Source: Bradyrhizobium genosp. L
Lineage (GTDB): Bacteria > Pseudomonadota > Alphaproteobacteria > Rhizobiales > Xanthobacteraceae
Reading direction: 5' to 3'
Assembly (NCBI RefSeq): GCF_015624485.1
Contig: NZ_CP061378.1
Location: 1,302,001 to 1,366,000 of the forward strand
Length of the DNA: 64,000 bases
The notes under the pieces were generated by a model that was not told the origin of the DNA, did not search any database, and was given only the letters and a program-made list of their open reading frames with translations. The translations under genes and the position numbers were made by a program. Shown piece by piece: positions 1 to 64,000 of the stretch. Position 1 is the stretch's first letter. Every line of letters starts with the position of its first letter.

Positions 1-47
1 CCTTCGGCGTCCGCCGCCTGCAGGCGCGCATTGCCATTGTCAGATAG
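1..47 (+). CDS. C-terminal tail of a probable amino-acid ABC permease (partial)
   Basis: The window opens inside a gene. Frame 3 reads FGVRRLQARIAIVR and then a TAG stop at 45-47, only 14 residues. The identity cannot be read from so little sequence. It is proposed only because permease genes usually precede gltL-type ATPase genes on the same strand, and the next gene is such an ATPase. The gap to it is 190 bp and holds a palindromic repeat. Confidence 0.4.
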   Translation, partial: FGVRRLQARIAIVR

Positions 48-83
48 CGCCATGGCATCGATGGTTCGAGCGACGGACTTCTT

Positions 84-204
84 CACCTCTCCCACAGGGA
101 GAGGTCGGCGCGCAGCGCCGGGTGAGGGGTCCTGGTCCATCGATGGAGCAAAACCCCTCACCCGGATCGCTGACGCGATCCGACCTCTCCCGATGGGAGA
201 GGTG
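84..204. repeat. Dispersed palindromic element (family E)
   Basis: The left arm CACCTCTCCCACAGGGAGAG is answered by CTCTCCCGATGGGAGAGGTG at the right end, and an inner GGGTGAGGGG/CCCCTCACCC pair lies between them. The whole can fold as a nested cruciform. It occupies the gap between the permease tail and the ABC ATPase. No other copy of this family is in the window. Confidence 0.75.
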
Positions 205-237
205 ACGCACCGTATTAGCTGCAACCGTTGAGCCATC

Positions 238-969
238 ATGATCGAGATCAACCACATCAACAAATGGTACGGGCCGAGCTTCCAGGTGCTGAAGGACTGC
301 ACCACCAGCGTCGCCAAGGGCGAGGTGGTGGTGGTCTGCGGTCCGTCAGGTTCGGGCAAGTCGACCCTGATCAAATGCGTCAACGCGCTGGAGCCGATCC
401 AGGGCGGCGACATCACGCTCGACGGCATCAAGGTCAACGATCCCAAGACCAATTTGCCGAAGCTGCGCTCCCGCGTCGGCATGGTGTTTCAGCATTTCGA
501 GCTGTTCCCGCATCTGCGCATCATCGACAATCTCTGCTTGGCGCAGGAAAAAGTGCTGGGCCGCAAGCATGACGACGCGCTCGCCAAGGGCATGAAGCTG
601 CTGGACCGGGTGGGCTTGAACGATCACGCCAAGAAGTTTCCGGCGGAGTTGTCCGGCGGCCAGCAGCAGCGCGTCGCGATCGCGCGGGCGCTCGCCATGG
701 ACCCGATCGCGATGCTGTTCGACGAGCCGACCTCGGCGCTCGATCCCGAAATGATCAGCGAGGTGCTCGACGTGATGGTCGACCTCGCCCGCGAGGGCAT
801 GACCATGATGGTCGTCACCCACGAAATGGGCTTTGCCAACAAGGTCGCCGACCGCGTCATCTTCATGGACCGCGGCGAGATCGTCGAGGATGCCAAGAAG
901 GCCGACTTCTTCGGCACCCCCCGCAGCGACCGCGCGCAGAAGTTCTTGTCGAAGATCTTGCAGCACTGA
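238..969 (+). CDS. gltL: Amino-acid ABC transporter ATP-binding protein (GltL/GlnQ type)
   Basis: A 243-residue ATPase that would power polar amino-acid import, probably glutamate/aspartate class, at the inner face of the cytoplasmic membrane. Visible motifs are Walker [10 protein letters not shown] (residues 35-43), the Q-loop in [10 protein letters not shown], signature LSGGQQQR, Walker [13 protein letters not shown] and the H-loop histidine in VVTHEM. The HFELFPHL context is typical of the polar amino-acid uptake subfamily. Length matches the family. It follows the presumed permease tail on the same strand. Substrate specificity is inferred from the family, because the binding protein lies outside the window. 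Confidence 0.9.
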
Positions 970-1043
970 GGGGCCACATCGGCCAAATCCGTCATCCTGA
1001 GAGGATGTGGATGCACAATTCTCGATGACGCAACGTATGCGAT

Positions 1044-1184
1044 GTCGTCCCGGCCTAGTGCGCAATTGCGCACGGGAGCCGGGACCCATAACCACTGAAG
1101 GTCATTGTTGTGCTACGCTGGAGCCGCAGCTTTCTTTAACAACTCAACCCTGTGGTAATGGGTCCCGGCCTTCGCCGGGACGAC
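1044..1184. repeat. Composite palindromic element, family A copy 1
   Basis: Two inward-facing arms, GTCGTCCCGGC... (from 1044) and ...GCCGGGACGAC (ending 1184), bracket about 70 bp of interior sequence. The left arm is a variant carrying an extra small palindrome around GTGCGCAATTGCGCAC. Related copies lie at 4552-4674 and 17404-17525. It fills most of the 319-bp gap between the ABC ATPase and the aminotransferase; the rest of that gap shows nothing definite except a degraded CGTCATCCTGAG fragment near 990-1030. Confidence 0.75.
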
Positions 1185-1288
1185 GAGGGGGATTCGTGCG
1201 GCTGGCGTTGCGCCGGAGGGTTTATCCGCATTAACAATTTGCGTATAGGAAAGGGCAGAACCAGCCCTTCGTCCGCAGGAGAACTCGC

Positions 1289-2149
1289 GTGGAAAAGATC
1301 GCTTACGTCAACGGCTCGTTCGTGCCGCACTCCGAGGCCAAGGTCTCGGTGTTCGACCGCGGCTTCCTGTTCGCCGACGGCATCTACGAAGTGGCGGCGG
1401 TGCTCGACGGCAAGTTGATCGACAACGCCTCGCATCTGGCACGGCTGAAGCGCTCGGTCGGCGAGATCGAGCTGGCGCTGCCGGAGACGCTGGAGCGGAT
1501 CGAGGCGATCCAGAAGGAGCTCGTTGCGCGCAACAACCTCGTCAACGGCATGGTCTATCTCGAAGTCACCCGCGGCGCCGACAAGGGCCGCGACTTCCCG
1601 TTCCCCAAGGCCGACGTCACGCCGACGCTGGTGATGTTCACTTCCGAAAAGGACATCATCAACGCGCCGTCGGCCAAATCAGGCATCAACGTCATCACCG
1701 TGCCGGACATCCGCTGGGAACGTCGCGACATCAAGAGTGTGGCGCTGCTCGCGCAAGTGCTGGCCAAGCAGGCTGCCGCGGCGGCGGGCGCCGGCGAGGC
1801 CTGGATGATCGAGGACGGCAAGGTCACCGAAGGCGGGTCGTCGTCGGCCTTCATCGTCACCCAGGACGACGTCATCGTGACCCGACAGAACGGCAACGAG
1901 ATCCTGCCCGGCTGCACCCGCAAGGCGGTGGTCAAGCTCGCCGAGGAGCGCCAGCTCCGCATCGAGGAACGCGCCTTCACGGTGGAAGAGGCGCTCGCCG
2001 CCAAGGAAGCCTTCATCACCAGCGCCTCGGTGTTCGTGCAGGGCGTGGTCAAGGTCGACGGCAAGCCGGTCGGCAACGGCAAGGTCGGCCCGATGACGGA
2101 GCGTTTGCGCGAGATCTATGTCGAGTTCGCCAAGGCGACGGCGGTCTAA
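1289..2149 (+). CDS. dat: D-amino-acid aminotransferase (PLP fold class IV)
   Basis: A 286-residue branched-chain/D-alanine aminotransferase-family enzyme, probably interconverting D-alanine and D-glutamate with 2-oxo acids in the cytoplasm. The start is GTG at 1289, with AGGAG a few bases upstream. The N-terminal VFDRGFLFADGIYEV segment and the catalytic lysine in RRDIKS (K149, forming the PLP aldimine) are class IV hallmarks, as is the later EGGSSSAF segment. It could act on peptidoglycan precursors or on D-amino-acid catabolism. The single gene stands alone after a repeat, with a convergent neighbour, so context adds little. Confidence 0.88.
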   Translation: MEKIAYVNGSFVPHSEAKVSVFDRGFLFADGIYEVAAVLDGKLIDNASHLARLKRSVGEIELALPETLERIEAIQKELVARNNLVNGMVYLEVTRGADKGRDFPFPKADVTPTLVMFTSEKDIINAPSAKSGINVITVPDIRWERRDIKSVALLAQVLAKQAAAAAGAGEAWMIEDGKVTEGGSSSAFIVTQDDVIVTRQNGNEILPGCTRKAVVKLAEERQLRIEERAFTVEEALAAKEAFITSASVFVQGVVKVDGKPVGNGKVGPMTERLREIYVEFAKATAV

Positions 2150-2168
2150 TTGTTCCGCATTCTCCAGT

Positions 2169-2272
2169 GTCGTCGCCCGGCTTGACCGGGTGACCCAGTA
2201 TTCCAGAGACAGCAGTGCTTGAGCCGAAAGGCCCCGGCGTACTGGGTGCCCCGCTCAAGGCGGGGCATGACA
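2169..2272. repeat. Dispersed palindromic element, family D copy 1
   Basis: The element starts GTCGTCGCCCGGCTTGACCGG and ends with CCCCGCTCAAGGCGGGGCATGAC, two hairpin-forming arms around a degenerate CCCAGTA/TACTGGG inner pair. It lies in the convergent gap between the aminotransferase and the AhpD-like gene, where it could act as a bidirectional terminator. A second family D copy is at 45042-45128. Confidence 0.7.
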
Positions 2273-2300
2273 GCGGAGTGTGGGCCGGGCAGCGATGCCC

Positions 2301-2759
2301 TCACGCCGCAACCTTCACCTTCACGGGATGCACTGCACGGAAGCCGATCGCGATCCGGTTCCAGGCGTTGATCGCTCCGATCAGCGTGGTGAGGTTGACC
2401 AGCTCGGTGTCCGAGAACTGGGCGTGCACCGCATCGTAGTCGGCGTCGGGCGCGTGGGTTTTCGCGACCAGCGTCAGTGCTTCGGTCCAGGCCAGCGCGG
2501 CGCGCTCGCGATCCGAATAAAGCGGCGATTCGCGCCAGGCGTTGAGGAGATAGAGCCGCTGTTCGGTCTCGCCGTGCTTGCGGGCGTCGTCGGTGTGCAT
2601 GTTGATGCAATAGGCACAGCCATTGATCTGCGAGGCGCGGGTCTTGACCAGCTCGATCAGCGACTGCTCGAGGCCGCTGGCGCTGATCTGGTTTTCCACG
2701 GCGACCAGCGCCTTGATGGTCTCGGGGGCGGCTTGGTAGAAGTTCATGCGGGGCTTCAT
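2301..2759 (-). CDS. Carboxymuconolactone decarboxylase/AhpD-like protein
   Basis: A 152-residue member of the AhpD/carboxymuconolactone decarboxylase superfamily. The redox-active CAYC pair (C48, C51) and H55 lie in the standard ExxKxRxSxxNxCxYCxxxH context, so a peroxidase-reductase or thiol-disulfide role fits better than lactone decarboxylation. The ATG at 2759 is preceded by AAAGGAG; an open frame continues upstream inside the transporter gene but is an out-of-frame artefact. It begins 29 bp after the emrB-like gene and is probably co-transcribed, suggesting a protective role beside efflux. The substrate is unknown. Confidence 0.85.
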   Translation of the reverse strand: MKPRMNFYQAAPETIKALVAVENQISASGLEQSLIELVKTRASQINGCAYCINMHTDDARKHGETEQRLYLLNAWRESPLYSDRERAALAWTEALTLVAKTHAPDADYDAVHAQFSDTELVNLTTLIGAINAWNRIAIGFRAVHPVKVKVAA

Positions 2760-2788
2760 GGCGGTTCTCCTTTGCCTGATGACTGAAA

Positions 2789-4396
2789 TTAGTGCGCGCC
2801 GCCGCCGGCGAGCGCGCCGGGCTTCTTCAAGAACAGTCCCGCGATCAGCGCCACGATCAGGGCGGCACCGAGCAGGTAGAAGGTGTCGCTGAAGGCGAGG
2901 ATGAAGGACTGCTTCTGCACGATCTTGCCGATCGCGACGAAGGCGCGGCTGGTGGCATCGAGCTGGTTGGCGACGCCGTGGCTCATGAAATACTGGGTCA
3001 GCTGGTCGATCCGGGTGCGGGTCGCCTGATCGAACAGCGAGATCTGCTCGCTCAGCACGTTGGAGTGATACTGTTCGCGCTTGGTCAGCAGCGTTTGCAG
3101 GATGGCGATGCCGACGGCGCCGCCGAGATTGCGCATCATGTTGAACAGGCCGGAGGCGGAGCCCGCATTCTCCGGCTCGATGCCCGCCGTCGCGACCGCG
3201 GACAGCGGCGCCATCACCAGTGCTTGACCGATGGCGCGGACGATGTTGGGCCAGAACAGCTGGTCGGTGGCGTAGTCGTTGGTCATGAAGATGTTCATGA
3301 AGTTGGAGCCGGCGAACAGCGCAAAGCCTGCGCCAATCAGGATCCGGGCATCGAAGCGCTGCATCAGCCGCGGCACCAGCGGGATCAGCAACAGCTGCGG
3401 CAATCCGGTCCACGCCAGCACCATGCCGATCTGCTCGGCATTGTAGCCCTGGATGCGCGACAGATACTGCGGCAGGATGAACACCGAGCCGTACAGCGCG
3501 ACGCCGAGCAGGAAATTCGCCAGCATGCCGAAGCCGAAATTGCGCCGCACCAGCAGGCGCAGATTGAGCAGCGGCTTCTCCGTGGTGAGCTCGATCACCA
3601 GGAAGGCGGTCAGCGCCACCGCCGCGATGACGGACAGGCGGACGATGAAGTCCGAGCCGAACCAGTCGTCCTTGTTGCCCTCTTCGAGCACGGTCTGCAG
3701 CGCGGCAAGCCCGATCGCCATGGTGACGATGCCGAACCAGTCGCCCTGGCGGAGCAGCGAGAGCTTCATCGGGCTCGACTCCAGCGAGAAGTACAGCATG
3801 CCGATCATGATCGCGCCGGGCACCAGGTTGACATAGAAGATGTACTGCCAGCCCCAGTTCTCGGTGAGATAGCCGCCGATGGTCGGGCCGATCGCCGGCG
3901 CGAACGTCGCCGAGATCGCAAACAGCGCCAGCCCGATCGGCTGCTTCGCCCGCGGCAGCAGCGTGATGATCAGCGTGAATGCCAGCGGGATCAGCACGCC
4001 GCCGCAGAACCCCTGCACGGCGCGCAACACAATCATCTGCGGCAGGTCCTGCGCCAGCGCGCAGGCCGCCGAGAACACCAGGAACAGGACGGCATTGACG
4101 AGCAGATATTTGCGCACCGAGAACACCTGGGCGAGCCAGCCGCTCAGTGGGATCACGATGATCTCGGCGATCAGATACGAGGTCGAGATCCAGCCGCCGT
4201 CATCGATGCCGGCCCCGATTGCGCCCTGCACGTCGGCAAGCGAGGCGTTGACGATCTGGATGTTGAGCACCGCCATGAACGCCCCGAGATTGGCGCCGAT
4301 CACCGCGATCCAGGTCTTGGCGGAGACCGTGGGCGCGACTGGCGTTGCGGGCGCATTGAGGGCGGCAGGGTTGGCTGTAGGCTGTAGTGCGGTCAT
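2789..4396 (-). CDS. emrB: DHA2-family MFS multidrug efflux permease (EmrB-like)
   Basis: A 535-residue major-facilitator protein of the 14-TM DHA2 drug:H+ antiporter family, the inner-membrane pump of an EmrAB-type tripartite exporter. The first helix reads IAVIGANLGAFMAVLNIQIV, followed by the conserved DGGWISTSYLIAEIIVIPLSGWL segment, and the sequence alternates hydrophobic blocks throughout. Together with the HlyD-like gene upstream it forms an export pair. An operator-like element at 4446-4493 duplicates the one in front of the divergent emrA/lysR pair, so this gene probably has its own regulated promoter in addition to read-through. Confidence 0.9.
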   Translation of the reverse strand: MTALQPTANPAALNAPATPVAPTVSAKTWIAVIGANLGAFMAVLNIQIVNASLADVQGAIGAGIDDGGWISTSYLIAEIIVIPLSGWLAQVFSVRKYLLVNAVLFLVFSAACALAQDLPQMIVLRAVQGFCGGVLIPLAFTLIITLLPRAKQPIGLALFAISATFAPAIGPTIGGYLTENWGWQYIFYVNLVPGAIMIGMLYFSLESSPMKLSLLRQGDWFGIVTMAIGLAALQTVLEEGNKDDWFGSDFIVRLSVIAAVALTAFLVIELTTEKPLLNLRLLVRRNFGFGMLANFLLGVALYGSVFILPQYLSRIQGYNAEQIGMVLAWTGLPQLLLIPLVPRLMQRFDARILIGAGFALFAGSNFMNIFMTNDYATDQLFWPNIVRAIGQALVMAPLSAVATAGIEPENAGSASGLFNMMRNLGGAVGIAILQTLLTKREQYHSNVLSEQISLFDQATRTRIDQLTQYFMSHGVANQLDATSRAFVAIGKIVQKQSFILAFSDTFYLLGAALIVALIAGLFLKKPGALAGGGAH

Positions 4397-4445
4397 CGGA
4401 ATTCTCTGCGTTGGTGCAGAGAGGATGCATTACGAAGCCGGCTTC

Positions 4446-4493
4446 GATAATCGGGGAAAGAGCGGAAGGATTGTTGGGCGATGATTGATAATC
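4446..4493. promoter_or_regulatory. Probable LysR operator upstream of emrB
   Basis: GATAATC occurs at 4446-4452 and again at 4487-4493, exactly 41 bp apart. The intervening sequence (GGAAAGAGCGGAAGGATT core) aligns with that between the two GATAATC motifs at 5935-5982, giving 32 matches in 48 positions by hand. It ends 50 bp or more before the emrB start on the strand used by emrB. I infer binding by the LysR protein at 6011-6922. Confidence 0.65.
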
Positions 4494-4551
4494 GTTGCCC
4501 GATGGTGAGGCTCGGGTACCTCGTCCCGCTCAGGCACACCGTATCCAAAGC

Positions 4552-4674
4552 GTCGTCCCGGCGAAGGCCGGGACCCATAATCACAAATCACGGTTGCTGC
4601 GCGCAGCTCGACCGACGAGGCGCGTTTCACAACTTCTGCCGCGGAGTATGGGTCCCGGCCTTCGCCGGGACGAC
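4552..4674. repeat. Composite palindromic element, family A copy 2
   Basis: A 29-bp self-complementary arm beginning GTCGTCCCGGCGAAGGCCGG is mirrored by GGTCCCGGCCTTCGCCGGGA plus CGAC at the far end, with about 65 bp between. It sits in the 306-bp gap between the emrA-like and emrB-like genes, downstream of emrA, next to the emrB operator. Compared with copy 3 at 17404, the interior shares the CACAAAT and TGCGGAGTATGGG blocks. Confidence 0.8.
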
Positions 4675-4702
4675 GCTGGTTTAGGGAGCAGGCGCCGCAG
4701 CG

Positions 4703-5851
4703 CTATCCCCCATTCGCCCGCGCCGCCGACGCCACGCGTCGCTTCTCGTCGCCCTCCGCCATCACCGTCGCCTTGGTATTGACGGTCGGCAGCGCCGACA
4801 TGCCCGGGCGCAGCAAGCCGGCAAGCTTGTGGTCGTCGAGCACGATCTTCACCGGCACGCGCTGCACGATCTTGGTGAAGTTGCCGGTGGCGTTGTCGGG
4901 CGGCAGCAGCGCGAATTCGAGGCCGCTGGCCGGTGACAGGCTGTCGACATGGCCTTTCAGCGTGGTGTTGCGGAAACTGTCGACGGTGAGCTCGACCGGC
5001 TGGCCGTTGCGTACATGGGTGAGCTGGGTTTCCTTGAAATTGGCGACCACATAGACCGCATCGAGCGGCACCACCGCCATCAGCTGGGTGCCGGCCTGCA
5101 CATACTGGCCGACCCGCAGCGTGCGGGCGCCCACGGTGCCGTCCACAGGCGCGGTGATCTCGGTGTAGGACAGGTTCAGCTCGGCCTGCTGCGCGACTGC
5201 GCGGGCATGATCGAGCTGTGCTGTGGCCTGGGCGCGCTGCGTGCTCAGCACATCGAGCTTGCGTTCGGCCGCTACAGCTGCGGATTTCGCGCCCTCCAGC
5301 TGCGCGGTGTTGGCGCGCAACGCCGCATCGGTCTGCTGCGCGCGCTGGATGGTGCCGGAGCCGGACTTCATCAGCCCGTCGTAGCGGGCCTGTTCCTCCT
5401 GCGCGAATTTCAGATTGGCCTCGGCGGCGTCGACGTCGGCCTTGCTCTGCGCGATCACCGGCTGCTGCAGTGCGAGCTGCGCATCGAGGTTGCGCACCGA
5501 GGCTGTTGCGGCATCGACATCCGCCTTGGCCTGGCTGAGCGCGGTGCGGTAATCGCGGTCGTCGATCTGCGCCAGCACCTGCCCGGCCTTCACCGGCTGG
5601 TTGTCGGTCACCAGCACCCGCGCGATATAGCCCGATACTTTCGGGGCGATGATCGTGGAGTCCGCCTTCACATAGGCGTCGTCGGTCGATTCCAGGTAGC
5701 GGCCGGTGGTGAAATAGTCGTAGCCGAAGTCGCCGGCGACGGCGATACCGAGCGCCACGGCAAGGGCGAGGGCCGCCCGCTTGATCGCCCTGCGGGATGG
5801 GCGCAGGCTGGTTTTGGCAGTTTCCTCAGTGACATAGGTTGCCGTCGACAT
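4703..5851 (-). CDS. emrA: HlyD-family membrane fusion protein (EmrA-like)
   Basis: A 382-residue periplasmic adaptor with one N-terminal membrane anchor (about residues 25-45, RAALALAVALGIAVAGDFGY), a biotinyl-lipoyl-like half (STDDAYVKADSTIIAPKVSG), a long alanine- and glutamine-rich coiled coil from about 90 to 220, then the second lipoyl half (APVDGTVGARTLRVGQYV) and a beta-barrel region. It would link the EmrB-like pump to an outer-membrane channel not encoded here. It is divergent from a LysR gene across a 159-bp region with paired GATAATC motifs. It is separated from emrB by a repeat-bearing 306-bp gap, unusual for a gene pair that is normally contiguous. Confidence 0.9.
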   Translation of the reverse strand: MSTATYVTEETAKTSLRPSRRAIKRAALALAVALGIAVAGDFGYDYFTTGRYLESTDDAYVKADSTIIAPKVSGYIARVLVTDNQPVKAGQVLAQIDDRDYRTALSQAKADVDAATASVRNLDAQLALQQPVIAQSKADVDAAEANLKFAQEEQARYDGLMKSGSGTIQRAQQTDAALRANTAQLEGAKSAAVAAERKLDVLSTQRAQATAQLDHARAVAQQAELNLSYTEITAPVDGTVGARTLRVGQYVQAGTQLMAVVPLDAVYVVANFKETQLTHVRNGQPVELTVDSFRNTTLKGHVDSLSPASGLEFALLPPDNATGNFTKIVQRVPVKIVLDDHKLAGLLRPGMSALPTVNTKATVMAEGDEKRRVASAARANGG

Positions 5852-5934
5852 CGCATCCTCCTGGTCGAGCGCTTCGCGTCCTTCCAGAAAGGGCGCCAGT
5901 TACGGCCCCTTTGATGCAATATCCTCCCCGCTGT

Positions 5935-5982
5935 GATAATCCCGGAAAAACTGGAAGCATTATCAAGCCAGCGCCGATAATC
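5935..5982. promoter_or_regulatory. Probable LysR operator between emrA and lysR
   Basis: GATAATC at 5935-5941 and 5976-5982 are spaced 41 bp, with an inverted ATTATCA at 5959-5965 forming a dyad TGATAAT-N18-ATTATCA with the first. It lies 84 bp before the emrA start and 28 bp before the lysR start, a position that suits both activation of emrA and autoregulation. The arrangement recurs at 4446-4493. Confidence 0.7.
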
Positions 5983-6010
5983 CGGAACTTGCCGACCCAA
6001 GACTTGCCGC

Positions 6011-6922
6011 ATGGATCGCCTGACCAGCCTGACCGCCTTTGTCCGCGTCGTGGACGCCGGAGGCTTTTCCGCGGCCGGCCGCAAGCTCAACATGTCGACC
6101 ACCATGGTCAGCAACCATGTCCAGGCGCTGGAGGATCGGCTTGGCGTGCGGCTGCTCAACCGCACCACGCGCAAGGTCAGCCTGACCGAGGTCGGCCAGG
6201 TCTATTACGACCGCTCAGTCCAGATCCTGGCCGATATCGAGCAGGCCGACGACATCGCCGGCGCCCTGCAATCGGTGCCGCGCGGCACGCTGCGGATCTA
6301 CACCAACACCCATATCGTCCAGTTCCTGTCGCCCGCGGTCGCCGAGTTCCTGGCGACCTATCCCGAGGTCAAGGTCGACCTCACCATCGGCGAGCGTAAT
6401 GTCGATCTGATCGACGAGAATTACGATCTCGCGGTGCGGATGATCCCGCCGCCCGACTCCAGCCTGATCGTGCGCAACATCGCCACCTGGCGCCACGTGC
6501 TGTGCTGCTCGCACGGCTATATCGAACAGCACGGCAAACCCGAGCAACTCGCCGATCTGCAGGCGCGCAATTGCGTTCAGCACGTCAATTATCCCTTCCG
6601 CGACGAGTGGCGCTTCACCGACCGCAAGGGCATGCCGGCCTCGGTGCGGGTCTCCGGCAATCTGATCTCCAACAGCGGCGAGACGCTGCGGCTCGCAGCG
6701 CTGGCCGGCGTCGGTGTCTGGCTGGCCGCAGGGTTCCTCATCCGCGACGATCTGGAATCCGGCGCGCTGGTTCGCCTGCTGCCGGAATACCGGCCGGTCG
6801 AGTTGACGATGAACGCGGTCTATCCGCACCGCCATCATCTGTCGGCCAAGGTGCGCACCTTCATCGACCTCCTGGTGCGCCATGCGACCGAGCAGCAGAA
6901 GCTGATCAATCCGTATTCGTGA
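6011..6922 (+). CDS. LysR-family transcriptional regulator (divergent from emrAB)
   Basis: A 303-residue LysR protein. The winged helix-turn-helix occupies residues 1-60 (MDRLTSLTAFVRVVDAGGFS then STTMVSNHVQALEDRLGVRL), and a periplasmic-binding-protein-like effector domain follows from about residue 90. It resembles the group that controls adjacent export or oxidoreductase genes. ATG 6011 is the first start in frame after the operator. It is divergent from the EmrA-like gene and is the obvious candidate regulator of the whole efflux operon. The inducer is unknown. Confidence 0.92.
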   Translation: MDRLTSLTAFVRVVDAGGFSAAGRKLNMSTTMVSNHVQALEDRLGVRLLNRTTRKVSLTEVGQVYYDRSVQILADIEQADDIAGALQSVPRGTLRIYTNTHIVQFLSPAVAEFLATYPEVKVDLTIGERNVDLIDENYDLAVRMIPPPDSSLIVRNIATWRHVLCCSHGYIEQHGKPEQLADLQARNCVQHVNYPFRDEWRFTDRKGMPASVRVSGNLISNSGETLRLAALAGVGVWLAAGFLIRDDLESGALVRLLPEYRPVELTMNAVYPHRHHLSAKVRTFIDLLVRHATEQQKLINPYS

Positions 6923-6957
6923 TGATGGTTGAGAGAGCCGCGTGCTCAATCCATCAC

Positions 6958-7060
6958 CGTCATCCTGAGGAGCCGCGCAGCGGCGTCTCGAAGGATCGAC
7001 GGCCACCGCCCGGGCCGTGCATCCTTCGAGGCTCGCAAGAGCTCGCACCTCAGGATGACG
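6958..7060. repeat. Dispersed palindromic element, family C
   Basis: CGTCATCCTGAGGAGCCGCG at the left end is mirrored by CGCACCTCAGGATGACG at the right end, with an inner TCGAAGGATCGA/CATCCTTCGAGG pair. It lies in the convergent gap between the LysR gene and the NHL-repeat gene. Degraded fragments of the same arm are visible near 991-1030 and 15243-15262. Confidence 0.75.
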
Positions 7061-7079
7061 GGATTGGCAGCAGCACTGC

Positions 7080-7160
7080 GTAGGGTGGGCAAAGCGAAGC
7101 GTGCCCACCGTCAAGTGACGTGCTCGGGAGGGTGGGCACGCTGCGCTTTGCCCACCCTAC
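7080..7160. repeat. Dispersed palindromic element, family B copy 1
   Basis: GTAGGGTGGGCAAAGCGAAG is mirrored at the right end by CGCTTTGCCCACCCTAC. It lies 20 bp after the family C element and 13 bp before the stop of the convergent NHL-repeat gene. Close copies occur at 44300-44385, and a diverged one at 15270-15353. Confidence 0.8.
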
Positions 7161-7172
7161 GAAGCTACAACA

Positions 7173-8243
7173 TCACGGCTTCAGCAGCAGCTTCTGCACC
7201 CGCCAGTTCAAGAGCTCGGCGACGTACAGCACATTCTCCGACGGGCACGCCATCGCGTGGATCCAGCCGAATTGCTTCAACTGCTTGCCGGATTGCCCGA
7301 GCATGCCGAGCACCTTGCCGTCGAGCGACAGCTTGTAGATGCGGCCGGGCCAGGCGTCCGACGAGTATAGCACCTGGTGCGGCGGCGGGGTGATGCAGAT
7401 CGCCCAGGGCGAGCCCGGATGGAAGGTGCCGCCGGCCATCATCGCCTCGTCGGGAATCTTGCCGATCGCGGGCCGGGCATCTGGCGGCACCGGCACGTCG
7501 ATCGTGAACTGGCGCAGGAATTTGCCGTCCTTGTCGAACACCTGGATGCGGTGATTGCCACGGTCGGCGACATAGACATTGTCGTCGGCGTCGGTCGCGA
7601 TCGAATGCGGCGTGTTGAACTGGCCGGGCTCCTTGCCGCGGTCGCCCCACGACTTCAGCCAGTTGCCGTCCTTGTCGACCTTGGCGACGCGCGAATTGAT
7701 GTAGCCGTCGCTGATGAAGGTGTCGCCGGCCTTGTCGCAGGCGACATCGGTGACCTGGCGGAAGCGGCCGTCCTCGGCCGGCAGCGGCGGCTTCGGATGC
7801 TTCAGCGGCGCGGTGTCCTCGTCGGAGGCCTCCTGCTTGCGGCCGAACACCATCACGACGCGGCCCTCGGGATCGAACTTGATCACCATGCCCGAACCCT
7901 TGTCGGTGACCCAGATATTGTCCTGCGGATCGATCTTCACGGTGTGCCCGAACGACCAGGCATAGAGGTTCTTGCCGATCTCCCTGACATATTTGCCTTG
8001 GGCGTCGAACTCGAGCAGTTGCGTCGCCGCGGCGGCATAGGCCGGGCCATTGGTGTTGCCGCGCGACAGCACGAAGACGTGTCCCTTGGAATTGAGCGAG
8101 ACGCCCGAGGCCTCGCCGAAATACATGTTGGTCGGCAGCTTGAGCGGATTGGGCACGGACTCGAAGGCGATGGTGGGAACCGCCTGCTGCGCGAACGCTT
8201 GTGGTGCGATCAGCAGCATCAATCCGGCGAGCCAGTGCCTCAT
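7173..8243 (-). CDS. Exported NHL-repeat beta-propeller protein
   Basis: A 356-residue protein with a signal peptide (MRHWLAGLMLLIAPQAFA, cleavage near AFA-QQ) followed by repeated NHL-type blades such as DPQDNIWVTDKGSGMVIKFD and DADDNVYVADRGNHRIQVFD. These predict a six-bladed propeller like that of peptidyl-alpha-hydroxyglycine alpha-amidating lyase, but catalytic identity cannot be judged from the repeats, and peptide amidation in this bacterium would be surprising. The ATG at 8243 is chosen over one at 8258 because GGAGG lies five bases before it and the signal peptide begins there. It is divergent from a Bug receptor gene. Confidence 0.85.
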   Translation of the reverse strand: MRHWLAGLMLLIAPQAFAQQAVPTIAFESVPNPLKLPTNMYFGEASGVSLNSKGHVFVLSRGNTNGPAYAAAATQLLEFDAQGKYVREIGKNLYAWSFGHTVKIDPQDNIWVTDKGSGMVIKFDPEGRVVMVFGRKQEASDEDTAPLKHPKPPLPAEDGRFRQVTDVACDKAGDTFISDGYINSRVAKVDKDGNWLKSWGDRGKEPGQFNTPHSIATDADDNVYVADRGNHRIQVFDKDGKFLRQFTIDVPVPPDARPAIGKIPDEAMMAGGTFHPGSPWAICITPPPHQVLYSSDAWPGRIYKLSLDGKVLGMLGQSGKQLKQFGWIHAMACPSENVLYVAELLNWRVQKLLLKP

Positions 8244-8386
8244 ACCATCCTCCCACATGATTTTCGGCGCGGATGCTAGTCGATGGCATCAGGCGGCACA
8301 TGTCCGCGCCGCGTCATGCCACTCATCGTCCATTGCATGGCGCAGCCGTGTATGAAGGCTGCATCGCTCGCCGCCGGGGGCCTGCC

Positions 8387-9355
8387 ATGCTGCTTCGTCT
8401 CGTCACGATGGTCTTCGCGATTGCAGCAAATGCGCTGCTGCACGCGCCGGCTTTTGCCGCCTATCCCGACCACGTCATCAAGATCGTGGTGCCGTTCGCG
8501 CCGGGCGGCGGCACCGACGTCGTCGCGCGCACGCTGGCGCAGGAGATGCAGAAGGACCTCGGCGCCACCGTCATCATCGAGAACAAGCCGGGCGCGGGCA
8601 CCATCATCGGCACGCAGAGCGCTGCGACCAGCCCCGCGGACGGCTACACGCTGCTGATGGGCACGTTTGCCAACGCAGTGAATCCGAGCCTCTACAGTAA
8701 ATTGCCCTATGACCCGCACAAGGATTTCGCGCCGGTGGCGCTGGTCGCGCGCTCCTTCAATGTCGTCGTGGTCAATCCGGCCTCGCCGATCAAGTCGATC
8801 GCCGACCTGACCGCGGCCGCGAAGGCTGATCCGGAGAAATTCTCCTACGGCACCTATGGCACCGGCACCTCGGCGCATCTGGCCGGCGAGCTCTACAAGC
8901 ATTTGGCCGGCGTCAATCTGACGACCGTGCCCTACAAGGGCGCCGCGCCGGCGATCACCGATCTGCTCGGCGGCCAGATCCAGGTGATGTTCACGACGGT
9001 CGCAAGCTGCGCCTCGCTGGTCGCGAGTGGACAGTTGCGCGCGATCGCGGTGACCTCGGCCGAGCGTTCGGCGGCGTTTCCGCAATTGCCGACGGTGGCG
9101 GAGGCTGGCGTGCCGGGCTATCTCGCGGAATCCTGGTACGGCCTGTTCGCGCCTGCGAACACGCCGCCCGATGTCATCGACCGCCTCAACAAATCCGCCG
9201 CAAAAGCCGTGCAGTCGGACGCCTTCAGGCAGCTCGCAGTCAATGAGGGTCTCGTGATGGCCGCCGCTCCGCCGGCCGAGCTTGACCGCTACTTTGCCGG
9301 CGAGGAGGCGCGCTGGCGAAAGGTGGTCCAGGACGCCGGCATCAAGGCGGAGTAG
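8387..9355 (+). CDS. Bug/TctC-family periplasmic solute receptor (orphan)
   Basis: A 322-residue periplasmic binding protein of the tripartite tricarboxylate transporter type. The ATG at 8387 gives a signal peptide ending FAA-YPDH. After it come the family marks IVVPFAPGGGTDVVARTLAQ, IENKPGAGTIIGT and the terminal W-KVVQDAGIKAE. No TctA or TctB membrane gene is adjacent, as is common for the many orphan Bug receptors of beta- and alphaproteobacteria. The ligand, probably a carboxylate, cannot be read from sequence. A longer in-frame start at 8273 would bury the signal peptide and is rejected. Confidence 0.88.
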   Translation: MLLRLVTMVFAIAANALLHAPAFAAYPDHVIKIVVPFAPGGGTDVVARTLAQEMQKDLGATVIIENKPGAGTIIGTQSAATSPADGYTLLMGTFANAVNPSLYSKLPYDPHKDFAPVALVARSFNVVVVNPASPIKSIADLTAAAKADPEKFSYGTYGTGTSAHLAGELYKHLAGVNLTTVPYKGAAPAITDLLGGQIQVMFTTVASCASLVASGQLRAIAVTSAERSAAFPQLPTVAEAGVPGYLAESWYGLFAPANTPPDVIDRLNKSAAKAVQSDAFRQLAVNEGLVMAAAPPAELDRYFAGEEARWRKVVQDAGIKAE

Positions 9356-9441
9356 GCACGATCACGTCTTTGTGCATCGCCCTGCCGTAACCGTGATTCT
9401 AGACGCAACCAACAAGTTCCCGGGTCGTTGATCCCTGGACA

Positions 9442-9678
9442 ATGGAGAATGAACCGCCGGCTTGGATTGGGCCGTGGACGAAAGAATGGGTGATGTGGAT
9501 TCTGTTGTTGCTGCCGTTCGTCGGCTTGCTGTGGGTGCCGTTCTATAATTTCGCCGAGCCGTCGCTGTTCGGCTTTCCCTTCTTCTACTGGTACCAGCTC
9601 GCCTGGGTGCCGATCTCCTCGCTGCTGATCTGGCTGGTCTATCGCGGCCGCAAGCCCGACGCCGACGAGACGCGGTGA
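9442..9678 (+). CDS. DUF3311 small membrane protein
   Basis: A 78-residue protein with two hydrophobic spans (about residues 17-35 VMWILLLLPFVGLLWVPFYNF and 47-66 YWYQLAWVPISSLLIWLVY) and a charged C-terminus. DUF3311 proteins are encoded directly before sodium:solute symporters and are thought to be accessory subunits. Here the symporter starts 9 bp downstream, so a shared transcript is nearly certain. Its own function is not established. Confidence 0.85.
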   Translation: MENEPPAWIGPWTKEWVMWILLLLPFVGLLWVPFYNFAEPSLFGFPFFYWYQLAWVPISSLLIWLVYRGRKPDADETR

Positions 9679-9687
9679 GGGGCTGAC

Positions 9688-11178
9688 ATGACCGATCACG
9701 TCGCCTGGGTGGCGCTCTCCGTCTTCATCTTCTTCTTTGCCCTCGTCACCGTGATGGGCTTCTTCGCCGCGCGCTGGAAGTCCGGTCCGGTCGGCGAACA
9801 TCTCGACGAATGGGGCCTCGGCGGCCGCCAGTTCGGCACCTGGATCACCTGGTTCTTAGTCGGTGGCGATTTCTACACCGCCTACACCGTGATTGCGGTG
9901 CCGGCGCTGGTCTATGCGGTTGGCGCCTACGGCTTCTTTGCGCTGCCCTACACCATCATCGTCTATCCCTTCGTGTTCGCGGTCATGCCGGTGCTGTGGA
10001 AGAAGGCGCACGCCGCAGGGCACGTCACCGCGGCCGACGTCGTGCACGCCGCCTACGGCTCGCGCGCGCTCGAGCTTGCGGTGGCGCTGACCGGCATCGT
10101 CGCCACCATGCCCTACATCGCGCTGCAATTGATCGGCATGGAGGTCGTGATCAAGGCGATGGGCTTGACCGGCGAGCTGCCGATCATCGCCGCCTTCGTG
10201 ATCCTCGCGCTCTACACCTACAGCTCCGGCCTGCGCGCGCCGGCGCTGATCGCCTTCGTCAAGGACATCATGATCTACATCGTGGTGCTGACGGCGGTGG
10301 TCGTGGTGCCCGCCAAGCTCGGCGGCTATGCCGCGGTGTTTTCGGCAGCCGGCGATGCCTTTACCGCGAAGGGCGGTGCGACCGGCTTGACCTTGAAGCC
10401 GGCGCAGTACCTGCCCTATGCGACGCTGGCGCTCGGCTCGGCGCTCGCGGCCTTCATGTATCCGCATACGCTGACCGGCATCTTCGCCTCGAAGTCCGCG
10501 GATACCATCCGCAAGAACGCGATCCTGCTGCCGGCCTACACGCTGTTGCTCGGCCTGATCGCGCTGCTCGGCTACATGGCCTATGCCGCCGGGGTGAAGG
10601 TGACGTCGCCGAACGACGTGGTGCCGATGCTGTTCAAGACGCTGTTCCCGGAATGGTTCGCCGGCTTCGCGTTCTCCGCGATCGCGATCGGCGCGCTGGT
10701 GCCGGCGGCGGTGATGAGCATCGGCGCCGCCAATCTGTTCACCCGCAATGTCTGGAAGTCCTACGTCAATCCGGGCATCTCGCATGCCGGTGAAGCGTCG
10801 GTGGCCAAGATCACCTCGCTGGTGGTGAAGGTCGGCGCGCTGGCCTTCATCCTGTTCCTGCCGACGCAATATGCACTCGACCTGCAACTGCTCGGCGGCC
10901 TCTGGATCGTGCAGACCTTGCCGGCGCTGGTGTTCGGCCTGTTCACCGTCTGGTTCCGTGCCGAGGGCCTGCTGCTCGGCTGGGCCGTCGGCATCGGCTG
11001 GGGCACCTATACGGCGTGGAGCAACGGGCTGAAGCCGCTCGCCACCATCTCGTTCGGCGATAGCAGCTACGCCTTCTATGTCGGTCTTGGTGCGCTCCTG
11101 CTCAACATCGCGGTCGCCGTGCTCGCGACAACAGTGGTCGGCATGATCTCACCCGCCAAGCGCAGCGCGGCGGCCTGA
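9688..11178 (+). CDS. Sodium:solute symporter (MctP-like monocarboxylate permease)
   Basis: A 496-residue SSS-family transporter with about 13 predicted membrane helices and the characteristic early segment EWGLGGRQFGTWITWFLVGGDFYTAYT. With the DUF3311 partner it resembles MctP-type uptake systems for lactate, pyruvate or alanine in rhizobia, but the substrate here is inferred only. The ATG has a GAGGGG site upstream. Its last 30 bp overlap the 3' end of the opposite-strand oxidoreductase gene. A carboxylate importer beside an enzyme acting on 2-oxo acids is suggestive. Confidence 0.88.
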   Translation: MTDHVAWVALSVFIFFFALVTVMGFFAARWKSGPVGEHLDEWGLGGRQFGTWITWFLVGGDFYTAYTVIAVPALVYAVGAYGFFALPYTIIVYPFVFAVMPVLWKKAHAAGHVTAADVVHAAYGSRALELAVALTGIVATMPYIALQLIGMEVVIKAMGLTGELPIIAAFVILALYTYSSGLRAPALIAFVKDIMIYIVVLTAVVVVPAKLGGYAAVFSAAGDAFTAKGGATGLTLKPAQYLPYATLALGSALAAFMYPHTLTGIFASKSADTIRKNAILLPAYTLLLGLIALLGYMAYAAGVKVTSPNDVVPMLFKTLFPEWFAGFAFSAIAIGALVPAAVMSIGAANLFTRNVWKSYVNPGISHAGEASVAKITSLVVKVGALAFILFLPTQYALDLQLLGGLWIVQTLPALVFGLFTVWFRAEGLLLGWAVGIGWGTYTAWSNGLKPLATISFGDSSYAFYVGLGALLLNIAVAVLATTVVGMISPAKRSAAA

Positions 11179-14100
11179 GCCATCGCCTGTATCCGACGGG
11201 GCGGAGGTGAGTTGCGCGGTCAGCCGCGCCACCTCCGCCCTGGTCGTTACGATCGCCGCATCCTTCACCGGCCCGTAGCCGCGGATCTCCATCGGCGCCT
11301 TTGCAAGCGCGACGAGATCGGGCAGCCGCGCCGAATCGAGCTTGCCGAGCATGGTGTCGATCAGCGCCTCATACCAGCTGATCAGCTCACGCTCGGCGCG
11401 CCGTTCAGCGGTGTAGCCGAACACGTCGAACGCCGTGCCGCGCAGCCGCTTGAGCCGCGCCAGCAGCCGTAGCGGCGTCTGGATCCACTGCCCGAACGCC
11501 CGCTTGCGCGGCCGTCCGCGGGCATCCAGCCGCGAGGCGAGGAACGGCGGTGCCAGGTGGTACTGCACCGTGAAGTCGCCATCGAATTCGCGCTTCAGCT
11601 GGTCGAGGAATCCCGTCTGCATATGCAGCCGCGCCACCTCGTACTCGTCCTTGTAGGCCATCAGCTTGAACAGTGAGCGCGCGACGGCGTCGGTGAGGCT
11701 CTCGCTACCCAGTGCCGCCTCGGCGCGCCGCACGCGATCGACCGTCGCACGATAGCGCGCGGCATAGGCCTCATCCTGATAGTCACGGAGAAAATCGGCG
11801 CGCAGCGCAATGACCTGGTCCAGCGTCTCCGATGCCTTGGCATCAGCATCTTCGCCCTTCGGCAAAAACTCCGGATCGGCAAATGCGATCCGGCCCCAGG
11901 CCAGCGCCTGCTTGTTGCGCTCCACCGTCACGCCGTTCAGCTCGATCGCGCGCGTCAGCGCCTCGAGCGAGACCGGCACCAGCCCCTGCTGCCAGGCGAA
12001 GCCGAGCATCATGATATTGGCGTACACGCTGTCGCCGGTGAGTCGTTCGGCCAGCGCGTTGGCATCGATGGTGACGAGATTATCCGGGCCGATCACCCGT
12101 TCGATCGCCCGCAAGCGCACCGGCGAGGCGAGGTCGGCGTCGCGGAAGCGAACCACGTCGCCGGTCGGCATCTCCGCGATGTTGATCGCCGCGCGCATGC
12201 CCCGGCGATAGGTGCCGGACGCTTTTGCCGACGAGCTGACCACGAGGTCGCAGCCGATCAGCGCATTCGCCGCGCCCTGGTCGATCCGCACCTGATGCAA
12301 CGCGTCAGGCGTTGCCGCCAGCCGCAGGAAACTCAGCACGGGTCCGAATTTCTGCGCAAAGCCGGTGAAGTCGAGCACGGAGGCGCCGCGGCCTTCGAGA
12401 TGCGCGGCCATCGCGATCAGTGCGCCGACCGTGATCACGCCGGTGCCGCCGACGCCGGTGACGAGCAGGTCGTAGGGCCGCTCCAGCGCGAAAAACGCCG
12501 GCGCCGGCAGCGTTGCGGCACGCACGATCGGATCGATTGCGCTTGCCGCCTTCGCCCGCCGCTTGCCGCCCTCGATGGTGACAAAGCTCGGGCAGAAGCC
12601 GTTGAGGCAGGAAAAGTCCTTGTTGCAGGTCGAGAGGTTGATCTTGCGCTTGCGGCCGAACGGCGTCTCCTTCGGCTCGACGCTGAGGCAATTCGATTCC
12701 ACCGAGCAGTCGCCGCAGCCTTCGCAGACGAGGTCATTGATCATGGCGAAGCGCGCCGGATCGGCCATCGTGCCGCGCTTGCGCCGCCGCCGCTTTTCGG
12801 TGGCGCAGGTCTGCTGATAGATCAGCACGGTGACGCCCTTGACCTCGCGCAGCTCGCGCTGCACGGCGTCCATCTCCTCGCGCGGATGGATAGTGACGCC
12901 TGCAGGCAGCTCCGCCGGCGAGACATGCGAAGGCTCATCCGACACCAGCGCGATCCGCGCCACGCCCTCGGCGCGGACGCTGTGCGCGATCGCCTGTACG
13001 CTGACGGGCCCATCGACCGGCTGGCCGCCGGTCATCGCCACCGCATCGTTGAACAGGATCTTGTAGGTGATGTTGGCTTGGGCCGCGATCGCCTGCCGGA
13101 TCGCCATCGAGCCGGAATGATAGTAGGTGCCTTCGCCGAGATTCTGGAACACATGGCTGTTGCCGGTAAATTTCGATGATGCCGCCCAGTTGACGCCTTC
13201 GCCGCCCATCTGGATCAGCGACGAGGTCTCGCGGTCCATCCAGCTCGCCATGAAATGGCAGCCGATGCCGGCCAGCGCCTTGGAGCCTTCGGGCACCTTC
13301 GTGGATGTGTTGTGCGGGCAGCCCGAGCAGAAATACGGCGTGCGCGTCGCGCCCGGCACCGCGATGGTGCGATCCTGGTCCGGCGCCAGCGCAGCGACGC
13401 GTTGCGCCAATCGCAACTCCGGAAACATCGGATCGAGCCGCCGTGCCAGCACGTCGGCAAGCATCCGCGGCGACAATTCGCCGGTCCAGGATATCAGCCG
13501 CGCGCCCGTCTCGTCATGCTTGCCGACCATCCGCTCCGGCTTCGATCCGGGATAGTCGTAGAAATATTCCTTGAACTGGCTCTCGATGATGCCGCGCTTC
13601 TCCTCGACCACCAGAATCTCGCGCTTGCCCTTCACGAATTCCATCGCATCGTGCAGCGCGAGCGGCCACACCATGCCGACCTTGTAGATGTCGATGCCGT
13701 AGCGGCGGCAACTGGCTTCATCGAGCCCGACCAGCCGCAGCGCCTCCATCAGGTCGAGATGCGCCTTGCCCGTGGTGACGATGCCGTAGGTCGCATCCCT
13801 GACATCGTAGATGCGGCGGTCGATCGGATTGGCCTTTGCGAAGGCGTAGACCGCGTGCTTCTTCGCCTCCAGCCGCTCCTCGATCTGCGGCCCCGGCAGA
13901 TCCGGCCAGCGATAGTGCAGGCCGCCCGGCGGCGGCGTGAACTCCGGCGTTGCGAACACGCGCGGCGCGCGGAGCTCCACCGATGCGCCGGATTCCACGA
14001 TCTCCGAGATCGCCTTGAAGCCGACCCACATGCCGGAGAAGCGGCTCAGCGCGTAGCCGTATTCGCCGAAGGCGAGGTATTCGCCGACATCGGCCGGATG

Positions 14101-14625
14101 CAGCGTCGGCATGAACCAGCTCATGAAGGCCACGTCGGACTGGTGCGGCATCGACGACGACACGCAGCCATGATCGTCGCCGGCGACGACCAGCACGCCG
14201 CCATGCGGCGACGAGCCATAGGCGTTGCCGTGCTTGAGCGCATCGCCGGAGCGATCGACGCCGGGCCCTTTGCCGTACCACAGCCCGAACACGCCCTCGA
14301 CCTCGCGATCCCGTTGCGTCTCCACCTGCTGCGAGCCGAGCACGGCAGTCGCCGCAAGGTCCTCGTTGACAGCGGGCAGGAATTCGATGCGGCTCTCCTT
14401 CAGTTCATCCTTGATCTTCCACAGTTCGAGATCGACGCCGCCGAGCGGCGAGCCGCGGTAGCCCGAGATGAAGCCGGCGGTGGAGAGCCCGGCCGCGCGA
14501 TCGCGGCGCGCCTGGTCGAGCGCGATGCGGACGATCGCCTGCGTGCCGGTGAGGAAGACGCGGCCGCGCTCGCGGCTGTAGCGGTCGGAGAGTCGGTAAG
14601 CGTCGAGCTGCAGCATCTGGCCCAT
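11149..14625 (-). CDS. Fused indolepyruvate ferredoxin oxidoreductase
   Basis: A 1158-residue single-chain enzyme combining the thiamine-diphosphate alpha part and the gamma part of indolepyruvate:ferredoxin oxidoreductase, oxidatively decarboxylating aryl or branched 2-oxo acids to acyl-CoA. Visible are CSGCPHNTSTKVPEG and GIGCHFMA in the TPP half, a ferredoxin-like cluster motif CEGCGDCSVESNC near residue 645, and the gamma-domain GVGGTGVITVGALIAMAAHL. ATG 14625, with AAGGGG upstream, is preferred to an upstream TTG at 14664. It is divergent from an Lrp/AsnC gene, matching control by amino-acid catabolism. The electron acceptor is not encoded nearby. Confidence 0.92.
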   Translation of the reverse strand: MGQMLQLDAYRLSDRYSRERGRVFLTGTQAIVRIALDQARRDRAAGLSTAGFISGYRGSPLGGVDLELWKIKDELKESRIEFLPAVNEDLAATAVLGSQQVETQRDREVEGVFGLWYGKGPGVDRSGDALKHGNAYGSSPHGGVLVVAGDDHGCVSSSMPHQSDVAFMSWFMPTLHPADVGEYLAFGEYGYALSRFSGMWVGFKAISEIVESGASVELRAPRVFATPEFTPPPGGLHYRWPDLPGPQIEERLEAKKHAVYAFAKANPIDRRIYDVRDATYGIVTTGKAHLDLMEALRLVGLDEASCRRYGIDIYKVGMVWPLALHDAMEFVKGKREILVVEEKRGIIESQFKEYFYDYPGSKPERMVGKHDETGARLISWTGELSPRMLADVLARRLDPMFPELRLAQRVAALAPDQDRTIAVPGATRTPYFCSGCPHNTSTKVPEGSKALAGIGCHFMASWMDRETSSLIQMGGEGVNWAASSKFTGNSHVFQNLGEGTYYHSGSMAIRQAIAAQANITYKILFNDAVAMTGGQPVDGPVSVQAIAHSVRAEGVARIALVSDEPSHVSPAELPAGVTIHPREEMDAVQRELREVKGVTVLIYQQTCATEKRRRRKRGTMADPARFAMINDLVCEGCGDCSVESNCLSVEPKETPFGRKRKINLSTCNKDFSCLNGFCPSFVTIEGGKRRAKAASAIDPIVRAATLPAPAFFALERPYDLLVTGVGGTGVITVGALIAMAAHLEGRGASVLDFTGFAQKFGPVLSFLRLAATPDALHQVRIDQGAANALIGCDLVVSSSAKASGTYRRGMRAAINIAEMPTGDVVRFRDADLASPVRLRAIERVIGPDNLVTIDANALAERLTGDSVYANIMMLGFAWQQGLVPVSLEALTRAIELNGVTVERNKQALAWGRIAFADPEFLPKGEDADAKASETLDQVIALRADFLRDYQDEAYAARYRATVDRVRRAEAALGSESLTDAVARSLFKLMAYKDEYEVARLHMQTGFLDQLKREFDGDFTVQYHLAPPFLASRLDARGRPRKRAFGQWIQTPLRLLARLKRLRGTAFDVFGYTAERRAERELISWYEALIDTMLGKLDSARLPDLVALAKAPMEIRGYGPVKDAAIVTTRAEVARLTAQLTSAPSDTGDGSGRRAALGG

Positions 14626-14682
14626 GAGGGACCCCTTGGGAATCGAGGTGATCTCTGGGGACAACGCTACGCCTGGGGATTT

Positions 14683-14757
14683 GGTAGGTCTTACCTATCT
14701 GTCCTAACGGAGGGCTATTTCGGTAGAAAATCGCTATACATAGCTAAATACGGTAGA
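14683..14757. promoter_or_regulatory. Operator-like region between the oxidoreductase and lrp-like genes
   Basis: Within the 155-bp divergent gap are TAGGT-CTT-ACCTA (14685-14697), two CGGTAGA direct repeats at 14721 and 14751 spaced 30 bp, and the dyad GCTAT-AC-ATAGC (14733-14744) centred between them. The region is AT-richer than its surroundings. Multiple loosely phased half-sites are what Lrp/AsnC octamers usually bind, so binding by the adjacent regulator is inferred. Confidence 0.55.
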
Positions 14758-14780
14758 GTTAACCAAAATGGAGCCTTCCC

Positions 14781-15236
14781 ATGGTTGAAGAGCAGGACGA
14801 GAAGATTCTCGCCGAATTGCAGAAAGACGGCCGCGCCACCAACCAGCAGCTCGCGGATACCGTCGGCATGTCGACCTCGGCCTGCTGGCGTCGCGTTCGC
14901 GCATTGGAGGAGTCCGGAATCATCTCCGGCTATTCGGCGCTGGTCGCGCGGCAGCCGGCCGGCTTTGCCACTTCGGCGATCCTGCACGTCTCGCTGGAGC
15001 GCCACGACACCACCTTCGTCGACGAGTTCGTCGCGCGCGTGACGCAGCGCCGCGAGGTGCTGGAATGCTTCGCGACGACCGGCGATGCCGACTATCACCT
15101 CCGCGTCGTCGTGCGCGACATGGACGCCTACAACAAATTCCTCGATGACTTCATGTTCCGCATCCCCGGCATCCGCCACGTCCGCACCAACGTGATCCTG
15201 AAGGAAATCAAGACGGGCGTCGCGCTGCCGTTCTAG
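14781..15236 (+). CDS. Lrp/AsnC-family transcriptional regulator
   Basis: A 151-residue feast/famine regulator. The N-terminal helix-turn-helix (residues 10-60: ILAELQKDGRATNQQLADTV then MSTSACWRRVRALEESGII) is followed by the RAM effector domain (ILHVSLERHDTTFVDEFVAR through EIKTGVALPF). A GGAG site precedes the ATG. Divergent orientation from indolepyruvate oxidoreductase argues that it senses an aromatic or branched-chain amino acid and controls that gene. It resembles the AsnC-type local regulators more than global Lrp, on context. Confidence 0.92.
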   Translation: MVEEQDEKILAELQKDGRATNQQLADTVGMSTSACWRRVRALEESGIISGYSALVARQPAGFATSAILHVSLERHDTTFVDEFVARVTQRREVLECFATTGDADYHLRVVVRDMDAYNKFLDDFMFRIPGIRHVRTNVILKEIKTGVALPF

Positions 15237-15269
15237 TCTAGCTCGTCATCCCGAGGCGCGCGAAGCTTC

Positions 15270-15353
15270 GTAGGATGGGTGGAGCGAAGCGATACCCATC
15301 GTTCGAGCCGCGGATATGGATTGATGGGTTTCGCTTCGCTCTACCCATCCTAC
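15270..15353. repeat. Dispersed palindromic element, family B copy 3 (diverged)
   Basis: GTAGGATGGGTGGAGCGAAG at the left is mirrored by TTCGCTCTACCCATCCTAC at the right, a diverged relative of the copies at 7080 and 44300. It fills the convergent gap after the Lrp/AsnC gene. Its right end overlaps the stop codon of the minus-strand membrane-protein gene. Confidence 0.75.
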
Positions 15354-15856
15354 GCCTCTGCTTGCGCATCCACTGTCGTTCGCCGCGTCAGGAGCATGAA
15401 CATCAGCACGTGGCTGACCAGCAGCAGCGGCACGTACAGCGCCGGAATATAGATGGCGGCGCCGAACAGGCCGGGCTCTCCAATCTTCACGCCCCTATAG
15501 TAGGCATTCAGCAGGTCCAGCGTGCCCCAGACATTGAAGATCCAGACCGTCGGAATCGCGATCGGCCAACGCCAGGACAGCGCTGCCATGGAAACGAGCG
15601 CGAGAACGGCGGCGATGAAATCGCCCCAGCCGACCTGGGCGGCGAAATCCGGGCTCAGCTGCGCCGACACGAAGCCTGCGACCATGAAGTTCAACCCCTC
15701 GAACCTGAACGCATGGAAGGCCGCGAGCAGCCGCAAGGCGTCATGGCGCGGCATCGTGCGGATCGCCGGCCAGACATAGGTTGCGGCCACCACCGCGCTG
15801 GCCACGAAGGCACCGGCGACGCTGAGGACGAATGGAAGATTGAAGCCGGGTGGCAT
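15350..15856 (-). CDS. Small integral membrane protein, unknown function
   Basis: A 168-residue protein with about five hydrophobic segments (LPFVLSVAGAFVASAVVAAT, then others near residues 55, 80, 105 and 140). I do not recognise a named family. The TAG stop comes from the terminus of the family B repeat, so the C-terminal end may have been set by repeat insertion. It lies 20 bp downstream of the muconolactone-isomerase-like gene and is probably co-transcribed with it under the divergent LysR gene. Confidence 0.75.
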   Translation of the reverse strand: MPPGFNLPFVLSVAGAFVASAVVAATYVWPAIRTMPRHDALRLLAAFHAFRFEGLNFMVAGFVSAQLSPDFAAQVGWGDFIAAVLALVSMAALSWRWPIAIPTVWIFNVWGTLDLLNAYYRGVKIGEPGLFGAAIYIPALYVPLLLVSHVLMFMLLTRRTTVDAQAEA

Positions 15857-15876
15857 GATCGGATGTCCTTGTCGGT

Positions 15877-16320
15877 CTAGTGTGACGCCGGCGCGCGTTC
15901 AGGGGGGGCGAGAAGCAGGCGGAGCGGCAGCAGCGGGCCGACCGGGATGTAGTCGTGGTCCATCAGGTTCTGCTTGCCGAGCGGCAGGCCCGCCATGATC
16001 GCGTCGGCCTCGGCGGCGTCCTTGACGTTGAGCAGGAAGACGACCCCGCGCCCGTCGGACCGCGAATACCACTCTCGGACCTTGCCGCTGAGATAGAGCT
16101 GCACGGTCTGCCGGATTTCATCGGGCATCACAGCCATCACCTGGTCGCGCGTGACGCCGGCCTTGACGGTCAGGAGGACCATGACGCCGGTGGTGGGTGA
16201 GGCAGCTTGCGTCTGTGCTTGGGTCTGGGTTTGGGCTTGGACGGGGGATGAAGCGGTCATGGACGTGGTGCCTGTCAGAGTGAGGGTAAACGCCAGGATG
16301 GCGTGGCGGATTGCTTTCAT
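15877..16320 (-). CDS. Exported muconolactone-isomerase-like small protein
   Basis: A 147-residue protein with a signal-like N-terminus (MKAIRHAILAFTLTLTG) and a low-complexity QTQTQAQTQ linker near residues 31-39. The remaining approximately 95 residues (GVMVLLTVKAGVTRDQVMAV, then FLLNVKDAAEADAIMAGLPL) look like a muconolactone delta-isomerase or YCII-type ferredoxin-fold domain. Export makes a true catabolic isomerase role doubtful; ligand binding is equally plausible. It is divergent from a LysR gene across 132 bp and is followed by the membrane-protein gene. Confidence 0.75.
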   Translation of the reverse strand: MKAIRHAILAFTLTLTGTTSMTASSPVQAQTQTQAQTQAASPTTGVMVLLTVKAGVTRDQVMAVMPDEIRQTVQLYLSGKVREWYSRSDGRGVVFLLNVKDAAEADAIMAGLPLGKQNLMDHDYIPVGPLLPLRLLLAPPERAPASH

Positions 16321-16452
16321 CGGTCTCGTTCTCCGGTCACGACGGCTGCCGTGATGTCGCTGATCTCAGCGCACGGGGCAGCGCCGCTGATCTGCCAACC
16401 GGATGTAGGACCGCTTCCCGTGAGCCACTATTGGCGATAATGTTGACAGGCT

Positions 16453-17373
16453 ATGAAGCAGAACTTCACAGTCCGGCATGGCGCGCTCGACGGCGTCGAG
16501 GCGTTCCTGAGTGTCGCCCAGCACCGCAGCTTTCGGCGCGCGGCTGCCGAACTCGGGGTCACGCCGTCGGCCATCAGCCAGGCGGTGCGTGCCCTGGAGG
16601 CGCGCGTCGGCGCCGTGCTCTTCATCCGCACCACCCGCAGCGTCGGCCTGACCGAAGCCGGCGAGCGCTTTCTCGCGCGCGCCAGGCCCGCCTTCGAGGA
16701 GCTGGTCGCCGCGAGCGGGGCGGCGCGCGAACTCGGGCAGCGGCCGGCCGGGCTGTTGCGCCTCACCGTGCCGCGCTCGGTGGTGCCGCTCCTGCTCGAA
16801 CGGCTGGTCGCCTCGTTTTGCGCAGCATATCCCGAGATCGAGGTCGAGCTGGCCGCAAGCGAGAAACAGGTCGATCTTGCGGCCGAAGGCTTCGATGCCG
16901 GCATCAGGCTGGGCCAGTTCATCGCGCCCGACATGATCGCCGTGCGCCTGACCAAGCCACTGCCTCTCGTCATCGTCGCCAGCCCGGATTATCTCGCGCG
17001 CCGTGGCCGGCCCAGGCGGCCGGACGATCTGCGCCAGCACGCATGCTTGCGGATGCGACGATCGAACGGCGGCGTGGCGGCGTGGCCGCTCAACGACAAG
17101 GGGCGCGCGATCGAGCTCGCCGTGTCGGGGCCGTTCATCGCCTACGACTTTCCGGCGGTGCTCGGCGCGGCGACCGAGGGCATGGGGCTCGCGCAGGTGC
17201 CGGCCCCGCTCGCCGCCGGCGCCGTCAAGGAGGGACGACTGGTTCGCGTGCTGGAGCCATTCGCGCCGATGACGCCAGGCGTGTTCCTCTACTATCCCGG
17301 CAACCGGCAAATCATGCCGAAGCTGCGCGCCTTCATCGATCACGTGAAGGGCCGGATCGACGGCGCGCGCTGA
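16453..17373 (+). CDS. LysR-family transcriptional regulator
   Basis: A 306-residue LysR protein with the helix-turn-helix in residues 8-65 (GVEAFLSVAQHRSFRRAAAE, VTPSAISQAVRALEARVGAV) and an effector domain with DAGIRLGQFIAPDMIAVRL. ATG 16453 follows a weak AGG site. It is divergent from the two small exported or membrane genes at 15350-16320 and is their likely regulator. A GCGATAATG block in the intergenic space resembles but does not match the GATAATC pair of the first LysR system. Confidence 0.9.
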   Translation: MKQNFTVRHGALDGVEAFLSVAQHRSFRRAAAELGVTPSAISQAVRALEARVGAVLFIRTTRSVGLTEAGERFLARARPAFEELVAASGAARELGQRPAGLLRLTVPRSVVPLLLERLVASFCAAYPEIEVELAASEKQVDLAAEGFDAGIRLGQFIAPDMIAVRLTKPLPLVIVASPDYLARRGRPRRPDDLRQHACLRMRRSNGGVAAWPLNDKGRAIELAVSGPFIAYDFPAVLGAATEGMGLAQVPAPLAAGAVKEGRLVRVLEPFAPMTPGVFLYYPGNRQIMPKLRAFIDHVKGRIDGAR

Positions 17374-17403
17374 GCCGGGTCATGTCGCGAGAACAAATTG
17401 AGT

Positions 17404-17525
17404 GTCGTCCCGGCGAAGGCCGGGACCCATAACCACAAATGGCTATTGTTCCGCGCCGCTGGAATGACGAGTCCCGCCCACGACCTGCGCTGCGGAGTAT
17501 GGGTCCCGGCCTTCGCCGGGACGAC
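17404..17525. repeat. Composite palindromic element, family A copy 3
   Basis: The arms GTCGTCCCGGCGAAGGCCGG (left) and CCGGCCTTCGCCGGGACGAC (right) enclose about 70 bp. Arms are almost identical to those at 4552-4674. It lies in the convergent gap between the LysR gene and the fumarylacetoacetase-like gene, ending 18 bp before the latter's stop. Confidence 0.8.
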
Positions 17526-17543
17526 GATGGCGTGGTGAATACC

Positions 17544-18329
17544 TCACGCCTTCTCGCGCACGAATCTGTTGCGCAATGTCCCGATGCCGGTGACGTCGAT
17601 CTCAACCACGTCGCCGTGCTTCAAATCAGGCGAGGCGCCGTCGGTGCCCATCCAGATCACGTCGCCGGGCCACAGCGTGAAGTACTTCGTCAGCTCGACG
17701 AGGAAGGGGACGATGCCGAAGATCATGTCGTTGGTGCGGAAGCGGCCGGTTTCCTTGCCGTTGACGCGGATCGCGGTCTCCATGCGCTCGAGGTCGACAT
17801 CGGTCTCGATCCACGGTCCCATCGGCTTGAAGGTGTCGGCGTTCTTGGATCGCCACAGGCCACGATCGGCCTTCTGCCAGGTGCGTTCGGAGACGTCGTT
17901 GCCGATCGTATAGCCGAACACGCAATCCATCGCATTGGCTTCGCTGAGGTGCTTGACCTTCTTGCCGATCACGACGGCGAGCTCGCCCTCGTAGTGCACC
18001 TTCTCGGTCGCATGCGCGGGAATCACGACGTCCTCGTCGTGCGCGATCAGCGCGTTTTGGGCGCGGTAGCCGATCTCGGGTCGGTCGGGAATGTTCGGCA
18101 CGGTGCCGGCCTTGTCGGCGGCTTCCTTGAGATGCTTCAGGTAGTTCAGCCCGACGCAATAGAAGGTGCGCGGGACCAGCGGCAGCTCGATCTTGACCTC
18201 ACCGAGCGCATGCGTTTGCGAGGTTTTGCTCCATTCACCGAACGGATCGCCGCTGACCGTCGTGACCGTGTCGCCCTCGACGAGGCCCCAGGATGTCTTG
18301 CCTGCGGCGGTGAATTTCAGCCAGCGCAT
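17544..18329 (-). CDS. Fumarylacetoacetate hydrolase-family protein
   Basis: A 261-residue FAH-superfamily enzyme, usually a C-C bond hydrolase, decarboxylase or isomerase acting on dicarboxylic breakdown products. Metal-site landmarks are GLNYLKHLKEAADKAG near residue 60, HYEGELAVVIGKK with the conserved Glu-x-Glu-type ligands, and the TIGNDVSERTWQ segment. An AGGA site precedes ATG 18329. It is the last gene of a three-gene operon, starting 12 bp after the flavin monooxygenase gene. A role completing ring or chain cleavage of the monooxygenase product is inferred. Confidence 0.88.
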   Translation of the reverse strand: MRWLKFTAAGKTSWGLVEGDTVTTVSGDPFGEWSKTSQTHALGEVKIELPLVPRTFYCVGLNYLKHLKEAADKAGTVPNIPDRPEIGYRAQNALIAHDEDVVIPAHATEKVHYEGELAVVIGKKVKHLSEANAMDCVFGYTIGNDVSERTWQKADRGLWRSKNADTFKPMGPWIETDVDLERMETAIRVNGKETGRFRTNDMIFGIVPFLVELTKYFTLWPGDVIWMGTDGASPDLKHGDVVEIDVTGIGTLRNRFVREKA

Positions 18330-18341
18330 GATGAGGTCCTT

Positions 18342-19709
18342 CTATTCGGCGGCAGCTTGCACGCGCGTCTTCCACGCGCCGGCAGCCGGGCGCTTCAACC
18401 CGAGATTCTCGCGCAGCGTGGTGCCGGCATAGTCTTTGTGGAACAGGCCGCGCTTCTGCAATTCGGGTACGATGTGGTTGACGAAGTCGGCATAGGAGCC
18501 CGGCACGTAGCTCGCGGCGACCACAAAGCCGTCGCAGCCGCGGCCGACGAACATCTCCTCCAGCCGGTCCGCGATCTCCTTGGGGCCGCCGACGATCGCA
18601 TCCTGCACCTGGGCGCGGCCGGAGAAGGTGATGAAGTCGCGGGTCGAGGGATTGCTCTTGCCGGACGCGCGCAGCACGCCGTCGCGCATGCCGATCATGC
18701 CCTGCATGCCCTGTAGCTCCTCGGTGGTCAAAGGCTCGTCGATCGGCTTGGCGCCGAAATCGAAATTGAGCGCCTCGGCGAGCAGCGACAATGCGTCGAT
18801 CTCGAGCGGCAGCTTCTGGATCACAGCCATGCGATCCTCGGCCTCCGCCTTGGTGGCGCCGGCGACCGGCGTGATCAGGTTGCACAGGAACATCTGGTCG
18901 GGATCGCGGCCGGCCTTGGCCGCCTCACCGCGGATCGCGTCATAGCCCTGCTTGGCGTGGGCGAGATTGCGCGCGGCGGTGAAGATCACCTCGCCCCAGC
19001 GGCCGGCAAAGCGCTGGCCGCGGCCGCTTGCGCCGGCCTGCACCACGACGGGATGGCCCTGCGGCGAGCGCGGCACGGTGAACGGCCCGCGCGAGTTGAA
19101 GAACGCGCCCTTGTGATCGAGCCGCTTCACCTTGGTCGGATCGGCGAAGCGGCCGCTCGTCTTGTCGATGACGAGCGAGCCGTCCTCCCAGGAATCCCAG
19201 TGGCCGAGCACGACTTCCATGAACTCGTCGGCGCGGTCGTAGCGGGGATCGTGGTCGAGGTGCTGCGCCTTGCCCATGTTGAGGGCTTCGCCGTCGTTCA
19301 CCGACGTCACCACGTTCCAGGCGGCGCGGCCGTTGGTCATCAGGTCGAGCGTCGCAAACCGGCGCGCGACGTCGAACGGCTCGAAATAGGTGGTCGATGC
19401 GGTCGAGGCGAGGCCGAGCCTGGTCGTCACCATGCCCATCGTGGTCAGCACCACGATCGGGTCCATCTTCACGCAGCGGATGCCGTATTCGACGGTGTGG
19501 GCGTGGTCGTTGTTGTAACGATCCGGCATCGCCAGCCGGTCATCGAAGAACGCCATGTGGAACTTGCCGCGCTCCAGGATGCGGGCGATCTCCTGATAGT
19601 AATCCGCCGACATCGAATCATCGCGCGATTCCGGGTGACGCCATGAGCCCGGCAAATTGGTGCAGTTCTGCGCCTGCAAAAAGCCAACCAGCGCCATTTG
19701 CCGTGTCAT
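18342..19709 (-). CDS. LLM-class flavin-dependent monooxygenase (NtaA/SnaA/DszA group)
   Basis: A 455-residue luciferase-like monooxygenase that needs reduced FMN from a separate reductase. Group hallmarks are FFDDRLAMPD near residue 55, YFEPFDVARRFATLDLMTNGRAAWNVVTS, and PVVVQAGASGRGQRFAGRWGE. Such enzymes attack nitrilotriacetate, EDTA, sulfones or similar. Substrate cannot be assigned here. A GGGAG site precedes the ATG. It lies 14 bp after the Ldh-type dehydrogenase gene and 12 bp before the FAH-like gene; no flavin reductase gene is in the operon. Confidence 0.9.
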   Translation of the reverse strand: MTRQMALVGFLQAQNCTNLPGSWRHPESRDDSMSADYYQEIARILERGKFHMAFFDDRLAMPDRYNNDHAHTVEYGIRCVKMDPIVVLTTMGMVTTRLGLASTASTTYFEPFDVARRFATLDLMTNGRAAWNVVTSVNDGEALNMGKAQHLDHDPRYDRADEFMEVVLGHWDSWEDGSLVIDKTSGRFADPTKVKRLDHKGAFFNSRGPFTVPRSPQGHPVVVQAGASGRGQRFAGRWGEVIFTAARNLAHAKQGYDAIRGEAAKAGRDPDQMFLCNLITPVAGATKAEAEDRMAVIQKLPLEIDALSLLAEALNFDFGAKPIDEPLTTEELQGMQGMIGMRDGVLRASGKSNPSTRDFITFSGRAQVQDAIVGGPKEIADRLEEMFVGRGCDGFVVAASYVPGSYADFVNHIVPELQKRGLFHKDYAGTTLRENLGLKRPAAGAWKTRVQAAAE

Positions 19710-19723
19710 GTGGTGCTCCCGTC

Positions 19724-20770
19724 TCAGCGGAGGTCGAGGTCGAGTCTGTAGTCGGTTGCGAGCGCTTTCAGCTTCTCCCAGGTGGCATCCTCGATCTCGA
19801 TGCCGTTCTTGCGCCGCTCCTGCTCGCGCAGGAATTCGACCTCGCCCGGATAGAACACGCCGCGGCTGCCTTCCGAGGGCGGCGTCGATTTCAGATAGCG
19901 GGCGAAATCGGCGACCTCCTGCTTGAACTGCTGCAGCGGGCGGAATGCGGCGACGTTGAACACCGCCATGAAGCAGCCGTCATTGTGCCGGCCGGTCGGC
20001 TCGACGCCAAAGCCGAGGCCGGTGAGCAGGCCGCACAGCACCTCGACCATCGCGGCGAGGCCCGAACCCTTGTAGCCCTCGGTGCCGCCGAGCGGCAGCA
20101 GCGCGCCGCCCTTGCGGTAGTCCTTCGGATCGGTGCTGTCGCGGCCGTCGGCGTCGATGATCCAGCCCTTCGGAATGGATTCGCCGCGCGCCACCGCGAG
20201 CTGGATCTTGCCGGCCGCGACCGCCGAGGTCGCCATATCCAGGTAGAACGGCGCCTCGAGATCGGATGGCACCGCGATCGAGAGCGGGTTGGTGCCGAGC
20301 CGCGCCTCGCGGCCGCCGAATGGCGCGACATGCTTCGGCGAGCGGCCGGAATCGGCCGCGGCGATCCCGATCATGCCTTCGCGCATCGCCATCAGCGGGT
20401 AATGCGCGAGCCGACCGACATGGCTCTGGCGGAACACGGTGCAAGCCGCGACATTGGCGGTCTTCGCCTTGTTGATGGTCATCTCCATCGCCTTGGCGTT
20501 GACGTGGAAGCCGAACCCCCAATGGCCGTCGATCACGGTCGTGGTCGGCGTCTCCTGGACGATGGTCCATTTGGCGCCGGGCACGATGTGGCCAGCCTTG
20601 ATCCGGTCGATATAGGTCGGGATCGCGATGATGCCGTGGGAGTCGTGGCCGGCGAGGTTGGCGTTGACGCAGCCGGAGGCGACGGCGCTGGCCTCCTCAT
20701 CCGATGCGCCGGCGGCCTTCAGCAGCGCCGCGCCGATCTGGGTGAGACGGTCGGCCTGGACGATCGGCAT
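19724..20770 (-). CDS. Ldh-family NAD(P)-dependent malate/lactate dehydrogenase
   Basis: A 348-residue member of the type-2 malate/L-lactate dehydrogenase family (also including ureidoglycolate and sulfolactate dehydrogenases). Family marks include AGHDSHGIIAIPTYIDRIKAG near residue 35, VDGHWGFGFHVNAKAMEM, VFRQSHVGRLAHYP and GGTEGYKGSGLAAMVEVLCG. A GAGGA site lies before ATG 20770. First gene of the catabolic operon with monooxygenase and FAH-like enzyme, so it probably oxidises a 2-hydroxy acid arising in that pathway. Confidence 0.9.
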   Translation of the reverse strand: MPIVQADRLTQIGAALLKAAGASDEEASAVASGCVNANLAGHDSHGIIAIPTYIDRIKAGHIVPGAKWTIVQETPTTTVIDGHWGFGFHVNAKAMEMTINKAKTANVAACTVFRQSHVGRLAHYPLMAMREGMIGIAAADSGRSPKHVAPFGGREARLGTNPLSIAVPSDLEAPFYLDMATSAVAAGKIQLAVARGESIPKGWIIDADGRDSTDPKDYRKGGALLPLGGTEGYKGSGLAAMVEVLCGLLTGLGFGVEPTGRHNDGCFMAVFNVAAFRPLQQFKQEVADFARYLKSTPPSEGSRGVFYPGEVEFLREQERRKNGIEIEDATWEKLKALATDYRLDLDLR

Positions 20771-21136
20771 CGGGTTTCCTCGCGGTCGGCCCGCGCGACA
20801 GGCGGGTCTTGCTTTGCTGATATTGACGTCATGCTCTCAAAGCGCCGGGACGCGAGCAAGGCCAGAAAATCCGGTCCGCCATACCGGGAGCAGGGTGCTC
20901 CTCGCCGCGATTTCACCGCGTGGAACGGGCGCGGTCGCGGCGTGGAATTTGGCCGGCGTGCCGATGCGAGGTTGGCGGGCGCGCCGGAGCGCGGCTTCGG
21001 CGCGTCAGCCTGGCACACAAGCACCCGTAATACCCCGGAAAATCGCGGCTTTCGTTCGTCATGCGTTTACTTTGACTTGCAACTTGCCGGATACGCTAAC
21101 CCTCACTTAGGCCTCTCGCGGGCATTGTCCGGCCTG
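20771..21136. other. 366-bp divergent intergenic region
   Basis: The region separates the dehydrogenase operon from the GAF-GGDEF-EAL gene. An in-frame ATG at 20831 could extend the latter by 102 residues, but the extension is arginine-rich, without recognizable domain, and a good promoter lies after it, so I leave it as non-coding. The only other signal is the promoter candidate at 21072-21100. Confidence 0.5.
21072..21100 (+). promoter_or_regulatory. Candidate housekeeping promoter of the GAF-GGDEF-EAL gene
   Basis: TTGACT at 21072-21077 is followed, after 17 bp, by GCTAAC at 21095-21100. The -35 matches consensus at five of six positions; the -10 is weak. A start near 21107 would give a leader of about 30 bases to ATG 21137. 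Confidence 0.4.
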
Positions 21137-24100
21137 ATGGGGGGGATGGGCAGCCCGGGGGCCTTGAGGATCGTGCAGTCGAGTATCGGACGTACATTTG
21201 CGGCGTTGAATGCCACCAACGAAGCGATCCTGTACGCGAAATCGCCGGAGGAACTGTACGGCAAGGTCTGCGAGGCCGCCTTCTCCAACGGAGGCTTCCT
21301 CGCCGCGACCGTGTTTCTGCTGGAGCCGGATACCGGCCTGCTGAAATTCGCGGCCGGTTGCGGTGACGATGTCACGCGGCTGCGCAGCATCACGATTTCC
21401 GCCCTCGCCAACACGCCCGAAGGCGAAGGCGTCGCCGGCCGGGCGTTCCGCGATGGGCGCGCCTTCGTCAGCAATGATTACATCAACGACGCCTGCTCGG
21501 CGGCCTGGCGCAGCGGCGCCGCCGCGGCCGGCCTCGGTGCCGCGGCAGCGATGCCGCTGGTTTGCAACGGGCGCAGCATCGGCGTCTTCATGGTGACGCG
21601 GCGTGAAGCCAACTCGCTCAGCGAGGAGACCGTGGCGCTGCTGGAGCGCATGGCGGCGAACGTCTCCTATGCGCTCGACAATTTCGACCATGAAGCCCAG
21701 CGCAAGAGCGGCGAGCGGGCGATGCGCCGGCTCAACCGCATGTTCGGCGCCATCAGCGCCACCAACGAGGCGATCCTTCGCGCCAAGACCGAGCACGATC
21801 TCTATCAGCGGGTCTGCGACGCCGCGGTGTTCAGCGGCAAATCCTTCGCCACCGTGGTGCTGCTGGCCGAACCCGACAGCCACTGGCTCGAGCCTGTCGC
21901 CGGCACCGGCGAAGCGCTCGATCTGATCACGCAGACGCGCTTCTCGACCGACCCCGGCAATGTCTACGGCAAGGGCATCTGCGGCGAGGCGTTCCGGAGC
22001 CAGCGGCCCTGCATCGAGCACGACATCCCCAAATCGGCGATCTCGGCTCAGGCGCAAACCCGCGGCGGCGCCATGATGGCCTGCGTCGCGCTGCCGCTGA
22101 CGCGTTTCGGCAGCAGCGCCGGCGTTCTGATCTTCTTCATCGGCAATTCCTGGGCTGCGGATCAGGAGATCATCGCGCTGCTCGCCGGCATCGCCGAGAA
22201 CGTCTCGGTCGCGCTCGACACGTTCGGCCGTGCCACCGAGAAGGCCAAGGCCGACGCCGAACGGGAGCGCCTGGCGCGGATGTTCGCCGCGCTGAGCGCG
22301 ACCAATGAGGCGATCATGCGCGCGAGGTCGCGGCTCGAGATGTTCGAGCTGGTCTGCGCGGCGGCAGCCCATGGTGGCGGCTTCAACTCGACCAGCATCC
22401 TGATGGCGAAGCCGGGCGACGATTTTTTCGAGATGATGGCGGTCGCCGGACCGACGGAGGAGAATGCGCGCCGCCTCAACGTCTCGCGCAACGAGGCGCG
22501 GCCCGAGGGGCGCGGCGTCTGTGGCCGGGCGTTCCGCTCGCGCCAGGCCTGCATCAACAATGACTTTCTGAACGACGTCGCCAACAATGCATTCCGCGAC
22601 GTCATCGAGCGCGAGGAGGCGCGATCTGGCGCGGCGTTTCCGTTGATCGTCGGCGACCAGCCGGTCGGCGTGATGCTGTTCATTTCGGCCAAGCGCAACA
22701 CCTTCTCGTCCGAATTCGCCGAGCTGCTGCAGCGGCTCGCCGACAACGTATCCTATGCAATCGGGAGCTTCGACCGCGCCGACGAGAAAGCACGGACCGA
22801 GGAGCAGAAGGAGCGGCTGACGCGGATGTTCGCCGCGTTGAGTGCCACCAACGAGGCGATCATGCGGGCGAAGTCCCGCGCCGAGATGTTCGACCTGGTG
22901 TGCGATGCAGCGGCCGTCGGTGGCCAGTTCATCTCCGCTACCATCCGCCTGGTGCGGCCGGGCCAGGTATTCCTGGAGAACATCGCGGTCTCGGGCCCCG
23001 ACCGGGTACGAGCCCGCGAGGTGCTGTTGTCGACCGATGCGTCGCGTCCCGAAGGCCAGACCTTGACCGGCATCGCGATCCGCACCCGCAGGCCCTGCAT
23101 CAGCAACGACTATCTCAGCGATTTCGGGCCGGAGACCCACGTCCATCAGGTGGTCCGCGACAGCGGCGGCAAGTCCGGCGCGGCGCTGCCGCTGCTGAAG
23201 AACGGCGAGGCGATCGGCGCGCTGGTGTTCGTGTCCGGCGAGTTCGGAACGTTCAGTCCGGAGATGATGGCGCTGTTGCAGCGGCTTTCCGAGAACGTCT
23301 CCTTTGCGCTGGCCAATTTCGACCGCGCCGACGAGAAGGCCCGCGCCGACGAGCAAAAGGACCGGCTGTCGCGGATGTTCGCGGCGCTGAGCGCGACCAA
23401 CGAGGCGATGATGCGGGCGAAATCCCGCGGCGAGCTCTATCAGCTGGTCTGCGAGGCGGCGGCGACCGGCGGCAAGTTCACCTCCACCACCATCGCGCTG
23501 CGGCAACCCGACAGCGACTATCTCGAGATCGTCGCAATCGCAGGACCGGCCGCGGAGGGTGCGCGTCAGGTGACGCTGTCGATCAACGCGGCGCATCCGG
23601 AAGGCCGCGGCGCCTGCGGCCGGGCGTTCCGTTCGGGCAAGGCCTGCATCATCAACGACTATTTCGCCGATCCCGAGACCGCCGCGTTCCACGAGCGCGC
23701 TCGCCTCGACGGCACCAGTTCCGGCGCCTCGTTTCCGCTTGTCGTCAGCGGCCAGGTGGTCGGCGTCATGATCTTCGTCGCGATCGAGAAGGACACCTTC
23801 ACGCCCGAGTTCGCCGAGCTGCTGCAGCGGCTCGCCGACAATCTGGCGTTCGCGCTCGAGAGCTTCGACCGCACCGACGCGAAGAACAAGGCCGACGAGC
23901 GCATCGAGTATCTCGCCTCGCATGACAGCCTGACCAATCTGCCCAATCGCGAGACCTTCAACGAGCTGCTGCATCATGCGATCGAGATGGCGGACCGGCA
24001 CCGACAGCAGCTTGCGGTGCTGTTCATCGACCTCGACCGCTTCAAGGTCATCAACGACTCGCTCGGCCATGACGCCGGCGACATGCTGCTGGTGACGATC

Positions 24101-25273
24101 GCCGAACGGCTGCGCGCTTCGCTGCGCGCGAGCGATGTGGTGGCGCGGCTCGGCGGCGACGAGTTCGTCGTCATCCTGGAGGAGGCAGCCGCGCGCGACG
24201 ACGTCGAGCGGGTCGCCGGCGAGCTGCTGGCCGCGCTCAGCCAGCCGCTGCAGCTCAGCGGGCATGAGTGCCACACCACGGCCTCGATCGGGATCGCGAT
24301 GTATCCCGCCGACGGCTCCGACGTGCAGACGCTGACCAAGAACGCCGACATGGCGATGTATCTCGCCAAGGAGGACGGCAAGAACGGCTTCCGCTTCTTC
24401 TCCAGCGAGATCAAGGCGCAGTCGATCGAGCGCCTGACCATGGAGAGCGCGCTGCGGCGCGCGCTCGAGCGCAACCAGTTCTCGCTCCACTACCAGCCCA
24501 AGGTCGACATGACGAGCGGCCAGATCTCCGGCGTCGAGGCGCTGCTGCGCTGGAGCCATCCCGAGCTCGGTCAGGTCTCGCCGGGCCAGTTCATTCCGCT
24601 TGCGGAGGAAGTCGGCCTGATCGTGCCGATCGGGCGCTGGGTGCTGAAGGAGGCCTGCGCGCAGAACATGGCGTGGCAGCGTCGCGGCCTCAAGCCGGTC
24701 GCTATGGCGGTCAATCTGTCGCCGCGGCAGTTTGCCGATCCGCATCTGCTCGACGACGTCGACGCGGCGCTGCTGGCGAGCGGCATGTCACCGGAACTGC
24801 TGCAGCTCGAGATCACCGAGAGCATGGTGATGCGCAACGTCACGCGCGCCGTCCGCGTGCTCGACGCGATCCAGAGCCGCGGCATTCGGCTGGCGATCGA
24901 CGATTTCGGCACCGGCTATTCGTCGATGTCGCTGATGAAGCAGCTCCCGATCGACACCATCAAGATCGACCGCTCCTTCGTGCGCGATTTGCCCGACGAT
25001 TCCGAAGACGTCGCGATCGCGCAGGCCATCATCAGCATGGGCAAGGCGCTCGGCATGACCATCGTCGCCGAGGGCGTCGAGACCTCCGAGCAGCAGGAAT
25101 TCCTGCGCGCGCATGCCTGCGATGAGATGCAGGGCTTCCTGTTCTCCCGGCCGCTGCCGCCGCGCGATCTCGCCGAGCTGCTGCGGGTCGCGCCGGTGCT
25201 GGCGTCGCCGCCGCTGCAGCCGGCGGAGGATCAGGAACTGGAAGGATTAGGGCGGAAACGCGCTGTCGTCTGA
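21137..25273 (+). CDS. Five-GAF diguanylate cyclase/phosphodiesterase
   Basis: A 1378-residue cytoplasmic cyclic-di-GMP protein with no membrane segment. Five GAF domains begin near residues 16, 198, 377, 559 and 741, each opened by a near-identical helix of the type RMFAALSATNEAIMRAKSR, with a period of about 182 residues. A GGDEF domain follows from about 923 (intact GGDEF at 1006, inhibitory-site RASD ending five residues before it), then an EAL domain (EALLRW from 1134, DDFGTGYSS later). Both active sites look complete. ATG 21137 is chosen as first Met after the promoter; ATG 21146 or TTG 21125 are alternatives. The ligands of the GAF array are unknown. Confidence 0.93.
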   Translation: MGGMGSPGALRIVQSSIGRTFAALNATNEAILYAKSPEELYGKVCEAAFSNGGFLAATVFLLEPDTGLLKFAAGCGDDVTRLRSITISALANTPEGEGVAGRAFRDGRAFVSNDYINDACSAAWRSGAAAAGLGAAAAMPLVCNGRSIGVFMVTRREANSLSEETVALLERMAANVSYALDNFDHEAQRKSGERAMRRLNRMFGAISATNEAILRAKTEHDLYQRVCDAAVFSGKSFATVVLLAEPDSHWLEPVAGTGEALDLITQTRFSTDPGNVYGKGICGEAFRSQRPCIEHDIPKSAISAQAQTRGGAMMACVALPLTRFGSSAGVLIFFIGNSWAADQEIIALLAGIAENVSVALDTFGRATEKAKADAERERLARMFAALSATNEAIMRARSRLEMFELVCAAAAHGGGFNSTSILMAKPGDDFFEMMAVAGPTEENARRLNVSRNEARPEGRGVCGRAFRSRQACINNDFLNDVANNAFRDVIEREEARSGAAFPLIVGDQPVGVMLFISAKRNTFSSEFAELLQRLADNVSYAIGSFDRADEKARTEEQKERLTRMFAALSATNEAIMRAKSRAEMFDLVCDAAAVGGQFISATIRLVRPGQVFLENIAVSGPDRVRAREVLLSTDASRPEGQTLTGIAIRTRRPCISNDYLSDFGPETHVHQVVRDSGGKSGAALPLLKNGEAIGALVFVSGEFGTFSPEMMALLQRLSENVSFALANFDRADEKARADEQKDRLSRMFAALSATNEAMMRAKSRGELYQLVCEAAATGGKFTSTTIALRQPDSDYLEIVAIAGPAAEGARQVTLSINAAHPEGRGACGRAFRSGKACIINDYFADPETAAFHERARLDGTSSGASFPLVVSGQVVGVMIFVAIEKDTFTPEFAELLQRLADNLAFALESFDRTDAKNKADERIEYLASHDSLTNLPNRETFNELLHHAIEMADRHRQQLAVLFIDLDRFKVINDSLGHDAGDMLLVTIAERLRASLRASDVVARLGGDEFVVILEEAAARDDVERVAGELLAALSQPLQLSGHECHTTASIGIAMYPADGSDVQTLTKNADMAMYLAKEDGKNGFRFFSSEIKAQSIERLTMESALRRALERNQFSLHYQPKVDMTSGQISGVEALLRWSHPELGQVSPGQFIPLAEEVGLIVPIGRWVLKEACAQNMAWQRRGLKPVAMAVNLSPRQFADPHLLDDVDAALLASGMSPELLQLEITESMVMRNVTRAVRVLDAIQSRGIRLAIDDFGTGYSSMSLMKQLPIDTIKIDRSFVRDLPDDSEDVAIAQAIISMGKALGMTIVAEGVETSEQQEFLRAHACDEMQGFLFSRPLPPRDLAELLRVAPVLASPPLQPAEDQELEGLGRKRAVV

Positions 25274-25588
25274 CGGCTGCACGTGCAAGTCGCGGACGTC
25301 GGAATCGGTCGATGCGACCTTGCGTGAGAAATCATACGGCCAAGGGAGCGCGGTCTGGTCGGCCAGCGTTCCCCGCAGCGCCGCCGCCGCGTCGGCAAAG
25401 CTCGCGCCGCCCGGCAGGTGGAGCCGGCGGCACCACAGGGCAGGCAACACCTCGGCGGCATCGCGCAGCTCGAACGCAGGTCCCCACCACCATGCGGGCG
25501 CCGGCGGCCGTTCCGGCTCGGGAATGGCGCGCCAGCGCACGCACTCGTCGACAATGCGGGCAAACTGCAGTCTTGCGGCGGGATGCAT
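25247..25588 (-). CDS. Hypothetical protein, 113 residues
   Basis: An open frame from ATG 25588 with protein-like composition: MHPAARLQFARIVDECVRWR, a tryptophan and proline-rich PPAPAWWWGPAFELRDAAEV stretch and an acidic end. No signal peptide, membrane span or known domain is visible. Its 3' end overlaps the end of the GAF-GGDEF-EAL gene by 27 bp on the other strand. Called from frame composition and lack of any other gene in this interval; moderately sure. Confidence 0.55.
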   Translation of the reverse strand: MHPAARLQFARIVDECVRWRAIPEPERPPAPAWWWGPAFELRDAAEVLPALWCRRLHLPGGASFADAAAALRGTLADQTALPWPYDFSRKVASTDSDVRDLHVQPSDDSAFPP

Positions 25589-25644
25589 CGGACGCTGTTC
25601 CTATGGTCGCGATGATATCATGCGCGGCATCCCGCGCAACGCGG

Positions 25645-25884
25645 CTACTGCCGGCCGTGCTGCCAATGCGCCGTCACGTCGGCGCCGGACTTGTTGAGGT
25701 GGACGTGCTGATCGACATGGTCGACCCAGGCCAGCGGGATGAAGTGATGGTGCTGGCCGTCGGGCGAGCTCTGCTTGGTCAGCTTGATCTTGTCGGCGCC
25801 CTCCATGTGGTCGACCTTACCGACAGTCTTCTTGTCCGACGAGATTACATCCATATGCTCGCGAATATCCGCAGCGTTCGCCAT
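25645..25884 (-). CDS. DUF2171 domain protein
   Basis: A 79-residue hydrophilic protein starting MANAADIREHMDVISSDKKT and containing the DUF2171 pattern (VGKVDHMEGADKIKLTK, then HHFIPLAWVDHVDQHVHLNK). The family resembles a PRC-barrel-like fold and often accompanies stress-response genes, but has no proven activity. ATG 25884, with GAGGAG upstream, is preferred over 25902. Confidence 0.85.
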   Translation of the reverse strand: MANAADIREHMDVISSDKKTVGKVDHMEGADKIKLTKQSSPDGQHHHFIPLAWVDHVDQHVHLNKSGADVTAHWQHGRQ

Positions 25885-25990
25885 TCGTCGTCTCCTCGTC
25901 ATGATGAGAGGCTGAAACGCCGCGCGGCGACAAAGGTTGCTAATCCGGCACCGACCGCCAAAACGCAGCCGGCCGGGAGCCGGGCGACGG

Positions 25991-26461
25991 CTATTTCTGT
26001 TCGACCTCGGTCGCGGTCGCAGGTCCTTCGCCCATGATCAAGAGCACCGCGTCCTCGTCCTTGGCGCCGTCCCAATGCACCTGCTTGCCGTAATGGGTGA
26101 CGAAGCTGCCGGCCGGCATCGCCACGGTGCCGTGCTCGGGATCGAATTTTGGGCCCGAGCCCACCCACCAGGTGCCCTTCAGCACGACGATGTAGCGGTC
26201 GTTGGGATGGAAATGCGGGTGGCTGAAGTGATTGCCCTTGGTCCATTTGGTGTAGACCATATAGAAGCCGGGCTTCGAGGGATCGCCGACCACCACCGCG
26301 TTCTGCGCGCCGCGCGCGTCGACCGGGCTCCAGGGGATCTGGTCCGGCAGCTTGTAGGTGACGGCGGCGGGATTGAGCTCCGCCGCGGAGCTGACGCTCA
26401 GCGTCCCGGCCAGCGCCAGCGGCATCATCAGGTATCGCCACGACCGGTTCGACGTTGTCAT
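25991..26461 (-). CDS. Exported cupin-domain protein
   Basis: A 156-residue protein with a signal peptide (MTTSNRSWRYLMMPLALAGT ... SSAAEL) and a single cupin barrel. Metal-binding residues appear in HFSHPHFHPNDRYIVVLKG (motif 1, three histidines and usual Glu position replaced) and HYGKQVHWDG (motif 2). ATG 26461 has GGAGG five bases upstream. A sigma-54-type promoter candidate lies just upstream. It is divergent from the DUF1080 gene across 220 bp. Enzymatic activity cannot be inferred. Confidence 0.82.
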   Translation of the reverse strand: MTTSNRSWRYLMMPLALAGTLSVSSAAELNPAAVTYKLPDQIPWSPVDARGAQNAVVVGDPSKPGFYMVYTKWTKGNHFSHPHFHPNDRYIVVLKGTWWVGSGPKFDPEHGTVAMPAGSFVTHYGKQVHWDGAKDEDAVLLIMGEGPATATEVEQK

Positions 26462-26485
26462 CGCATCCTCCCACGCACTCTGTCG

Positions 26486-26501
26486 GGCAACTGTCGTGCC
26501 C
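26486..26501 (-). promoter_or_regulatory. Candidate sigma-54 promoter of the cupin gene
   Basis: Read on the minus strand, the site is GGGCACGACAGTTGCC. It matches TGGCACG-N4-TTGC at every position but the first, including the essential GG and GC dinucleotides at correct spacing. It ends about 25 bases before ATG 26461. The same bases also form an inverted repeat GGGCA-N7-TGCCC, so a repressor site is the alternative. Confidence 0.45.
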
Positions 26502-26681
26502 GTATCTTCGGCGAGGCTAACCGTTCTCGCTTCCGCCCGGCAAGACATCCGCACGCATGTCTGATCTCAAGTTTGCGACAACGCGCCGTGAGGCAACGCA
26601 GCTGCAACATGAAAAACGGGATTGTCGCCGCTGCAGACGATGCTAGGTTGCGCGCCAACCAAAAACGGGAGGACCACCTTC

Positions 26682-27278
26682 ATGAAGCATCTGTCGACAG
26701 TCGCGGCCGGTCTGTTGATCGGCGCAGCCGCACTGCAATTTTCCACCGCCGCCTCGGGCGCCGATGGTTGGGTCACTCTGCTCGACAGTACCATGAAGGG
26801 CGACTGGGACGAGGTTGGCAAGGCCAACTGGACCATGAAGAACGGCGAGCTGATGGCGGACAAGCTCGATGGCAAGGACCTCGCCTATCTCGTCAGCAAG
26901 ACGCCCTACAAGGACTTCCAGATCCGGGCCGAGTTCTGGGTCGACGAGGAAGCCAACAGCGGCATCTTCATCCGTTGCGAAAGCAACAAAGTGGTCGACG
27001 GCAAGACCTGCTACGAGGTCAACATCTTCGACAAGCGGCCGGATCCGACCTACGGCACCGGCGCCATCGTCGACGTCGCCAAGGTCGATCCGATGCCGAA
27101 GGCGGCCGGCAAGTGGAACACCTATGAGATCACCGCGCAGGGTCCGCACTTCGTCGTGACCTTGAACGGCCAGAAGACCGTCGACGCGCAGGACTCCAAG
27201 CACGCCAGCGGCTACGTCGCGCTGCAATACGGCTCGGGCGTGGTCAAATTCCGCAAGGTGCAGATCAAGCCGCTTTGA
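26682..27278 (+). CDS. DUF1080 (3-keto-disaccharide hydrolase-like) exported protein
   Basis: A 198-residue protein: signal peptide in residues 1-25 (MKHLSTVAAGLLIGAAALQF), then one DUF1080 jelly-roll domain with WVTLLDSTMKGDWDEVGKAN, FQIRAEFWVDEEANSGIFIR and YVALQYGSGVVKFRKVQIKP. The domain is laminin-G/concanavalin-like and some members hydrolyse 3-keto-glucosides. ATG 26682 is preceded by GGGAGG. Its end overlaps the Wzz-like gene by 14 bp on the opposite strand. A carbohydrate substrate in the periplasm is plausible. Confidence 0.85.
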   Translation: MKHLSTVAAGLLIGAAALQFSTAASGADGWVTLLDSTMKGDWDEVGKANWTMKNGELMADKLDGKDLAYLVSKTPYKDFQIRAEFWVDEEANSGIFIRCESNKVVDGKTCYEVNIFDKRPDPTYGTGAIVDVAKVDPMPKAAGKWNTYEITAQGPHFVVTLNGQKTVDAQDSKHASGYVALQYGSGVVKFRKVQIKPL

Positions 27279-29601
27279 TCGCAGCGGCGTTGAGCTCGTT
27301 GAGGACCACCCCGGCGAGTTTGCGCTCGGTACCGCCGAGCGCGGTGATGATGTCTTCCATCGCCTCGTTGATGTCGCGATCCGCCGGCAGCGCTGCGATG
27401 AGCGCGTCGGCGAGGTCGAGCAGCGTGCGTTCCGCCGGATCGCACGGCATCGCAGGGCCGTCCAGGATCACGAGATCATGGCCGCCGGTGGCGCGCGCCT
27501 GGGCGATCGCCTTCCGGATCGCATCGCTCGCTTTGGCGCGGCTGCCGTTGATCGCGGGCAGGATCGCGATGCCGTTCACCGTATTGATGGCGCGGGCGGC
27601 CTTGCTGCCGATGGTGAGCCAGTCGAGCCGGCTCGGCTTGCTGGTGCCGGACTGTCCGACCTTGTTGGTCAACGCGTGGGTCTCAGCGTCGGCATCGATC
27701 AGCAACACCCGGACGCCGTCGCGCGCGGCGGCGAGTGCGACGTTCAGCGCCACCATGCTGCGATCGCGATCATTCGCGGTGCCGATGACGGCCAGCACAG
27801 GCACGCTGCCCGGCGCAGTCCGGTTGGCGAGCGCGGCGTAGACGTCGCGCATCGTGTTCGAGAACGGCGCCAGCACCGCACTGGTACGCAGCGTCGGCCA
27901 GCCGAACCGCGTGACGTCGGCGGCATTGCTACCGGTCAGGATTCCGCCAAGCGTGCGCATGACGTCGGATTCCTGCAACTGCGCGATCAGCGGCTTCTCG
28001 ATCAACGGCTTGTCGATCGGCGGCCCCTCGATCGGGCCGACGGCACGTGGCGGCGCGGGCCGTGCCGCCTTTGCGGCCTGCCTGACCGCCGCTGCGAGGG
28101 TCGGCCGCTCCGGGGCTGCGTCCTGCTTCGGCTGGAGCTTGGGCTCGAACTTCGGCTGAACCTTGGGCCGTACCGGATCGGCGCCGGGCGCGAGCTGGCT
28201 CGCGGCCACGACCCAGGCTGCGGCGGCGAGCGCGCCGGCCATGAAGCCGAGCATCGCCAGCAGCATCATCGCCGGCGGGAAGGTGCGCGTCTGCGGGATC
28301 GTGGCATCGCCGATCACGCGTGCGCTCGAGGTGTTGAGGCTCTCCTGCTCCTCGGTCTCGCGCGAACGCTTGAGGAAGGCCTGATAGACGTCGCGGCTGG
28401 CATCGACCTCGCGCTCGAGTTCGCGCAGCCGCACCGAGGCCTGGCTCATCTGCACGCTCTGGTGCTTCTGCACGTCGAGCGCCTTGTTCAGCGATGCCTC
28501 GTAGTCGCGTGCCCGCGTCAGATCGTTCTTCGCGGATTGCGCGTAGCGGTCGATCTCTTCCTTGATGGTGCGCTTGAGGTCCTCGACCTGCTGATCGACT
28601 TGGCGCAGCGCGGGGTGGCGCGGTCCGAGCTCGCCCTGCAATTCGGCCTGCCGCTTCTTCGCGTCGGCATATTGCGCGCGCAGATTGGCGATGGTCGGCG
28701 ATTGCAGTGCCTCGGGGATGGCGCCCGGATCGGTTGTGCCGCGGCGGCTGGTCTCGATCTGGTCATACTTCGCCTGGGCATCGAGCGTCAGCGCCCGCGC
28801 TGCGGACAGCCGCTGGTTACCGGCGGAGAGCTGCTGGTCGGTGATCAGATTGTCCTGCGAGCCGACGAAATTGTTCTGTGCCTTGTAGGTCGCAAGCGTC
28901 TCTTCGGCGTTGCGCAGTCGCGCCTGCAGCTCCTTCAGCCGGCCGGAGAGATCCCGCGTGGCGCGCCGGGCCGCATCGGCCTGCGACCGCTTGGACTCGG
29001 TGAGATAGGCCTTGGCGATCGCGTTGGCGAGCATCGCCGCCTTCGCCGGCTCGCGCGACCAGACGTCGATGTCGACGATGAAGGTGCGATCGGTCTTCTT
29101 GACGTTGATATGGCGATTGAGCGCGTCGAGCAGGGTCATCTCGACTTGCTGCTGATCCGCGGCCGGCTTCGGCTCGATGCCGAACAAGCCGAGCAGCGAA
29201 GCAAGCAGGCCTTTGCCGGCGGGGCCGCCGAACTCCGGGTCGTTGACGAGATCGGTGTCGCGGATCACCTGCAGCAGCACGTTGTTGGAGGTGATCAGGC
29301 GCGACTGGCTTTCGACCACCATCGAGAGGCCGGACAGGTCCTGGGCGCGCGGGGTCAGCTCGCGATCGACCAGTTGCAGCTCGCGCGGGTCGACATAGAG
29401 CTGGGCGCTCGCGGTGTATTTCGGCGTCAGGCTCTTGCCGATCGCAACCGCGATACAGGCGCAGATCAGCGCGGCCGATATGATGGCGACCTTGCGCGCC
29501 CACAACAGCTTGATCAGGTCGAGCACGTTGAAGCCGACAGGCGCCGCCGCCTGGCGCGGCTCCGGCTTGGCTCGCTCTATCGGCTGGTCATAGTTGAGCA
29601 T
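27265..29601 (-). CDS. Wzz/ExoP-like polysaccharide chain-length protein with degenerate kinase domain
   Basis: A 778-residue inner-membrane protein. TM1 lies near residue 40 (KVAIISAALICACIAVAIGK), followed by the Wzz domain, a long periplasmic coiled coil with the GNVR-like SRETEEQESLNTSSARVIGD stretch, and TM2 near 450. The cytoplasmic domain is BY-kinase-like, but its P-loop position reads GTANDRDRS rather than GxxxxGK(S/T). Walker A-prime (VLLIDADAE) remains and the C-terminus lacks a tyrosine cluster. It probably controls polymer length without autophosphorylation. ATG 29601 is chosen because Wzz homology begins there. Last gene of the minus-strand polysaccharide set. Confidence 0.88.
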   Translation of the reverse strand: MLNYDQPIERAKPEPRQAAAPVGFNVLDLIKLLWARKVAIISAALICACIAVAIGKSLTPKYTASAQLYVDPRELQLVDRELTPRAQDLSGLSMVVESQSRLITSNNVLLQVIRDTDLVNDPEFGGPAGKGLLASLLGLFGIEPKPAADQQQVEMTLLDALNRHINVKKTDRTFIVDIDVWSREPAKAAMLANAIAKAYLTESKRSQADAARRATRDLSGRLKELQARLRNAEETLATYKAQNNFVGSQDNLITDQQLSAGNQRLSAARALTLDAQAKYDQIETSRRGTTDPGAIPEALQSPTIANLRAQYADAKKRQAELQGELGPRHPALRQVDQQVEDLKRTIKEEIDRYAQSAKNDLTRARDYEASLNKALDVQKHQSVQMSQASVRLRELEREVDASRDVYQAFLKRSRETEEQESLNTSSARVIGDATIPQTRTFPPAMMLLAMLGFMAGALAAAAWVVAASQLAPGADPVRPKVQPKFEPKLQPKQDAAPERPTLAAAVRQAAKAARPAPPRAVGPIEGPPIDKPLIEKPLIAQLQESDVMRTLGGILTGSNAADVTRFGWPTLRTSAVLAPFSNTMRDVYAALANRTAPGSVPVLAVIGTANDRDRSMVALNVALAAARDGVRVLLIDADAETHALTNKVGQSGTSKPSRLDWLTIGSKAARAINTVNGIAILPAINGSRAKASDAIRKAIAQARATGGHDLVILDGPAMPCDPAERTLLDLADALIAALPADRDINEAMEDIITALGGTERKLAGVVLNELNAAAIKAA

Positions 29602-29751
29602 CGACCCCAGCTTCCATTTCAACGCCCGCACGCATCGGCTGGGGAGCACTCATTCGGGTCACGCCATGCGCACCAGACGCGGTAAAAACGCAACACGGAA
29701 AATTAACCATACCGATTGGGGGACTATTCACCAGAAAGGCAAACAAAGCGT

Positions 29752-30504
29752 TTAAGCGCGGGCGCATCGGAACGCCTCCGCCATCGTCAACGCCGGGATG
29801 TTGCGCCGTGCCGCGGCTTCCAGTGCCGATGTCATGAGATCGGGTGAGCAGCCATAGAGGCTCGGCCGCTCGGCGACGTCGTGGCTGTAGAAAATTAACC
29901 AGCCGTTAGTGTATGAGGCCTCGCTGAACGCCTGCTCGATGCGATCGCGTGAGGTCTGGCGGTCGATCAGCGGGATCGCGCGCAGGAACTGGAGGTCGAC
30001 CTCGCCGCTGTTCACGCCCGGCACGATGCTGCGACAGGTGAGGAATTCGGACTTCAACTGGTGCTTCCGCGCATAGGAGCCGTAGCCGAACGGATAGGCG
30101 AAGGTCTCGACCGGCATGGTCGGATCGAGCGAATGGAAGTAGGTGCGGTTGCGCGCGATCTCCTCGGCGAGCGTGGTCTCGTCGAGGTCGCAGGCGCGGC
30201 GGTGCGAGAAGGTGTGGCAGCCGATCTCATGACCCCGGCGGTGCAGCGAGACGACATCGTCGGAGCTGCCCGTCGCCCAATCCGGCGCGTCCATTCCGAC
30301 CAGGCCGCCGGACACATAGAACGTGCCGCGCGCGCCGTAGGATTCCAGGATGTCGGCGCCGAGCGTCGCCGCGCTCCTCGGCAGATCGTCAAAGGTGAAG
30401 GTCACCATCGGCGTGGCATTGCGCAGGCGAAAACGCTCGACCTGCACATGCATCGCCAGCCGGTGGCTGACCTTGACCCTGGCCTCGGACCACAATGCGT
30501 TCAT
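29752..30504 (-). CDS. Polysaccharide deacetylase (NodB/CE4 family)
   Basis: A 250-residue CE4 enzyme without an evident signal peptide. The catalytic Asp pair is in VTFTFDDLPRSA near residues 34-45, the metal-binding HxxxH in HTFSHRRACDLD, and the active-site arginine/proline loop in FAYPFGYGSYARK. It would deacetylate an N-acetylated sugar of the polymer or its lipid-linked intermediate. Its ATG overlaps the methyltransferase TAA by one base (TAATG), indicating translational coupling. A 150-bp gap separates it from the Wzz-like gene. Confidence 0.88.
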   Translation of the reverse strand: MNALWSEARVKVSHRLAMHVQVERFRLRNATPMVTFTFDDLPRSAATLGADILESYGARGTFYVSGGLVGMDAPDWATGSSDDVVSLHRRGHEIGCHTFSHRRACDLDETTLAEEIARNRTYFHSLDPTMPVETFAYPFGYGSYARKHQLKSEFLTCRSIVPGVNSGEVDLQFLRAIPLIDRQTSRDRIEQAFSEASYTNGWLIFYSHDVAERPSLYGCSPDLMTSALEAAARRNIPALTMAEAFRCARA

Positions 30505-31310
30505 TACCCAAGCTTCCGAAGGATCACATGATAGTCGCCGTGCCGGACGTCGGTCTTGCCGGGCAGCAGCGCGTTCATCGTCTTCGCGGCGGCGTCGATC
30601 AGCGCGGCCAGCAACGGCTTGCGCCGGCGCATCTCCGGATAGCGCGGGCTCTCGTACTTCCTGCGGTAGATCGCCTGCAGGCCGTGGCGGGCCGCGAATG
30701 CTTCGAGATTGCCGAGCGTGACCAGCGGATGGAAATGGGTCGGGAACGGCGCCTCGCCCGGCAGGCCGGCCTTCTTCTCGCCGCGCACATAACGATAGAA
30801 CCAGACGTGGAACCAGTGCGGGGAATATTTCGTGACGACGCCGGACAGCGACTTCGGGTTCGGTGCGCCGATCAGGAGCAGGCCGTTCGGCTTCAACGCC
30901 TCACAGAAGCCGGTCAGCACGGCCTCGACGTCGGGCACGTGCTCGATGACGTTGTAGCAGATGATCAGGTCGAACCGCTTTGGCGGGAAACGATAGGTCT
31001 GGAGGTCGCCGAGGATCGCCTCCTGCGCGTAGGTGTTGTTGCGGATCTGGTCCTCGTCGATATCAACGACGGTGACATGGCCGCGGCCGATCACGCCGAG
31101 CGGCAAATAGCTGGTCGAGCCGCCGCCGGCCTCGTAGATCGCAAGCGGCCCGGGCGGCAATCGCGCTTCGAGTATGCTGTGCACCGTCAGCAGGCTGTGC
31201 TTGGCCTCGCCGGGTGGCAGCGCCAGCAGCGACTCCGGGTGGATCGGCGCCGGCAGCGGCAGGTCGGTCATTTCGGCATTCGATGTGTCGAGCGCAAGCA
31301 TCTTGTTCAT
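30504..31310 (-). CDS. SAM-dependent class I methyltransferase
   Basis: A 268-residue methyltransferase. The SAM-binding core includes IYEAGGGSTSYLPLGVIGRG (motif I), TVVDIDEDQ (acidic ribose-binding), and FDLIICYNVIEHVPDVEAVL (motif IV/post-I). It probably methylates a sugar or lipid-linked intermediate. ATG 31310 begins four bases after the flippase stop; an upstream TTG at 31322 in the same frame is less likely. The stop overlaps the deacetylase start. Confidence 0.85.
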   Translation of the reverse strand: MNKMLALDTSNAEMTDLPLPAPIHPESLLALPPGEAKHSLLTVHSILEARLPPGPLAIYEAGGGSTSYLPLGVIGRGHVTVVDIDEDQIRNNTYAQEAILGDLQTYRFPPKRFDLIICYNVIEHVPDVEAVLTGFCEALKPNGLLLIGAPNPKSLSGVVTKYSPHWFHVWFYRYVRGEKKAGLPGEAPFPTHFHPLVTLGNLEAFAARHGLQAIYRRKYESPRYPEMRRRKPLLAALIDAAAKTMNALLPGKTDVRHGDYHVILRKLG

Positions 31311-31314
31311 CGGC

Positions 31315-32757
31315 TCATCCAACGTTGCTGTTTGCGAATTTGGTGCGGAATATGGCGAAGCCCTGCTTCAGCCGGCCGCGCAGGCGAGCGATGTCGAACA
31401 GCCAGCACAGTGCGGCGTAGACGATGATTCCGGCGCCGGCCAGCACGAGACAGGCGGGGAGGTCGGTGATGTGCAGCGTGCGATCCAGCGCGCCGACGGT
31501 GAGCACCATCGCGAGCGCGGCGATCACGATCAAAGCGAGGCGGCCGAGCGGGATCGGGATCGGGAAAGCGAAGCGGCACAGGATCAGCGCGCAAGCAAAG
31601 CCGGTGGCGTCGGCGCCGAGCCGCGCCCAGGCCGCGCCGATCGTGCCGTAATGGCTGACCAGGACGTAGGACAGGATCACGTTGGCGGCGATGATCGAGG
31701 CGGTGTTGATCAAATAGAAGGAATTGCGCCCCGACAGCAGAAAGCTCGCATGCAGATATTGCTGCGTCAGCACCTGGAACAGGACGGCGAGTGCGACGAC
31801 CGGCATGATCTCGCCGGCGAGCGCGCGGAAGTCGGCACCGAGGATGATGTTGGCGATTTGCGGCGCGATCACCGCAAAGCCGAGACAGGCCGGCAAGGTG
31901 ACGCCGGCGAGCAGCTCGAGGCATTCGGCGAGATGGCTCCTGACCGCGCCGTCGCCCTGTTTGGCGTGGATCTGCACGGCCATCGGGAAGAAGGCGGCGG
32001 CCATGCTCATCGCCGGCATCATCAGGGTCTGGCGGACCAGGTCGAGCGCCGCGACATATTTGCCGGCGTCGGCCGCGCCGATCAGATTGGCGATCATGAA
32101 GCGGTCGGTCACGCTCGAGATCGCGAGCAGCGTGAGCGACAGAGTGAGCGGCAGGCCGGTGCGGGCCAATGTCGAGAGGTCGGCGCGGTCGAACGTGATC
32201 GTCGTGCCGCGCCAGGCACTGCGCGACTGTACCAGCACCGCGACGAGATAGGCTCCAGTGGCTGCAAGCAGCAGCAGGAATCCGACCGGGCTGGTCAGTG
32301 CGACGACGACGCCGAAGCCGAGCAGCGCGCCGGCGCGCACCAGCGTCGCTTTCATCACCGACAGCGCCTTCAGCCGCGCGCGCAGCAGATCCTGCGTCAG
32401 TTCGAACAGGCCGATCGCAACCGCAAGCGCGACGGCGGCAAGCGCCGCGGTCGGATCGAGCCCGACCAGGCGCGCCAGCAGATAGGCGGGCGGCGCAGTC
32501 AGGCAGCAGATCAGATAGCCGGATGCGACCAGGCCGCGGATGTCGGTGCCGTCATTGCGGGCGTGCCCGCTCAGGATCAAATTGCGGAACCAGCCCACCA
32601 GGAAGACCGAGATCACGGAGGCGAAGCCGACGCCGAGCAGATAGACGCCGTAGTCGTGCGGCGCGAACAGCCGCGTGAAGATGAACACGCTGAAGAGGCC
32701 GAGCAGCGCCGAGAGCACGTTGGCCGTCAGGTTGATGCTGGCCTGTCCGATCAGCAT
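31315..32757 (-). CDS. Oligosaccharide flippase (Wzx/MATE-like)
   Basis: A 480-residue membrane protein with about 12-14 hydrophobic segments, opening MLIGQASINLTANVLSALLG, typical of Wzx and RfbX flippases of the MOP superfamily. Expected to move undecaprenyl-linked oligosaccharide units across the inner membrane. It overlaps the DUF6492 gene by 7 bp upstream and abuts the methyltransferase, so the four genes are one operon. Confidence 0.88.
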   Translation of the reverse strand: MLIGQASINLTANVLSALLGLFSVFIFTRLFAPHDYGVYLLGVGFASVISVFLVGWFRNLILSGHARNDGTDIRGLVASGYLICCLTAPPAYLLARLVGLDPTAALAAVALAVAIGLFELTQDLLRARLKALSVMKATLVRAGALLGFGVVVALTSPVGFLLLLAATGAYLVAVLVQSRSAWRGTTITFDRADLSTLARTGLPLTLSLTLLAISSVTDRFMIANLIGAADAGKYVAALDLVRQTLMMPAMSMAAAFFPMAVQIHAKQGDGAVRSHLAECLELLAGVTLPACLGFAVIAPQIANIILGADFRALAGEIMPVVALAVLFQVLTQQYLHASFLLSGRNSFYLINTASIIAANVILSYVLVSHYGTIGAAWARLGADATGFACALILCRFAFPIPIPLGRLALIVIAALAMVLTVGALDRTLHITDLPACLVLAGAGIIVYAALCWLFDIARLRGRLKQGFAIFRTKFANSNVG

Positions 32758-33677
32758 GACGAGGCAAGCCTCATGGGCTCGGCGGCCAGCGATGGCGCCA
32801 GGATGGCGTCGCTCTCGGCCACGACCTCACGGATGGTCGCGACCGGCGTTCCGGAGAAGGACGCGATCGAGAACGCGACGTCATCCTTGTTGGCGCGCAT
32901 CAGCAGCCGGGTCAGCTCATCCTTGCTCAGCGTCGGGTCGTCCCAGTAGCTGATGCATTGCGTCTTCGGCACCACCGTGTGGCGCAGCGCCGCGTCCGCG
33001 TCGTTCTCGACCAGGAAGCCGTACAGCAGGTATTCGGAGAATTCGCGGGTTTTGCACAGCGCCTCGATCCAGCTCAAGCCGCTCGCCGCCTCGATGCGCT
33101 CGGCGAGCACGCGCGTCGTCTCCTTGTCCCAGAAGATGATGTGTCCGATGAAGTCGGGCGCCGGGAACGGCGGCGTCGGCAGGCCGAGCAATTGGTGGCT
33201 GGTCTCCAGCCAGCGCGAATGGCGCGGCTGGTCGGCGGTGACTTCGTCGGCCATCTTCAGGAGCGGGATCCGGTTCGGGTATTCGAAGCGCGCCAGGTCG
33301 AAGTCGCGGAAGAACACGATGTCGGAATCCAGGATGCAGAACCGCTCATAGGGCAGCGAGATGCAGGCTGCGATCTTCAGGATCTGCTGGACATGCCAAC
33401 CGTTCACCGGCTTGGCGCGCAGCGACCACCAGAACTGGCGCCGCTTGCGCTGGATCATGCGCGGCAGCGGGCGCAGCCAGTCCGGCAGGAAGGAGGAGGC
33501 AGGGATGATGATGCGGCGTTCGCTCGCCAGCGGCGCGAACAGCGACAGGTCGCAATCCGGCACGAGCAGATAGTGCTTGGAAAACGAGGTGACGTGGCGA
33601 TCCACGCTCTCGCATAGCAAGGTGCAGATTTCCAGATCGCGCCCGTAGGTCGGGGTCAGCAACGCGACAGGGTTCAT
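32751..33677 (-). CDS. DUF6492 family protein, glycosyltransferase-like
   Basis: A 308-residue protein starting MNPVALLTPTYGRDLEICTL, like the N-terminal Rossmann strand of GT-A enzymes, and bearing a DxD-like DSDIVFFRDFD sequence near residue 120. This is the pattern of DUF6492, a family placed near glycosyltransferases. It is the first gene of the minus-strand operon. Transferase activity is likely but unproven, and donor sugar is unknown. Confidence 0.78.
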   Translation of the reverse strand: MNPVALLTPTYGRDLEICTLLCESVDRHVTSFSKHYLLVPDCDLSLFAPLASERRIIIPASSFLPDWLRPLPRMIQRKRRQFWWSLRAKPVNGWHVQQILKIAACISLPYERFCILDSDIVFFRDFDLARFEYPNRIPLLKMADEVTADQPRHSRWLETSHQLLGLPTPPFPAPDFIGHIIFWDKETTRVLAERIEAASGLSWIEALCKTREFSEYLLYGFLVENDADAALRHTVVPKTQCISYWDDPTLSKDELTRLLMRANKDDVAFSIASFSGTPVATIREVVAESDAILAPSLAAEPMRLASSC

Positions 33678-34109
33678 CTCGTGGCTCTCTCCGGCAACGC
33701 CGTCTCGGGGCGGTCCATGGCCGCCGGCAGAATCTCGTTGGCTCCCAGTTCAGCAAGATCGGTGCCGGAGCATTTCGCGGCGTGTCTGCGCGGCGCGCGA
33801 TGGTTAAGCATTGGTAAACGGCCGCGCTGCGCATCGGTTAACGCGCCGTGAACCAGCCGATTGCGCCGACAATTTCGCGGCAAAAGCCCTGTTGCCCGGA
33901 TATTGCAGTGCTCGCGCCTGCATTGCCGAAGTGGTCCGCTGCAGGTGAGGACGGATGAGAGTTGATTGGCTTTTCCCGCGCATTCGAGCGGCCGCCAGGC
34001 GTGCGGCCGTGCCGTCTGTCCGTTTCGAAACACCGTCCCTGTCAGCAGTGTCCGCATTTGGTACAGCGGCCTGTGCCGGGTGGGGCCGGTCGCGTCCCGG
34101 CGCCGCGCT
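33678..34109. other. 432-bp divergent intergenic region in the polysaccharide island
   Basis: The gap separates the DUF6492 operon from the acyltransferase gene and must contain both promoters. I see an imperfect TTAA-N7-TAAAC (33804-33819), close to a CtrA site, and an imperfect dyad GGTTAAC-N5-GTGAACC (33836-33854). Neither is convincing alone. The acyltransferase frame stays open to 33966 but with no conserved sequence. Confidence 0.4.
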
Positions 34110-36002
34110 GTGAAATACCGCTCCGACATCGACGGGCTGCGGGCGCTCGCCGTGATCCCGGTGCTGCTGTATCACGTCGGCGTGCCCGGATTCGTAGGCG
34201 GCTTCGTCGGCGTCGACATCTTCTTCGTCATCTCCGGCTATCTGATCTGCGGCATGACCGATGCGGACATCCGCGACGGATCATTCTCGCTCCGCAATTT
34301 CTACAAACGGCGCATCCTGCGCATCCTGCCGGCGCTATCGGTCATGCTGCTGGTCACGGGCGCGCTGGCCTACAGCTACTTCCTGCCGGTCGAGCTCGAG
34401 GATTTTGCCAAGAGCCTGGCCAGCGCCGTCGGCTCGATCTCGAACGTCTATTTCGCGATGACGGCCGGCTATTTCGAGGCGCCCGCCGAAACCAAGCCGC
34501 TGCTGCACACCTGGTCGCTCGGCGTCGAGGAGCAGTTCTATCTCGTCGTTCCCGTGGTGATGCTGATCGCCTACCGCTTCGCGCCGAAGCGGGCGCGGCT
34601 GCTGCTCGCGATCGCGACCGCGCTGTCGTATGTGTCCGCGGTCGCGATCAGCTATCGCAACGAGACCTTCGCCTTCTATCTGACGCCGTTCCGGGCCTGG
34701 GAGCTCGCACTCGGCGCGCTGCTTGCGATCGGCTTCATTCCTGCACCGCCGCGCGGGATCTGGAGCGATCTCTGCGGTCTCACCGGGCTCGCGCTGCTGC
34801 TCGGCGTCATCCTCGTCGGCTCGTCGTCGGCGCCACTGCTGTTGATGACGTCGCTGGCCGGACTCGGCGCGACGATGGTGATTGCGTCGAGCGAACGCGG
34901 CCCCTCGCTGGCCGGCCGGTTGCTATCGCTACCGCCGCTGGTGTTCGTCGGCCTGATCTCCTATTCGCTCTATCTCTGGCATTGGCCGCTGATCGTGTTC
35001 CAGCGCACCGACGCGCTGCTGAAGACCGGCTCGCCGGTCAGCACCAAGCTGATGCTGATCGTGATCTCGGTCAGCATGGCCTATCTGTCCTGGAAGCTGA
35101 TCGAGCTGCCGTTCCGAAATCTCGGCCGCAGCGTGTCCCGGATGAAGGTCTTCACCGTCGCGTCCGGCGCGATGGCATCGGTGGTCGCGGCCTGTGGCCT
35201 GATCCTGCTCGCCGGTGGCGCGCCGTTCCGCTTTCCGGCCCGCGTGCTGCAGATCAGCTCCTACCTCGCTTATGATTCCTCGGCGGCGTTTCGCACCGGC
35301 CGCTGCTTCCTGCTCAACAACCGCCAGCTACTCGATACCGGAACCTGCATGACGCCGGATCCGACGCGACCGAACTATTTGCTGGTCGGCGACAGCCATG
35401 CGGCACATCTCTGGCTCGGGCTTTCTTCGGCGATGACAGGCGTCAATGTCATGCAGGCGACCGCCAGCCTGTGCCGTCCCGCCGTGCAGGGCGGCTCGCG
35501 CTACGACACGCCGGTCTGCCGGCGCATGATGGACTACGTCTTCAACGATTTCCTCGCAAACAACCGGATCGACCGGATCCTGCTGGCCGCGTCCTGGAAG
35601 GACGAGGACCTGCCGATGCTGGCGACATCGCTCGATCTCCTGAAGGCGAGGGGGCTTCGCGTCACGGTGCTCGGACCGATTGTCGAGTACGATGCGGCGT
35701 TGCCACGCCTGCTGGTCGATGAAATCGTGCGCGACGATCCGGCAGCGGCGAGCGCCATGCGCCGGCCCGGCGTGCAGGACCGCGACCGGGCGATGTCGCG
35801 GCTCGCCGCCGATCACGGCGCCGCTTACGTTTCACTCTATGAGGCGATCTGCCATGACGGCCGCTGCGACGAATATGTCGAGGCTGCCGTGCCGATGCAA
35901 TTCGATGAAGGCCATCTGACGTCGCAGGGTTCGATCGAGCTTGGCCGCCGGCTGGCGCCGTTTCTTGCACCGAAGCTTGTTGGAGCGCGCGATGCGAACT
36001 GA
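34110..36002 (+). CDS. OafA/YrhL-type acyltransferase with C-terminal SGNH domain
   Basis: A 630-residue integral membrane protein. The N-terminal acyltransferase-3 domain (YRSDIDGLRALAVIPVLLYH through about residue 350) has ten or more membrane spans; the C-terminal part is an SGNH-hydrolase-like domain with GDSHAAHLWLGL and DEGHLTSQGS. Such two-domain proteins O-acetylate extracellular polysaccharides. GTG 34110 immediately before the conserved YRSDIDGLRA is chosen because the family begins there; ATG 33966 would add a non-conserved 48 residues. It overlaps the next gene by 11 bp. Confidence 0.9.
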   Translation: MKYRSDIDGLRALAVIPVLLYHVGVPGFVGGFVGVDIFFVISGYLICGMTDADIRDGSFSLRNFYKRRILRILPALSVMLLVTGALAYSYFLPVELEDFAKSLASAVGSISNVYFAMTAGYFEAPAETKPLLHTWSLGVEEQFYLVVPVVMLIAYRFAPKRARLLLAIATALSYVSAVAISYRNETFAFYLTPFRAWELALGALLAIGFIPAPPRGIWSDLCGLTGLALLLGVILVGSSSAPLLLMTSLAGLGATMVIASSERGPSLAGRLLSLPPLVFVGLISYSLYLWHWPLIVFQRTDALLKTGSPVSTKLMLIVISVSMAYLSWKLIELPFRNLGRSVSRMKVFTVASGAMASVVAACGLILLAGGAPFRFPARVLQISSYLAYDSSAAFRTGRCFLLNNRQLLDTGTCMTPDPTRPNYLLVGDSHAAHLWLGLSSAMTGVNVMQATASLCRPAVQGGSRYDTPVCRRMMDYVFNDFLANNRIDRILLAASWKDEDLPMLATSLDLLKARGLRVTVLGPIVEYDAALPRLLVDEIVRDDPAAASAMRRPGVQDRDRAMSRLAADHGAAYVSLYEAICHDGRCDEYVEAAVPMQFDEGHLTSQGSIELGRRLAPFLAPKLVGARDAN

Positions 36003-36960
36003 TGGACATGGAATCTCGCGGCGGACGGCGCTTGGCCTCGCGGCGCTGACCTTGAGCGGACTGTCGGCGAAGGCCGCGCCATCGCGCGTCTCGCAGCTCG
36101 GCCCCGATACGGCGCGGTTCGCCGGCGCTTTCGTCAATTGGGGCGACACCGGCCGCGAGCACATGCTGCAGGCCTGGGAGAAATGGCTGAACCAGCGTCC
36201 TTCATCGGTGCTCGGCGTCGACTTCTACGGCCAGAACGATTGGGAGGACTTTCACAAATTCGATTGGGTCCCTGGGCTCTGGAAGAAGCTCAATCCGGCG
36301 CGCAACGTCGTCTGGTCGGTGCCGCTCACCATCACGGGCACGCCGCTCGCCGATGTCGCCGGCGGCCTGCACGATGCCGACTTCGAGGCTGCGGCCCGCG
36401 CGATCGCGCAGGCGCATCCGAGGGCGATCATCCGCCTCGGCTGGGAGATGAACATCTCCAACATGGGCTGGTGCGCCAAGGGACAGGAGGACGACTACAT
36501 CCAGTCGTTCCGCCGCGTGGTCGCAATCTTCCGCCGGCAATCCAATGGCTTCAAGTTCGACTGGTGCCCGGGCTGGGGCGCCCAGGACACGCCTGCCGAC
36601 ATGGCCTACCCCGGCAATGATTTCGTCGATTACGTTGGGCTCGATGTCTACGATTTCACCGCGGAAGGCACTGCGGCGGAACGCTGGACCAACCGCTATC
36701 TCAAGGCGCCGTTCGGCCTGGAATGGCAGCGCGAGTTCGCCGCCGCGCGTGGCAAGCAGATGAGCTATCCCGAATGGGGCGTCGGCCAGTCCGGCGACAA
36801 CGCGTACTTCGTGCAGCAGATGCATGACTGGTTCGCCGCCAATAAGGCCGCGATAGCCTATGCCGCCTATTTCGACGTCGACGGCCTGTGGCCGACGCAG
36901 ATCGACAATGGGAAGTTTCCGAAGTCGGCGAGCCTGTTCCGAACGCTGTTCGCAGGGTAG
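35992..36960 (+). CDS. Exported GH26-like glycoside hydrolase
   Basis: A 322-residue enzyme with a twin-arginine-like leader (SRRTALGLAALTLSGLSA). The fold and motifs resemble GH26 endo-mannanase/lichenase-type TIM barrels: acid/base glutamate in RLGWEMNISN and nucleophile in MSYPEWGVGQ. ATG 35992 overlaps the acyltransferase stop by 11 bp and has a GGAG. Coupling to a polymer-decorating acyltransferase suggests cleavage of the same exopolysaccharide, either for trimming or release. The exact bond is not predictable. Confidence 0.82.
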   Translation: MRTDGHGISRRTALGLAALTLSGLSAKAAPSRVSQLGPDTARFAGAFVNWGDTGREHMLQAWEKWLNQRPSSVLGVDFYGQNDWEDFHKFDWVPGLWKKLNPARNVVWSVPLTITGTPLADVAGGLHDADFEAAARAIAQAHPRAIIRLGWEMNISNMGWCAKGQEDDYIQSFRRVVAIFRRQSNGFKFDWCPGWGAQDTPADMAYPGNDFVDYVGLDVYDFTAEGTAAERWTNRYLKAPFGLEWQREFAAARGKQMSYPEWGVGQSGDNAYFVQQMHDWFAANKAAIAYAAYFDVDGLWPTQIDNGKFPKSASLFRTLFAG

Positions 36961-36979
36961 TTGACCGGTCTAGCAGCCA

Positions 36980-37022
36980 AGCAAAGGCCCGACCGGTCCG
37001 CGACCACTCGGGCTTCTTTGCT
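36980..37022. terminator. Bidirectional hairpin between convergent genes
   Basis: AGCAAAG and GGCCCGA on the left pair with TCGGGC and CTTTGCT on the right around a short loop. It occupies the 76-bp convergent gap between the glycosidase and radical SAM genes, with no clear U-tract on either side. Called as a terminator from position and symmetry. Confidence 0.55.
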
Positions 37023-37036
37023 GTGCGGCCGTTGGA

Positions 37037-38125
37037 TCAGGCCGCCTTGGTGTTCGTCAGCAGCGTCAGACCCATCTTCAGCTTGTCCTGAAGTGTGCGC
37101 TGCGCGAGGCAGGTGAACAGGCAGAGCTTGTCGCAAGCGACGGTTTCCTTGCGCCGCGTGCGGGCCTCCTCGCTGTACCAGATCTCGCGCGCGGTCTGGG
37201 TGCGGACGTTGCCGATCGGCTTGAAGAACCAGCACACCTCGAGACGGCCGTCCGAACGGATGAAGTAATTGCGCATGCCGACCCGGCACGGCATCACCTC
37301 TGGCGGCGCCTTCTCGCGGCGGAAATGGTTCGGCCAGGCGTTCAGTACGGCCTCGCCATTGAGGATCGGCGCGCCCGCGCGCTTCAGCCGCAGCAGCTCG
37401 TCACGCACCTTGATGAGATCGTCCATCTCATTTTCGCCGATCCATAGCTCGTCCTCGACTTCCTGCGTGCCCTGCTCGACCGGCTGGAAGCTCAGTGCCG
37501 TGGCGCCGATCTCCTGGATCCAGTCGACCATCTCGGGCAAGCGGCGGAAGTTGAGCTTGTGCACGACCGGCTTGATGATGATCGGGAAGTCCAGGCCCTC
37601 TGCGCGGCGCATCTCCGACACGTTGCGGATGCCCTGCACGATGTCATTGAGCGAGTTCTCGACGCCGCGCGAGTAATTGTGAATCTCGGGATCGGTCGAA
37701 TCGATCGAGATGTTGATGTTGAAGGGGCGCGCCTCGACGGTCTGGGCGACGATCTTCTTGTTGAGATAGGCGCCGCCATTGGTGGTGACGCCCCAGTGGA
37801 TGTCGTTGTCGCGGCAGAATCGCACCAGGTCGAGAAAGCCCTTCTTGATGTAAGGCTCGCCGCCGGCGAACTCGACGTGATAGGCGCCGATGAACTCCTT
37901 GAGACTCGACAGCGCGCGCTGCCACTCCTCGATCGACATCTCGTCGCGATAGTTCGGGCGCCGCCAGTAGTCGCAGTAGCGGCATTTGTAGTTGCAGCGT
38001 TCGACCACCTCCGCGAAGATCGAAGCCGGGCGCGTGACGTCGCGGCCGGTGCGCAGATAGAGCTCTTCGGAGAGGGCGTTGCGGACGTGCTTGCTGCCGA
38101 GCGAGACGAGGTCGAGCGCTTTCAA
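37037..38125 (-). CDS. Radical SAM/SPASM-domain protein
   Basis: A 362-residue radical SAM enzyme. The iron-sulfur motif CNYKCRYC is at about residues 44-51 and the GGEPYIKK stretch near 90. A cysteine-rich SPASM-like tail (CRVGMRNYFIRSDGRLEVCW, then CDKLCLFTCL) would bind auxiliary clusters. The family covers peptide maturases and sugar or lipid modifying enzymes. Embedded in the polysaccharide island it may modify a carrier or sugar, but no precursor peptide gene is nearby. Function not assigned. Confidence 0.88.
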   Translation of the reverse strand: MKALDLVSLGSKHVRNALSEELYLRTGRDVTRPASIFAEVVERCNYKCRYCDYWRRPNYRDEMSIEEWQRALSSLKEFIGAYHVEFAGGEPYIKKGFLDLVRFCRDNDIHWGVTTNGGAYLNKKIVAQTVEARPFNINISIDSTDPEIHNYSRGVENSLNDIVQGIRNVSEMRRAEGLDFPIIIKPVVHKLNFRRLPEMVDWIQEIGATALSFQPVEQGTQEVEDELWIGENEMDDLIKVRDELLRLKRAGAPILNGEAVLNAWPNHFRREKAPPEVMPCRVGMRNYFIRSDGRLEVCWFFKPIGNVRTQTAREIWYSEEARTRRKETVACDKLCLFTCLAQRTLQDKLKMGLTLLTNTKAA

Positions 38126-38528
38126 GGTGAACCTCTGGCGGTTTTCGTGTTGTTGCGATCGGGATCAATTCGCTGAATTATGGAGGGATCAGCAAATTGG
38201 ATGCCAGCCGGAACCGGAAGCGCAGCTGGCTCGCATGCCGCGGCTCTTAACCCTAAGAACTTCTTACTTGCGCAGCGTGGAAGCGCGTCCACTTGAGCGC
38301 GGCCGCGATCCCCGGCGGCAAATCGCATCGTTAGACTTCAAATTAACCTTGCGGCGAACTCGCGCCGACCGCGGGACGCACTGGAGCGGATTTTGCCATG
38401 AGGTCGCCGTAACGTTTGAACCGCGTCCGCATCCGAGCGCGTGTCTGCCATCCTGGGACGACCCTGTTCCATAGTGATGCGCCGATCTGTGCCGATGCGA
38501 TCAGCCTATCCGGGATTGCCAGAAGGCC
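38126..38528. other. 403-bp divergent intergenic region
   Basis: Between the radical SAM and glycosyltransferase 2 genes. An AATT-CGCTG-AATT dyad lies at 38167-38179, and short AT-rich blocks (TTAACCCTAAG near 38248, AAATTAACC near 38340) break the GC-rich background. No convincing promoter, small gene or repeat is seen. Confidence 0.4.
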
Positions 38529-39533
38529 ATGAACGAGATGTCGACCGAGTTTCCCGCCGCCGACCGCGCCTGGGTGACTGCCTCGCCCGCGCTCGACTGT
38601 TCCATCGAGACCGTCATCTGCATTCCGAGCTTCCGCCGGCCGAAGCATCTCCGGCTGACCCTGGACTCGCTGGTGGCGCAGCGCACCGCGCGTCGCTTTG
38701 CAGTGGTCGTGGTCGAGAACGACGCGTCCCGCTGCGAGAGCGCGCCGGTCGCGGCCGAATTCCTCAACGCCGACCGGCTTCACGGCCTCTGCATCGTCGA
38801 GCCGCGGCAAGGCAATTGCCAGGCGATCAATGCCGCATTCGAGACCGCGCTCGAGACGTTTCCGCGCGCACAAAATTTCCTGATGATCGATGATGACGAA
38901 GTGGCTTCGCCGGACTGGCTGGAGCGGATGGTGCAGGCCGCCGAGACCAGCGGCGCTGCGATCATCGGCGGGCCGGTGTGGCCGAATTTCGATGCCGAGC
39001 ACAAGGGCGGGCTGAAGCGCCATCCGGCGTTCGCGCCGGCCTATCACGCGAGCGGTCCGGTCCCGGTGATCTATGGCTGCGGCAACTGCCTGATCCGGCG
39101 TGCGGTGTTCGAGCGGCTCGGGCAGCCGGCCTTCGACCTGCGCTTCAACTTCCTCGGCGGCGGCGACCACGATTTCTTCGCGCGGGCGCGCCGCGCGGGC
39201 TTCGGCTTCTTCTGGGTGACCGAGGCGGCGATCAGCGAGACGGTGCCTGAGAGCCGCACCCATCTCGGCTGGATCGTGCGGCGCGGCCTGCGGATCGGGG
39301 CGATCAACTATCACATCGAGAGCAAGGCGGCGCAGTCGACGTGGTCGCGCGCGGCCGTGAAAGCCAAGATGTTCGGCCTGGTGCCGTTCTCGTTCTACCG
39401 CTTCGCCCGCATCGTGCTGCGCGAGCATCAGGCCGTCATCGCGATGCACCCGATGGTGGTCGCGATCGGCAGCGCGCTTGCGGTGCTCGGCATCGAACCG
39501 CAGCCCTACGCAGCCTCGAAGATCACCTCGTGA
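38529..39533 (+). CDS. Glycosyltransferase family 2
   Basis: A 334-residue GT-A enzyme, with TVICIPSFRRPKHLRLTLDS at its nucleotide-binding start and NFLMIDDDEVASPDWLE supplying the DxD metal motif. FFGGGDHDFF-like FLGGGDHDFFARARRAGFGF marks the acceptor side. It would transfer one sugar to a lipid-linked glycan. The next gene starts on the overlapping GTGA, so they are translationally coupled. Confidence 0.88.
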   Translation: MNEMSTEFPAADRAWVTASPALDCSIETVICIPSFRRPKHLRLTLDSLVAQRTARRFAVVVVENDASRCESAPVAAEFLNADRLHGLCIVEPRQGNCQAINAAFETALETFPRAQNFLMIDDDEVASPDWLERMVQAAETSGAAIIGGPVWPNFDAEHKGGLKRHPAFAPAYHASGPVPVIYGCGNCLIRRAVFERLGQPAFDLRFNFLGGGDHDFFARARRAGFGFFWVTEAAISETVPESRTHLGWIVRRGLRIGAINYHIESKAAQSTWSRAAVKAKMFGLVPFSFYRFARIVLREHQAVIAMHPMVVAIGSALAVLGIEPQPYAASKITS

Positions 39534-40855
39534 GCGATTTCTCCATCACGACCGAAAGCCGGGCGCTGATCGCCGACATCTCGCGTCGGCCGGTGATGGA
39601 TTATGTGCGCGGCGCTGCGTTCGTCGGCATCCTTTTGCTGGTCTGGGTCTCGCTGCATCCGTTCGAGGATCTGAGCGGCTTCTATGTCGGCGAGGTGACC
39701 AACGGCCGCGAAGCGTTCCTTTACGGTCTGTTCGGCGTGCTAATGGTGGGGATGCTCGCGCTGACCATGCGCGACAACATGCCGGCGCTGAAATCGCTGC
39801 TGACGCCGGCCTTCCTGCTGTTCGCCGCCTGGATTTGCATCAGCGTGGTGCTGTCGTTCGATCCGGCGACGTCGCTGCGCCGGCTGGCGCTCTCGGTATT
39901 CGTCATCGTGACGATGGCGACGTGCGTGCTGCTGCCGAAGTCGCAGGCCGAATTGATGCGCTGGTTCGGCATCGCTGCGCTGGTGCTGCTGGCGACCTGC
40001 TATCTCGGCGTCCTGCTGGCGCCGCATCTGTCGATCCACCAGGCCACCGACCCGCAGGAACCGGCGCTCGCCGGCAATTGGCGTGGTGCATTCGGCCACA
40101 AGAACATCGCGGCCGCGATGATGACGATGCTGATCTTCATCGGCATCTATTTGTTCAAGGCCGGCAGCCGCCTGTCTGGCATCGCGGTGACCGGGCTCGC
40201 GCTGGTGTTTTTGGTCTTCACCGCCGGCAAGAGCTCGATGGCGCTGTGCATTGCCGTGCTGGGCCTGAGCGCGCTGACGGCGCTGATCCGCTCGTTCTGG
40301 GGACGCGTGCTGCTGCTGTTGATGCCGCTCGTGCTGCTTAATCTGTTCAGCGTCGGCACCGTAATGAGCGACACGCTGGCATCGATCGCCGACCTGTTGC
40401 CGCTCGACACGTCCTTCACTGGTCGCGCCGACATCTGGGCCTTTGCGCTGGACTCGCTGCACCAGCGGCTATGGACCGGATACGGTTTCGAGGCATTCTG
40501 GGGAGGCGATGCGATCCAGAATTTGAAGGAAGGCAAGGAGTGGGCGGGCTACGCTTCGCATAGCCACAACGGCTATCTCGACACCACGCTCGGCACCGGC
40601 CTGCCCGGCCTGGTGCTGCTGATCGCGGCGTTCGTCGTCAAGCCGTTGCGCGATTTCCAGGCCGCGGACGAGGGCGGCAATGACAGTCCGCTGACGATGC
40701 TGTTCCTGCGGATCTGGCTGTTCGGCCTCTATCTATCGTCGATGGAGAGCTTCTTCCTCGACCGCGCCGATACGATCTGGGGCACGTTCCTCATCGGGCT
40801 GTTCGGGCTGCATTATCTCGCCCGTTTCCGGATGCGCGCCGAAACTGCCGCTTAG
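39530..40855 (+). CDS. O-antigen ligase/Wzy-like membrane protein
   Basis: A 441-residue protein with about ten predicted membrane spans and the WaaL/Wzy-type loop NWRGAFGHKNIAAAMMTMLI and GRADIWAFALDSLHQRLWTGYGF. It probably polymerises or ligates lipid-linked oligosaccharide. The GTG start at 39530 overlaps the TGA of the upstream glycosyltransferase by four bases. The 3' end overlaps the convergent glycosyltransferase 4 gene by 4 bp. Polymerase and ligase are hard to separate by sequence. Confidence 0.85.
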   Translation: MSDFSITTESRALIADISRRPVMDYVRGAAFVGILLLVWVSLHPFEDLSGFYVGEVTNGREAFLYGLFGVLMVGMLALTMRDNMPALKSLLTPAFLLFAAWICISVVLSFDPATSLRRLALSVFVIVTMATCVLLPKSQAELMRWFGIAALVLLATCYLGVLLAPHLSIHQATDPQEPALAGNWRGAFGHKNIAAAMMTMLIFIGIYLFKAGSRLSGIAVTGLALVFLVFTAGKSSMALCIAVLGLSALTALIRSFWGRVLLLLMPLVLLNLFSVGTVMSDTLASIADLLPLDTSFTGRADIWAFALDSLHQRLWTGYGFEAFWGGDAIQNLKEGKEWAGYASHSHNGYLDTTLGTGLPGLVLLIAAFVVKPLRDFQAADEGGNDSPLTMLFLRIWLFGLYLSSMESFFLDRADTIWGTFLIGLFGLHYLARFRMRAETAA

Positions 40856-41994
40856 AACTGCGCGCGGATGGCGTTGGCGACGTCCGTCCACCAGCCGTCG
40901 AAATCGAAGGGCACGTGGACCGTCGGCCGCTTCACCGCTGCAACGATCGTATCGGCATAGATAGCGCTCTCCGCGTTGCGCGGCACCAGCAGGATGGCGC
41001 CGCGATCGATCAGCTCCTTGAAGCGCGGATGGTGGTCGAATTCGTCCGGCAGCGCCGCGCCGGTGACGATCAGCGGCCGGCCGGATTGCACGCAGGCCAG
41101 CACGCTGGAGCGCCGCGCGGTGAGCCCTTCGTCCAGCGGATAACAGAACGCGTCGACCTCGGCGAGCAGGCCGAACACCTCGTGGTCGGAGGCGACGTAG
41201 CCCGAGACGATTACGTCGCCCTTGAGCCCGAGCTTGGTCAGGCGCGCCTCGAACTCCGCCTCGACGTTCTGGACGCCGCGGATGAAGGAGCCGACATAGA
41301 CGATCAGCGGACTGAGCCCGCGCTCTTTCAGGATTGCGCCGATCGCAAGCAGCGCATTCGGCTGCTTGCCCGGATAGAGCGAGCCGAAATGGCCGATGAT
41401 GAGACGGCCGTCGCCGCGCGCGGCGACCAGCCGGCGCCGCAGCGGCGAATCCTCGATGCCGGCGGGGGCTGCGATGTTCGGCGGCAGCGGCGCGAGGGCG
41501 CATTTCCGCACCATGCCGCGCATCAGCGGATCGTCGGCAAGCTCCTTGCGCACCAGCGGCGAGAACATCACGATGGTATCGGCCAGCCACAGCGCCGGGA
41601 TATAGGTGCGCCGGCGCATCCCGTTGAGGCCGGCCCATTCGTGCTGAATCAGGACAACTTTGCGGCGCCGCAGCTTCGCAAACAGCAGCGCGAGCAGCGG
41701 CCGGACGATCAGGCGCTTCCAGGCCACGATCGGGAAGTTGCAGACCACGCTGTCGGCGTCGCCGACCGCGCGCCAGATCTCGCGCAGCGTCCCGTCGGTC
41801 TGCGTCAGGGTTAACGTCGTGCTAGCGCCGGGTGCCAGCTTTTCGATGGTTTCCTGGAGCAGGCGCGTGAATTGCCCGACGCCGCACTGCATCTGCTGGC
41901 CTGCGCCGAGAAACAGCGCACGATATCGGGGCTTTTCACTCATCGTGATTGCGTCGGATTCCGGCGATCGGTCGGTGGCGTCGCGGTTAGCCAT
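40852..41994 (-). CDS. Glycosyltransferase family 4-like protein
   Basis: A 380-residue GT-B-type transferase. The N-terminal half has YRALFLGAGQQMQCGVGQFT and the C-terminal half GHFGSLYPGKQPNALLAIG and the SGYVASDHEVFGLLAEVDAF pattern, with a donor-site glutamate near LDEGLTARRSS. It is on the opposite strand from neighbours, but belongs functionally to the polysaccharide island. ATG 41994 is used; ATG 41943 is an alternative giving 363 residues. Confidence 0.85.
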   Translation of the reverse strand: MANRDATDRSPESDAITMSEKPRYRALFLGAGQQMQCGVGQFTRLLQETIEKLAPGASTTLTLTQTDGTLREIWRAVGDADSVVCNFPIVAWKRLIVRPLLALLFAKLRRRKVVLIQHEWAGLNGMRRRTYIPALWLADTIVMFSPLVRKELADDPLMRGMVRKCALAPLPPNIAAPAGIEDSPLRRRLVAARGDGRLIIGHFGSLYPGKQPNALLAIGAILKERGLSPLIVYVGSFIRGVQNVEAEFEARLTKLGLKGDVIVSGYVASDHEVFGLLAEVDAFCYPLDEGLTARRSSVLACVQSGRPLIVTGAALPDEFDHHPRFKELIDRGAILLVPRNAESAIYADTIVAAVKRPTVHVPFDFDGWWTDVANAIRAQF

Positions 41995-42080
41995 AGCGGC
42001 GAGACATTAGCTTCGGGTAAGCGGCCGCGCATACGCGACGGCATCGTTCTTGCCAATCCCATCCAAACAGCCAGTCGCTC

Positions 42081-42095
42081 GTCCCGGAACGGGAC
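42081..42095. promoter_or_regulatory. Short perfect dyad in the divergent promoter region
   Basis: GTCCCG-GAA-CGGGAC lies 42 bp before the JmjC/cupin-like gene start and 87 bp before the glycosyltransferase start. It may be an operator or a 5'-UTR hairpin. Only the symmetry supports it. Confidence 0.3.
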
Positions 42096-42136
42096 ATCGG
42101 CTGAAACGAAATGGCGCAGCGCGTGGGAGCGCGACG

Positions 42137-43081
42137 ATGACGACAGGTATCTTCACGAATTGGGACGACAGCCACACCGCGCGCTGGAGCCGGCAGCCGG
42201 TGCAACTGGGGCACACCATGCACCAGCAGCCGGCGTTCTCGATGGATGACCTCGCTCGCCTGATCGAGACCTATCCGCGCGAGCATTACAGCCTGATCAA
42301 GACTGGCGCGCAGGGATCGAGCCGGGTCTGGCGCGAGGGCGAGATCGGCCGGCTCAGCGGCCATCAGGTGATCGAGGCGATCTCGCGCGGCGGCCTCTGG
42401 CTGAACCTGCGCAACGTCACCGCCGTCGATCGCCGCGTCCGCGACATGGTCGATCGGATGTTCGCCGAGGTCGCGGCCAAGGTGCCCGGCTTCGACGCGC
42501 CGACGCATCAGGCCGGCATCCTGATCTCCTCGCCCGACGCGCAGGTCTACTATCACGCCGACCTGCCGGGGCAGGGCCTGGTGCAGATCGCTGGCCGCAA
42601 GCGTGTCTACATCTATCCGAACTCCGCGCCGTTCATCCGGCCCGAGCATCTGGAGAACATCGCGCTGTTCGACGTCGAGGTCGATATCCCCTATGAACCC
42701 TGGTACGACCGTCACGCCAAGATCATCGACCTCGAGCCCGGCCAGATGCTGAACTGGCCGCTCAACGCGCCGCACCGGGTCGAGAATCTCGGCACGGTCA
42801 ATATCTCGATGACGATTTCCTATGTGAACGAGGAGATCCGCCGCGCCCAGATCCTGCATCTCGCCAACGGCATGCTGCGTCATCGCTTCGGCTACGCGCC
42901 GCGCAGCCGCAGCATCCGCGGCCCGTCCTTCTTCATCAAGCAGGTGATGCAGAAGCTGCTGCGCGACGGCAAATGGGTGAAGCGCGAGCGCGCGGCGCGC
43001 CGGCCGATCGACTTCCGTCTCGACGAGGCCGATCTCGGCAAGATCGTCGATCTGCCGAAGGTCGCCCTGGCGGCGGCATAG
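42137..43081 (+). CDS. JmjC/cupin-8-like protein
   Basis: A 314-residue protein with a double-stranded beta-helix core. The likely iron ligands are HAD in VYYHADLPGQGLVQIAGRKR (about residues 138-140) and the later histidine in LNAPHRVENLG. The typical JmjC/cupin-8 YIYP segment lies between. It may be a 2-oxoglutarate-dependent hydroxylase or non-enzymatic binding protein. ATG 42137, with GGGAG upstream, is chosen over ATG 42050. It lies 14 bp upstream of the FemAB-like gene in the same island. Confidence 0.78.
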   Translation: MTTGIFTNWDDSHTARWSRQPVQLGHTMHQQPAFSMDDLARLIETYPREHYSLIKTGAQGSSRVWREGEIGRLSGHQVIEAISRGGLWLNLRNVTAVDRRVRDMVDRMFAEVAAKVPGFDAPTHQAGILISSPDAQVYYHADLPGQGLVQIAGRKRVYIYPNSAPFIRPEHLENIALFDVEVDIPYEPWYDRHAKIIDLEPGQMLNWPLNAPHRVENLGTVNISMTISYVNEEIRRAQILHLANGMLRHRFGYAPRSRSIRGPSFFIKQVMQKLLRDGKWVKRERAARRPIDFRLDEADLGKIVDLPKVALAAA

Positions 43082-43095
43082 GATCGGGCGGTGGC

Positions 43096-44295
43096 ATGAC
43101 CGTGCTGACCACATCGGCGGGAGAGCTCGCGTTGCGCGCGACGCCGCGCGTGGCCGGCTTCAAGGTCGAACTGCTGTCGGACTGGACGCAGGCGGCGGTG
43201 CGCTGGGGCAGCTTCGATCCGGCGACCGCGTTCCAGCATCCGCAATGGATTGCGTCCTGGTATCGTGCCTTCGCGGCCACGGCCGGTGTCGATCCCCTCA
43301 TCGCCGTCATCACCGACGCCGTGAGCGGCGAGCGTGCCGCGCTGCTGCCCCTGATCCGGCGCCGGCAGGGGTACGTCCGCATTGTCGAATTCGCCGATCT
43401 CGAACTGACGGATTACAACGCGCCGCTGCTTGGGCCAGCCGCGCCGCGCGATGCGGCCGCGGCGCAGCGGCTGTGGCGCGCGTTGCGTTCGGCGCTGCGG
43501 AGCGAGGGGGATTTCATTCGCCTGCGCAAGATGCCGGCCGTACTCGACGGCAGGCCGAACCCGCTGGCGTTGCTCGACGGCGTGGCGGCCTGCCCGGTCA
43601 ACGGCAACCCGGTGTTCACCGGCGATGATTACGACGCCTGGCGCTACACGCTGGAAAAGACCGTGCGCAAGGAGCTGGAGCGGAGCTGGCGGGTCTTTGC
43701 GCGCGATCCGTCGGCCGCCTTCAGGATTGCCGCGAATGCCGACGAAGCGCTGAAGATCCTCGCGGCCACCGAGCGGCAGCAGGGCTCGCGGATGCAGGGC
43801 CTCGGCGTCGACTTCTTCCTCAATGACGAGAATAGCGCCGCGTTCTATCACGACCTGGTGCGTGAAGGCGTCGGCAGCGGCTACGTGCTGGTGACGGCGC
43901 TGACGGCTGGCCCGGAGATCGTCGCGACGCTGCTCGGCATCCGCACCGGCCCGCGCTATGTGATGATCCGGATCAGCAATGCCGGCGACAAATGGTCGAA
44001 CTGCTCGCCGGGCCGGCTGATTATCGAGCGCACCATGGCCGCCTTGCACAGGGACGGGGTCCGCGAGTTCGACTTCTCGGTCGGCAACTACGCCTACAAG
44101 CGCCGCTTCGGACCGACGAAAATGCCGCTGGTCGATCTCGGCGCATCGCTCGGCTGGCGCGGCCTGCCGCATGCGCTGCGCGACCGCGCCGTGCTGGCGT
44201 TGCGCCGTTACCCGAACCTGACCGCGCGGTTGAAGCAAGCGCTTGGGAAGTCGAAGCCGTTCGCGCGACGAGGGTTGAACGGCCCCGATCCGTAG
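43096..44295 (+). CDS. FemAB/BioF2-like GNAT acyltransferase
   Basis: A 399-residue protein with the double-GNAT fold of the FemAB-like Acetyltransf_6 group: FQHPQWIASWYRAFAATAGV near the start and REFDFSVGNYAYKRRFGPTK near the end. Such proteins occur in many exopolysaccharide clusters and add amino-acyl or acyl groups. ATG 43096 starts 14 bp after the cupin-like gene. Donor is unknown. Confidence 0.85.
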   Translation: MTVLTTSAGELALRATPRVAGFKVELLSDWTQAAVRWGSFDPATAFQHPQWIASWYRAFAATAGVDPLIAVITDAVSGERAALLPLIRRRQGYVRIVEFADLELTDYNAPLLGPAAPRDAAAAQRLWRALRSALRSEGDFIRLRKMPAVLDGRPNPLALLDGVAACPVNGNPVFTGDDYDAWRYTLEKTVRKELERSWRVFARDPSAAFRIAANADEALKILAATERQQGSRMQGLGVDFFLNDENSAAFYHDLVREGVGSGYVLVTALTAGPEIVATLLGIRTGPRYVMIRISNAGDKWSNCSPGRLIIERTMAALHRDGVREFDFSVGNYAYKRRFGPTKMPLVDLGASLGWRGLPHALRDRAVLALRRYPNLTARLKQALGKSKPFARRGLNGPDP

Positions 44296-44299
44296 ATCC

Positions 44300-44385
44300 G
44301 TAGGGTGGGCAAAGCGAAGCGTGCCCACCATCACCAGCGTGCTCCCGAAAGTGGGCACGTCGCTTCGCGCCTTTGCCCACCCTAC
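44300..44385. repeat. Dispersed palindromic element, family B copy 2
   Basis: Starts GTAGGGTGGGCAAAGCGAAG and ends GCCTTTGCCCACCCTAC. It is near-identical at both ends to the copy at 7080-7160. It occupies the convergent gap between the FemAB-like gene and wrbA. Confidence 0.8.
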
Positions 44386-44395
44386 GGCTATTGCG

Positions 44396-44995
44396 TCAGC
44401 CGTGCAGCTTCTTTGCCGTCTCCGCGATGGCGCGGCCCTGGTAGCGAGCGCCGGCGAGTTCGTTCTCGCTCGGCTGGCGGCTGCCGTCGCCGCCGGTGAT
44501 GGTGGTGGCGCCGTAGGGCGCGCCGCCGGTGACCTCGTCGAGTTTCATCTGACCGGCGAAGCCGTAGTTGAGGCCGACCACCGTCATGCCGAAATGCAGC
44601 AGGTTGGTGATGATCGAGAACAGCGTCGTCTCCTGGCCGCCATGCTGGGTCGCGCTCGAGGTGAAGGCGCCGCCGACCTTGCCGTTCAGCGCGCCCTTGG
44701 CCCAGAGGCCGCCGGCCTGGTCGAGGAAATTCGCCATCTGCGAGGCCATGCGGCCAAAGCGGGTGCCGGTGCCGACAATGATCGCGTCGTAATTGGCGAG
44801 GTCGTTGATCTCGGCGATCGGCGCGGCCTGGTCGACCTTGTAGTACGACGCTTTCGCGACCTCGGCCGGCACCAGTTCGGGCACGCGCTTGATATCGACG
44901 GTGGCGCCGGCTTCGCGCGCGCCTTCCGCGACGGCATTCGCCATCGCCTCGATGTGACCGTAGGCGGAATAATAGAGGACGAGAACCTTGGCCAT
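44396..44995 (-). CDS. wrbA: NAD(P)H:quinone oxidoreductase WrbA
   Basis: A 199-residue flavodoxin-like protein reducing quinones by two electrons with FMN. The phosphate loop [15 protein letters not shown] lies at residues 8-22; [19 protein letters not shown] and the [20 protein letters not shown] segment are diagnostic of WrbA. ATG 44995 is preceded by AGGAGG. With pirin and SDR genes next on the same strand, it fits an electrophile or quinone stress group. Confidence 0.93.
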
Positions 44996-45041
44996 GATGG
45001 CCTCCTGTTGGGTTTGCAGAGGGTGGAAGTTGGAGGGAGGT

Positions 45042-45128
45042 GTCATTGCCGGGCTTGACCCGCAATCCATCGACCTTGAAAGACGCTTCCGAAGCGAGAT
45101 GGATGGCCGGGTCGAGCCCGGCCATGAC
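45042..45128. repeat. Dispersed palindromic element, family D copy 2
   Basis: GTCATTGCCGGGCTTGACCC at the left pairs with GGGTCGAGCCCGGCCATGAC at the right, with an inner CCATC/GATGG pair. It lies between the pirin and wrbA genes on the same strand. Related to 2169-2272. Confidence 0.75.
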
Positions 45129-45142
45129 GAGTTGGAAGTTGA

Positions 45143-45841
45143 TTACGCGGCGTCGACCAGCACGATCTCGGCATCCTCGAGCGCGGTGATCTTGAGCCGG
45201 GCTTCATCGCGGATCGCGGCACCGTCGCGCGTATTGACGCGGACGCCGTTGACCTCGACGCTGCCGGCCGCCGGCACCAGATAGAGGTGACGGGCCTGGT
45301 CAGGGGCGTATTCCGCGCTCTCGCCGGCCTTCAGCGTGGTGGCGAGCACCCGCGCCTTGGCGCGGATCGGCAGCGCGTCCGCGTCGGCCTCGAAGCCCGA
45401 GGCGATGGTCACGAGCTTGCCGGAACGGTTGGCCTTCGGGAACGGTTTTGAACCCCAGGTCGGATGGCCGCCCTTCGTCGTCGGCTCGATCCAGATCTGG
45501 AAAATCTTGGTCTTCGACGGCTCCAGATTGTACTCGGAGTGGCGGATGCCGCTGCCCGCGCTCATCACCTGGACGTCGCCGGCCTCGGTGCGTCCCTTGT
45601 TGCCGAGCGAATCCTGATGCGTGATCGCACCTTCGCGGACATAGGTGATGATCTCCATGTTGGCATGGGGATGCGCGGGAAAGCCGGTGTTGGGCGCGAT
45701 CTCGTCATCGTTCCACACCCGCAGCGTGCCATGGCTGACATTGTCCGGGTCGTAGTAGCTCGCGAACGAGAAATGGTGCTTGGCGTTGAGCCAACCGTGG
45801 TCGGCGCCGCCGAGCTTTGCGAATGGTCTGAGTTCGATCAT
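45143..45841 (-). CDS. Pirin family protein (YhaK-like)
   Basis: A 232-residue bicupin. The metal-binding histidines are in HPHANMEIITYVREGAITHQD near residues 57-77, with the sequence WLNAKHHFSFASYYDP at the start. Some pirins have quercetin 2,3-dioxygenase activity; YhaK acts as a redox sensor. ATG 45841 has GGGGA upstream. It sits between SDR and WrbA genes, consistent with detoxification of quinonoid compounds. Confidence 0.9.
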   Translation of the reverse strand: MIELRPFAKLGGADHGWLNAKHHFSFASYYDPDNVSHGTLRVWNDDEIAPNTGFPAHPHANMEIITYVREGAITHQDSLGNKGRTEAGDVQVMSAGSGIRHSEYNLEPSKTKIFQIWIEPTTKGGHPTWGSKPFPKANRSGKLVTIASGFEADADALPIRAKARVLATTLKAGESAEYAPDQARHLYLVPAAGSVEVNGVRVNTRDGAAIRDEARLKITALEDAEIVLVDAA

Positions 45842-45914
45842 GTGAATTCCCCTTGAGTTTGCTGTCGGGGAGGGCCAGGCGATTGCCGCCCGGCGTCTCC
45901 GTAAAATGTTGCGA

Positions 45915-46667
45915 TCAGGCGCCGAAGCCGCCGTCGACGTTGAGCACGGTGCCGGTCACGAACGAGGCTTCCGGGCTCGCCAGGAACAGCACGCCGGCTG
46001 CGACTTCCTCCGGACGGCCGAAGCGCTGCAGCGCATGCTGCAAACGTTGTGTCTCGGCGAACGCACCGCCGTCCTTCGGGTTCATGTCGGTGTCGATCGA
46101 TCCGGGCTGCACCACGTTGACGGTGATGCCGCGCGGTCCGAGGTCGCGCGCCGCGCCCTTGGTGTAGCCGACCACGGCCGCCTTGGTGGCGACGTAGTCG
46201 GCAAGGCCGGGGAACGAGGCGCGGTCGGCCAGCATCGAGCCGACGGTGACAATGCGGCCGCCTTCGCCCATCAGCTTCGAGGCGGCGCGGATCGCGGTGA
46301 TCACGCCATCGATGTTCACCGCCTCCAGACGCGCGAGCGCAGCGACATCGGCCTTCGGATCGTCGACCGCACCACCCGTCGCGACACCGGCGTTGTTGAC
46401 GAGGATGTCGAGCCGGCCAAAATCCTTGGCGACGGTCTTGACGAGCTGGTCGACATCGGACGATGACGCCTGGTCGGCCTTGTAGGCGCGGGCGTCGACG
46501 CCGTTGGCCTTCAGTTCGGAAACGACGGCATCGGCCTTCTCGGGAGAGGCGACGTAGCTGATCGCGACGCTGGCGCCTTCGGCGGCGAGGGCGCGGGCCG
46601 ATGCCGCGCCGATGCCACGCGAACCGCCGGTGACGAGGGCAACCTTGCCTGAGAGCTTCTTGGTCAT
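45915..46667 (-). CDS. Short-chain dehydrogenase/reductase
   Basis: A 250-residue classical SDR. The cofactor loop TGGSRGIG occurs at residues 13-20, NNAG near 90, and the catalytic Ser/Tyr/Lys in SMLADRASFPGLADYVATKA. C-terminal FVTGTVLNVDGGFGA is family standard. ATG 46667 has GGAGA upstream. It is divergent from a LysR gene across 116 bp with GAAAC/GTTTC operator-like repeats. Substrate is unknown. Confidence 0.92.
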   Translation of the reverse strand: MTKKLSGKVALVTGGSRGIGAASARALAAEGASVAISYVASPEKADAVVSELKANGVDARAYKADQASSSDVDQLVKTVAKDFGRLDILVNNAGVATGGAVDDPKADVAALARLEAVNIDGVITAIRAASKLMGEGGRIVTVGSMLADRASFPGLADYVATKAAVVGYTKGAARDLGPRGITVNVVQPGSIDTDMNPKDGGAFAETQRLQHALQRFGRPEEVAAGVLFLASPEASFVTGTVLNVDGGFGA

Positions 46668-46723
46668 GGGATTTCTCCATGGGTTGAGTTTCATTGGCTC
46701 TTGGATATGCCTCCCGCTGTGGT

Positions 46724-46756
46724 ATAGAAATAGAAACTATCGAAACTCATTGTTTC
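46724..46756. promoter_or_regulatory. LysR-type operator candidate between SDR and LysR genes
   Basis: ATAG-AAA-CTAT (46730-46740) is followed by GAAAC-TCATT-GTTTC (46742-46756), itself a T-N11-A-type dyad. A further AGTTTC half-site lies near the SDR start. The arrangement suits binding by the LysR protein starting at 46784. Confidence 0.55.
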
Positions 46757-46783
46757 CAATTTCGAGCAAGCGGGATCCTGCCC

Positions 46784-47692
46784 ATGTCGAAACTGCCGGA
46801 CTTCGAGGCGCTCGCGATCTTCGCAAAAGTCGTGGAGTTACGGTCGTTTGCGGCGGCCGCCAGCGAACTGTCGCTGTCCAAGGCCACGGTCTCCAAGGCG
46901 GTGAGCCGGCTGGAGGAGCGGCTCGGGGCGCGGTTGTTCAACCGCACCTCGCGCCGGCTGGCGCTGACCGATGCCGGCCAGAAATTGTCGGAGCGCGCCG
47001 CAAGGCTGCTCGCCGATGGCGAGGCCGCCGAGAACGAGACGCTGGCGCAATCGACCACGCCGCGCGGGCTGGTGCGGCTCGCAGTGCCGATGAGTTTTGG
47101 CATCAAGACGGTGGCGCCGCTGCTGCCGGAATTTCTGGAGGCCTATCCCGAGGTCTCGATCGACCTGCATCTGAGCGACGCCACCGTGGACCTGATCGGC
47201 GAGGGCTTTGATGCCGGCCTGCGCATTGCGCGGCTGCCGGATTCCTCGCTGATCGCGCGGCGGCTGTGCGGCATGCCGCGCTACACGGTGGCTGCGCCGT
47301 CCTATCTGAAGCGCCATGGCCGACCGACCCATCCGATGCATCTCGCCGAGCACAAATGCTTCGGCTACGCCTATCTCTCCACCCAGGGCGTCTGGCACTA
47401 CACCAACGCGTCGGGCGAGCAGGCCAATGTGCGTCCCGCCGGCCAGCTCCGGGTCAACAATGGCGAGGCCGTGATGCCCGCGCTCATCGCCGGCCTCGGC
47501 ATCGCCGACCTGCCGGACTTCATCGTCGGCGAGGCGATCGCGCGTGGCGAGGTCGAGGTGATCCTGAAGGACTGGAAGCAGCCCGAGGCCGCCGTGCATC
47601 TCGTCACCCCGCCCGGCGGCCCGCGCCCCGCCCGCGTCGAAGTGCTGGCGGAGTTCTTGGCGAAGCACTTTGCCAAGGGAAAGAAACGGTGA
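46784..47692 (+). CDS. LysR-family transcriptional regulator
   Basis: A 302-residue LysR protein: helix-turn-helix in residues 1-60 (LPDFEALAIFAKVVELRSFA, LSKATVSKAVSRLEERLGAR), then an effector domain with DAGLRIARLPDSSLIARRLC. ATG 46784 gives the usual N-terminus; an upstream ATG at 46694 lies in the operator. It is divergent from the SDR-pirin-wrbA genes and likely controls them, a common arrangement for quinone-responsive LysR proteins. Confidence 0.92.
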   Translation: MSKLPDFEALAIFAKVVELRSFAAAASELSLSKATVSKAVSRLEERLGARLFNRTSRRLALTDAGQKLSERAARLLADGEAAENETLAQSTTPRGLVRLAVPMSFGIKTVAPLLPEFLEAYPEVSIDLHLSDATVDLIGEGFDAGLRIARLPDSSLIARRLCGMPRYTVAAPSYLKRHGRPTHPMHLAEHKCFGYAYLSTQGVWHYTNASGEQANVRPAGQLRVNNGEAVMPALIAGLGIADLPDFIVGEAIARGEVEVILKDWKQPEAAVHLVTPPGGPRPARVEVLAEFLAKHFAKGKKR

Positions 47693-47752
47693 CGACGGTG
47701 GCCGTCACGGCTACCCTGCGGGACAACGACAAAAGCCGCTGGGGAGCAACTG

Positions 47753-48742
47753 ATGAACCGCCGCGACCTTCTGCGCGTCGCCGCCGCATGGCCGCTCGCG
47801 CACACCGCGCTTGCAAATCCGGCCTTCGCGCAAAGCGCCTATCCCACCCGCAACATCACGATGATCGTGCCGTTCCCGGCCGGCGGCCAGGCCGATCTTG
47901 CGGCGCGGCCGGTGGCGGCGGCGCTGGAGCGCGTGCTTGGCAAGCCCGTGATCGTCGACAACCGCGCCGGCGGGGCGGGCGGCTCGATCGGCAATGCGCA
48001 GGCGGCGCGCGCCGAGCCTGACGGCTACACGCTGCTGATGACGCTGTCCTCGCTCGCGGTGCTGCCGGAGGCCGACCGGCTGTTCGATCGCTCCGTCGCC
48101 TACGAGGTGTCGCAGTTCGCGCCGGTCGCGCGCGTGCTCGCCGATCCGACATTGCTTGCGGTGCCGGCCTCGGCGCCATGGATGTCGCTGCAGGATTTCG
48201 TCGACGATGCGAAGAGGCGTCCGGGGCAAATCCCCTACGGCTCGTCCGGCCCGTATGGCACGCTGCATGTCGCGATGGAGATGTTCGCCGCGAGCGCGGG
48301 CATCAAATTGCTGCACGTGCCGTTCCGCGGCGCGGGGCCGGCGCTCACCGCGCTGCTGTCGGGCACGGTGCAGGCGCTGGCGTCGGCGCCGGGCACGCTG
48401 AAGCAGCAGGTCGAAGACGGCAAGATGCGCGTGCTCGCCAACTGGGGCGCCGAACGCATCGCGAGCTTCCCCGATCTGCCGACCTTCAAGGAGCTCGGTT
48501 ACAAGGATGTCGAGTTCTACATCTGGGCCGGCTTGTTCGCGCAGTCCGCGTTGCCGGCGCCGATCATGACGCGGCTGCGCGCGGCGATGGCAGATGCCGT
48601 GAAGGCGCCCGAGGTGATCAAGACCTTCGAGACCGCGGGCAGCCCGGTCGCCTATCTGGACGCGCCGGAGTTTTCGAAGTTCGTCGCTGAGGACAGCGCG
48701 CGGCTGATCGCGGCGGTGAAGAAGATCGGCAAGGTCGAGTAG
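47753..48742 (+). CDS. Bug/TctC-family periplasmic solute receptor (orphan)
   Basis: A 329-residue periplasmic receptor with a twin-arginine-like leader (MNRRDLLRVAAAWPLAHTAL ... AFAQ). Family marks are ITMIVPFPAGGQADLAARPV, VDNRAGGAGGSIGNAQAARA and PYGSSGPYGTLHVAMEMFAA. A GGGGAG site precedes the ATG. It follows the LysR gene by 60 bp but lacks TctA/TctB. The second such orphan in this window; ligand unknown. Confidence 0.88.
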   Translation: MNRRDLLRVAAAWPLAHTALANPAFAQSAYPTRNITMIVPFPAGGQADLAARPVAAALERVLGKPVIVDNRAGGAGGSIGNAQAARAEPDGYTLLMTLSSLAVLPEADRLFDRSVAYEVSQFAPVARVLADPTLLAVPASAPWMSLQDFVDDAKRRPGQIPYGSSGPYGTLHVAMEMFAASAGIKLLHVPFRGAGPALTALLSGTVQALASAPGTLKQQVEDGKMRVLANWGAERIASFPDLPTFKELGYKDVEFYIWAGLFAQSALPAPIMTRLRAAMADAVKAPEVIKTFETAGSPVAYLDAPEFSKFVAEDSARLIAAVKKIGKVE

Positions 48743-48792
48743 GGAACTCGTCTTCACATTTAGTTGTGCTCGCGAACGATCCTCGGCCGCAT

Positions 48793-48817
48793 TCATTTGC
48801 CATTTTGCAGCAAATGA
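48793..48817. promoter_or_regulatory. Perfect dyad upstream of the Cys-rich gene
   Basis: TCATTTGC and GCAAATGA form eight-base arms around a nine-base spacer. It begins 50 bp after the stop of the Bug receptor and ends 48 bp before the next gene. It could be an operator for the downstream gene or the upstream gene's terminator hairpin; no T-run follows. Confidence 0.4.
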
Positions 48818-48865
48818 TCGCGCGGGAACTGCCGCGCGTGTAAAGGAATCGAAGAGGGCACGGGC

Positions 48866-49237
48866 ATGCAGATGCAGCGGATTGTCCTGAGCGTGGCAAT
48901 TGCGATCGGCGGCGTGGCCGCGGCGATGCCGGCATCGTCGCAAGAGTATCGCGGAACCTGGGAACAGCAGATGGCCTGCACACCCGATGTGATGCGGCTG
49001 TGCAGCGACCAGATCCCGGACACCAACCGCATCGTCGCCTGCCTGCGGCAGAATACGGCGCTGCTTGGCCATGCCTGCCGGGCGGTGTTCGAGTCGAATG
49101 CCAGCGCGCAACAACCGCAGATGCAGGGACGCGCGCCGCAGCCGCCGATGCAACAGCGGCCGCGCGCAAACCAGCCAATTCAGCCGGCCCCGGTCGCGCC
49201 ACCGCGTCCGTCGGTGGACGATGACGACGATAATTAA
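48866..49237 (+). CDS. Small exported Cys-rich-repeat protein
   Basis: A 123-residue periplasmic protein: signal peptide (MQMQRIVLSVAIAIGGVAAA), one cysteine-rich repeat with C-x7-C pattern (CTPDVMRLCSDQIPD, then IVACLRQNTALLGHACRAVF), and a Pro/Gln-rich tail ending in acidic DDDDDN. Four cysteines could form two disulfides. Ends overlap the convergent YbaK gene by 4 bp. Function unknown. Confidence 0.75.
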   Translation: MQMQRIVLSVAIAIGGVAAAMPASSQEYRGTWEQQMACTPDVMRLCSDQIPDTNRIVACLRQNTALLGHACRAVFESNASAQQPQMQGRAPQPPMQQRPRANQPIQPAPVAPPRPSVDDDDDN

Positions 49238-49707
49238 TCCGCGGACCTGATCTCGCAGACATCGACCCATTCGGCCGCGGTCAATTCCGCCATCCGATCC
49301 GGCGTGATGCGCACGGCGCTGTGGGTCGAGCCTGCGGCCGGCACCACGACATCGAACGCCTTCAGCGACACGTCGCAATAGATCGGCAGCGGCGATTTCA
49401 GGCCGAATGGGCAGACGCCGCCGACCTCATGGCCGGTGATCTCGGCGACCTCGTCGAGGCCGAGCATCTTCGGCTTGCCTCCGAATTGCGCCTTCACCTT
49501 CTTGTTGTCCATCCGCGCGGTACCGCTGGCGACGATCAGCACGACGCGGTCGCCGACCCGCAGGCTCAGCGTCTTGGCGATCCGCGCCGGCTCGACGCCG
49601 TAAGCCTCGGCCGCCAGCACGACGGTCGCGGAGCTCGTTGTGGATTCGATCACGGAAATATCGGGCGCCTTCTCGGCGAAGAAGGCGCGGACGGACTCAA
49701 GACTCAT
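49234..49707 (-). CDS. YbaK/EbsC-family aminoacyl-tRNA deacylase-like protein
   Basis: A 157-residue protein of the YbaK/ProX editing fold, trans-editing mischarged tRNA such as Cys-tRNA(Pro). The conserved segments are AKTLSLRVGDRVVLIVASGT and the lysine-rich ARMDNKKVKAQFG, ahead of GHEVGGVCPFGL. ATG 49707 has AAGGGG upstream. It starts 22 bp after the haloacid dehalogenase gene and is likely co-transcribed. Confidence 0.88.
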   Translation of the reverse strand: MSLESVRAFFAEKAPDISVIESTTSSATVVLAAEAYGVEPARIAKTLSLRVGDRVVLIVASGTARMDNKKVKAQFGGKPKMLGLDEVAEITGHEVGGVCPFGLKSPLPIYCDVSLKAFDVVVPAAGSTHSAVRITPDRMAELTAAEWVDVCEIRSAD

Positions 49708-49729
49708 ATCGTTCAGGACCCCTTGGGAT

Positions 49730-50473
49730 TCAGGATCTGGTGGACACCAAAGCGGGAAGCTCGGAGAGGCCGTGGATGCGGTGATCGGGCACGACGCCGA
49801 GCTCGTCCATCTGGGTACGCAACGCCCAAAACATCGTCAATGGGGCGACCGTCTCGCTCTCGACGCAGGCCAGCGCCATCGCCTCCGGCGTCACCCGCTC
49901 GATCCAGGCGACGTTGAGGCCGAACGCCTTGGCGCCGCAGGCATCCCACGGATTGGAGGAGATGAACAGCACGTCGGCGGGTGGCACTTTCAGCTCCTCT
50001 TCGATCAGCGTGTAGGCCTCGGGCGCCGGCTTGAACACCTTGTGGGCATCGACGCTGATGGTCGCATCGAGCAGCTGGTCGAGCCCGGAATTGCGCACCA
50101 GCGCGTTGAGCATGTCCGGGCTGCCGTTGGAGAGGATCGCGAGCTTCTTGTCCTTCATCGCCTCGAGTGCTGCGACCGCATCCGGATAGAGGTCGAGGTG
50201 CTGATATTTGTCGATGATGCGCGCGAACGTCACCTCATCATATTGCAGGCCGAGGCTGCGCAGCGTGTAGGCGAGCGAGTCCCGGGTCGCGATGGAAAAA
50301 TCCTGATAGCGCCGCATCAGCGTGCGCAGCCAGGAATATTCCAGCTGCTTGAGCCGCCAGATCTGGGTGATGATGTCGCCATAGCCCGGGAAGGCGTCCT
50401 CGGTGACGTCAGCCACCGACTGGACGTCGTAGAGCGTGCCATAGGCGTCGAAGACAATTGCTTTGATGGTCAC
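49730..50473 (-). CDS. Haloacid dehalogenase, type II
   Basis: A 247-residue HAD-superfamily enzyme. The nucleophile Asp9 is in IVFDAYGTLYDV, motif II in LSNGSPDML, and the active-site cluster SSNPWDACGA closely resembles the S-N-W-D set of L-2-haloacid dehalogenases, so true C-halogen hydrolysis is likely rather than phosphatase activity. Start GTG 50473 follows GAGGGA. First gene of the pair with the YbaK-like gene. Confidence 0.88.
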   Translation of the reverse strand: MTIKAIVFDAYGTLYDVQSVADVTEDAFPGYGDIITQIWRLKQLEYSWLRTLMRRYQDFSIATRDSLAYTLRSLGLQYDEVTFARIIDKYQHLDLYPDAVAALEAMKDKKLAILSNGSPDMLNALVRNSGLDQLLDATISVDAHKVFKPAPEAYTLIEEELKVPPADVLFISSNPWDACGAKAFGLNVAWIERVTPEAMALACVESETVAPLTMFWALRTQMDELGVVPDHRIHGLSELPALVSTRS

Positions 50474-50538
50474 TGTCGTTCCCTCTCGTCCCGACCGCCG
50501 CGCGATCGAGACGCCGAGGGCGCAGGGCGGGGACCGCC

Positions 50539-51423
50539 CTATATACCCAAAATCCTGCGGGCGTTGGCCTTCAACACTTTGGGACGGATCTCCTCGCGGA
50601 TCTCAAGCTTGGCGAAATCTGCGAGCCAGCGGTCCGGCGTGATCACCGGCCAGTCGGAACCGAACAGCATCTTGTCCTGCAAAATCGAGTTGATGTAGCG
50701 CACCAGGATCGGTGGGAAGTATTTCGGCGACCAGCCGGAGAGGTCGATATAGACGTTCGGCTTGTGGGTCGCGACCGACAGCGCCTCTTCCTGCCAGGGG
50801 AAGGAGGGGTGCGCGAGGATGATCTTGAGGTCGGGGAAATCAGCCGCGACGTCGTCCATGTACATCGGGTTGGAATATTTCAGTCGCATTCCCATGCCGC
50901 CCGGCATGCCCGAGCCGACGCCGGTCTGGCCGGTGTGGAACAGCGCGATCGCGCCGCCGTCGTTGATGGCCTCATAGAGCGGATAGGCCATGCGGTCGTT
51001 GGCATAGAAGCCCTGCATGGTCGGGTGGAATTTGAAGCCGCGGACGCCGTACTCCTCGATCAGCTTCTTCGCCTCCCGCACGCCGAGCTTGCCCTTGTGC
51101 GGGTCGATCGACACGAACGGGATCAGGACGTCGAGATGGTCGGAGGCAACCTCCAGCATTTCGAGATTGTTGTAGCGGCGGAAGCCGGTCTCGCGCTCGG
51201 CGTCGACCGGGAAGATCACCGCGGCGATGTTCTTGGCGCGGTAATAGGCTGCGGTCTCCGGCACGGTCGGCGGATGCTTGTGCGGCGACTTGAAATAGTC
51301 GGCCATCTGCGCCTGGAAGTCGTCATAGCCGTCATCGCCATGCATGCCGCAGGGCTCCTCGGCATGGGTGTGGATGTCGATCGCTGTGACCTTCTCGATA
51401 TCGGGCAGTTTGAGCTTGGGCAT
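50539..51423 (-). CDS. Amidohydrolase family protein (ACMSD-like)
   Basis: A 294-residue TIM-barrel amidohydrolase-2 protein. The metal-binding HTH pair is in AIDIHTHAEEPCG, later ligands in GFKFHPTMQGFY, ILAHPSFPWQEEAL and FGSDWPVITPDRW. Members include decarboxylases of aromatic acids and lactonases. It has its own AT-rich promoter region with dyad. It is separated from the dehalogenase gene by 65 bp on the same strand. Substrate unknown. Confidence 0.88.
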   Translation of the reverse strand: MPKLKLPDIEKVTAIDIHTHAEEPCGMHGDDGYDDFQAQMADYFKSPHKHPPTVPETAAYYRAKNIAAVIFPVDAERETGFRRYNNLEMLEVASDHLDVLIPFVSIDPHKGKLGVREAKKLIEEYGVRGFKFHPTMQGFYANDRMAYPLYEAINDGGAIALFHTGQTGVGSGMPGGMGMRLKYSNPMYMDDVAADFPDLKIILAHPSFPWQEEALSVATHKPNVYIDLSGWSPKYFPPILVRYINSILQDKMLFGSDWPVITPDRWLADFAKLEIREEIRPKVLKANARRILGI

Positions 51424-51456
51424 GCGGTTTCCCCGGCGGCAACTTACTGGTTTCGC

Positions 51457-51481
51457 ATAATGATTATACTATATAATGATT
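51457..51481. promoter_or_regulatory. AT-rich operator-like dyad upstream of the amidohydrolase gene
   Basis: ATTATA-CTA-TATAAT (51463-51477) is a perfect dyad flanked and overlapped by two ATAATGATT direct repeats starting at 51457 and 51473, 16 bp apart. It starts 34 bp before the amidohydrolase ATG on the minus strand. Such AT-rich dyads are typical GntR/FadR sites, but no GntR gene is adjacent. Confidence 0.5.
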
Positions 51482-51613
51482 TGCGCAAGTGCCGCACGCG
51501 GCGAGGCCGGCCGGCATCGTTTCCTGTGAACCGGTTCATACGCACGCCATAGTTCGCGAGCGATAGTGCAACCTGAAATTGATCGTAACGCTGCATTTTT
51601 GAGAGGTTGCACC

Positions 51614-52000
51614 ATGGCCAATTCCCAGCCCAATTTCTACGAGCTTTCCGGCGACGGCATTCAGATCACGTATTCGACGACGAGCATCACGGGACAACCG
51701 GTCCTCAGCTATCACGACGCCGCCCAGGCCAAGACCTTCACCGGTGACGCGATCAAGGTCGAAGAGACGGCGATCGGGACGTCGGTGACGGTGTCTCTGA
51801 CGCTGATCCTCGACGGGCCGTCGACATCGTTCACGCTGCTGCTGCCGCATGTGCGCCTGGCCGGGCCCGAGGTGGCCAACATCGCAACCGACGGCATCAC
51901 GACCCTGCACAAGTCCTCGATCGCGGGTCCGGCGCTTGGGCAGATCGAGCTCTACACCTTTCACGCCCTGACCGGCACGGCGCGGTTCGTCGTGTTCTAG
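51614..52000 (+). CDS. Unknown 128-residue protein, paralog 1
   Basis: A beta-rich, cytoplasmic-looking protein without signal peptide. It shares about half its residues with the next gene, in blocks such as ITYSTTSITG, DGPSTSFTLLLPHVR, TTLHKSS and ELYTFHALTGTAR. I do not recognise the family. ATG 51614 has GAGAGG upstream. The two genes plus their promoter elements look like a tandem duplication. Confidence 0.7.
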   Translation: MANSQPNFYELSGDGIQITYSTTSITGQPVLSYHDAAQAKTFTGDAIKVEETAIGTSVTVSLTLILDGPSTSFTLLLPHVRLAGPEVANIATDGITTLHKSSIAGPALGQIELYTFHALTGTARFVVF

Positions 52001-52030
52001 CGTTTCCGAGCAAAGCCGCTCGGCCTCGCA

Positions 52031-52084
52031 TCCTGTGAGGCAGTTCATAGCGGTGGGCTCAAGATCGCAATAGAATGCAACCTG
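52031..52084 (+). promoter_or_regulatory. Duplicated promoter-like element of paralog 2 (partner at 51522-51575)
   Basis: TCCTGTGAGGCAGTTCATA at 52031 corresponds to TCCTGTGAACCGGTTCATA at 51522. GCAACCTG starts 46 bp downstream in both (52077 and 51568), followed by AATTG. Constant spacing indicates functional conservation rather than chance. The polymerase or factor that reads it is not identifiable. Confidence 0.6.
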
Positions 52085-52123
52085 TAATTGTTGGAAATTC
52101 CTTCAGCCAGAAAGGTTTGCAAC

Positions 52124-52510
52124 ATGGCTACCCAGCCCAATCACTACGACCTGTCAGGTCACGGCATCCATGTGACCTATTCGACGACGAGCTTCAGCGG
52201 CAAGCCGCTGTTCACCTACCATGATGCTTTCCAGACCAAGAACTTCATGGGCGACGAGATCAAGACCGAGAGCTCCACGATCGGCACGCTGGTCAGCGTG
52301 TTCATCATGCATACGATCGACGGGCCGCAGACCTCGTTCACGGTGTTGATCCCAAACGTACGGATGACCGATGCGACCCAGGTCATCCATATCTCGACCC
52401 AGGGCGTCACGACGCTGCACAAATTCGGCGTCCCTCCGCCGCCCCCAGGTCAGACCGAGCTCTACACCATGCATTCGCTGCAGGGGACGGCGCGGGTCGT
52501 CGTATCCTAG
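52124..52510 (+). CDS. Unknown 128-residue protein, paralog 2
   Basis: Same length as its upstream neighbour, with VTYSTTSFSGKPLFTYHDAF, IDGPQTSFTVLIPNVR, TTLHKFG and a proline run GVPPPPPGQTELYTMHS where paralog 1 has AGPALGQIELYTFHA. Predicted all-beta. AAAGG precedes ATG 52124. Its separate upstream region repeats two blocks found before paralog 1, so each gene probably has its own promoter. Function unknown. Confidence 0.7.
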   Translation: MATQPNHYDLSGHGIHVTYSTTSFSGKPLFTYHDAFQTKNFMGDEIKTESSTIGTLVSVFIMHTIDGPQTSFTVLIPNVRMTDATQVIHISTQGVTTLHKFGVPPPPPGQTELYTMHSLQGTARVVVS

Positions 52511-52824
52511 AGGCTTCCGCCGTGGCGTGACGCCGGGAACCCTCGTCCCCGGCGCATGGCGGGCTTCGGCGGCCGCGGTGGTTGAGCTGGTCAGCCACCC
52601 GGCCGCCTATTTTCCAAGCGATTTCAACGGTACAACCGACCGCTTGAGCGGCGTCAGGGCCGAAAATCAGCCCGTTTCGGTTGACATTTGCCGGTTCGAT
52701 GGCTTAGAAACCGCCCCGTCCCGGGCGGCAGGGCCGCTATCGGGGTAATCCCATTTTGCCATTTCTTCGGCATTGATCAGGTACGGCCTCCAACACGGGC
52801 CTTTCGAAGCAACAGGATTGTCCC
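52511..52824. other. 314-bp intergenic region ahead of ribosomal L36
   Basis: The early part has a hairpin-rich GCCGGG/CCCGGC-type sequence just after the paralog gene, perhaps its terminator. The latter part carries the L36 promoter candidate and a leader of about 110 nt whose first bases form CCGCCC-N6-GGGCGG (52711-52728). No gene is visible. Confidence 0.5.
52681..52709 (+). promoter_or_regulatory. Candidate promoter of rpmJ
   Basis: Perfect -35 TTGACA at 52681-52686, 17-bp spacer, and a weaker TTAGAA at 52704-52709. Transcription would start near 52716 at the edge of a GC-rich hairpin. A strong -35 fits a ribosomal protein gene. Confidence 0.5.
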
Positions 52825-52950
52825 ATGAAGGTCCGTAACTCGCTGAAGTCGCTGCGCGGCCGCCATCGCAACAACCGTCTGGTCCGCCGCAAGGGCCGGG
52901 TCTACGTCATCAACAAGGTCCAGCGCCGCTTCAAGGCGCGCCAGGGTTGA
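52825..52950 (+). CDS. rpmJ: 50S ribosomal protein L36, zinc-free type
   Basis: A 41-residue protein beginning [20 protein letters not shown] and ending RRFKARQG. Position, length and basic composition identify L36. It lacks the CxxC/CxxxxH zinc ribbon residues of the 37-residue form, hence the longer zinc-independent type usual in Rhizobiales. It stands alone, with its own promoter and a strong terminator at 53012-53036. Confidence 0.97.
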
Positions 52951-53011
52951 TTTCGGACGGGATCGGCCATGTCCGGTCCCGCAAGCGCCGTCCTTTCACA
53001 GGTCTTTGACG

Positions 53012-53036
53012 CCGCGCTGCTTTGCAGCGCGGTTTT
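53012..53036 (+). terminator. Rho-independent terminator of rpmJ
   Basis: CCGCGCTGC-TTT-GCAGCGCGG is a perfect nine-base stem with a three-base loop, followed by TTTT. It lies 61 bp after the L36 stop and 20 bp before the next gene. Confidence 0.85.
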
Positions 53037-53055
53037 GTGCGTCTAGACTTCGGTC

Positions 53056-53703
53056 ATGAGATCAAGACCGCTCGGGCGTTCCACCCCTTGGCTCGCGATA
53101 CTGTTCGCCGCGGCTCTCGCCACGCCCGTCGCGGCGATCGCGCAGGGCGATGCGCCGGCGCCCAAAGCGCAGAAGAAGCTGCCCGAAGCGCCGAGCAAGC
53201 TGCCAAAAGTTCCGGCCGACCGCACCCGTGGGCTGGATTTCCTGTTCGGCGCGCTGAAGGCCGCGCCCGATGAAGCCAGCGCACGCCATGTCGAGGCGCG
53301 GATCTGGGCGCTCTGGCTGCAGTCTCCGAGCGACACCGCAGCCCTGCTGATGGTCCGCGCCAAGGCGGCGATCGACGCCCAGAACATGGACGTCGCGATG
53401 AAGTTGCTGGATTCGGTGATCAAGCTCAGGCCTGACTACACCGAGGCCTGGAACCGGCGCGCGACGCTTTATTACCTGAAGAACGACTACGTCCGGTCGC
53501 TGGAGGATTTGCAGCAAGTCCTGATCCGCGAGCCCCGCCATTTCGGTGCGCTCGCCGGCATCGGCATGATCATGCAGGACATGGGCGACGAGAAGCGGGC
53601 ACTGGACGCCTTCCGCAAGGCGTTGGCCGTCGACCCCTATCTGGAAAAGGTGCCGGAGATGGTCAAGCAGCTCTCCGAAAAGGTCGAAGGCCGCGATATC
53701 TGA
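53056..53703 (+). CDS. Exported TPR-repeat protein
   Basis: A 215-residue periplasmic protein with a signal peptide (RSTPWLAILFAAALATPVAA), an alanine/proline/lysine-rich linker, and about three tetratricopeptide repeats (DSVIKLRPDYTEAWNRRATL, EDLQQVLIREPRHFGALAGI, DAFRKALAVDPYLEKVPEMV). Probably a protein-protein adaptor. The gene lies just after the L36 terminator. Partner unknown. Confidence 0.85.
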   Translation: MRSRPLGRSTPWLAILFAAALATPVAAIAQGDAPAPKAQKKLPEAPSKLPKVPADRTRGLDFLFGALKAAPDEASARHVEARIWALWLQSPSDTAALLMVRAKAAIDAQNMDVAMKLLDSVIKLRPDYTEAWNRRATLYYLKNDYVRSLEDLQQVLIREPRHFGALAGIGMIMQDMGDEKRALDAFRKALAVDPYLEKVPEMVKQLSEKVEGRDI

Positions 53704-53805
53704 TCGCGCGCGGTTAACCACGATCGCGTGTCCGGCTGAGATCAACGGGAACGTGACTCGCGGGCGGGCTTACCCCCCATAGATTCCGGGGTGAGGAGCA
53801 AAGCC

Positions 53806-54072
53806 ATGAAATCATTGCTGCTGGCCGGCGCGATGCTGCTCGCGACCGCAACCACAGGCGTGGCCGACGGCCTTTATTGGGTGGTCGGAAATCGTGCCAC
53901 GGGCCGCTGTCCGATCGTCAGGACCAATCCGGTCATTGACGGTGACACCTGGTTCGGCGACGGGCCCTACAAATCGATGGCTGATGCGAAACTCGCCCGC
54001 TCGACGATCGGCGTATGCCCGAAGGACGATCCCTCAGACGCTGAAGTCGAGAATAGCGGCGATGCGCAGTAA
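53806..54072 (+). CDS. Small exported protein, unknown function
   Basis: An 88-residue protein starting MKSLLLAGAMLLATATTGVA (signal peptide), with two cysteines in ATGRCPIVRT and STIGVCPKDD that could form one disulfide. GAGGAG precedes ATG 53806; an upstream ATG at 53791 lies within that site. Unknown function; such small secreted proteins are common in Bradyrhizobium. Confidence 0.75.
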   Translation: MKSLLLAGAMLLATATTGVADGLYWVVGNRATGRCPIVRTNPVIDGDTWFGDGPYKSMADAKLARSTIGVCPKDDPSDAEVENSGDAQ

Positions 54073-54087
54073 GATGCGCGTCGATCG

Positions 54088-54264
54088 CTAGTGCAGGAAC
54101 TTGCCGCGGATTGCGCTGTCCTGGGCTACGGCAGCGTAGAATTGCTGCAGCTCTGCTTCCAGGTGCTCGTTGACGAGCAACAACGCCTTCAAGGCTCCGC
54201 GCAGGTCGCCATTGCAGCTTTCGACGATCTGATCGATGGCCGCATCGCTAGGGTCGGAAATCAT
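54088..54264 (-). CDS. Small 58-residue protein, unknown function
   Basis: A short minus-strand gene. It begins MISDPSDAAIDQIVESCNGD and ends AVAQDSAIRGKFLH, predicted all-helical and acidic. A strong GGAGGAG site is correctly spaced before ATG 54264, and third codon positions are GC-rich. The C-terminus lies 15 bp from the convergent 88-residue protein's stop. The family is not recognised, but the ribosome site and composition argue it is real. Confidence 0.7.
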   Translation of the reverse strand: MISDPSDAAIDQIVESCNGDLRGALKALLLVNEHLEAELQQFYAAVAQDSAIRGKFLH

Positions 54265-54610
54265 GTTACTCCTCCGATTGTTCCCGTTGAACTCGTCGTG
54301 ATGGAATTCGGTTCCTGTGAATAGCGTGGACGAGCCAGGGACCGTTCCGGTTTCGATGAAGCATCGCGCCTCATGGCGAAATTGGCACCGGCAATCTATG
54401 AAATTGCTAATGACGCTGGTATGAACCCGCTATCCACAGGCTGGGCGCAATGTGGACAAGTCGGACAGGCCCGGCGCTGGACGCGCCTGCCGGCGGCTGA
54501 ATGGGGAAGCTAAGCCGCTGAAACTCCGTATGATCGCGGATTAGGCTAAAGATCGATTGCCCTCTCCCAGAAGTTGCGGCAAAGCCTGCTGCGGCTGGGG
54601 GACTTACTTT
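54265..54610. other. 346-bp intergenic region
   Basis: Between the 58-residue minus-strand gene and the lipoprotein gene. It holds both promoters. A 46-codon frame at 54373-54513 has AT-rich third positions and no ribosome site and is not called. I see no repeat or RNA. Confidence 0.4.
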
Positions 54611-55051
54611 ATGAATCGCGTTTTTGCTGCGGCGTTTTGCGTCGCATTGGGCGGCTGCGCCTCGGTGACACGGGGCACCACGGAAACCATCTCCATCGCG
54701 TCGACACCATCAGGAGCGACGGCGGATATTGCCGGGCTGGAAATCCCGACCGCCTGTGTCACGCCCTGCGCCATCCAGGCCAAACGCAACGCCGACATCG
54801 TCGTCACCGTCAGCAAGGAAGGCTACGACCCGCAGATCATCCCCCTGACCAAGGATATTAGCGGATCCGGCGGTGCCGGCTTCGCCGGAAATCTCCTGCT
54901 CGGGGGCGTGGTCGGCATGGGGGTCGATGCGGCGACCGGCGCAGCGCTCGATCACAAGCCCAATCCGGTGATCGTCACGTTGCAACCGAGCGCGCCTCCG
55001 CCGCCCCCGCGGCCGCGGCCGCCAAAGCGGCGCGAGAAGCCGGTCTCGTAG
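54611..55051 (+). CDS. PEGA-like outer-membrane lipoprotein
   Basis: A 146-residue lipoprotein with a lipobox GGCAS (modified Cys18), a small PEGA-like beta domain (ISIASTPSGATADIAGLEIP, VVTVSKEGYDPQIIPLTK), a glycine-rich hydrophobic patch (GAGFAGNLLLGGVVGMGVDA) and a proline-rich basic tail. ATG 54611 starts the signal peptide. Role probably structural or surface-associated. Confidence 0.8.
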   Translation: MNRVFAAAFCVALGGCASVTRGTTETISIASTPSGATADIAGLEIPTACVTPCAIQAKRNADIVVTVSKEGYDPQIIPLTKDISGSGGAGFAGNLLLGGVVGMGVDAATGAALDHKPNPVIVTLQPSAPPPPPRPRPPKRREKPVS

Positions 55052-55112
55052 GCCGCGGACTTGCCGTAGCGTCGCCGCGCCAATAGCATCGGGCGATCGT
55101 CCTCATTGCTCG

Positions 55113-56099
55113 GTGCCCTGGATCGTCCGGATCGTCTTGATGCTCATTGCGATCGTCTTGCTCGCGGCAGCCGGGCTGGCTCTGGCGACGCAAGTCGGCG
55201 TGGCCCTGATCGAGCGCGCCTTTCCGGCTCGGGGCCGCATGATCGATGTTGCCGGCGCGCGGCTGCACGTGGTCGAGCTCGGTCCGCCCGACGCGGCAGG
55301 ACCGCCGGTCGTGATCCTGCATGGCGCAAGCTCCAACCTGCGCGCGATGCGCCCGCTCGGCGAGATGATCGCCAAGACCCGGCGCGTGATCCTGGTCGAC
55401 CGGCCCGGCCATGGCTGGAGCACGCGCGAGCGCGTCGCGGATTCGACGCCGGCGATCCAGGGCCGCATGATCGTGGAGGCGCTCGGCAGGCTCGGCGTCA
55501 ATGAGGCGATCGTGCTGGCGCATTCCTGGGCCGGCGCGCTCGCGCTTCGAATGGCACTGGATTATCCCGATTGCGTTGCCGGCCTCGTGCTGCTTGCGCC
55601 CGTCGCCTATCCCTGGCGCGGCGGCGTCGGGCGATACAACAATCTGATCTCAACGCCCGTGATCGGGCCACTGCTCGCCTACACGATCACGTTGCCGTTC
55701 GGCTGGCTCGTCGCCGATGCGGGCGCGCGCGGCGCGTTTGCGCCGCAAGAGATGCCCACCGATTTCGTCCGCGACAGCGCGACGCTGCTGCTGTTGCGCC
55801 CGCGCGAGTTCATCGCCAATGCGCGCGACCTCGTGACCTTGAAGGCTGCCGTCGTGGCGCAGGCGCCACGCTATGCCGAGATCAAGGTGCCGGTCAGCAT
55901 CATCGCCGGCGATGACGCCGACAAGACCGTCTTCTCCGATATCCACGCGCGCCCGCTCGCGGCAACGTTGCCGGACGCCAGACTGACCGTGCTGCCCGGC
56001 GTCGGCCACATCGTGCAGTACGCGGCCCCCGATCTCGTCAAGTCCGAGGTCGACACGATGGTCGCCCGGTTGGCGCGCAAGACCGCCACGGTGGAATAG
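55113..56099 (+). CDS. Membrane-anchored alpha/beta hydrolase
   Basis: A 328-residue alpha/beta-fold hydrolase with an N-terminal hydrophobic anchor ([20 protein letters not shown]). Nucleophile serine is in [11 protein letters not shown], oxyanion region in [14 protein letters not shown], and final histidine in [13 protein letters not shown]. The GTG start at 55113 places the anchor at residues 4-24. Substrate cannot be inferred; it follows the lipoprotein by 61 bp. Confidence 0.85.
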
Positions 56100-56129
56100 A
56101 CCGCCCCCCGCGAATCTGTGATCCGGCGA

Positions 56130-56174
56130 GGCTTGCGCGGTTCCATGATGCCGAACATCATGGCTTGCGCGGTT
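56130..56174. promoter_or_regulatory. Dyad framed by direct repeats upstream of poxB
   Basis: Direct repeats GGCTTGCGCGGTT at 56130-56142 and 56162-56174 (period 32) flank the dyad CCATGATG-CCGAA-CATCATGG (56143-56163). The block ends 26 bp before the poxB ATG. This compact arrangement looks like an operator. Confidence 0.55.
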
Positions 56175-56200
56175 TCGGCTCTCATCGAAGGACAGGCATC

Positions 56201-57937
56201 ATGCGGATCGACAATGTCGCAGACCTCATCGCAGAAACCCTTGCCCAAGCCGGCGTGAAGCGCATCTACGGCATCGTCGGCGACAGCCTCAACGGGCTGA
56301 CCGAGGCGCTGCGCAAGCGCGGCACGATCGGCTGGCTCCATGTCCGGCACGAGGAGGTCGCAGCCTTCGCCGCATCCGCCGAAGCCCAGATCACCGGCGA
56401 GCTCGCGGTCTGTGCCGGCTCGTGCGGCCCGGGCAATCTCCATCTCATCAACGGCCTGTTCGACGCGCATCGTAGCCGCACCCCGGTGCTGGCGCTGGCG
56501 GCGCAGATCCCGTCCGCCGAGATCGGCGGCGGCTATTTCCAGGAGACCCATCCGCAGGACCTGTTCCGCGAATGCAGCCATTATTGCGAACTAGTGTCCG
56601 ATGCCTCGCAATTGCCCTACATGCTGGAGAACGCGATCCGGGCCGCGGTCGGCAAGCGTGGCGTCGCGGTGCTGGTGCTGCCGGGTGACGTCGCGTTCAA
56701 GCCCGCGCCGAAGCGCAGCGTCTCGCCCAATCCCGGCCTGCTGCCGCCGGCGCCCGTGGTGCGCCCGGCCGACGCCGAATTGACGGCGCTCGCCAATCTG
56801 CTCAATGGCGCCAAGCGCGTGACGCTGTTCTGCGGCCGCGGCTGCGCCGGCGCGCATGACAATCTGATGAAGCTTGCGGAGGCGCTGAAGAGCCCGATCG
56901 TGCACGCGCTCGGCGGCAAGGAATATGTCGAATACGACAATCCCTACGACGTCGGCATGACCGGCTTCATCGGCTTCTCCTCCGGCTATGCTGCGATGCA
57001 TGCCTGCGACGTGCTGCTGATGCTGGGTACTGACTTTCCCTACAAGCAGTTTTTCCCGACCGATGTCAGCGTCGCACAGGTCGATATCCGCCCCGAGCAG
57101 CTCGGCCGCCGCTGCAAGCTCGATCTCGGCATCGTCGGCGACGTCAACGAAACCATCGCCGCGCTGCTGCCCAAGCTGACCGCGAAGACGGACCGCAAGC
57201 ATCTCGATGCCGCAATGGCCCACTACAAGGACGTCCGCGCCGGCCTCGACGATCTCGCTCGTGGCAAGCCAGGCCAGAAGCCGATCCATCCGCAATATCT
57301 GGCCCGTCTGCTCAGCGAGCACGCCACTGAAGATGCCGTGTTCACCGCCGACGTCGGCACGCCGACGATCTGGTCGGCGCGCTATCTCAAGATGAACGGC
57401 AAGCGCCGCCTGATCGGCTCGCTGGTGCACGGCTCGATGGCCAATGCGATGGCGCAGGCGATCGGCGTGCAGGCGACGCAGCCGAAGCGCCAGGTGGTGT
57501 CGATGTCCGGCGACGGCGGCTTTGCCATGCTGATGGGAGACCTGATCACGCTGACGCAGGCCAAGCTGCCGGTGAAGGTCGTGATCTTCAACAACAGCGT
57601 GCTCGGCTTCGTTGCGCTGGAGATGAAGGCGGCCGGCTTCATCGAGACCGGCGTCGACCTGAAGAATCCCGATTTCGCGGCGATGGCCCGCGCGATGGGC
57701 ATTCACGGCATCCGGGTGGAGGACCCCGGCGAGCTCGAGGCCGCGGTCCGCGACGTGTTGGCGCATGACGGCCCGGCCGTGCTCGATGTCGTGACCGCGA
57801 CCCAGGAATTGTCGATGCCGCCGACCATCACGCTGGAGCAGGTCAAGGGCTTCAGCCTGTGGGTGCTGCGCGCCGTGATGAGCGGTCGCGGCGACGAGGT
57901 CGTCGATCTCGCCAAGACCAATCTGCTGCCGCGCTGA
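56201..57937 (+). CDS. poxB: Thiamine-diphosphate enzyme, pyruvate oxidase/PoxB-like
   Basis: A 578-residue TPP-dependent enzyme of the PoxB/acetolactate-synthase family. The catalytic glutamate is in [20 protein letters not shown] near residue 50, and the TPP-binding [22 protein letters not shown] motif near residue 437. C-terminal helix may bind membrane as in pyruvate:quinone oxidoreductase, decarboxylating pyruvate to acetate. ATG 56201 is preceded by GAAGGA. A complex dyad/direct-repeat operator lies just upstream. Confidence 0.88.
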
Positions 57938-57946
57938 TCAAGCGAA

Positions 57947-57980
57947 AACGTCCGCCCTGGCATCTCCCGGGGCGGACGTT
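57947..57980. terminator. Hairpin between poxB and cytochrome c genes
   Basis: AACGTCCGCCC and GGGCGGACGTT form an eleven-base stem around a 12-base loop, within the 79-bp convergent gap. No T-tract follows on the plus strand; on the minus strand the left side is TTTTC-like. Likely a bidirectional terminator. Confidence 0.6.
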
Positions 57981-58016
57981 GGACGTTGAGGCGGACGTCG
58001 GGATCGATGCCGTCGA

Positions 58017-58412
58017 TTACTGCTTTTGCTTGCCGTCCTTGTCGAACGACGAAATGTAGGCCCAGATGTTGTTGGCCTCGGTCTCGTTCTTGATGCCGGC
58101 GAACGCCATCTTGGTGCCGGGGATCTTGCCCTTCGGGTCCTTGATGTATTCGAGGAACTGCTCCTTGTTCCAGGTGATCCCGGAATTCTTGTTGGCATCC
58201 GAATAATTGTAGTCGGGTGCGGAGCCGGAATGGCGGCCGTCGAGGCCGTTGAGCTCGGGCCCGACCTTGTTCTTGGCGCCTTCGCCGATGGCATGGCAGG
58301 CCAGGCATTTGTTGAACGAGGTCTTGCCGGCGGCAGCATCCTGCGCCAGCGCGGAGGATGCGGAAGCCAGCGATGTGACGACCGCCAGCGCGCTCAAGGT
58401 CTTCAGGTTCAT
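58017..58412 (-). CDS. Class I cytochrome c (CycA/c550-like)
   Basis: A 131-residue periplasmic cytochrome with a signal peptide (MNLKTLSALAVVTSLASASS ... ALAQ), haem site CLACH near residues 36-40, and the axial methionine in IPGTKMAFAG near 101. The pattern strongly resembles soluble cytochromes c2/c550 of Bradyrhizobium. It would shuttle electrons between the bc1 complex or dehydrogenases and terminal oxidases. Confidence 0.92.
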   Translation of the reverse strand: MNLKTLSALAVVTSLASASSALAQDAAAGKTSFNKCLACHAIGEGAKNKVGPELNGLDGRHSGSAPDYNYSDANKNSGITWNKEQFLEYIKDPKGKIPGTKMAFAGIKNETEANNIWAYISSFDKDGKQKQ

Positions 58413-58450
58413 GGGGTTCTCTTCGTTTCGTCCCGGGGGCTAGTAGAATC

Positions 58451-58504
58451 GTTTGTGGCATGTCCGACTTGCACAGGACAAGCCACGAAACCTTGACAGG
58501 TTTC
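58451..58504. promoter_or_regulatory. Overlapping inverted repeats upstream of glcD
   Basis: A long imperfect dyad pairs GTTTGTGGCATGTCC (58451-58465) with GGACAAGCCACGAAAC (58476-58491). Its last bases are shared by a second perfect dyad GAAACC-TTGACA-GGTTTC (58487-58504) whose centre is a consensus -35 hexamer. The two structures are mutually exclusive. It is located between the cytochrome and glcD genes, 146 bp before glcD. Confidence 0.5.
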
Positions 58505-58649
58505 ATGGCAGGTCGCTTGCCCGAGAGCGAACTCGCCATCGCGGGCGAGCGCAATCCGACCTTCGGCCGGCTGGCGCAAAACAGATGCGGACCCGATTGA
58601 TTTGTCGTAACAAATCGGCGAGGGGGCAGGGACCTCCGAGGAAACAGCG

Positions 58650-60143
58650 ATGTCCATCATGATGCCGGCGGCCGACCAGGCCGTGCTCGCGCGCCGCGCC
58701 GAGATCGTCGCCGCCCTGCGCGCCATCGTCCCGGGCGAAGGCGTGATCGACAGTGCCGCCGAGATGCTGGCCTATGAATCCGATGGCCTGACCGCCTACC
58801 GGCAGCCGCCGATGGTCGTGGTGTTGCCCGATACCACCGAGCAGGTCTCACGGGTCCTGAAATATTGCCAGGCGCAGGGCATCAAGGTGGTGCCGCGCGG
58901 CTCCGGCACCTCGCTGTCCGGCGGCGCGCTGCCGCTCGCCGATGGCGTGCTGCTGGGTCTCGGCAAATTCAAGCGCATCCGCGAGATCGATTTCGACAAC
59001 CGCGTCGTCGTCACCGAGCCCGGCGTCACCAATCTGGCGATCAGCCAGGCGGTGGCCCATGCCGGCTTCTATTACGCGCCCGACCCGTCGTCGCAGATCG
59101 CCTGCTCGATCGGCGGCAATGTCGCGGAAAATTCCGGCGGCGTGCACTGCCTGAAATACGGAATGACCACCAACAACGTGCTCGGCTGCGAGATCGTGCT
59201 GATGAACGGCGAGATCCTGCGCGTCGGCGGCAAGTCGGCGGAGAATTGCGGCTACGACCTGATGGGCATCATCACCGGCTCGGAAGGGCTGCTCGGCGTC
59301 ATCACCGAGATCACGGTCCGCATCCTGCAGAAGCCGGAGACGGCGCGCGCGCTGATGGTCGGCTTTGCGCAAGTCGAAGCCGCCGGCGAATGCGTTGCCG
59401 CCATCATCGGCGCCGGCATCATCCCGGGCGGCATGGAGATGATGGACAAGCCCGCGATTCACGCCGCCGAGGCCTTCGTCCATGCCGGCTATCCGCTCGA
59501 TGTCGAGGCGCTGCTGATCATCGAGCTCGACGGCCCCTCGGTCGAGGTCGATGAATTGATCAAGCGGGTCGAGGCGATCGCGCAAGGCTGCGGCTCGACC
59601 TCCTGCCAGATCTCAACCTCGGAGGCCGAGCGCAACCTGTTCTGGGCCGGCCGCAAGGCGGCCTTCCCCGCGGTCGGGCGGATCTCGCCGGACTATCTCT
59701 GCATGGACGGCACGATCCCGCGCGGCGCGCTGCCAAAGGCGCTGGCGCGGATCCGCGAGTTGTCGGAAAAATACGGCCTCGGCGTCGCCAACGTGTTCCA
59801 CGCCGGCGACGGCAATCTGCATCCGCTGATCCTCTATGACGCCAACAAGCCCGGCGAGATCGAGAAGGCCGAAGCGTTCGGCGCCGATATCCTGCGCTGC
59901 TGTGTCGAGCTCGGCGGCGTGCTCACCGGCGAGCACGGCGTCGGCATCGAGAAGCGCGATCTGATGGGCGAGATGTTCACCGAGATCGACCTCAACCAGC
60001 AGCAGCGCCTGAAATGCGCCTTCGACGCGAAGGGCCTGCTCAATCCCGGCAAGGTGTTTCCGACCCTGCACCGCTGCGCCGAGCTCGGCCGCGTGCACGT
60101 GCATGCCGGCAGGCTGGCGTTTCCGGAGATCCCGCGGTTCTAG
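58650..60143 (+). CDS. glcD: Glycolate oxidase FAD-binding subunit GlcD
   Basis: A 497-residue FAD-linked oxidase. FAD-binding PCMH motif PRGSGTSLSGGALPLADGVL lies near residues 88-107, CSIGGNVAENSGGVHCLKYG near 152-171, and the substrate-side YGLGVANVFHAGDGNLHPLI near 374-393, as in GlcD and D-lactate dehydrogenases. ATG 58650 has a GAGGAA site. GlcD oxidises glycolate to glyoxylate together with GlcE and GlcF. Here glcE is 2.85 kb downstream instead of adjacent; glcF may lie beyond the window. Confidence 0.93.
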   Translation: MSIMMPAADQAVLARRAEIVAALRAIVPGEGVIDSAAEMLAYESDGLTAYRQPPMVVVLPDTTEQVSRVLKYCQAQGIKVVPRGSGTSLSGGALPLADGVLLGLGKFKRIREIDFDNRVVVTEPGVTNLAISQAVAHAGFYYAPDPSSQIACSIGGNVAENSGGVHCLKYGMTTNNVLGCEIVLMNGEILRVGGKSAENCGYDLMGIITGSEGLLGVITEITVRILQKPETARALMVGFAQVEAAGECVAAIIGAGIIPGGMEMMDKPAIHAAEAFVHAGYPLDVEALLIIELDGPSVEVDELIKRVEAIAQGCGSTSCQISTSEAERNLFWAGRKAAFPAVGRISPDYLCMDGTIPRGALPKALARIRELSEKYGLGVANVFHAGDGNLHPLILYDANKPGEIEKAEAFGADILRCCVELGGVLTGEHGVGIEKRDLMGEMFTEIDLNQQQRLKCAFDAKGLLNPGKVFPTLHRCAELGRVHVHAGRLAFPEIPRF

Positions 60144-60242
60144 AGCATTTCGGTTCTGATTGAATCAGAACCGAAGCTCTAGCTTTTTGTTTTGACGCGT
60201 TTTCTTCACGCGAACCGGTATCCACTTCGCTCGAAAACGCTC
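60142..60242. repeat. Dispersed palindromic repeat (family F)
   Basis: AGAGCATTTCGGTTCTGATT pairs with TGAATCAGAACCGAAGCTCT, followed by a T-rich CTTTTTGTTTTGACGCG block and a second symmetric half ending GAAAACGCTCT. I recognise this as a repeat type frequent in Bradyrhizobium genomes. It starts within the glcD stop codon and could provide a terminator. Confidence 0.8.
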
Positions 60243-60373
60243 TAACGAACCGCTAAAATTCGACCGAAGACCGAAGCCCGCGGATAACCTTAACCGGCGC
60301 TTACCTGTGGCCGCCGGCGCGTCGCCATGCACCGTTTACACGCCCTTAGCGCCTTCTTCCGTATTTTCCGGCG

Positions 60374-61546
60374 ATGCAGGCGTCACCCCGACCTTCACCC
60401 ATGTTCAGCCTGGCCGACCAGCTGGCGCTGTCGCGCAATCGGCCGGCGGGGTTCGACTACATGCGGATCGCGCTCGCGGCGGCGATCGTCTGCCTGCACA
60501 GCCTCAACGTCACGGTCGGCTTCACCCGGACGCTGGAGATCCTGAGCTCGGCGCGCATCGGCGTCGCCATGATCCTGGCGCTGTTCTTCGCGCTGAGCGG
60601 CTTTCTGGTGACGGGCAGCCTCTTGCGGTGCAGGAGCCTGATCTCGTTCCTCGGCTTGCGCCTGCTGCGCATCGGGCCGGCGCTTGCGGTGGAGACGACG
60701 CTGTCCGCCATCGTCATCGGCCCGCTGTTCACCGAATTGCCGCTGGCGCAATACTTTGCGGACCCGAAATTCGCGCACTACTTTCGCAATATCGTCGGCG
60801 ACATCCACTATCAGCTGCCCGGCGTCTTCCTGCACAATCCGATGGCCGACGTCGTGAATGCCCAGCTCTGGACGGTGCCGTATGAGCTGTGGTGCTACAT
60901 CATCCTGGCGGCTCTTGCCGCCGCCACCATCTGCTTCAGCAGGGCTCTGTATCTCGCCTTCCTGGGCTGCGCGCAGGTCGGGCTCGTCGCTTACGCGCTT
61001 CTTTATCCCAGCGAGCCCTCGATCCAGCTCGCGCCGCATTTGCTGGTGTTCTGCTTCCTCGCCGGCGTCGGCTTCCATCTCTGGCGCGACAAGACGCCGT
61101 TCAACCGCACCACATTCCTGTTTGCGCTGGTGGTTTGCGCCGCCTGCCTGACGATGCGGTCCATCGAGGTGCTGGCTCCGGTGCCGGCCGCCTATGTCGC
61201 GTGCTATCTCGGCGCGCTGAACCCGCGGCGGAGCTGGATCGTGTCGTCCGGCGACTACTCCTACGGCATCTTCCTCTATGGCTTCGCGATCCAGCAATGC
61301 GTCGCCGCGTTCGGCACGCCGGTTCGGCACTGGTATCTGAACATCCTGATCAGCCTGCCGATCTGCTTCTGCGTCGCCTTCGCATCCTGGCACCTGGTCG
61401 AGAAGCATGCGCTGCGGCTCAAGAGCCGGATCAACCGGTTCGAATCCGCGGTGCTGGCACGGATCTCGATCATAGGCTTCTGGCGCAGGTCGCATGACGC
61501 GATCGAACTCGGCGTCACGCTCGGCAACAATCGCGTATCGGTCTGA
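60374..61546 (+). CDS. Acyltransferase-3 family membrane protein
   Basis: A 390-residue OafA-like protein with about ten predicted membrane spans. Characteristic features are GFDYMRIALAAAIVCLHSLN (the RxxA/H motif) near residue 27 and ALFFALSGFLVTGSLLR near 68. It lacks the SGNH domain of the homolog at 34110. It probably O-acylates a surface glycan. ATG 60374 is used; ATG 60401 is an alternative. Located inside what is usually an uninterrupted glcD-glcE unit. Confidence 0.87.
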   Translation: MQASPRPSPMFSLADQLALSRNRPAGFDYMRIALAAAIVCLHSLNVTVGFTRTLEILSSARIGVAMILALFFALSGFLVTGSLLRCRSLISFLGLRLLRIGPALAVETTLSAIVIGPLFTELPLAQYFADPKFAHYFRNIVGDIHYQLPGVFLHNPMADVVNAQLWTVPYELWCYIILAALAAATICFSRALYLAFLGCAQVGLVAYALLYPSEPSIQLAPHLLVFCFLAGVGFHLWRDKTPFNRTTFLFALVVCAACLTMRSIEVLAPVPAAYVACYLGALNPRRSWIVSSGDYSYGIFLYGFAIQQCVAAFGTPVRHWYLNILISLPICFCVAFASWHLVEKHALRLKSRINRFESAVLARISIIGFWRRSHDAIELGVTLGNNRVSV

Positions 61547-61565
61547 GGCCGTGCCGGACTGCGGT

Positions 61566-61588
61566 GCGGGCCTGCGATGCAAGCCCGC
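61566..61588. terminator. Bidirectional hairpin between convergent genes
   Basis: GCGGGCCTGC-GAT-GCAAGCCCGC gives ten paired positions with one mismatch. It sits in the 57-bp convergent gap between the acyltransferase and monooxygenase genes; no U-tract. Confidence 0.5.
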
Positions 61589-61603
61589 CCGCGAAGGCGC
61601 CGC

Positions 61604-62095
61604 CTACAGCAGCGCATATTGCATGCGTTCGCGTTTTGCCAGCAGCGGCAGCGCCTCGCCCGCGATGTAGGTCTTGAAGTGGGCGCTGTCCTGATGCGCC
61701 TTGAACGCGGCCTCGTCGCGGAACAACTCGTAGAACAGGAACTGCCCCGGGTTGTCCTTGGCCCGCGAGATCAGGAATAGCTTTACGCCGGCTTCGCGCT
61801 GCGCCTCGGGCAGGAAGCGGTCGAGGATCGCGGCGACCTTGTCGGCCTCGCCCGGCTTCGCTTCCCATTGCGCGACGATCAGCAAGCCGCCGCCGTCGAC
61901 CGCGTCGCTGATCGATTTCTGTGTTGCATAGTGCTTCATGGTGCTGGCTCCTAGTGGCTGTTGAGATTGCGATGACGATATCGTCCAGGGCGCGAGATAG
62001 ATCGCCAGGACGGTTCCGAGGGCGGAGATCACCGACCTGCGGCTGAACGCTTCACGGGATCGCGGCGCTGTCGGCGCCGCATTCGATCGCTCCAT
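61604..62095 (-). CDS. Twin-arginine-exported antibiotic-biosynthesis-monooxygenase-like protein
   Basis: A 163-residue protein. The N-terminus bears a Tat-like leader (REAFSRRSVISALGTVLAIY), then a dimeric ferredoxin-like ABM domain (GLLIVAQWEAKPGEADKVAA, FYELFRDEAAFKAHQDSAHF). ATG 62095, with GGAGA upstream, is preferred over ATG 62107. ABM proteins include quinol monooxygenases (YgiN). Export of this domain is unusual. It is divergent from the ArsR gene with a strong dyad between them. Confidence 0.82.
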   Translation of the reverse strand: MERSNAAPTAPRSREAFSRRSVISALGTVLAIYLAPWTISSSQSQQPLGASTMKHYATQKSISDAVDGGGLLIVAQWEAKPGEADKVAAILDRFLPEAQREAGVKLFLISRAKDNPGQFLFYELFRDEAAFKAHQDSAHFKTYIAGEALPLLAKRERMQYALL

Positions 62096-62172
62096 GTCTG
62101 TCTCCATCGGTTGGTTTCGAACGCGATCGGTGCAAGCTTGTAGCGATCGCACTGCCGGATGGATTCGCCTGG

Positions 62173-62219
62173 CATCGAAGTGTCGATGTCGTGAACGGTT
62201 CGATCATGATCGAAACGTT
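62173..62219. promoter_or_regulatory. ArsR-type operator between monooxygenase and arsR-like genes
   Basis: A perfect 16-bp palindrome TTCGATCATGATCGAA (62199-62214) extends to a near-perfect 26-bp dyad, AACG at 62194 pairing with CGTT at 62216-62219. A second dyad, CATCGA-AGTG-TCGATG (62173-62188), lies just upstream. It lies between the divergent starts at 62095 and 62276. Best read as an operator of the adjacent ArsR protein controlling both genes. Confidence 0.75.
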
Positions 62220-62275
62220 GCGGCGGCCCGCCATGCGAAAAGCCTCCTGCCTGTCGACCGATGCCGGAGCCGGCC

Positions 62276-62962
62276 ATGCAGACCATCGCCGCGGAGCTTG
62301 CCGAACTGGCCTCCCTGATCGCCGATCCCGGGCGTGCCAGCATTCTGGTGCGGCTGATGGATGGCCGCGCGTACCCCGCGGGCGAGCTTGCCGAGGTCGC
62401 CGCCGTCACGCCGCAGACCGCGAGCTGGCATCTTGCAAGGCTCGCCGAGCGCGCGCTGCTCACGGTCGAGCGGCGCGGTCCGCGGCGGCTCTACCGGCTT
62501 GCCACCCCGCTGGTTGCGCAGATGCTCGAGGGCATGATGACGGTTGCTGCGATCGATCCTCGCCCGGACCGGCCGCCGCGGATCGACGCCGAGATGCGCC
62601 GGGCCCGGACCTGCTACGACCACCTTGCCGGCGAGCTCGGTGTCGCCGTCACCGACGCGATGCGCCAGTGCGGTCATCTCAATCTGGACCCGGAGGGCGG
62701 CGAGTTGACCGCGGCGGGGCTGACGTTTCTCGGCGAACTCGGCATCGACCTGCGTTCGCCGGCGCGGCGTCGGCGGGCGTTGTGCCGGCCCTGTCTCGAC
62801 TGGAGCGAGCGGCGCCCGCATTTGGCAGGACGGGCAGGCGCCGCGCTCGCCGAGCTTGCGTTGCAGCGGGACTGGATCCGGCGCCGGCCGCAGGGCCGTT
62901 CCGTCGAGATCACCGATGCCGGGCTCGCCGCGTTCCGCAATCTGTTCGGCGCGCGCATTTGA
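62276..62962 (+). CDS. ArsR-family winged-helix regulator
   Basis: A 228-residue regulator. The helix-turn-helix (PAGELAEVAAVTPQTASWHL ARLAERALL around residues 35-65) is ArsR-like; the C-terminal extension contains cysteines (CYDHLAGELG, QCGHLNL, CRPCLDWSERRPHL) that might bind metal or sense redox, and is longer than classical ArsR. ATG 62276 with a GGAG is chosen over ATG 62261. It is divergent from the ABM gene and likely represses it. Confidence 0.85.
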   Translation: MQTIAAELAELASLIADPGRASILVRLMDGRAYPAGELAEVAAVTPQTASWHLARLAERALLTVERRGPRRLYRLATPLVAQMLEGMMTVAAIDPRPDRPPRIDAEMRRARTCYDHLAGELGVAVTDAMRQCGHLNLDPEGGELTAAGLTFLGELGIDLRSPARRRRALCRPCLDWSERRPHLAGRAGAALAELALQRDWIRRRPQGRSVEITDAGLAAFRNLFGARI

Positions 62963-62994
62963 TTTCGGAGCCGAATTTGGTTACCGCCTAGCGC

Positions 62995-64000
62995 GTGGAT
63001 ACGCTCAAGGTCAGAGACGCCAAAGACGTCGAGGAAGTGGTGCGCGCGGCGATCGCCAGCGAGCAGCCGCTCGAGATCATCGGCCATGGCTCCAAGCGCG
63101 CCATCGGCCATCCGATGGCGACCAATGCGGTGCTGGACGTCTCGGCGCTGAACGCGGTCACCTCCTATGAGCCGAACGAGCTGATCATCACCGTTCAGGC
63201 CGGCGCGCCGCTTGCCGACGTGCAGTCGCTGATCGATGCGAAGAACCAGCAATTCGCCTTCGAGCCGATCGACACCTCGGTGCTGCTCGGCAACGCGGCG
63301 GGGGGCACCATCGGGGGCATGATCGGGGCCGGGCTCGCCGGACCCCGCCGCATCAAGGCTGGCGGCGCCCGCGATCACCTGCTCGGGGCGCATGCCGTGT
63401 CCGGGTTCGGCGACAGTTTCAAGACCGGCGGCCGGGTGGTGAAGAACGTCACCGGCTACGATCTCTGCAAGCTGCTTACCGGTTCCTGGGGCACGCTCGC
63501 GGTGATGACCGAGGTGACGCTGAAGGTGATGCCGAAGCCGGAGGCCGAACGGACTTTGCTGTTGCGCGGCCTCGACGACATCGCCGCCAACAAGGCGATG
63601 ACGGCGGCACTGGGTTCGCCCTTTGACGTCTCGGGTGCGGCGCATCTGCCGCAGCAACGATCTGGCACTGAGGCGGGCGTGCTCGCCAGCCTGGCGGGAG
63701 CAGGGCAAGCGGTGACACTGGTGCGGCTCGAGGGCATCGCGGCCTCGGCGGCGCACCGGGCGGCTTCGCTGAGCCGGACCTTGTCCTCCTTTGGAACCGT
63801 CGATGTGCTCGAAGACGACGCTTCACTGAAGGCCTGGGCCGCATTGCGCGACGTCACCCCCTTCGCCGCCAATGGCGCACGCGGGGGCTGGCCGGTGTGG
63901 CGCATCGTCTGCCCGCCGGCCGCGGGCGGCGGGCTGGGCGAAGCGCTGGCGAACGAGACCGGCGGCGAGGTGATCTACGACTGGGGCGGCGGGCTGATCT
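62995..64000 (+). CDS. glcE: Glycolate oxidase subunit GlcE (partial, continues past window)
   Basis: Starts at GTG 62995 and remains open to the end of the window (335 codons). It has a FAD-binding PCMH domain: GHGSKRAIGHPMATNAVLDV near residue 30, GNAAGGTIGGMIGAGLAGPR near 99, KTGGRVVKNVTGYDLCKLLT near 143 and GSWGTLAVMTEVTLKVMPKP. These are GlcE marks. The start is weakly supported by a GGAG 25 bases upstream. Probably followed by glcF beyond the window. Confidence 0.9.
   Translation, partial: MDTLKVRDAKDVEEVVRAAIASEQPLEIIGHGSKRAIGHPMATNAVLDVSALNAVTSYEPNELIITVQAGAPLADVQSLIDAKNQQFAFEPIDTSVLLGNAAGGTIGGMIGAGLAGPRRIKAGGARDHLLGAHAVSGFGDSFKTGGRVVKNVTGYDLCKLLTGSWGTLAVMTEVTLKVMPKPEAERTLLLRGLDDIAANKAMTAALGSPFDVSGAAHLPQQRSGTEAGVLASLAGAGQAVTLVRLEGIAASAAHRAASLSRTLSSFGTVDVLEDDASLKAWAALRDVTPFAANGARGGWPVWRIVCPPAAGGGLGEALANETGGEVIYDWGGGLI

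Follow-up and report, generated by a model that had tools for sequence, protein, structure and literature searches.

Exactly spaced operator copies before both pump genes of an emrAB-type locus in Bradyrhizobium and their probable LysR-type regulator

We analysed a stretch of 64,000 nucleotides of the Bradyrhizobium genosp. L genome (hereafter the window), in which two copies of one 48-bp element, each with two GATAATC half-sites exactly 41 bp apart and a middle half-site between them, stand before the emrA-like and the emrB-like gene of an efflux locus. Judged from comparison of sequences, the LysR-type protein encoded next to these genes very probably acts directly through both copies, whatever the sign of its action. 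An efflux regulator for which no description was found gains in this way a concrete and testable DNA site, which is present in 87 of the 117 genomes of the genus that we surveyed.

Results

The locus and its two elements

The window was taken from the single contig of 7.40 Mb that makes up the host genome. The gene order on its minus strand is an emrA-like membrane-fusion (periplasmic adaptor) gene (4703-5851, 382 aa), a gap of 306 bp, an emrB-like DHA2 MFS permease gene (2789-4396, 535 aa) and, directly 3' of the latter, a CMD/AhpD-like gene (2301-2759; Pfam CMD, 76.4 bits). The EmrB-like product scores 395.5 bits against TIGR00711 (efflux_EmrB, cutoff 230.2), and the EmrA-like product has Pfam HlyD domains and scores 263.5 bits against TIGR00998 (EmrA/EmrK), below the cutoff of 390.8. 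The lysR gene (6011-6922, plus strand, 303 aa) is divergent from emrA, its putatively regulated unit, and a divergent upstream lysR ortholog was found in 69 of the best 80 of 558 confirmed EmrA loci in relatives. Its product carries both domains of a LysR-type transcriptional regulator (LTTR) above the gathering scores, the N-terminal HTH_1 (PF00126, 71.8 bits) and the C-terminal LysR_substrate (PF03466, 139.2 bits). We rejected assignment to the YafC, TtdR and AaeR equivalogs, all of which stay below their cutoffs: 227.4 against 470 bits for YafC, the best NCBIfam match, 167.9 against 398 for TtdR and 161.3 against 425 for AaeR. Of the 65 lysR-linked loci in which at least 700 bp remain beyond emrB, 60 have an ortholog of the CMD-like gene no more than 400 bp downstream of emrB, which makes emrB-cmd a natural second transcription unit; the CMD/AhpD-like gene is probably co-transcribed with emrB. 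By eye, a long inverted repeat (a REP-like palindrome, 4551-4579 and 4647-4676) lies in the emrA-emrB gap between the emrA stop codon and the emrB operator, and another, different palindromic repeat is found 3' of lysR at about 6955-7062.

Both elements are read on the plus strand. The operator of the lysR-emrA gap (5935-5982) consists of half-sites GATAATC (5935-5941), ATTATCA (5959-5965) and GATAATC (5976-5982), and that of the emrA-emrB gap (4446-4493) of GATAATC (4446-4452), ATTGTT (4470-4475) and GATAATC (4487-4493). An earlier sequence-only reading had pointed out the GATAATC pairs starting at 4446/4487 and 5935/5976, and we confirmed both spacings of 41 bp, the agreement of the two 48-bp stretches at 32 of 48 positions with a common GGAAA, GGAAG and ATT core, and, by gene coordinates, the placement of one copy before emrB and of the other between emrA and the divergent lysR. 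Its description as a pair holds for the two GATAATC half-sites of each copy; it had overlooked the middle half-site, a possible weak fourth one and a promoter register common to both copies, and we replace the plain pair with three half-sites and a possible fourth.

The GATAATC heptamer occurs eight times in the window, compared with a mean of 3.39 in 100 dinucleotide shuffles, two of which reached eight, so the count of the heptamer is by itself weak evidence. Ungapped comparison of the two gaps over 48 bp gave a best agreement of 33 of 48 positions, in the same register and shifted 22 bp towards the genes; the maximum in 1000 pairs of first-order Markov sequences was 29, and at least 33 was reached by 2 of 987 pairs of real window segments (34 and 38). 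The exact pattern GATAATC-N34-GATAATC occurs three times in the 7.40-Mb genome, two of the occurrences being the emr sites, and the third, at 5350169, is absent from the matches with up to 3 mismatches once the middle half-site is required. With the full pattern GATAATC-N17-ATNRTC-N11-GATAATC, the two emr sites are the only matches genome-wide at up to 2 mismatches, five more appear at exactly 3 mismatches (one being the reverse reading of the emrA site), and a reversed control pattern had no match in the 7.40-Mb genome. These genome-wide counts and the conservation in relatives, which places the elements well beyond chance, rule out a chance origin.

Conservation of the elements at related loci

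Relatives were represented by the best 80 of the 558 confirmed EmrA loci from public genomes, nearly all of Bradyrhizobium. A lysR-emrA gap was kept when the LysR match started at residue 1 or 2 with more than 55% identity, and gaps were measured to the first aligned EmrA residue; this gave 69 gaps plus that of the window, and 11 loci with no qualifying lysR were set aside. Alignment of such gaps, which the sequence-only reading had proposed as a check, bears out the lysR-emrA side: when spacings of 38-44 bp were allowed, the pair was found at exactly 41 bp in all 70 gaps from these best 80 of 558 loci, with 0-2 mismatches in the pair and a third half-site ATTATC at +24 with 0-1 mismatch. While the 41-bp spacing stays constant, total gap length ranges from 131 to 159 bp among the 42 gaps that do not exceed 160 bp.

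On the emrA-emrB side the same check came out in part as expected. A site with up to 4 mismatches is present in 47 of 80 gaps (again the best 80 of 558 loci), and among the 69 lysR-linked gaps it is kept in 47 of 53 with a length of at least 100 bp, in 0 of 3 at 40-99 bp and in 0 of 13 below 40 bp. The absence from these shortest gaps means that direct control of emrB would depend on the lineage. Among the nine other lysR-linked gaps of at least 40 bp, apparent damaged remains of the site were recognised on reading in the emrB gaps of L023, L064, L066, L070 and L079, and no trace of it was found in L020, L022, L024 and L083, which are lysR-linked and have emrB gaps above 90 bp.

Loci where lysR is missing provide a further comparison. 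For ten emrAB paralogs whose locus contains no lysR match, a site was found neither in the emrB gap nor in the 400 bp preceding emrA (0 of 10); in the latter stretch the best candidates have 8 or 9 mismatches. At locus L013, the 5 kb preceding emrA contain no lysR (best match, 30% identity), the 400 bp nearest to emrA lack an operator, and the emrB operator has slipped to a spacing of 40 bp; this single case looks like decay following loss of the regulator.

Architecture of the operator and predicted promoters

With the first base of GATAATC numbered 1, the consensus of the emrA-proximal sites consists of GATAATC at 1-7, GGAAG at 19-23, ATTATCC at 25-31 and GGATAATC at 41-48; at most emrB sites the middle block reads ATCRTCC and the last block TGATAATC. 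ATTATCC and GGATAAT of this consensus form a 23-bp dyad, ATTATCC-N9-GGATAAT. Its counterpart in the window, ATTATCA-N9-CGATAAT at 5959-5981, is the proposed high-affinity regulatory site (RBS), with its centre at about -66 from the predicted emrA start. A possible second dyad, AATATCC-N9-TGATAAT at 5918-5940, whose centre lies 41 bp from that of the first, is tentatively proposed as the activation site (ABS) on the basis of a reverse-strand match to the motif at genome positions 1307917-1307964 with 3 mismatches; its left arm is weak.

This left arm corresponds to the possible weak fourth half-site (5918-5924), which is fainter at 4429-4435. When matches to ATTATCC were scored over all offsets at the emrB sites, the strongest additional match, trivial ones aside, fell at offset -16 with 4.26 of 7, against a mean of 1.59 over the offsets; at the emrA sites offset -16 scored 3.84 and offset -23, which overlaps the -10 hexamer, 4.01 (mean 1.69), and at 19 lysR-proximal sites offset -16 fell outside the top seven. 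Since -16 is exactly one 41-bp step from position 25, each pump promoter may contain a pair of equal dyads separated by that same distance.

A promoter is predicted in the same register in both gaps, on the minus strand. For emrA, the -10 hexamer CATCAA (5911-5916) is separated by 17 bp from the -35 hexamer TTATCA (5934-5939), and for emrB, CATCCT (4422-4427) is separated by 17 bp from TTATCG (4445-4450). We picked this register by eye before counting and placed the predicted start about 7 bp after the -10 hexamer. Among the emrA-proximal sites, the -35 hexamer is TTATCR in 68 of 68 and the -10 hexamer is CATCTT, GATAGT or CATCTA in 58 of 68; TTATCG is present in 40 and CATCCT in 32 of the 47 emrB sites, with the same 17-bp gap and register.

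A GATTATC half-site lies over the predicted -35 hexamer in both pump promoters, and the centre of the dyad is near -66 of the predicted start; the conserved, dyad-symmetric block extends about 77 bp upstream of that start. The core of the dyad is T-N13-A and thus differs from T-N11-A, the textbook core of LTTR operators, from which other LTTR sites deviate too. Excerpts of PMC5603801 and PMC4730206 describe LTTRs as tetramers that occupy a strong site near -65 and one or more weaker sites near -35 (and -10). The element, with a dyad centred near -66 and one half-site covering the predicted -35, reads as having the layout of a LysR-type operator.

Two operators are present in 17 of the 70 lysR-emrA gaps, one by emrA and the other by lysR, and in 16 of these 17 the second lies 6-8 bp from the lysR start codon. 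The lysR-proximal consensus also matches CTTGCG-N17-GATAAT, a possible lysR promoter with the distal half-site as its -10 hexamer, an arrangement that would give autorepression. The two operators of long gaps (L042, L045, L049, L050, L053, L063, L064, L068 and others) enclose conserved sequence that includes a direct repeat (GAGCGATTGC..., CGAGCGATTGC) and in which no gene was recognisable. As a separate observation, some species (L019, L077, L080, L081 and others) have a perfect inverted repeat, possibly a terminator or attenuator of emrA, whose loop contains the distal half-site of the emrB operator. We rejected the hairpin as a general feature: arms of at least 7 bp are found in only 11 of 47 sites, and the window has none of at least 5 bp.

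Co-occurrence of the site with the regulator

We surveyed 117 genomes of the genus, scoring a LysR ortholog at E<=1e-100 and a site anywhere in the genome at up to 2 mismatches; the tallies were made by hand from two tables, 16 of the 36 LysR-less genomes being obtained by subtraction. The site is present in all 81 genomes with a LysR ortholog and absent from 30 of the 36 scored as having none, and the control pattern gave no match in any of the 117. Genome G366 is an exception, in which lysR is split over two frames (G366:C1:5818392-5819301), by either a recent frameshift or a sequencing error, and both emr operators are intact. Among the other genomes scored as LysR-less, G306, G316 and G384 have one 2-mismatch match each. 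In G319 (1 mismatch) and G380 (2 mismatches) the site lies beside another LysR-type gene, identified by eye in G319 and by a 35% match in G380, which indicates that the geometry is not private to this regulator. Genome G135 has a third match, at C37:7436. The co-occurrence partly reflects shared ancestry, in that the gene and the gap travel together.

Outside the genus, we used a sample of 20 regions picked from a larger set of matches. Orthologs of other genera near an EmrA-like pump (L084-L090; LysR identity 56-71%) have the site in 7 of 7 cases, and L100 and L101, which proved to be orthologs of the same genus, have both sites. The loci of 11 more distant homologs (L091-L099, L102 and L103; 44-56%) contain no site at up to 3 mismatches; ten of them have no emrA or emrB match, and L096 has a distant pair about 3.6 kb off. 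The segment S[TV]TMVSNH, taken for the recognition helix, is common to the 10 operator-bearing rows that were compared and differs in 10 of the 11 distant homologs. The unexplained exception is L091, which has this segment yet no site at up to 2 mismatches genome-wide.

History of the emrB copy and further sites

We traced the emrB site on a tree of 78 rows built from LysR plus EmrA by a quick method, with the five damaged remains scored as present and L012 left out. It needs 11 gains or losses, compared with an average of 18.0 in 500 shuffles, none of which was that low, and the well-supported branches alone force 8 changes. Its occurrence outside the genus, in L084, L085 and L087 with 3 mismatches each, suggests that the emrB-copy operator is old and that several losses followed, most of them as the gap closed. 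The sister loci L059 and L062 have emrA-emrB gaps of 7 and 121 bp, respectively.

A further site was found in part of the genus. In L139 (4917-5048) a site with up to 2 mismatches precedes a gene next to lexA (named by eye) whose small product, about 67 aa long, starts like a signal peptide, and similar lexA-side sites occur in L140, L141, L144, L145, L146 and L150, with the -35/-10 spacing, by eye, as at the emr genes. This small secreted-protein gene is a candidate further target, and its presence contradicts a private two-target regulon everywhere. In the genome of the window, a protein search did not reveal the small gene (best E 0.058), and the 900 bp that follow lexA no longer carry a site, the best candidate there having 8 mismatches.

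Sites of the same geometry also occur at or near other LysR-type genes (L142 5001-5048, L143 5001-5048, L149 3129-3176, L151 5001-5048 and G380:C1:2513007-2513054), and a wider group of LTTRs may therefore use the 41-bp layout; three of these five are in loci with SDR-like genes, as named by eye. In L088 (6860-8480), where the LysR ortholog is 59% identical, one operator precedes a quinone-oxidoreductase-like gene (by eye) and another precedes a different EmrA-like pump (45% identity to EmrA).

Discussion

The occurrence of an exactly spaced copy before each pump gene, together with the co-occurrence with LysR, very probably means that one regulator controls each pump gene directly. Each operator would be the site for one LTTR tetramer, in which one DNA-binding dimer sits on the dyad ATTATCC-N9-GGATAAT near -66 and the second reaches the GATTATC that covers the predicted -35; this half-site and the distal one are 41 bp, or about four helical turns, apart. 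Each operator would form one unit with a promoter of its own (TTATCR-N17-CATCYT or similar), so that LysR would switch emrA and emrB-cmd separately and in parallel, and the lysR gene itself would be controlled from the copy between emrA and lysR. Most likely, and with somewhat less assurance than direct action as such, LysR would repress the lysR gene and, once it has bound a small molecule, shift off the -35 box and activate the pump genes. The AhpD-like partner gene and the quinone-oxidoreductase-like gene under an operator in L088 hint at an electrophilic or aromatic inducer.

The sequence-only reading had argued from the conserved spacing that one LysR protein controls both genes directly rather than through a single operon promoter. 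The spacing, the co-occurrence and the common register point the same way, and possession of the -35/-10 register of emrA by the emrB copy favours a separate emrB promoter; the proposal is to be narrowed in that the emrB copy, and with it the putative direct control, is restricted to certain lineages.

The main rival keeps the same operators and the same LysR but makes the protein mainly a repressor, which would be bound over the -35 and keep the emrA and emrB promoters off until a ligand releases it. Many regulators of efflux pumps are local repressors, and here the predicted -35 is directly covered by one half-site, and the weak fourth arm extends towards the -10. However, the strong dyad is centred near the predicted -66, the usual position for LTTR activation according to excerpts of PMC5603801 and PMC4730206, and the -10 and -35 hexamers, judged by eye, are poor compared with those of a strong promoter, which points to the need for an activator. 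We consider a mainly repressing LysR unlikely.

It appears less probable still that the emrB copy is an inert relic of promoter duplication, with the emrA copy alone at work and transcription reading through into emrB. The repeated loss of the emrB copy would fit such a relic, as would the middle half-site ATTGTT of the window, which is 2 mismatches from ATTATC, and the 306-bp gap with an inverted repeat that separates the genes; nevertheless, 47 sites survive with the 41-bp spacing and a conserved promoter register, the copy is present with 3 mismatches in other genera (L084, L085 and L087), and its losses accompany the closing of the gap, which would make read-through sufficient. That the repeats are elements of a special sigma factor promoter, or the site of another protein unrelated to LysR, is very improbable: GATTATC does overlap the predicted -35 in both promoters and GATAAT resembles a -10 hexamer, but the conserved, dyad-symmetric block continues upstream to about 77 bp from the predicted start, the site is missing from the lysR-less emrAB paralogs (0 of 10) and from 30 of the 36 LysR-less genomes, and a second copy stands directly before lysR in 17 of 70 gaps.

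Returning to direct control by LysR through both operators, we put forward a broader proposal, tentatively and as something rather less than an even chance. The element may be a movable promoter-operator cassette with four half-sites, a fixed dyad spacing of 41 bp and a T-N13-A core, of which a copy would be placed before each gene under control: lysR, emrA, emrB-cmd, the small secreted-protein gene beside lexA in some species, and the quinone-oxidoreductase-like gene and the different pump in another genus. Copies would be discarded when genes fuse into one transcript, and the geometry would serve a wider LysR-type group. The weakness of the fourth half-site, which did not show up at the lysR-proximal copies, makes this proposal less probable. 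The emrAB loci with one, two or three operators form a natural series, which allows us to ask why adaptor and transporter use separate matching promoters and what the loss of one of them brings about.

Comparison with known systems

We found no paper on this regulator or its operator in open-licence PMC, and papers retrieved with the half-site letters, judged by title and start of the abstract, concerned Fur, Zur and other subjects, none of them this regulator. PMC5002191, by its abstract and outline, treats six gammaproteobacterial LTTRs. The Bradyrhizobium BjG30 locus (bll7019-7021), a genistein-inducible RND pump with TetR-type regulators according to an excerpt of PMC4070704, resembles the present one as an inducible efflux locus of the same genus, inducibility being proposed here; its pump type, its regulators and its different locus, as given in that excerpt, rule out a link. 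LTTR promoters with an RBS and an ABS, such as those of PnpR/PnpM, BenM and DntR in excerpts of PMC5603801 and PMC4730206, would have in common with ours, given the predicted starts, a tetramer (proposed here), a strong site near -65 and a weaker one near -35, and no conserved ABS motif has been identified for LTTRs according to the excerpt of PMC5603801. In contrast, the -35 half-site is here as conserved as the distal one, and the core is T-N13-A instead of T-N11-A; an LTTR site with such a conserved -35 half-site should be useful for testing the sliding-dimer model.

Enterobacterial EmrAB is encoded by a single operon under the MarR-type repressor EmrR. The type of pump genes is common to both systems, whereas the present locus has a LysR-type regulator and separate operators for emrA and emrB. 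MexT of Pseudomonas, acting with mexS and MexEF-OprN, is a LysR-type regulator of an RND pump with a motif of its own. The likeness consists of a LysR-type regulator at an efflux pump and, in L088, operators before a quinone-oxidoreductase-like gene and an EmrA-like pump; the RND pump and the different motif set MexT apart.

Among described systems, the nod box of NodD comes closest; it occurs before several transcription units. In the excerpt of PMC5596368, the nod box is a conserved 47-bp LysR-type operator with palindromic half-sites, ATC-N9-GAT, and Bradyrhizobium nodD1 is described with two copies, one belonging to the nod operon and a nod-box-like one reported to serve autoregulation. 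As far as that excerpt goes, the two systems are alike in being LysR-type operators with a second copy at the regulator, as in our 17 two-operator gaps, and they differ in their regulators and targets and in spacing, ATC-N9-GAT there and ATC-N11-GAT here. The spacing ATC-N11-GAT in the consensus and neighbouring genes that are not nod genes led us to reject identity with the nod box.
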